Positions 1 through 18,278 of a stretch of 18,278 nt of DNA are shown here, in pieces. The notes below the pieces were generated by a model. It did no database searches, was not told the origin of the DNA, and saw only the letters and a list, made by a program, of their open reading frames with translations. Source of the stretch: Rhodospirillales bacterium (GTDB lineage Bacteria; Pseudomonadota; Alphaproteobacteria; Rhodospirillales; Casp-alpha2); NCBI GenBank assembly GCA_021775275.1, contig JAJFIE010000149.1:1-18278 (forward strand), given 5' to 3'. Within the stretch, counting starts at the first letter, position 1; every line of letters begins with the position of its first letter. The position numbers and the translations under genes are program-made.

Positions 1-703
1 GGTCGGTTGGGCCCATGATGATATTGTCATAACCGCCGGGACCGGACCCGGCGACCACATAGGACGAATTGTCCGCGCCCCGCGCCAACAGATCAATCCG
101 CAATCGGCGACAGTTCTCCCGCTCGCTTTCGCCCATGACCAGGCTGTCCGGCAGTGCCTCAAACGCCGCCGACGTCAAATCGCACACATAGTGTATTTTG
201 GCAATTTCAGCCGGTGATTTCACATAGCGCAATCGGTGCATCATGATCGCCGAATCTACAAATTCGGCGTTACCCATCCTGGTCCTGAGTGTGTCGAAGT
301 CCTGCGCGGGCATGCGAAGCACACTCTCCGCTCCCAGTGAAGCGCCGAGTCGCCCGAAACGACCGACCTGCTCCTTTAACGCTTCAGCCACCAGTGAAAT
401 ACCATCGTCGTCCGGTCGGGGCGACGACCACGTCCGGATGTCGTCGACCCACGTCGCACTCATGCCCGCCGCGCCAATGCCCGGAATAACGGCGATGGGC
501 TTTCCGTCCAGTGGCAGGACAACAAACCACGGGCGGGTCGGGCTTTCCCAGAACTGGGTCAGAAACCCGGTAAAATAGCGGACTTCCGCCTCGGTCGTCA
601 GCAGGACCGCATCAAGTTCCAGTTCGCGCATGCAGGCTTGCGCACGGGCCAGGCGTTGTTCAAATTCCGTCAGCAGAAACCCGCGTGGTGGTGGTGTCAG
701 CAT
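1..703 (-). CDS. M24-family metallopeptidase (creatinase / aminopeptidase P-like), 3'-truncated by window edge
   Basis: Reading the minus strand from ATG 703 gives 234 uninterrupted codons that run off the left edge. The start is supported by a clean AGGAG Shine-Dalgarno (complement of 714-718) 10 nt upstream. Residues about 15-160 have the creatinase N-terminal domain pattern (RLARAQACMRELELDAVLL, then YFTGF). Then comes the linker typical of the family (LRYVKSPAEIAKIH) and the beginning of the pita-bread catalytic domain (Ala/Gly-rich VVAGSGPGGYDN). The family consists of dinuclear-metal Xaa-Pro peptidases and relatives such as creatinase, ectoine hydrolase and DddP. The Asp/Asp/His/Glu/Glu metal ligands would lie in the missing C-terminal part, so activity and substrate cannot be judged. 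The gene diverges from slyX. Family call is firm; substrate is unknown. Confidence 0.88.
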   Translation of the reverse strand, partial: MLTPPPRGFLLTEFEQRLARAQACMRELELDAVLLTTEAEVRYFTGFLTQFWESPTRPWFVVLPLDGKPIAVIPGIGAAGMSATWVDDIRTWSSPRPDDDGISLVAEALKEQVGRFGRLGASLGAESVLRMPAQDFDTLRTRMGNAEFVDSAIMMHRLRYVKSPAEIAKIHYVCDLTSAAFEALPDSLVMGESERENCRRLRIDLLARGADNSSYVVAGSGPGGYDNIIMGPTD

Positions 704-817
704 CAAAATTTTACTCCTGAAGTGTTGTGCTGCGGGGACGATACCATGGTGTTCATTTTACGCGACGTTCTTTATTGTGCGCGGACCGATTTGACCACTG
801 GAAAGACCGAGGCTCCT

Positions 818-1039
818 ATGGAAGACATCGCCCGTCTGGAAAAACGTATCAGCGATCTGGAACAGCACGTCGCCTACCAGGACGCCACTATTCAGGATCT
901 GAGCGATATGACCGCCCAGCAATGGAAGATCATTGATGGCCTGACCAAAAAGGCGACACGGCTGACAGAACATCTTATGGCACTTGAAGAATCGTCCAAA
1001 TCCGCCACGCAGCAAGACCCGCCACCGCCACATTACTGA
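818..1039 (+). CDS. slyX: SlyX family protein
   Basis: A 73-residue protein, the usual SlyX size. It is almost entirely one predicted coiled coil: the N-terminal half has the heptad-like ARLEKRISDLEQHVAYQDATI, followed by the family's LxxxxxxQxxxIxxLxxxxxxLxxxL pattern. It ends in the characteristic proline-rich PPPPHY tail. The open frame extends back to 638, but the upstream part overlaps the divergent M24 gene and looks nothing like SlyX, so ATG 818 is chosen; the ribosome site is weak (GAGG a few bases before). SlyX is a small cytoplasmic protein of unresolved role, named from its position beside slyD in E. coli. Here it is followed 13 nt later by a transporter gene in the same direction, which suggests co-transcription. 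Confidence 0.88.
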   Translation: MEDIARLEKRISDLEQHVAYQDATIQDLSDMTAQQWKIIDGLTKKATRLTEHLMALEESSKSATQQDPPPPHY

Positions 1040-1052
1040 GCGCGCTACCCCT

Positions 1053-1919
1053 ATGAGCATTCCGCATCTGTTTCTGATCGTTCTGGTCAATCTTGTCTGG
1101 GGCAGCCTGTTTGTCATGGCTACCCTTGGTCTAAACCAGTTCCCTCCGCTGCTGTTCACGGCATTGCGCTTCGGTCTGCTGTCTGTCGTTCTGATACCGT
1201 TTCTGCGCATCGTTCCCGGACAAATGAAACGCATCGGCGCGATTTCCATGGTCATGGGGATTGCCATGTACGTGACGCTCTATCTGGCTCTCGCCTGGAC
1301 CAACAGCACTGCGGCCATTGCCATGGCCGGGCAGATAGAAGTCCCCATCGCTGTCTTGTTGGGTATTTTTTTGTTGGGTGAGCGCGCCAACCCGTTACGC
1401 ATGATTGGCACTGGCGCCGCATTTGCGGGCGTCATGGTGATCGGCTTTGATCCTGTCATGCTGGATGACCTGCCAGCGCTCGGCATGATCACCTTATCGG
1501 CGGGGTTCTATGCCACCGCCATGATTCTGGTCAGAAACCTGGACAACGTCAGCCCGTTTGTCATCAATGCCTGGATGGCGGCGATCAGCACCGTACCGTT
1601 ACTGCTTTTGTCCTATATTTTTGAAAGCGATCAGTGGGCCGCCGCCTTCAACGCCAATATGTGGGGATGGGGCACATTATTTTATTCCGCCTTTGTCGGT
1701 TCGCTGATTGGTCATGGCGGGATGTACTACCTGTTGCGGTTCTACCCCGTGGGGATGATCGCGCCATTTACCCTGTTGACGCCACTTTTTGCCGTCAGCG
1801 GCAGTGTGTTGTTTCTGGGGGATTCACTTACGTTGGCCTTGATCGTCGGTGGCCTGATGGTCCTGGCCGGGGTTGCCAGTGTGAATCTTGCAACCGGAAC
1901 CAAAGAGCCATCCCCATGA
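1053..1919 (+). CDS. EamA / drug-metabolite-transporter (DMT) superfamily permease
   Basis: A 288-residue integral inner-membrane protein with about ten hydrophobic segments in two EamA repeats (roughly residues 5-130 and 145-280), the family's usual length. The first helix carries the hallmark N-L-V-W-G-S pattern (LVNLVWGSLFV), followed by P-x-L-F-x-A-L-R-F-G. Repeat 1 ends with the GEI/GER-type helix (LLGIFLLGERANPLRMIGT) and repeat 2 with FLGDSLTLALIVGGLMVLAGV. ATG 1053 is preferred over the earlier in-frame ATG 984, because the 23 residues before it are basic, overlap slyX and do not fit the family. Members export amino acids, metabolites or drugs; the sequence does not reveal the substrate. 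The stop overlaps the next gene's start (ATGA), implying translational coupling. Confidence 0.9.
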   Translation: MSIPHLFLIVLVNLVWGSLFVMATLGLNQFPPLLFTALRFGLLSVVLIPFLRIVPGQMKRIGAISMVMGIAMYVTLYLALAWTNSTAAIAMAGQIEVPIAVLLGIFLLGERANPLRMIGTGAAFAGVMVIGFDPVMLDDLPALGMITLSAGFYATAMILVRNLDNVSPFVINAWMAAISTVPLLLLSYIFESDQWAAAFNANMWGWGTLFYSAFVGSLIGHGGMYYLLRFYPVGMIAPFTLLTPLFAVSGSVLFLGDSLTLALIVGGLMVLAGVASVNLATGTKEPSP

Positions 1920-2185
1920 CTGAACCAATCCCTTGCTCGTGTTTCGTCTATGTGCTGGGTGCTGACGGACCCGGCGGATATCGCACCTATGTCGGCTGGA
2001 CCACGGATCTGGCCCGCCGCCTTGCGCAACACAATGCCGGAACGGGAGCACGGTCAACGCGGGGCCGTCAGTGGGCCTTACTCTACGCTGAAAGTTTCGA
2101 GACAAAAACCGGGGCCATGAGTCGGGAATGGCACCTCAAACGGGACAGGCGGTTCCGCAAAATGCTGAGTGACGCCAGATCATGA
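1916..2185 (+). CDS. GIY-YIG domain protein (small YhbQ/UPF0213-type)
   Basis: An 89-residue single-domain protein. The signature is modified but recognisable: FVYVL (residues 10-14, GIY position) and TYVGWT (24-29, YIG position). It continues with DLARRLAQHN containing the catalytic-type Arg34/35, then TGARSTRG and the helix MSREWHLKR with the metal-binding-type Glu71. An insertion of about nine residues (GADGPGGYR) separates the two strands. The start ATG lies inside the transporter's stop (ATGA at 1916-1919); the longer in-frame extension back to 1634 lies inside the transporter gene and is rejected. GIY-YIG proteins of this size are putative structure-specific nucleases; the role here is unknown. 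It is probably the last gene of the slyX-transporter unit. Confidence 0.88.
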   Translation: MTEPIPCSCFVYVLGADGPGGYRTYVGWTTDLARRLAQHNAGTGARSTRGRQWALLYAESFETKTGAMSREWHLKRDRRFRKMLSDARS

Positions 2186-2189
2186 ACTC

Positions 2190-2218
2190 ATGACATCGAC
2201 AGGTACTCAATCTATATT
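2190..2218 (+). promoter_or_regulatory. Sigma70-type promoter of trhO; start point at the ATG
   Basis: ATGACA (2190-2195, five of six match to TTGACA), a 17-nt spacer, and TATATT (2213-2218, five of six match to TATAAT). The usual start point, about seven bases beyond the -10, falls on or next to the trhO ATG at 2225. No Shine-Dalgarno is seen in the six bases between, so the transcript may be leaderless. This is pattern matching only. Confidence 0.55.
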
Positions 2219-2224
2219 GCCGCC

Positions 2225-3115
2225 ATGAAACCCGTTCTTGTCGCCGCGTTCTATAGATTTGCCCTGCTCGATGATTTCGCCGGGATGCGGGCGGTATTGC
2301 TGGATAAATGCCGAACCGAAGACATTGTCGGCACGGTGTTGCTGGCCCATGAAGGCATCAACGGCACCATCGCGGGAACGGATCAAGGAATTGCCAACGT
2401 CCTGGCATACTTGCGCGCCGACCCCCGCCTTGGCGATTTCCCCCACAAGGAATCCCGTGCGGATACGCCACCCTTTCAGCGCATGAAGGTACGCCTGAAG
2501 AAAGAAATTGTGACCATGGGAGTCGAAAACATCAATCCCAATGAGACCGTTGGAACCTATGTGGATGCCGACCAATGGAACGCCCTGATTGCCGATCCCG
2601 ACGTGGTGGTCGTGGACACCCGCAATGATTATGAGGTCGAGATCGGCACCTTCGAGGGCGCTATCAACCCGGATATCCATACGTTCCGGGAGTTCCCGGA
2701 TTGGGCGCGGGATAACGGATTACTGGAGGGGCAAAAAAAAGTCGCCATGTTCTGCACCGGCGGTATCCGTTGCGAAAAAGCCACCGCGTATCTGCGCAAA
2801 CAGGGCGTCGACCAGGTCTATCATCTCAACGGCGGCATTTTGAAATATCTCGAAACCGTGCCTGAAGACAAAAGCCTGTGGGACGGTGAATGCTATGTCT
2901 TCGATGATCGCGTCTCCGTGGGGCACGGTCTGAAACCCGGCCCCTACGACAGTTGCCCGGGCTGTGGCCGCCCGCTCAGCAAAGCCGACAAACTGTTAGC
3001 CCTCTACGAACGCGATATCTGCTGCCCCAGGTGCCACGACGACATAACACCTGAACAACGTCAGCGGTTCATGCAACGGCGCAAACAGAATGACCGCGAC
3101 CGGGCGGGATTCTGA
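2225..3115 (+). CDS. trhO: tRNA uridine(34) hydroxylase TrhO (rhodanese-domain, YceA family)
   Basis: A 296-residue cytoplasmic protein. Family knowledge: TrhO uses O2 to hydroxylate U34 of certain tRNAs, giving 5-hydroxyuridine, the precursor of cmo5U/mcmo5U wobble modifications. The N-terminal domain (1-95) shows the family motifs AAFYRF, GTVLLAHEGINGTIAG and FxRMKVRLKKEIVTMG. The rhodanese domain (about 112-215) has VVVDTRNDYEVEIG and the active loop CTGGIRCEK with catalytic Cys177 and the second conserved Cys183, then YHLNGGILKYLE. The C-terminus has a Cys-rich part (CPGC at 244-247, CCPRC at 266-270), plausibly a metal-binding knuckle. The ATG at 2225 fits the family's start a few residues before AAFY. 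There is no Shine-Dalgarno, but a promoter ends six bases upstream. The gene stands alone. Confidence 0.95.
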   Translation: MKPVLVAAFYRFALLDDFAGMRAVLLDKCRTEDIVGTVLLAHEGINGTIAGTDQGIANVLAYLRADPRLGDFPHKESRADTPPFQRMKVRLKKEIVTMGVENINPNETVGTYVDADQWNALIADPDVVVVDTRNDYEVEIGTFEGAINPDIHTFREFPDWARDNGLLEGQKKVAMFCTGGIRCEKATAYLRKQGVDQVYHLNGGILKYLETVPEDKSLWDGECYVFDDRVSVGHGLKPGPYDSCPGCGRPLSKADKLLALYERDICCPRCHDDITPEQRQRFMQRRKQNDRDRAGF

Positions 3116-3329
3116 AATCATTCGCAGCGCCGCATCGTGCCGGGACGCTCGGTGAGTTGGAATCCGCTAGTGCAGTTGCCTGAAAAAATGATAATAAGGA
3201 ACCTCCGCGTTCAATGCCAGTTGGTGTGACAGTGCACGGGCGCGGAATTCGTCCGGGCGTGAGCCGGGACAGTAAAGATGTCACGACGACGCTGGTGTCT
3301 GTGGCGTGATGGGGTAGGATGAAGGCGAG
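3116..3329. other. Intergenic region, 214 bp, between trhO and the 741-aa gene
   Basis: I see no convincing terminator hairpin with a T-run and no clear promoter. A 31-codon frame (3214-3309) with AAGGAAC about ten bases upstream exists, but nothing in its composition supports it. GAAGGCGAG directly before 3330 is the probable ribosome site of the next gene. Confidence 0.4.
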
Positions 3330-5555
3330 ATGGCACGCAACCCGCGTTTATCCATCTTTATGAAAATACTCATCACCGGGTTCATCCTGCCCTTTCTGTT
3401 GAATATCCAGGGATCAGCACTTTCCACCGCATATGCTTGGGAGCGAACCCCCTTTGATCCGGTTTTCGCACCGGCGAATGGGCCGGGACAGGAAGAGATC
3501 GCCATCCCTCTCGATCAGCAGTTCAACGAAACCTTCATTGCCCAACAGAGAGGGGCTGGGGCGGTTATCCCGAAGGCTGCACAGGAACAGGATGATGGTC
3601 CATCTCCAGCGCTGGAAGCGGTCATGGAAAATGTTCGGAGCGTGACCTTAAGCGGAGTTGCGCCATCAGACACGAAGACGGATAAACCGGAAGTCCTGGC
3701 TAAATATCCCGGGACCGAAAATTCCAGATCGAGAATACGGTCCCGTCAGCACAACAGACCGGTAACCGGTGATGGACTGATTGCAGACCTGCTTCGCCTG
3801 TTCGGTTTTCGGGCAGATGGCGATACTGGAATTGAAACGGCGAACCGGGCCTCAAACGAGCAAACACGTGACACAAACGATGGCGCAATGCCTGTGGAGC
3901 CCGTAATATCGGCGGAATCCGTGGCCCAATCTGAGCCTGAGTATGTGCAGGAAACAGTGACGCCGGAACCGGTATTGCCGGCGCAGGCCGATGCTTCAAC
4001 ACCGGACGCGGTGGATTCAACGGGGGTTTTTCAGCAAATTACGACATGGTTCAAGGAAAACACCGAACCGGCCGATATTCCGGGCGAAACCCGATATCTG
4101 GTTCAGAGTGTCACCATTGATCTACCCCCGCCACTTGATGACGTTGTTGAGGTTGACAACTCCCCGGTGCTCGTGGACGACACCGTAAGTGGCGATGCGG
4201 GCGAACCTGAGGCTGAGATCACGATTGAGACCGGGATTGAGATCGAAGCCGAAATCGAGGCCAGGACCGGGATAGCGGCTGAAACCAAAACCGAAGCCGC
4301 AGACGCGGCGGATGCAGATCGAACGGAAATCACAAAGGTTACAACGGCTGATCCCGGGTTTTTTAGTCGACTGTTTGGTCAAAATCGGGAAGTTCCTGAA
4401 TCGCCCGCTGTGTCTCCTGTTGAACCACTCGAAAACCCGATGAAGGAAACCCCCGAACCGGTTGTGCAAGTCGATAAACCAGAGCAGCCTCGACAGATCG
4501 CTTCTCTGGCGTCAGAGACGGCGCCGCCATTGATCCCTGACGCGCCAATCCCCGATACTCCAGAGGCGCAGGCTCCGGCGCCGGTTATTGCTGTCCCCGA
4601 CATCGAACGAGCAGCGCCCAGCATCGAACGAAAAGGACCGCCGCCAAATTTCATTGATGTGGTCAGTTCGTTCTTCTCGGGTGAAAAAGTTACCTGGGCA
4701 AGGCGAGGCGGTGGTGAGCCGCCTGAACGCAATCAAGCAAGACAATCAACGCCACTTACAACGGCAGCACCTGCGACAAAAGAAACTGTGCCCGTTGCCG
4801 TGCAAAGCACAGTGCTTGTCGCGTCCCCGTCGGCTCCATCGAACGAGCCACAACAGACCCCGTTGGTGGATGCCGCTATCGCGGAGGCGCGGTGGCTCAA
4901 TATCGACCCCGCTGCTGAAACAGCATTCGCCGTCGATATTGCCGTTCCGGTGTCCGACAAGGTCAAAATTCTGGAAGAAAAGCTGATCCTGGGTGATGAG
5001 GGACATTTAGGCCGTGCGTTGCCATTCGGCGATGATCCAGGCGAGAATTGTGTTCGGCGGCTGGCAGGGCAAACCTGGATATGCCTGGAATCCCTTGGCT
5101 GGCCAGCGGTCATTTCCGATGCCTTCATGGCCCGTGGCGTGCCGGAAGGGCGGACCAAGGCGATTGTTCGTTATGACCGGGATGAGGCCACGCAATACCG
5201 TGTTTCCTTTCCAACGGGAAGTTTCGATCGCATGCGTTTCCACTTCGAATATCTGCTGGGACCACCCAGCAAACAAAAGGAGGTCCTGGTGGCATTATTC
5301 GGCGAGCCCAGACGCACCAACCGTGTGGTCCACTGGGTTGCTGAACAGGCCGGTGACAAGTCGCCAGCCATCCTGGAAATCCGTGAAATTGACGATATTC
5401 GCTGGATGGAATCACCCGATAAAACCAACGGTGTTGTTCGCCTTTACCGCACGGGCGCAAAACCCGTCTTCGCCATGGTCATGTCGGCCGATTTGCGCCT
5501 GATCGAAGTTCGTCGATTGTCCAACAGGAACAAGAATAAGACCGCAACGCCCTGA
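3330..5555 (+). CDS. Secreted/periplasmic protein of unknown function: acidic Pro/Glu-rich linker plus conserved-looking C-terminal domain
   Basis: I do not recognise a named family. It has 741 residues. Residues 1-36 form a signal sequence: basic start, hydrophobic core ILITGFILPFLLNI, likely cleavage after AYA36. Residues about 85-540 are low-complexity, acidic and Pro/Glu/Ala-rich, probably disordered, including an Ile-Glu quasi-repeat near 296-315. This linker carries four similar short hydrophobic motifs at residues 151-158, 234-241, 342-349 and 442-449 (IADLLRLF, FQQITTWF, PGFFSRLF, IDVVSSFF). The C-terminal part (about 545-730) looks folded: Cys574 and Cys585 around a WICLESLGWP stretch, a VRYDRDEATQYRVSFP strand region, and an EIREIDDIRWME segment. 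ATG 3330 is preferred because GAAGGCGAG precedes it; ATG 3360 has no ribosome site. The location beside a TolC/giant-protein locus suggests an envelope role, but that is inference. Confidence 0.75.
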   Translation: MARNPRLSIFMKILITGFILPFLLNIQGSALSTAYAWERTPFDPVFAPANGPGQEEIAIPLDQQFNETFIAQQRGAGAVIPKAAQEQDDGPSPALEAVMENVRSVTLSGVAPSDTKTDKPEVLAKYPGTENSRSRIRSRQHNRPVTGDGLIADLLRLFGFRADGDTGIETANRASNEQTRDTNDGAMPVEPVISAESVAQSEPEYVQETVTPEPVLPAQADASTPDAVDSTGVFQQITTWFKENTEPADIPGETRYLVQSVTIDLPPPLDDVVEVDNSPVLVDDTVSGDAGEPEAEITIETGIEIEAEIEARTGIAAETKTEAADAADADRTEITKVTTADPGFFSRLFGQNREVPESPAVSPVEPLENPMKETPEPVVQVDKPEQPRQIASLASETAPPLIPDAPIPDTPEAQAPAPVIAVPDIERAAPSIERKGPPPNFIDVVSSFFSGEKVTWARRGGGEPPERNQARQSTPLTTAAPATKETVPVAVQSTVLVASPSAPSNEPQQTPLVDAAIAEARWLNIDPAAETAFAVDIAVPVSDKVKILEEKLILGDEGHLGRALPFGDDPGENCVRRLAGQTWICLESLGWPAVISDAFMARGVPEGRTKAIVRYDRDEATQYRVSFPTGSFDRMRFHFEYLLGPPSKQKEVLVALFGEPRRTNRVVHWVAEQAGDKSPAILEIREIDDIRWMESPDKTNGVVRLYRTGAKPVFAMVMSADLRLIEVRRLSNRNKNKTATP

Positions 5556-5877
5556 TGCACCTCCTTGCCTGACCCACACGCGCAACTTGCTTGTTTTGGC
5601 TCCAAAATTCGATCCCTGTGTCATTTTGAAGGGCTTCGGTTCAAAAAAACTCATTACGAATCAATAGGTTTATGAATTGGAAATTGCCAAATCAGCAAAA
5701 ATTGTATAGAAGGCTGACCAAAGTGAAATCGCATAACATGATGATTTCGATGTATAATTTATGTGCCATGTGAAAGCGATTGCATTGTTGTTTCATCTGT
5801 GGCGAATTATAGTTAATGATCGACAGGTGTCTCGCTGGGAAAGCCGTCTGGCGTGGAGCGAAGACGAGGGAAATAGA
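5556..5877. other. AT-rich intergenic region upstream of the TolC-family gene
   Basis: About 320 bp without a supported gene, clearly more AT-rich (especially 5580-5765) than the flanking coding DNA. It holds a 7-bp perfect inverted repeat, TTTTGAA (5624-5630) and TTCAAAA (5640-5646), around a GGGCTTCGG loop. The repeat is followed by an A-run on the plus strand, which is a U-run on the minus strand. It also holds the -10 box described separately. The frame of the TolC gene is open back to an ATG at 5761, but that ATG has no ribosome site and lies right behind the -10, so I treat 5761-5877 as leader. Confidence 0.5.
5753..5758 (+). promoter_or_regulatory. Candidate -10 box (TATAAT) for the TolC/giant-protein unit
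   Basis: A perfect TATAAT preceded by TG in an AT-rich stretch. The -35 region 16-18 bp upstream (CGCATA area) is poor, so the promoter would need an activator or another sigma factor. The predicted start near 5765 lies downstream of ATG 5761, which argues that translation begins later, at TTG 5878, leaving a leader of about 110 nt. Confidence 0.35.
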
Positions 5878-7206
5878 TTGGTCGGACCCTTCAAACCATT
5901 CCGTTGGATTGGTAACAGCATGGGGGCGGTGTGTCTCTGTGTGAGTCTCACTGCGGGCTTTAGTGCGTCAATTTCGGCGGCGCCTTTGGTCGATGAGATC
6001 AGTGTGCTTATCGAGACCCACAATCGAATTCTTGCGGCGCAGGCCGACGAACGCGCCGCGCGCGAGCAGATTGCCGTATCGGAAGGCGACTGGAATCCTG
6101 AACTTTCCGTGACCACAAGCTACGGCTACGAGCGACAGCTCAAAGGAAATGCGACAGCGGATACCAGCATGCCGCCTCGTGATTTGACCATGTCGCTCAG
6201 CCAGTTGCTGTGGGACTTCGGCTCTACCGACGCCGGTATCGACAAAGCCCGCCTGACCCACAATCAGTCACAGTCGACTCTTGTATCCACGCGCCAATCG
6301 TTGATTCTCGAAGGGATCAGCGCCTATCTGGAAGCGTTGCGTACCCAGAAACTGATTTTGTTCGCCCGGGAATCTGTCGGAAATATCCGCCATCAGGCCG
6401 AACTGGAGGATTCTCGCGTACAACGTGGGTCCGGTTTCACGACGGATGTTCTACAGGCCAAGACCGAGCTAGCAGGCGCCGAGGCGCGCTTGGTTGCCGC
6501 TATTGGCGCCTTCAAGGTCGCCGCTAACCGATACCGGGCAGTATTTGGTCATGATCCGGGTCCGGTTGAAGACATGTATGCGCCCATGACCCCGTTCGCG
6601 GACATTCCCGAAACCATTGAGGCCTCGATTGAAGTCGCCATGCGGGATAATCCGGCCCTGGATGCGGCGGCGACGGCGGCGCGCATTGCGCGCGCAGACA
6701 TCAACATTACAGAGGCCGACGAATTTTACCCCCGGCTGGATGCGACCGCTGAAACGTCCTATCAGGAAGATGCCGAAGGAACGGTTGGTGAAAAAACCGA
6801 AAACCTTTTCAAGGTTGAATTGAGTTACGATTTCAACCTCGGCTTCACCGCATACAACACCCTCAGGGCTTCCGAGCAGGGCCATTTGGCGTTTGAAAAG
6901 CGTTACGAGGATGAAAAGGACCGGGTTGAGGAACAAATCCGTAATGCCTGGGATAATCTTGATACGGCGCGTTTGCGCGCGGATCATCTGACCAATCAGG
7001 CGAACATCGCGGGCGAGTTTCTGGAACTGGCCCAGCGGGAGCGGGAGCTGGGCAACCGCTCCCTGATTGATATTCTGCAAGCAGAAACACGGCTGATTAA
7101 CGCCAACAGTGACGCCACGTCCGCACGAACGGATGTGGCATTGGCGGTGTACAACCTGTTGTCCGCCATGGGTCATCTTGAACTGGATGTTCTTGTAGAA
7201 AATTAA
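5878..7206 (+). CDS. TolC-family outer membrane efflux/secretion channel
   Basis: Family knowledge: TolC-type proteins trimerise into an outer-membrane beta-barrel with a periplasmic helical tunnel and serve type I secretion or efflux. With the TTG start the protein has 442 residues, the normal size. It has a signal sequence (GPFKPFRWI, then hydrophobic MGAVCLCVSLTAGF, cleavage near ISAAP). Two outer-membrane-efflux repeats follow. The first has SEGDWNPELSVTTSYGYER, a beta-strand region SLSQLLWDFGSTDAGI and a helix with GSGFTTDVLQAKTEL. The second has NPALDAAATAARIARADI, FYPRLDATAETSYQED, LSYDFNLGFTAYNTLRASEQ and ELGNRSLIDILQAETRLINA. Start choice: TTG 5878 has GAGGGA (5866-5871) at good spacing and yields a proper signal peptide. 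ATG 5761 gives a long charged extension with no ribosome site, and ATG 5920 has no ribosome site. The gene lies 203 bp before the giant protein and probably exports it. Confidence 0.9.
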   Translation: MVGPFKPFRWIGNSMGAVCLCVSLTAGFSASISAAPLVDEISVLIETHNRILAAQADERAAREQIAVSEGDWNPELSVTTSYGYERQLKGNATADTSMPPRDLTMSLSQLLWDFGSTDAGIDKARLTHNQSQSTLVSTRQSLILEGISAYLEALRTQKLILFARESVGNIRHQAELEDSRVQRGSGFTTDVLQAKTELAGAEARLVAAIGAFKVAANRYRAVFGHDPGPVEDMYAPMTPFADIPETIEASIEVAMRDNPALDAAATAARIARADINITEADEFYPRLDATAETSYQEDAEGTVGEKTENLFKVELSYDFNLGFTAYNTLRASEQGHLAFEKRYEDEKDRVEEQIRNAWDNLDTARLRADHLTNQANIAGEFLELAQRERELGNRSLIDILQAETRLINANSDATSARTDVALAVYNLLSAMGHLELDVLVEN

Positions 7207-7237
7207 TAACCCGGAGGACCGGATTTCGTTTGCTGAA

Positions 7238-7266
7238 TTAACAAGACATTCCATAAAAGTTAATGT
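7238..7266 (+). promoter_or_regulatory. Weak candidate promoter for the giant gene
   Basis: TTAACA (7238-7243, five of six to consensus), a 17-nt spacer, then TAATGT (7261-7266, only three of six). The 203-bp spacer 7207-7409 is AT-rich near the TolC stop. It contains a short imperfect hairpin (TTCGCC 7288-7293 with GGCGAA 7312-7317) but no convincing terminator, so read-through from the TolC gene is equally possible. Confidence 0.2.
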
Positions 7267-7409
7267 ACTGTGAATAGCAAATTGGCGTTCGCCTTGAAGA
7301 AGTCATTGGCGGGCGAAAAGAAAACTGGCTTTCCGACGCCGCAACAATTCAATCTTGCAGCTCTTGACCGAAGGTAACGTGGCTTAACCACTTTAGCGGG
7401 GATTTAGCG

Positions 7410-10400
7410 TTGCCAAGAGAAGACCCGGGTCTGGAAAACGGCGCCAAAAACGCCGGGCAGACTGAAAACGGGAATCAGATTGTTGTCATTGAGGCAACCG
7501 ACGCGTCGGCAGTAAAAGTGCCGGGAGGCGGTTGGCTGTTACATGCAGATTTCTCCCATAAGGGTCCGGACCTTCTTATTACCGGCAAGAACGGCGAACA
7601 GGTCCTTGTTCGCGACTTCTTCAAAACCGCAAATCCACCAGACCTGACCACCGATGGCGGCCTGATCCTGAAAGGGGAAATTGCCGCCCGTCTCGCCGGA
7701 CCCCTCGCGCCGGGCCAGATCGCCCAGGCCGTCGACGGTTCTGCTGCGGAACCCATCGGACGCATTACCACGGTTGATGGCGACGTCGAGATCGAGCGGA
7801 TTGATGGCACGCGCCTGACCGTGGCGGAAGGCGACCCCGTCTATCAGGGCGACGTGGTCGTGACGACCGAGAACGGCGCCATTGACATCGAGTTCGCTGA
7901 CCTGTCCATCTTCTCGCTGGGTGGCGACGGTCGGATGGTTCTCGACGAAATGATCTACGATCCTGCTGAACAGGAAGGCGAGTTCGCCCTGTCCGTGGTC
8001 GCCGGCACGTTCTCGTTCATCAGCGGCAACATCGCCAAGACAGCGCCGGACGCAATGGTGCTCGACACCCCGGTGGCGACCATCGGCATTCGCGGCACCA
8101 CGGTCGCCGGCAGCGTTGGGGGTGAAGGCGCGGAAAACGCCATCAGCCTGCTGGCGGACCCCGACGGGTTCATCGGCGAGGTGGTGATTTCCAATGCCGC
8201 CGGTACGGTGGTCATGAGTTCACTGGGCGCAACGGTGGTCATGACCAGCTTCAATCAGGCGCCGCCGACGCCGGTCACCCTCAGCCCCGATGAAATCGAG
8301 CAGCAATACGGCAGCGTGGTTTCCGGTCTGACCCTGCCCCCCACGCCGGGGGAAGAACCGGAACAGCAGGGCGAGCAGCTAACTCCCCAAGAGATTCAGA
8401 CCCTGAGCGAATTCAATCAGGACATCGCAGAAGCCATCAACCAGGGAATCCAACAGCAGCAACTGTTCCAACAGCAATTCCAGCAGGCGCTAACGCAGGT
8501 TGATCGCATTCTCGCGCCCAAGGATATCCCGCCAGAGCTCATCCAGCAGGCATTTGCGGAAATTTCGGCGACCGTCGATCCCGGTTTCGGTGTTGCAGTA
8601 GACGCGTTTTCCACGAGCGTAACGGAAATATCCAGCGCCAGCACGGTGGCGGCGGCGGCTGAAACGGAAGCGGCCGCACAATCGATCACTATCAATTCCT
8701 CGGCAACCAGTTCGCTGAGCGCCTCGGATACCGGTCTGACACCGACCCAGGCAAATGATGTGGCGGATGTCATCACCTCGCCGCTGGATGCACTGAATGC
8801 GGCGGCGGCGATCTCGGCTGCTGCGGCGGCGCTCGCAAAAGTGAACGAGGCCGCCGCGACATTTGCCGCAACCGGTGAGGAAGTGCCGACGGCCATTCGG
8901 GAGGCGCTTGCCGTTGGTGCGTTACTATCGACGGCGGCAACCAATGTTCGCGCCATCATTGATGCGGTTGTGGCGGCCTCGACAACGGTTATCAACGCGG
9001 CGGTCCAGGCCGCCAAGGACAATCCCGGCGACGCCTATAATCAGGCGCTCGCCACGGCGGCATCGGCACAGGGTGCGGCGATAAACGCCCAACTGAGCAG
9101 TGCAAACGCCGGAATCGTTTATGCGAATTTGCAGACCATTCTCGACGGTGTCGCCAATGCCTTGACCACCATTTCGACCCTGATGAGTGCGGGCCCGGCG
9201 GCATTGCAATCGGCAGTAACCAGCACATTGGCGGCGGCAAGTAACGCCGTGACGGCGGCCGATTTATCTGCGGATGCCGCATTTTCCACCATTGATACAT
9301 CGGACCCGGCTCAGGCCATCATCCATGCCGCAACCGCCTCGACGCAGGCCGGGTTTGCGCAGGCCAAACTTCAGGACGCCGACGATGCCCTGATCAACTA
9401 CCAGCTTGTGGCGCCCATTGACGCGTCGGCCCGCACGGCGCTCTCCAGTTTGACAGCAACTGTCAACACCGCAGAATCCGGAGCGGTCGCAGCATCGCAA
9501 AGTATCGGTTCGGCACAAGAATTGCGCGCGGCGGCAGATCAGTTCCGAAGTGGCGCCGCCGGGACAGCCGTTACCGACGCACAGACTGCGCGCAATGCTG
9601 CGGCGGCGACTGCGGGTACGGAAAATGGACAAGCCGACACGGCGGCTGATGCTGTGCTCGCCGCCCGGTCCGTGCTGGTCACCAAGCTGGTGGCGGCGTT
9701 CGTCGCCAACGCCACACACCAGGCCTGGATTGATGCGGTCGCGGAAGCCCAGGCGCTGGTGGATGGCGCTCTCGGGACGGCCAATGATACGGCTGGCACA
9801 GCAACGGTCTTCGGCGCGCAGGCTTCACTGGATGCGGCGAACGCCGCCAAGAATAATCCACCCAGCGACCTTTCAGGATCTTTACTTGATGCCTATCTGG
9901 TTTTGCAGGACAAGCTGATCGCCAATGCCCAGGCAGAGCTGGATTTCCAGAACAGCGTCAAGACGTTGTTCGATAACACGCTGACGACGGCAAATGGCAA
10001 CCTCACCACGGCGGCAAATGATGCAGCCACGAAGCAGATCGCCGCAGATCAGGCTGAGTTGACCGTAGAGGGTCTGGTAACCGCAGCGGCGGGAACCGCC
10101 AACGGCGAAATTCTTCTGACCTCCAATATCTCGGGGATTTCGTTCAGCGTCGGCGTTGCGACGACGGATGCCGGTGGGGCAGATGTAACGTCCGATCTCA
10201 ATGGACTGGCTGATGCGGCGACGACGACCGGGACCGCGACCGTGGCGCAGGTGGATACCCTGACCCTGTCGGGTGCGGTGGAAGTCGGTGATATCTTTAG
10301 GGTCACGCTGACCGCAACAGACCTGACGCCGGACTTCGGGCCGGTGACGGTGAGCTATACGGTGACGAGTGCCGATACCACGCTGGCGGCGATCCGAAAC

Positions 10401-13400
10401 CAGTTAATCGATGCCATCAATACGAATGCCAGTATCGGTGGTCTTGAGGGCGTATTTGAGGCCGAACTGGATGACGCTCTGGTCGCGACACAGGCGTTAT
10501 CCACTGCTGATGTTACCCTCGCCAAGGCGGAAGGCTTCCTCGCTTTGGCGCAATCAGCCGCGCAGGCCGAGGCTCAGACTATTTTTGACAATGAAGTCGC
10601 CAAGGCGTTGGTGCAAGCTGACCTTGCTGCGGCGAAAGCGGCTGAGGCACAGACGGCCGCCGACCAGGCCCAGTTCTTCGCCCGCTTCCCCGTCGATGGT
10701 GTGAGATTGGCTGACAAAGCGCTGGCTGAACAGAATGCCATTGTTGCAGGCGGCGCATCCGAGGAAGACACGGTTCGTTTCGGTGGTACGTTCTCGGCTG
10801 GCGAAACCGTCACCATTGATTTGGGCGCCGCCGGGTCGGCCACCTATACGATTACGAACAACATTCTGACGCTTGCCAATCTTGAGTCCGCGCTCGTCGA
10901 TTTCGTTAATAACAACACAACACTTAACGTGACGGTCGAAGCCATTCCGGAAGTGGAGGATGGCGAGGACGGTGTCGTAAAAATCCGCGCCCTCGCCCGG
11001 CCCGGAGAGATTGATCTTACGGTAACGGAAAATGGCGGTTCACTGACCGTTGCAACCACCACAACGACGCTGAGTCAGTCTGGCGCCGAACAGGCGGCCG
11101 AGGCCGCTGCGGCTGCGGCGGCAACGGCTGCCCAGAATGTTGCAACGTTCGCCCAAAACGACGACCTGAGCCAGGACCCCGCCGCCGTCGCGGCGCGCGC
11201 CAAAGCCTTGGCGTCTGTACAGGCCGCATCAGCGCAGGCAGCCCAATCGGCGGCAGCGGCCCAGGCGTCCGGTGATACCGCGTGGTCGGCATCCGACCTG
11301 GCCGACGTGATTAATCCAACGTCGCATAATCCCGACGCGTTGGCTGCCGACCTTGCCGCCAAGCAGCAGGCTGAAGCTGATGCCAAGGCGCTGGAGGCCG
11401 CAGAAAAGGCCGCCGCCGCACTCGCCAAACAACAGGCCCAGCAAGCTGAAATCAACAAGACCGTTGCGGAACTGAATGCGCTCCGCGACGCCAATGATGC
11501 GGCGGATGCTGCTTTTGATGCACACCTGTCAGCCAACGGTGTCCTGACCGCCCGCACTGGCAGCGCCGATGGTAAAATCACGCTGACCTCCAATATTGCG
11601 GGTGTTGAACTTGACGGAACCGTGACGATATCTGGCAGTTCATCCGGCGCCCTTGCGACCACGACGACGAAGTCGTCTTCGACGGCGCAGGTCGATACGC
11701 TGACCATATCGGGAACACCCGCCGCGGGGGACACATACACGCTTTCTGTCTCGGTCAATCAGATCGACAACGTTGTCATCACGGGGACGCCGGAAGCTGG
11801 CGACACCTACTCTGTCACGATCAATGGCGCCACGGCGACGTACACCACAACGGGAACCGAGACCGGTCTGTCCGGCATCCGTAACGGTTTGGTCAGCGCC
11901 ATTAATGCGGCGGGTGGTGGTACCAGCGCCGTAACGGCGGCGTCAGGCGCCAATGTTGGCGAATTGACCCTGACGGCGAATTCATCAGGAACGGCGTTTG
12001 CCTCATCCGCTACTGCCACAAAGGTGGCTGGCGGTGTCGCAGATAACTTTGCGCAAGCCTATACAACGGTTCAAAATTTCGCATCCACGTCGGTGAGCTA
12101 TACGGCAACCGGCAGTGAAGGCGGCCTCGCCGGTGTCCGTAATGCATTGATCGACACCATCAATCAGAGTACCGGATTGGCAGGCCTGCGTGGTACGGCG
12201 GCCAAGGCGGCAGTGGACGCGGCAGCGGCGGCGCTTCAGGCGCAGCAGGCCGAAGCAAGAGCCGCCACGACGGCTGAAGAAATTACCCAACGCGCCAGCG
12301 ATGTAAATACCGCAGCAGCGAACGCCGTTACAGCAGCTACGGCAGCTAAGACGGCGGCGGATGCCGCCGCAACGGCCAGCGCTGAGGCACAGCTACGCGC
12401 CGATGCTGCAACCGCTGCAGCTGATGGCGCCAGTGGGGCTGCCGCACGGGAGGCCGAGCGCGCCAACAATGCATCGGCAAGTGCTTCACAGGGCTCGGGC
12501 GCGGCGGCAAATTCCTCCAGTAGTGCGGATGCGTCATCTGATACCGCGACGGCAGCCGCTGATCTGCAAACGGCGCAGGATCAGGCTTCCGAACTGGCCG
12601 ACGCGGCGGCGGCGGCGGCGACTGCGGCGGCGGCGCAAGCGGCGGCAGATGCCCAGGCGGCGGCCGATCAGGCAGCAACGGATAAGGCAGCGGCGGAAAC
12701 GTTGGCAACGCAACAGGCGGCGGCATTTGCACAAACCGCCCTGGAGCAGGCGGATGCCGCCAGCAGTTTCGCAACGCTCGGGGCTGCGGCAGCCAAGAAT
12801 GTCAATGCGGCGCTGGCGGCCACTTTTGCCGATCAGGCCCAGGCAGCAGCAGACGCTGCGCAGGCCGCCGCGAACGCGGCAGCAGATGCTGCGGCGGGCA
12901 AAGGAACGGCAGCGTTCGACCAGTCGCAATTGGCAGCAAGCCGCGCAACAGCCGCGAGCACCAGTGCGGGCGCGGCCGCCGCATCAAGCCAGATTGCGTC
13001 CGATGCCGGTTTGGCGGCGATCGCATGGACCGATGGCACAGCATCCTCCGACCGGTTGGCGGCAGCCAAGACCGCCGCAGCGGCCCAGGCTGCTGCGGCG
13101 CGCGCAGCGGACGCCGCATCGTCGGCGTCGGATGATGCAGCGCAAGCCGCACAGGATGCCGTCGCTCCAAATGTGGCGAAGGCGGCGGCGGAAGCCGCCG
13201 TTGCGTCACGCACGGCATCGCTGGCACAGGTTCAGGCGAAGCGTGTTGCGGCTGATGACGGTGACGATACCACCGATACGGCGATTGAGTCCGTCTGGGA
13301 TTCGGCGATCACTCAGGCGCAATCGGCGTTAGCGGATGCGCAATCGGCGCTTGCCGACGCCACGGCGGCGGCGGCGGCGGCGGATCAGGCCAAGACGGTC

Positions 13401-16400
13401 GCGGAAGGGCGTGCGTCGGCAGCGGGGGATGCTGCTGCGGACGCAGCAGCGGCGGCGGGAGAGGCGGCGTCTGACGCAGGCTTCGCCGCAGCCTTCGAAA
13501 TCGGTGCTCAAGCCTCGGCCCAGTTCAAGGTGGACGCGGCTCTCGCCGATATTCTGACCAAGGTCGCAGACGCCACCAACACCGCCAAGACCGAGGCCAG
13601 CGAGGCCGAGGCCGAGGCAACCACTGCGGCCGGTCTCGCCGCAAGTGATACATTTGTCACCGAGGATGCTGCCGCAGCGAACACGGCAGCCGCAAATGCG
13701 GATACCGCCAGCATTGATGCGACGCAGACGATCCTGGACGCGTTATCGCTGCTAAGCCCCGGCCATGGCATTACGTTGGGCACGAGTTCGGCAGCTGACC
13801 TGCTCAGCGCCGCATCCCAGGCGGCGGACGCCATTCAGGCGCTGGCAAATGGTTTCGTTGACGATGACGATATTGATCTGGCGGCCCTTGCGGTTGATCC
13901 CACGACAGGACTGATCGCGGCACAGAACGCCGCTGACCTTGCGCAGATTGCGTTGAAGAATTCCATCCTGGCGGCAGTTGATTCGCTGGAACAGACAATT
14001 GGCTCTGCCATCGCCAGTGCTGAAACAGCGGATGCGCAGGCCCTGGTGGCAAACCTGAACGCTGATCGTGAAGTCCTGCGACAGGCCGCCGCGCGCTCGG
14101 ACCTTGACGCGGCCCAGGCGGCGGCAAACGCCGAGGCCAACCGGGCATCGGCGGAATCCAAAAGCGCGGCATCGGATGCGGAAGCGGCAACCGCGCGCGC
14201 CTCCGACGCACAGGCAGCCATTGATGCGGCAGCGTTGGCGCAAGCAGCTTCTGGTCGAGCTGCACAAGCGGTAATCGACTCCGGCGCCAGCCTGTTGGCA
14301 GCGCAAGGCGCCAGATCGACGGCAATTCAACAGGCTGATTTGGCGGCCACGGCGTTCGCCAACGCGGCCGGCGCCAGCAGTATTGATCCACGGGCATTTC
14401 AGGCTGCAAAGCAGGCAAATGATCGGGCGCAGGCAGCCAAGCAGGCCGCAGTCAAAGCCGTTACCGAAGTCAAGGCGGCGTTCGATGCGGCGACGGATGC
14501 AGCGAAGATTGCGTTAGCGGAAGCCACCAAGGCGCAGACGGCGGCTGACTCTGTGGACCTGACAGCAGCCAACTCGGCAGCGACGGCAGCAAGCAATGCA
14601 GCGACGGCAGCCAATACGGCAGCCGGCAGTGCAGCGACGGCGGCTGGGAACGCGCAGGCACTGGATGATACAGACGTCAACCTCACGTCGGCACAAATTC
14701 AGGCACTGGTGGCCACGGCGCGTGGCTTTGTTTCCGATGCATCCGGTTTCGCTGATACAGCAGCTCTGCAGGCGACAACAGCGTCAACTGCGCTTGCCAC
14801 TGTGCCCTTGGCCGCCGAAGCCCGCCGAGATGCACAGACGGCGGCGGATGCGGCCCAGTCCGCGGCGGCGACCGCCAGCGGCGTGGCGCAGGTCGATACA
14901 ATCACCATCTCCGGCACCGTAGAAGTGGACGACGTTTATTCGGTCACGGTTGGCGCCAAGACCACTACCTATACGGTGATTGCTGAAGATGTTGCGGGTG
15001 GCATTGATGCGGTCCGCAGCAAGCTGGTTCTGGCCATAAACAATGACACATCCGGCACCGGAGGAATTGTACTGGCGTCAGATGGCGCCGATACGGGGCA
15101 ACTGATCCTGACCGCTATCAACGCCGGTATCTCGTTCTCAACCAGTGCGCAAGGAACCAACGGCGCGGACATTACAGATAACGCGGCATCGGTTGCGACC
15201 ACCACGGCGAACCTCGGCGGCGCGTCGGAAGTGGCGCAGATTGATACGGTAACCATCGTCAACTCCGTGACGGCGGGTCATACCTATTCGCTAACCATCG
15301 ACGGCAATACGGTTTCATATACGGCGGTTGGCGGTGATGACGCTGAAGCGGTTCGTGATCAGTTAATCGGTAAAATCAATGCCAGTACCGATATTGTTGC
15401 TGTTGTTGATATCACGACTGACGCCAGCATCACCAACGAGTTCACCCTGACGGCAGATACCGCCGGGGTTGCGTTTAGCGCCAGTTTACTGGTGACCGAC
15501 AACACCAATGCGGCGGTCAACAACAAGGCGTCGGTTGCGACGACAACGGCGAACCTGAAAGGCGCCGACGATCTGGCTTCGTCTGCTGCGACGGAAGCCG
15601 CCACCCAGGCAGGCATAGTTGCAACGGAACTGGCGAATGCGCAGAGCGCATCGGCCCAGGCCGTGAAGTCCATAGAAGCCAATGACTGGGCCACAGCGGG
15701 CCAGGCGGCGGCGAGCGGTGCGACACCTGCAAAGACAGCAGACACCGCCGATATTACCATTGATACCGCGCAGGAGGGTGATACCTATAGCGTCACGGTG
15801 AATGGCCAGAAGTTCTCCCATGTGGCGGTAAATGGCGACACAACAGCGACCATTGCCACTCAATTATTCACGGATATCGGCACTGCGATCACGAACAACA
15901 ATGCGAATTTGACGGGACTGACGGTGAGCAATCCCAGTGCCGGAACCATCAGTATTACTGGTAGCAATATCGATACGGTGGCGACGGATGACGGGTTTAC
16001 CATCACCACGAAGGTTATCGATAGCAATACCGCCAATGCTGCGGGCACGTCGAGCGTCAGCATTACTGATTTTGATGTAACCAATGCAGCGGCAATTGCC
16101 GGGGTCGCGGATGATGCCCTGGCAGCGGCCAAGGCACAGGCTTCCATTGCCATTGCATCAGGCGTTTCCGTCGCGGATGCCGATGCAGCAGCCGAAGCGG
16201 CGGTGGATGCCCTGATTGCAGCGGCGGCGCGCCTGGACATCAGCATTACGGCTAATGTCACCAGCACGCAGGATGACAACGTTCAGCGCATCTCGGACGC
16301 CGTAACAGCTATCAAACTGGCGGCGACAGGTGTTGCCGACGCAGCACTGGCTGAATTGACGGGTATGGCAACCACACTGGGTGTGACCCTTACCGCCGTC

Positions 16401-18278
16401 AGTGGCACACGAACAGCGCAGGCGGAAGCGCTTGGCGTTCAGCTAAAAGCAGCGCTGACGGCTGCCATTGATATCGTAAATGATTCAAGCGTGTCGGCCG
16501 TTGCCAAGACCCTGGTACAGGATGCCGGGGACGCGATTGACGAAGCAGTTGCCGCCATAAAATCGGCAGATCGTAGCGCATCGGCGGCGGCGGACGCCAT
16601 GGATGCGGCGGCGGCTCAGGCTACACTGGCATCGGCTTCCGGCACCCAGATTCTCACCCTGCGGCTGGATGCGGCGGAAGAAACCTACAATTCCGCATTA
16701 CAGGAAGCGTCCTCTGCCGACGCCGCGGCTGATCTGTCTGCCGGTGAAGCACAAAACGCAGCGATCCGCGCCCTGACCGAAGCAAAAATCGCCATGGAGG
16801 CGGTTGATGCGACGTTGAACACAGCGTTGAGTTATGAAGCAAAACAGGTTGATGCGAATTATGTCAGCCCGGCCAGCCCGGGCTCGGTCGATCTGAGTGA
16901 TGCAACGACGGTACCGGGCGCACTGAATGCGGCTGGTGTGGCCGCCAGCGGGGCCGACGGAACCGGTGGCGCTCTCGCCACCATCATTCAGGCAATCAGC
17001 GATCTAACAGCCAAGACCGGCAACTGGACAACGGCAGGGTCAGATTCAGCCGCCGCGCTGAATTCTGTCATATCGGCGATCGATACCGCCATTGATACCA
17101 CCCAGCAAACCTATCTGGTAACTATTGCAAATACGATCTCGGGTGGCGACAGCTTTACCGCCACGTTCGATACGCAAGGCGGCGGCAGTGAAACAATCAC
17201 GGTGACTGTTGGCGCCGGTCTTACGGCGGCGGCGGACATTCGTGACGCGATTGTGACAGCACTGGATGTCGCTACGGGGTTCAGTGCGGCGGCAGGGTTC
17301 GATGATGATGAACTTGTCCTGACGGCAGACAGCGTAACAGCGTTCTTTGCCGTGACCTTCAATAATTCGGGTGTCGTCGCAACAGAGTCCGATACGGAAG
17401 CCGGTCTCGGCGCCCTTCGCGCCGGATTGCAAACCGCATCCGTCACCGCGTCCAACATTCAGGGCGATGTAACGACGGCCACGGCGGCCGCCGGTACGAC
17501 CGATGCGATCGATCAGGCCTTTACGGGGGACACCGTGGCGACGCTGGACAACACCAGCGGCGATGCGGTTGCCGATACAATCACGAGTTCAATTTTCACC
17601 ACATTGGATGCTGATCTCGATGAGCCGACTGTCTCCAATGCGGAAAATCTGGCCACTCTGGCGGAGCAATCTGCGACCTCGGCATCCGGCGCAGCCGTCG
17701 ATGCGGCAAACAGCGCCGCCCTGGCCGCTGCGCGGCTGGCTGCTGCCGAACAAGGCTCGGCGCAGGCTGAAGCGGGCCAGGTTCAATTTGAGCAGTTTGT
17801 CGCCAAGGCCACCGAACAACTGGCCCTGAAGGCTGCACAGGAAGCCGCCGCTGCGGTGCCAATCGCCGGTGATGATACGGCGGGCAACGATCCCGCCCGG
17901 AATGATGATGACGGCAATGCCGATGTACTCGAGGACAACAGCGTCATCATCAATGTGCTGGCCAATGATACGCGCACCGATCTGACCGCCTTGACCAATC
18001 CTTCTATCGCTTCTGTCGGCGCAGCGGCTAACGGCACAGTCACGATTATTGCCCAGGCCGATACGGTCACCCTTTCAGGTATCGCGGACACCAACACTGT
18101 CACGGTAACCGTCAACGGCGTCAGCGTGACCATTACAGCCAGTGGTACTGATCAGGATGCCATTCGCGACGCCCTGGTCCAGGCCATCAATACCGACGCC
18201 GCATTGGGCGCTGTTGTTGAAGCCACCGCCGACAGTAGCACGGTAGGCGCGTTGACCTTGTCCGCGTTTGTCCCTGGC
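7410..18278 (+). CDS. Giant FecR-domain, Ala-rich repeat protein; probable type I secreted surface adhesin, 3' end outside window
   Basis: One frame runs from TTG 7410 to the window end without a stop: 3623 codons, continuing. The start has GGGGA (7398-7402) seven bases upstream, and no in-frame ATG/GTG lies between it and the stop at 7365. Order of parts by residue: N-terminal module 1-116 (WLLHADFSHKGPDLLITG, LAGPLAP); FecR-like domain about 117-285; Gln-rich linker about 295-368; Ala-rich helical blocks from about 405 to 3482, interrupted by beta-rich modules; tandem-95/cadherin-like segment from 3483. There is no signal peptide, I saw no in-frame cysteine, and aromatic residues are scarce. 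These traits fit a type I secretion substrate with a C-terminal signal, and the neighbouring TolC-like gene supports that. No RTX nonapeptide is visible in the part seen. I cannot tell whether the role is adhesion, stalk or S-layer-like, or what it binds. Confidence 0.85.
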   Translation, partial: MPREDPGLENGAKNAGQTENGNQIVVIEATDASAVKVPGGGWLLHADFSHKGPDLLITGKNGEQVLVRDFFKTANPPDLTTDGGLILKGEIAARLAGPLAPGQIAQAVDGSAAEPIGRITTVDGDVEIERIDGTRLTVAEGDPVYQGDVVVTTENGAIDIEFADLSIFSLGGDGRMVLDEMIYDPAEQEGEFALSVVAGTFSFISGNIAKTAPDAMVLDTPVATIGIRGTTVAGSVGGEGAENAISLLADPDGFIGEVVISNAAGTVVMSSLGATVVMTSFNQAPPTPVTLSPDEIEQQYGSVVSGLTLPPTPGEEPEQQGEQLTPQEIQTLSEFNQDIAEAINQGIQQQQLFQQQFQQALTQVDRILAPKDIPPELIQQAFAEISATVDPGFGVAVDAFSTSVTEISSASTVAAAAETEAAAQSITINSSATSSLSASDTGLTPTQANDVADVITSPLDALNAAAAISAAAAALAKVNEAAATFAATGEEVPTAIREALAVGALLSTAATNVRAIIDAVVAASTTVINAAVQAAKDNPGDAYNQALATAASAQGAAINAQLSSANAGIVYANLQTILDGVANALTTISTLMSAGPAALQSAVTSTLAAASNAVTAADLSADAAFSTIDTSDPAQAIIHAATASTQAGFAQAKLQDADDALINYQLVAPIDASARTALSSLTATVNTAESGAVAASQSIGSAQELRAAADQFRSGAAGTAVTDAQTARNAAAATAGTENGQADTAADAVLAARSVLVTKLVAAFVANATHQAWIDAVAEAQALVDGALGTANDTAGTATVFGAQASLDAANAAKNNPPSDLSGSLLDAYLVLQDKLIANAQAELDFQNSVKTLFDNTLTTANGNLTTAANDAATKQIAADQAELTVEGLVTAAAGTANGEILLTSNISGISFSVGVATTDAGGADVTSDLNGLADAATTTGTATVAQVDTLTLSGAVEVGDIFRVTLTATDLTPDFGPVTVSYTVTSADTTLAAIRNQLIDAINTNASIGGLEGVFEAELDDALVATQALSTADVTLAKAEGFLALAQSAAQAEAQTIFDNEVAKALVQADLAAAKAAEAQTAADQAQFFARFPVDGVRLADKALAEQNAIVAGGASEEDTVRFGGTFSAGETVTIDLGAAGSATYTITNNILTLANLESALVDFVNNNTTLNVTVEAIPEVEDGEDGVVKIRALARPGEIDLTVTENGGSLTVATTTTTLSQSGAEQAAEAAAAAAATAAQNVATFAQNDDLSQDPAAVAARAKALASVQAASAQAAQSAAAAQASGDTAWSASDLADVINPTSHNPDALAADLAAKQQAEADAKALEAAEKAAAALAKQQAQQAEINKTVAELNALRDANDAADAAFDAHLSANGVLTARTGSADGKITLTSNIAGVELDGTVTISGSSSGALATTTTKSSSTAQVDTLTISGTPAAGDTYTLSVSVNQIDNVVITGTPEAGDTYSVTINGATATYTTTGTETGLSGIRNGLVSAINAAGGGTSAVTAASGANVGELTLTANSSGTAFASSATATKVAGGVADNFAQAYTTVQNFASTSVSYTATGSEGGLAGVRNALIDTINQSTGLAGLRGTAAKAAVDAAAAALQAQQAEARAATTAEEITQRASDVNTAAANAVTAATAAKTAADAAATASAEAQLRADAATAAADGASGAAAREAERANNASASASQGSGAAANSSSSADASSDTATAAADLQTAQDQASELADAAAAAATAAAAQAAADAQAAADQAATDKAAAETLATQQAAAFAQTALEQADAASSFATLGAAAAKNVNAALAATFADQAQAAADAAQAAANAAADAAAGKGTAAFDQSQLAASRATAASTSAGAAAASSQIASDAGLAAIAWTDGTASSDRLAAAKTAAAAQAAAARAADAASSASDDAAQAAQDAVAPNVAKAAAEAAVASRTASLAQVQAKRVAADDGDDTTDTAIESVWDSAITQAQSALADAQSALADATAAAAAADQAKTVAEGRASAAGDAAADAAAAAGEAASDAGFAAAFEIGAQASAQFKVDAALADILTKVADATNTAKTEASEAEAEATTAAGLAASDTFVTEDAAAANTAAANADTASIDATQTILDALSLLSPGHGITLGTSSAADLLSAASQAADAIQALANGFVDDDDIDLAALAVDPTTGLIAAQNAADLAQIALKNSILAAVDSLEQTIGSAIASAETADAQALVANLNADREVLRQAAARSDLDAAQAAANAEANRASAESKSAASDAEAATARASDAQAAIDAAALAQAASGRAAQAVIDSGASLLAAQGARSTAIQQADLAATAFANAAGASSIDPRAFQAAKQANDRAQAAKQAAVKAVTEVKAAFDAATDAAKIALAEATKAQTAADSVDLTAANSAATAASNAATAANTAAGSAATAAGNAQALDDTDVNLTSAQIQALVATARGFVSDASGFADTAALQATTASTALATVPLAAEARRDAQTAADAAQSAAATASGVAQVDTITISGTVEVDDVYSVTVGAKTTTYTVIAEDVAGGIDAVRSKLVLAINNDTSGTGGIVLASDGADTGQLILTAINAGISFSTSAQGTNGADITDNAASVATTTANLGGASEVAQIDTVTIVNSVTAGHTYSLTIDGNTVSYTAVGGDDAEAVRDQLIGKINASTDIVAVVDITTDASITNEFTLTADTAGVAFSASLLVTDNTNAAVNNKASVATTTANLKGADDLASSAATEAATQAGIVATELANAQSASAQAVKSIEANDWATAGQAAASGATPAKTADTADITIDTAQEGDTYSVTVNGQKFSHVAVNGDTTATIATQLFTDIGTAITNNNANLTGLTVSNPSAGTISITGSNIDTVATDDGFTITTKVIDSNTANAAGTSSVSITDFDVTNAAAIAGVADDALAAAKAQASIAIASGVSVADADAAAEAAVDALIAAAARLDISITANVTSTQDDNVQRISDAVTAIKLAATGVADAALAELTGMATTLGVTLTAVSGTRTAQAEALGVQLKAALTAAIDIVNDSSVSAVAKTLVQDAGDAIDEAVAAIKSADRSASAAADAMDAAAAQATLASASGTQILTLRLDAAEETYNSALQEASSADAAADLSAGEAQNAAIRALTEAKIAMEAVDATLNTALSYEAKQVDANYVSPASPGSVDLSDATTVPGALNAAGVAASGADGTGGALATIIQAISDLTAKTGNWTTAGSDSAAALNSVISAIDTAIDTTQQTYLVTIANTISGGDSFTATFDTQGGGSETITVTVGAGLTAAADIRDAIVTALDVATGFSAAAGFDDDELVLTADSVTAFFAVTFNNSGVVATESDTEAGLGALRAGLQTASVTASNIQGDVTTATAAAGTTDAIDQAFTGDTVATLDNTSGDAVADTITSSIFTTLDADLDEPTVSNAENLATLAEQSATSASGAAVDAANSAALAAARLAAAEQGSAQAEAGQVQFEQFVAKATEQLALKAAQEAAAAVPIAGDDTAGNDPARNDDDGNADVLEDNSVIINVLANDTRTDLTALTNPSIASVGAAANGTVTIIAQADTVTLSGIADTNTVTVTVNGVSVTITASGTDQDAIRDALVQAINTDAALGAVVEATADSSTVGALTLSAFVPG
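7758..8264 (+). other. FecR-like domain of the giant protein
   Basis: Residues about 117-285 show the FecR pattern: GRITTVDGDVEIER, then GDPVYQGDVVVTTENG, an acidic IDIEFAD strand, an FALSVVAGTFSFISG strand pair, and the diagnostic TPVATIGIRGTTVAG. In classical FecR this periplasmic fold transmits signals to a sigma factor. Here it is fused to a signal-less giant protein with no FecI-type gene nearby, so its role is more likely structural or retention-related. The fold call rests on motif recognition. Confidence 0.82.
8292..8513 (+). other. Gln-rich linker of the giant protein
   Basis: Residues 295-368 are rich in Gln and Glu (IEQQYGS, GEEPEQQGEQ, INQGIQQQQLFQQQFQQ), with many CAG/CAA codons in near-tandem arrangement at 8450-8490. 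It separates the FecR-like domain from the Ala-rich region. It resembles a flexible or helical linker; no function is assigned. Confidence 0.6.
8622..10100 (+). repeat. Ala-rich helical block 1 of the giant protein
   Basis: Residues about 405-897, roughly a third Ala, with Ser/Thr/Asp/Gln making up most of the rest. Helices of A-xx-A-xxx spacing are broken by short polar loops containing D/N/P (AKDNPGDAYNQ, TIDTSDPAQA). Predicted all-alpha, coiled coil or helical hairpins. Confidence 0.65.
10101..10241 (+). repeat. Orphan C-terminal half of the beta-module (H1)
   Basis: Residues 898-944 (NGEILLTSNISGISFSVGV, then a Thr-rich tail) match the second half of the full modules, for example GQLILTAINAGISFST in copy 4, but no first half precedes it. 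Copy 1 follows directly. Confidence 0.6.
10242..10463 (+). repeat. Beta-module copy 1
   Basis: Residues 945-1018: AQVDTLTLSGAVEVGDIF, an insertion, then VSYTVTSADTTLAAIRNQLI and DAINTNASIGG. Shared pattern: DT[LIV]T[IL][SN]G, GD.Y..T, V.YT, IR..L..AIN. The second half is replaced by Ala-rich sequence. Confidence 0.7.
10464..10760 (+). repeat. Ala-rich helical block 2
   Basis: Residues 1019-1117: helical Ala/Gln/Glu-rich linker (LALAQSAAQAEAQ, AAKAAEAQTAADQAQ) between beta-module copies 1 and 2. Confidence 0.6.
10761..11078 (+). repeat. Beta-module copy 2 (divergent)
   Basis: Residues 1118-1223: EEDTVRFGGTFSAGETVTID, SATYTITNNILTLANLESAL, VKIRALARPGEIDLTV and a Thr-rich tail (ATTTTTLSQ). Same order of elements as the other copies, but the AIN motif is replaced by DFVNNNT. 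Confidence 0.6.
11079..11567 (+). repeat. Ala-rich helical block 3
   Basis: Residues 1224-1386. A run of Ala-rich helix, a loop with DDLSQDPAAV, a second helix, the Trp-containing loop DTAWSASDL, then a Lys/Glu-richer coiled coil (ADAKALEAAEKAAAALAKQQ). Confidence 0.6.
11568..11684 (+). repeat. Orphan C-terminal half of the beta-module (H2)
   Basis: Residues 1387-1425: DGKITLTSNIAGVELDGTV and a Ser/Thr-rich tail. It is nearly the same as H1 (GEILLTSNISGISF) and again sits directly in front of a full module. Confidence 0.6.
11685..12035 (+). repeat. Beta-module copy 3, with doubled first strand pair
   Basis: Residues 1426-1542. The opening element occurs twice in a row (AQVDTLTISGTPAAGDTY and NQIDNVVITGTPEAGDTY). 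It is followed by VTINGATATYTTTGTE, IRNGLVSAINAAGGG and GELTLTANSSGTAF. Confidence 0.7.
12087..12194 (+). repeat. Orphan N-terminal half of the beta-module (H3)
   Basis: Residues 1560-1595: TSVSYTATGSEGGLAGVRNA, LIDTINQST. It matches the YT...G...IR..L..AIN portion only and is followed at once by Ala-rich sequence. Confidence 0.6.
12195..14882 (+). repeat. Ala-rich helical block 4, the longest (about 896 residues)
   Basis: Residues 1596-2491, almost unbroken Ala-rich helix with Asp/Gln/Ser/Thr. Internal near-repeats include tandem AQSALAD units (13318-13361) and SAATAASNAATAA-type units (14572-14650). CGG/GCG runs occur at 12604-12618 and 13363-13383. Loops carry D/N/P or Trp (AWTDGTASSDR, ESVWDSAI, SSIDPRAF). 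If it were one continuous helix it would span about 130 nm; helical hairpins would be shorter. Confidence 0.65.
14883..15230 (+). repeat. Beta-module copy 4
   Basis: Residues 2492-2607, a full-length example: VAQVDTITISGTVEVDDVYS, TTTYTVIAED, IDAVRSKLVLAINNDTSG, GQLILTAINAGISFST, tail SVATTTANLGG. Directly tandem with copy 5. Confidence 0.75.
15231..15572 (+). repeat. Beta-module copy 5
   Basis: Residues 2608-2721: VAQIDTVTIVNSVTAGHTYS, TVSYTAVGGDD, VRDQLIGKINAS, FTLTADTAGVAFSA, tail SVATTTANLKG. The tails of copies 4 and 5 are almost identical in DNA as well, pointing to tandem duplication. Confidence 0.75.
15573..15743 (+). repeat. Ala-rich helical block 5 (short)
   Basis: Residues 2722-2778: ATEAATQAGIVATELANAQS helix and the Trp loop EANDWATAG, between beta-module copies 5 and 6. 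Confidence 0.55.
15744..16070 (+). repeat. Beta-module copy 6
   Basis: Residues 2779-2887: TADITIDTAQEGDTYSVTVN, FSHVAVNGDTTATIATQL, DIGTAITNNNANLTGLTV, GTISITGSNIDTV, DGFTITTKV. More divergent in the AIN region. Confidence 0.65.
16071..17108 (+). repeat. Ala-rich helical block 6
   Basis: Residues 2888-3233, helical Ala/Asp-rich (ADAAAEAAVDALIAAAARLD, ASAAADAMDAAAAQATLASA), with the Trp loop KTGNWTTAG near its end. Val/Leu/Ile content is somewhat higher than in block 4. Confidence 0.6.
17109..17399 (+). repeat. Beta-module copy 7 (divergent)
   Basis: Residues 3234-3330: TYLVTIANTISGGDSFTATF, ETITVTVGAGLTAAADIRDA, IVTALD, DDELVLTADSVTAFFAVTF. Same order of elements as in copies 3-5. Confidence 0.6.
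17400..17855 (+). repeat. Ala-rich helical block 7
   Basis: Residues 3331-3482: last helical stretch (NAENLATLAEQSATSASGAA, AALAAARLAAAEQ, QLALKAAQEAAAA) before the cadherin-like segment. Confidence 0.55.
17856..18050 (+). other. Tandem-95 / cadherin-like segment
   Basis: Residues 3483-3547: AGDDTAGNDPARNDDDGN, then VLEDNSVIINVLANDTRTD and NPSIASVGAAANGTVTI. This is the opening signature (ED...INVLANDT...GTVTI) of extracellular Ig/cadherin-like repeats common in giant surface adhesins, which often bind calcium through Asp residues. The expected completion (DGTVTYTP-like) does not follow; beta-module copy 8 starts instead. Confidence 0.7.
18051..18278 (+). repeat. Beta-module copy 8, cut by window end
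   Basis: Residues 3548-3623: AQADTVTLSGIADTNTVTVT, VSVTITASGTDQDAIRDALV, QAINTDAALG, GALTLSAFVPG. Nearly full; it continues beyond the window. Confidence 0.7.

Follow-up and report, generated by a model that had tools for sequence, protein, structure and literature searches.

The window, meaning the whole stretch of DNA analysed here (18,278 nt), is a complete contig of a metagenome-assembled genome (MAG) that is 74% complete. Its larger part is one adhesin-like open reading frame of 3623 codons, still open at the contig end. The genes and regions outside the repeated modules that matter here are the following.

5761..7206, + strand: TolC-family outer membrane protein (Pfam OEP, 3e-51)
7410..18278, + strand: giant ORF resembling an adhesin, 3623 aa; start (TTG) uncertain; open at the contig end
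7851..8150, + strand: FecR domain (PF04773, 31.5 bits, above the cut-off of 24)
8607..10082, + strand: Ala-rich block 1, likely helical (from composition only)
12195..14861, + strand: Ala-rich block 2, likely helical (from composition; its first residues are modelled as helix)

The TolC-family protein also matches TIGR01844 (type_I_sec_TolC; 2.9e-65, 220.9 bits, narrowly missing the cut-off of 225.15) and is likely the export channel partner of the adhesin. Considering the features of type I-secreted RTX adhesins of the BapA/LapA kind, the window protein has the FecR domain and the TolC neighbour, and before FecR (residues 47-75) a weak BapA_N-like stretch (PF22783, 19.5 bits, under the cut-off of 27). 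RTX repeats are known only from a homologue of the adhesin and from a separate contig of the same genome, C233; the window gene itself is cut by the contig end. The homologue, an 8686-residue frame, goes on to Big_9/cadherin-like domains, LamG lectin-like domains, RTX repeats and a C terminus of the serralysin type, an arrangement that, judged from sequence, is that of adhesins exported by type I secretion; on C233 a frame of 2738 residues has RTX parts besides cadherin-like and FG-GAP ones. The 14 loci with organism names that are related to the N-terminal part come from MAGs of Rhodospirillales, Rhodospirillaceae and Alphaproteobacteria and from one Caenispirillum, which points to Rhodospirillales as the probable order. 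We presume that the giant protein is probably an exported adhesin. Ala makes up 22-50% of 18 of the 21 hundred-residue segments between residues 401 and 2500, and the Ala-rich blocks are likely helical.

Upstream, between a rhodanese-like gene and the TolC gene, 3330-5555 (+) encodes a protein of 741 residues that is rich in Pro and Glu and likely anchored in the membrane by its N terminus; it has no match in Pfam, NCBIfam or PADLOC, and PADLOC gave none for the two proteins preceding the adhesin. A GIY-YIG domain ORF (1634-2185, +) overlaps the end of an EamA transporter ORF (984-1919) in another frame. Related genomes contain open frames of 18810 (G019, contig C143), 15059 (G136, C103) and 14707 residues (G083, C1), which, if real, are very large for bacterial proteins.

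The repeated module in the window

A preliminary description of this DNA listed eight copies of a module with one shared order of elements. We searched the protein with a profile built from 101 modules of flagellar proteins and from none of the adhesins (consensus: VAQVDTVTLAGTVEAGDVYSVTVNGTTVSYTVTGAEASLDAVRDALVAAINANATVSALVTAAAAAAGEITLTADTAGTAFTTTASATNGGAT). It recovers all eight copies at 14.5-92.4 bits and finds two additional half-modules at 16.8 and 10.6 bits; the best score among 200 versions of the adhesin shuffled within 50-residue blocks was 5.7 bits. The listed starts thus all fall on real copies, and the total is nine units, since the copy at 11685 comprises two modules, one enclosing the other. 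The common order fails for the copies at 10242 and 11685, where the GxLxLT part comes before DTxTxSG. The units are given below.

10083..10451, + strand: m1, permuted C-N (C half ~10083-10178, N half 10242-10439)
10761..11051, + strand: m2 (34.7-35.5 bits with a broad profile; 14.5 flagellar-only, from 10764)
11538..11630, + strand: m3 outer, C half (10.6 bits over 11460-11630; strands predicted)
11682..11753, + strand: m3 outer, N part (profile positions 1-23; 18.0 bits)
11754..12044, + strand: inner module nested in m3, complete (92.4 bits among the pieces within 11682-12287)
12081..12194, + strand: m3 outer, remainder (profile position 24 onward; 16.9 bits)
14880..15170, + strand: m4, first of a tandem pair (67.5 bits, from 14883; AlphaFold2 model)
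15228..15521, + strand: m5, second of the tandem pair (69.1 bits, from 15231)
15735..16031, + strand: m6, divergent (17.0 bits flagellar-only, from 15762; 15.0 in another profile run)
17100..17393, + strand: m7, divergent (15.8 bits flagellar-only, from 17103; 38.2 in another profile run)
17889..18047, + strand: Big_9-like domain, first half, interrupted by m8 (PF17963; alignment with the C233 repeats)
18048..18278, + strand: m8, cut by the contig end (45.2 bits)

In m1 (residues 892-1014) the flagellar-only profile gives 48.6 bits to the N half from 10242 and 16.8 bits to the C half within 10005-10178. The copies at 10764, 15762 and 17103 are weak and divergent; m6 also has a weak Phage_nozzle match (18.1 bits, under the cut-off of 27). 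The last copy, placed earlier at 18051, is real, but it is truncated by the contig end and preceded by the first half of the Big_9-like domain (PF17963 over 17889-18113, 20.0 bits, under the cut-off of 23.6).

The opinion that no named domain fits agrees with Pfam: when 40 modules were compared with it at E <= 1, no family matched more than four of them, and the top single match was T6_Ig_like at 5.1e-4. Membership of the Flagellin_IN family (PF07196) was rejected, as one of the 40 modules matched, at E 0.029. Bacterial Ig-like (Big, cadherin-like) or any other Pfam identity of the module itself was likewise rejected for these 40. One module-bearing FlgL-like protein outside this set reaches 22.2 bits with Glyco_hydro_65C (cut-off 22), which we take as chance. 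A protein search with a short query returned 86 candidates, none at E <= 0.001, and solved structures searched with the tandem pair alone gave streptokinase at E 0.16, also taken as chance. A recent duplication within the window as the source of m1 was discarded: the best DNA match is 30 bases at 87%, and the best protein match has 35% identity.

The module is predicted to fold compactly as strand-strand-strand-helix-strand-strand-strand, like a domain of phage tail sheaths. In the predicted model the likeness covers the whole module and corresponds to residues 91-186 of the cyanophage A-1(L) sheath (PDB 8KEE). Phage tail proteins give the top matches in both the structural and the PHROG comparison, and a mixed profile run against solved structures matches a phage sheath at 23.1 bits. 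Phage tail sheath protein as the class of the hosts was rejected, with no sheath family among the Pfam matches of the host proteins; the hosts are FecR/RTX adhesins and FlgE, FlgK and FlgL-like proteins.

Nesting, permuted order and empty sites

Read along the profile, 11682-12194 gives positions 1-23, then a complete 1-91, then 24 onward, and the window's own profile also reads it as a module enclosed in a module; m3 is interrupted near the turn between predicted strands 2 and 3. By alignment the nested m3 is common to P0002, G014, G002 and G019, and in G119 the inner module begins before the contig ends. Three genomes of one genus code (G017, G037 and G006) all have the outer m3 without the inner module at the same place; because of this, parsimony on the sequences suggests that the outer module is the older and that the inner one was inserted later. 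Hook proteins repeat the arrangement: the FlgE of G081 has a module split at about position 35 around another module, and that of G057 is three deep (profile series 2-35, 2-35, 4-94, 30-95, 37-97), both genomes falling under one genus code. Since the modules are cut at different points and in different host proteins, nesting probably arose more than once. An automatic rule flags nesting in 5 of 74 proteins, missing G002 and G019, which are nested by alignment.

Both m1 and the outer m3 are circularly permuted: the C half precedes the N half, the break falls behind AIN, and the predicted strands across the nested region follow the permuted order. The array of the FlgL-like protein of G005 opens with a lone C half as well. 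After it, this frame (L124:8389-12252, 1288 residues) has five complete modules and one more hit that covers profile positions 1-88. The frame is three to four times as long as the FlgL models to which it is matched.

Filled and empty sites occur side by side. The m1 unit has no counterpart in any of the five relatives compared (P0002, G014, G019, G119, G002), and their Ala-rich stretch runs uninterrupted through its site. Among the four complete cadherin-like repeats of C233, two contain a module, inserted at one common position, and the other two are empty; m8 sits in the Big_9-like domain at the corresponding place. In hook proteins, L127 has a module just before a D2 strand ('LVFGSKG' in L127, 'LTFDSKG' in L131), and L131, L133, L143 and L152 are without it at that site. 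The earlier reading of the modules as units set between helical blocks, unlike head-to-tail repeats, is partly supported; m4 and m5 stand in tandem. Target-site duplication as the mechanism was rejected, since exact words shared within 45 bases of the borders are at the chance level at five sites. Elsewhere in C233, modules at residues 2332-2419 and 2435-2511 of L120 (residues ~2230-2610, locus 6690-7830) stand between 'VDPxTG' stretches that by eye resemble halves of one repeat-rich domain, possibly a further host fold.

The module is present in FlgE, FlgK and FlgL-like proteins of related bacteria. FlgE was recognised from its matches to the Pfam models for D1, D2 and the C-terminal part and from names given in the source records, for example 'flagellar hook protein FlgE'; FlgK was recognised by PF22638. 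The FlgL-like proteins match NCBIfam flagellin/FlgL models, with scores under the cut-offs. In G157 three adjacent genes (FlgE, FlgK and FlgL-like) carry modules, and the source genome's own hook protein (contig C507) has three profile hits. Thirty FlgE loci, a non-random sample made up of those that best match a single hook protein with modules (162 of 248 genomes match), comprise 19 with at least one module and 11 with none; the count per locus is 0-3 with nested pieces counted once, and one further hook protein outside the sample has six hits. Twelve Azospirillum plasmid records match the FlgL-like modules; in two of these the annotation reads hook-complex protein. The window's tandem pair as a query matched no plasmid. 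A Pseudomonas MAG protein, P0003, has 23 hits in a row. The nested region as a query matches 64 of 150 relatives (E <= 1e-3), and the module profile finds matches in 3 of 398 genomes drawn from the whole phylum, among them the genome of the window (E <= 1e-8); the two counts come from different queries and cut-offs. By tblastn, module-like proteins are also found in cyanophages (L003 of S-CAM3, L094 of KBS-P-1A), annotated as virion structural or hypothetical.

A module tree was built from 22 of 65 hook proteins chosen at random, the 30 FlgE loci, and named adhesin, FlgL, FlgK and FlgE frames, excluding L069-L092. It has 234 rows, few columns and no phage rows; 34 of the 268 initial rows were dropped for profile coverage below 85%. 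The tree implies 17 changes between adhesin and flagellum, of which well-supported branches force only 3, and the nearest rows are mostly positional counterparts; hence transfer between adhesins and flagella seems real but not frequent.

Interpretation and known systems

Because the domain of about 95 residues occurs inside likely helical stretches, inside itself and, in relatives, inside flagellar hook proteins, we believe that it is probably a portable knob projecting from cell-surface rods. The observed basis is that one profile fits the modules of all hosts, that orthologues have empty sites, and that modules are nested and permuted. The two chain ends of the module would lie close together, which would allow splicing into exposed loops with the host fold undisturbed. 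Each copy would then bud sideways from the rod, and many copies may each bind weakly to glycans, matrix or surfaces, or may shield the rod. The earlier image of bumps or binding heads along a helical rod agrees with this as far as insertion into likely helical stretches is concerned; the binding part is an analogy. Sideways projection and multivalent weak binding are suggested by the split-domain adhesins, as portrayed in parts of PMC12077191, and the extra sheath domains, for which a passage of PMC9230969 proposes an aid to adhesion or stability, may serve as a second analogue. Rare illegitimate recombination is the most likely origin of new copies, which would then spread as existing copies recombine with one another. 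A wider formulation, which we hold to be about evenly balanced between true and false, is that the domain is a protein-level 'mobile element' of one order that has colonised helices, cadherin-like repeats, proteins of the flagellar hook and junction, and itself to a depth of three, in two circular phases, so that adhesins and flagella share interchangeable surface knobs.

The strongest competitor, a genuine possibility though one we do not favour, is that the modules merely stiffen, space or cap segments of rod or hook and bind nothing. Parts of PMC5069557 propose that FlgE additions affect hook stiffness, parts of PMC9230969 that extra sheath domains may cement the tail, and the profile consensus, inspected by eye, is without a catalytic or ligand motif; however, the number of modules in FlgE varies from 0 to 3 (6 elsewhere) in hooks that are presumably functional, and insertion alike into Ala-rich and cadherin-like hosts favours display over one specific stiffening contact. 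Another reading is an ordinary tandem-repeat adhesin without any portable unit, with former head-to-tail spacers separated by Ala-rich expansion and the C-N units left as remnants of array edges. The head-to-tail modules of P0003 and of the FlgL-like protein and the still tandem m4-m5 would suit it, and the C-N units would be in phase with a cut array. We consider it unlikely, given the continuous Ala-rich block at the m1 site of all five relatives, the complete modules enclosed in others in both adhesins and FlgE, and the single modules, with empty sites, in FlgE D2 and cadherin-like repeats.

Separate capture of adhesin and flagellar modules from phage tail proteins, their similarity being due to phage ancestry, seems less plausible still. 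It would account for the phage tail proteins among the top structural and PHROG matches and for the cyanophage matches by tblastn; yet the flagellar-only profile gives up to 92 bits on adhesin modules, against 23.1 for the phage sheath with the mixed profile, adhesin and flagellar modules interleave on the phage-free tree, and the module is concentrated in one order.

Nature offers here examples of a whole domain placed in an Ala-rich, likely helical stretch, in an Ig-like repeat and in its own copy with the host reading frame kept. The filled and empty sites, permuted order included, make them a test system for the evolution of domain insertion and permutation, and the module could serve as a ready-made display scaffold. 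Type I-secreted adhesins and the hook and junction of the flagellum, usually separate topics, become tied to a shared surface module of predicted phage-tail fold, which predicts a common ligand or protective role for both.

Neither the fold nor the principle of domain insertion is new; the titles and abstract openings surveyed within the open-licence PMC literature contain no description of this module, shared by flagellum and adhesin, or of its nesting. In the A-1(L) sheath the domain lies within a phage sheath, whereas here it occurs in many copies, nested and permuted, in probably exported rod proteins of bacteria. GbpA domain 2 and the flagellin p5 beta-domain belong to other host proteins and have no sequence match in the solved-structure profile search. 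The DDxP proteins, described in part of PMC7730722 as probably T1SS-exported, with 'growth by insertion' of modules and 'empty' homologues, differ from the window modules of about 95 residues and their nesting; identity with DDxP insertion modules was rejected, as the window protein has no DDxP motif and the border words are at chance at five sites. In RTX-adhesin 'split domains' a ligand-binding domain buds from inside another domain (parts of PMC12077191); in the present case a single repeated module does the budding, found also within itself and in Ala-rich stretches, and binding would be by analogy. Unlike the outer domains (D2/D3) of flagellin and FliD, the module is inserted, and FlgE orthologues exist that have none. 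A likeness in position is to FlgE D3/D4 of Campylobacter and Caulobacter, large domains inserted in the middle of the hook protein D2, as here, with totally different D3 folds in the two species (parts of PMC5069557); in contrast, within one order the same module recurs in adhesins as well as in FlgE, FlgK and FlgL-like proteins.
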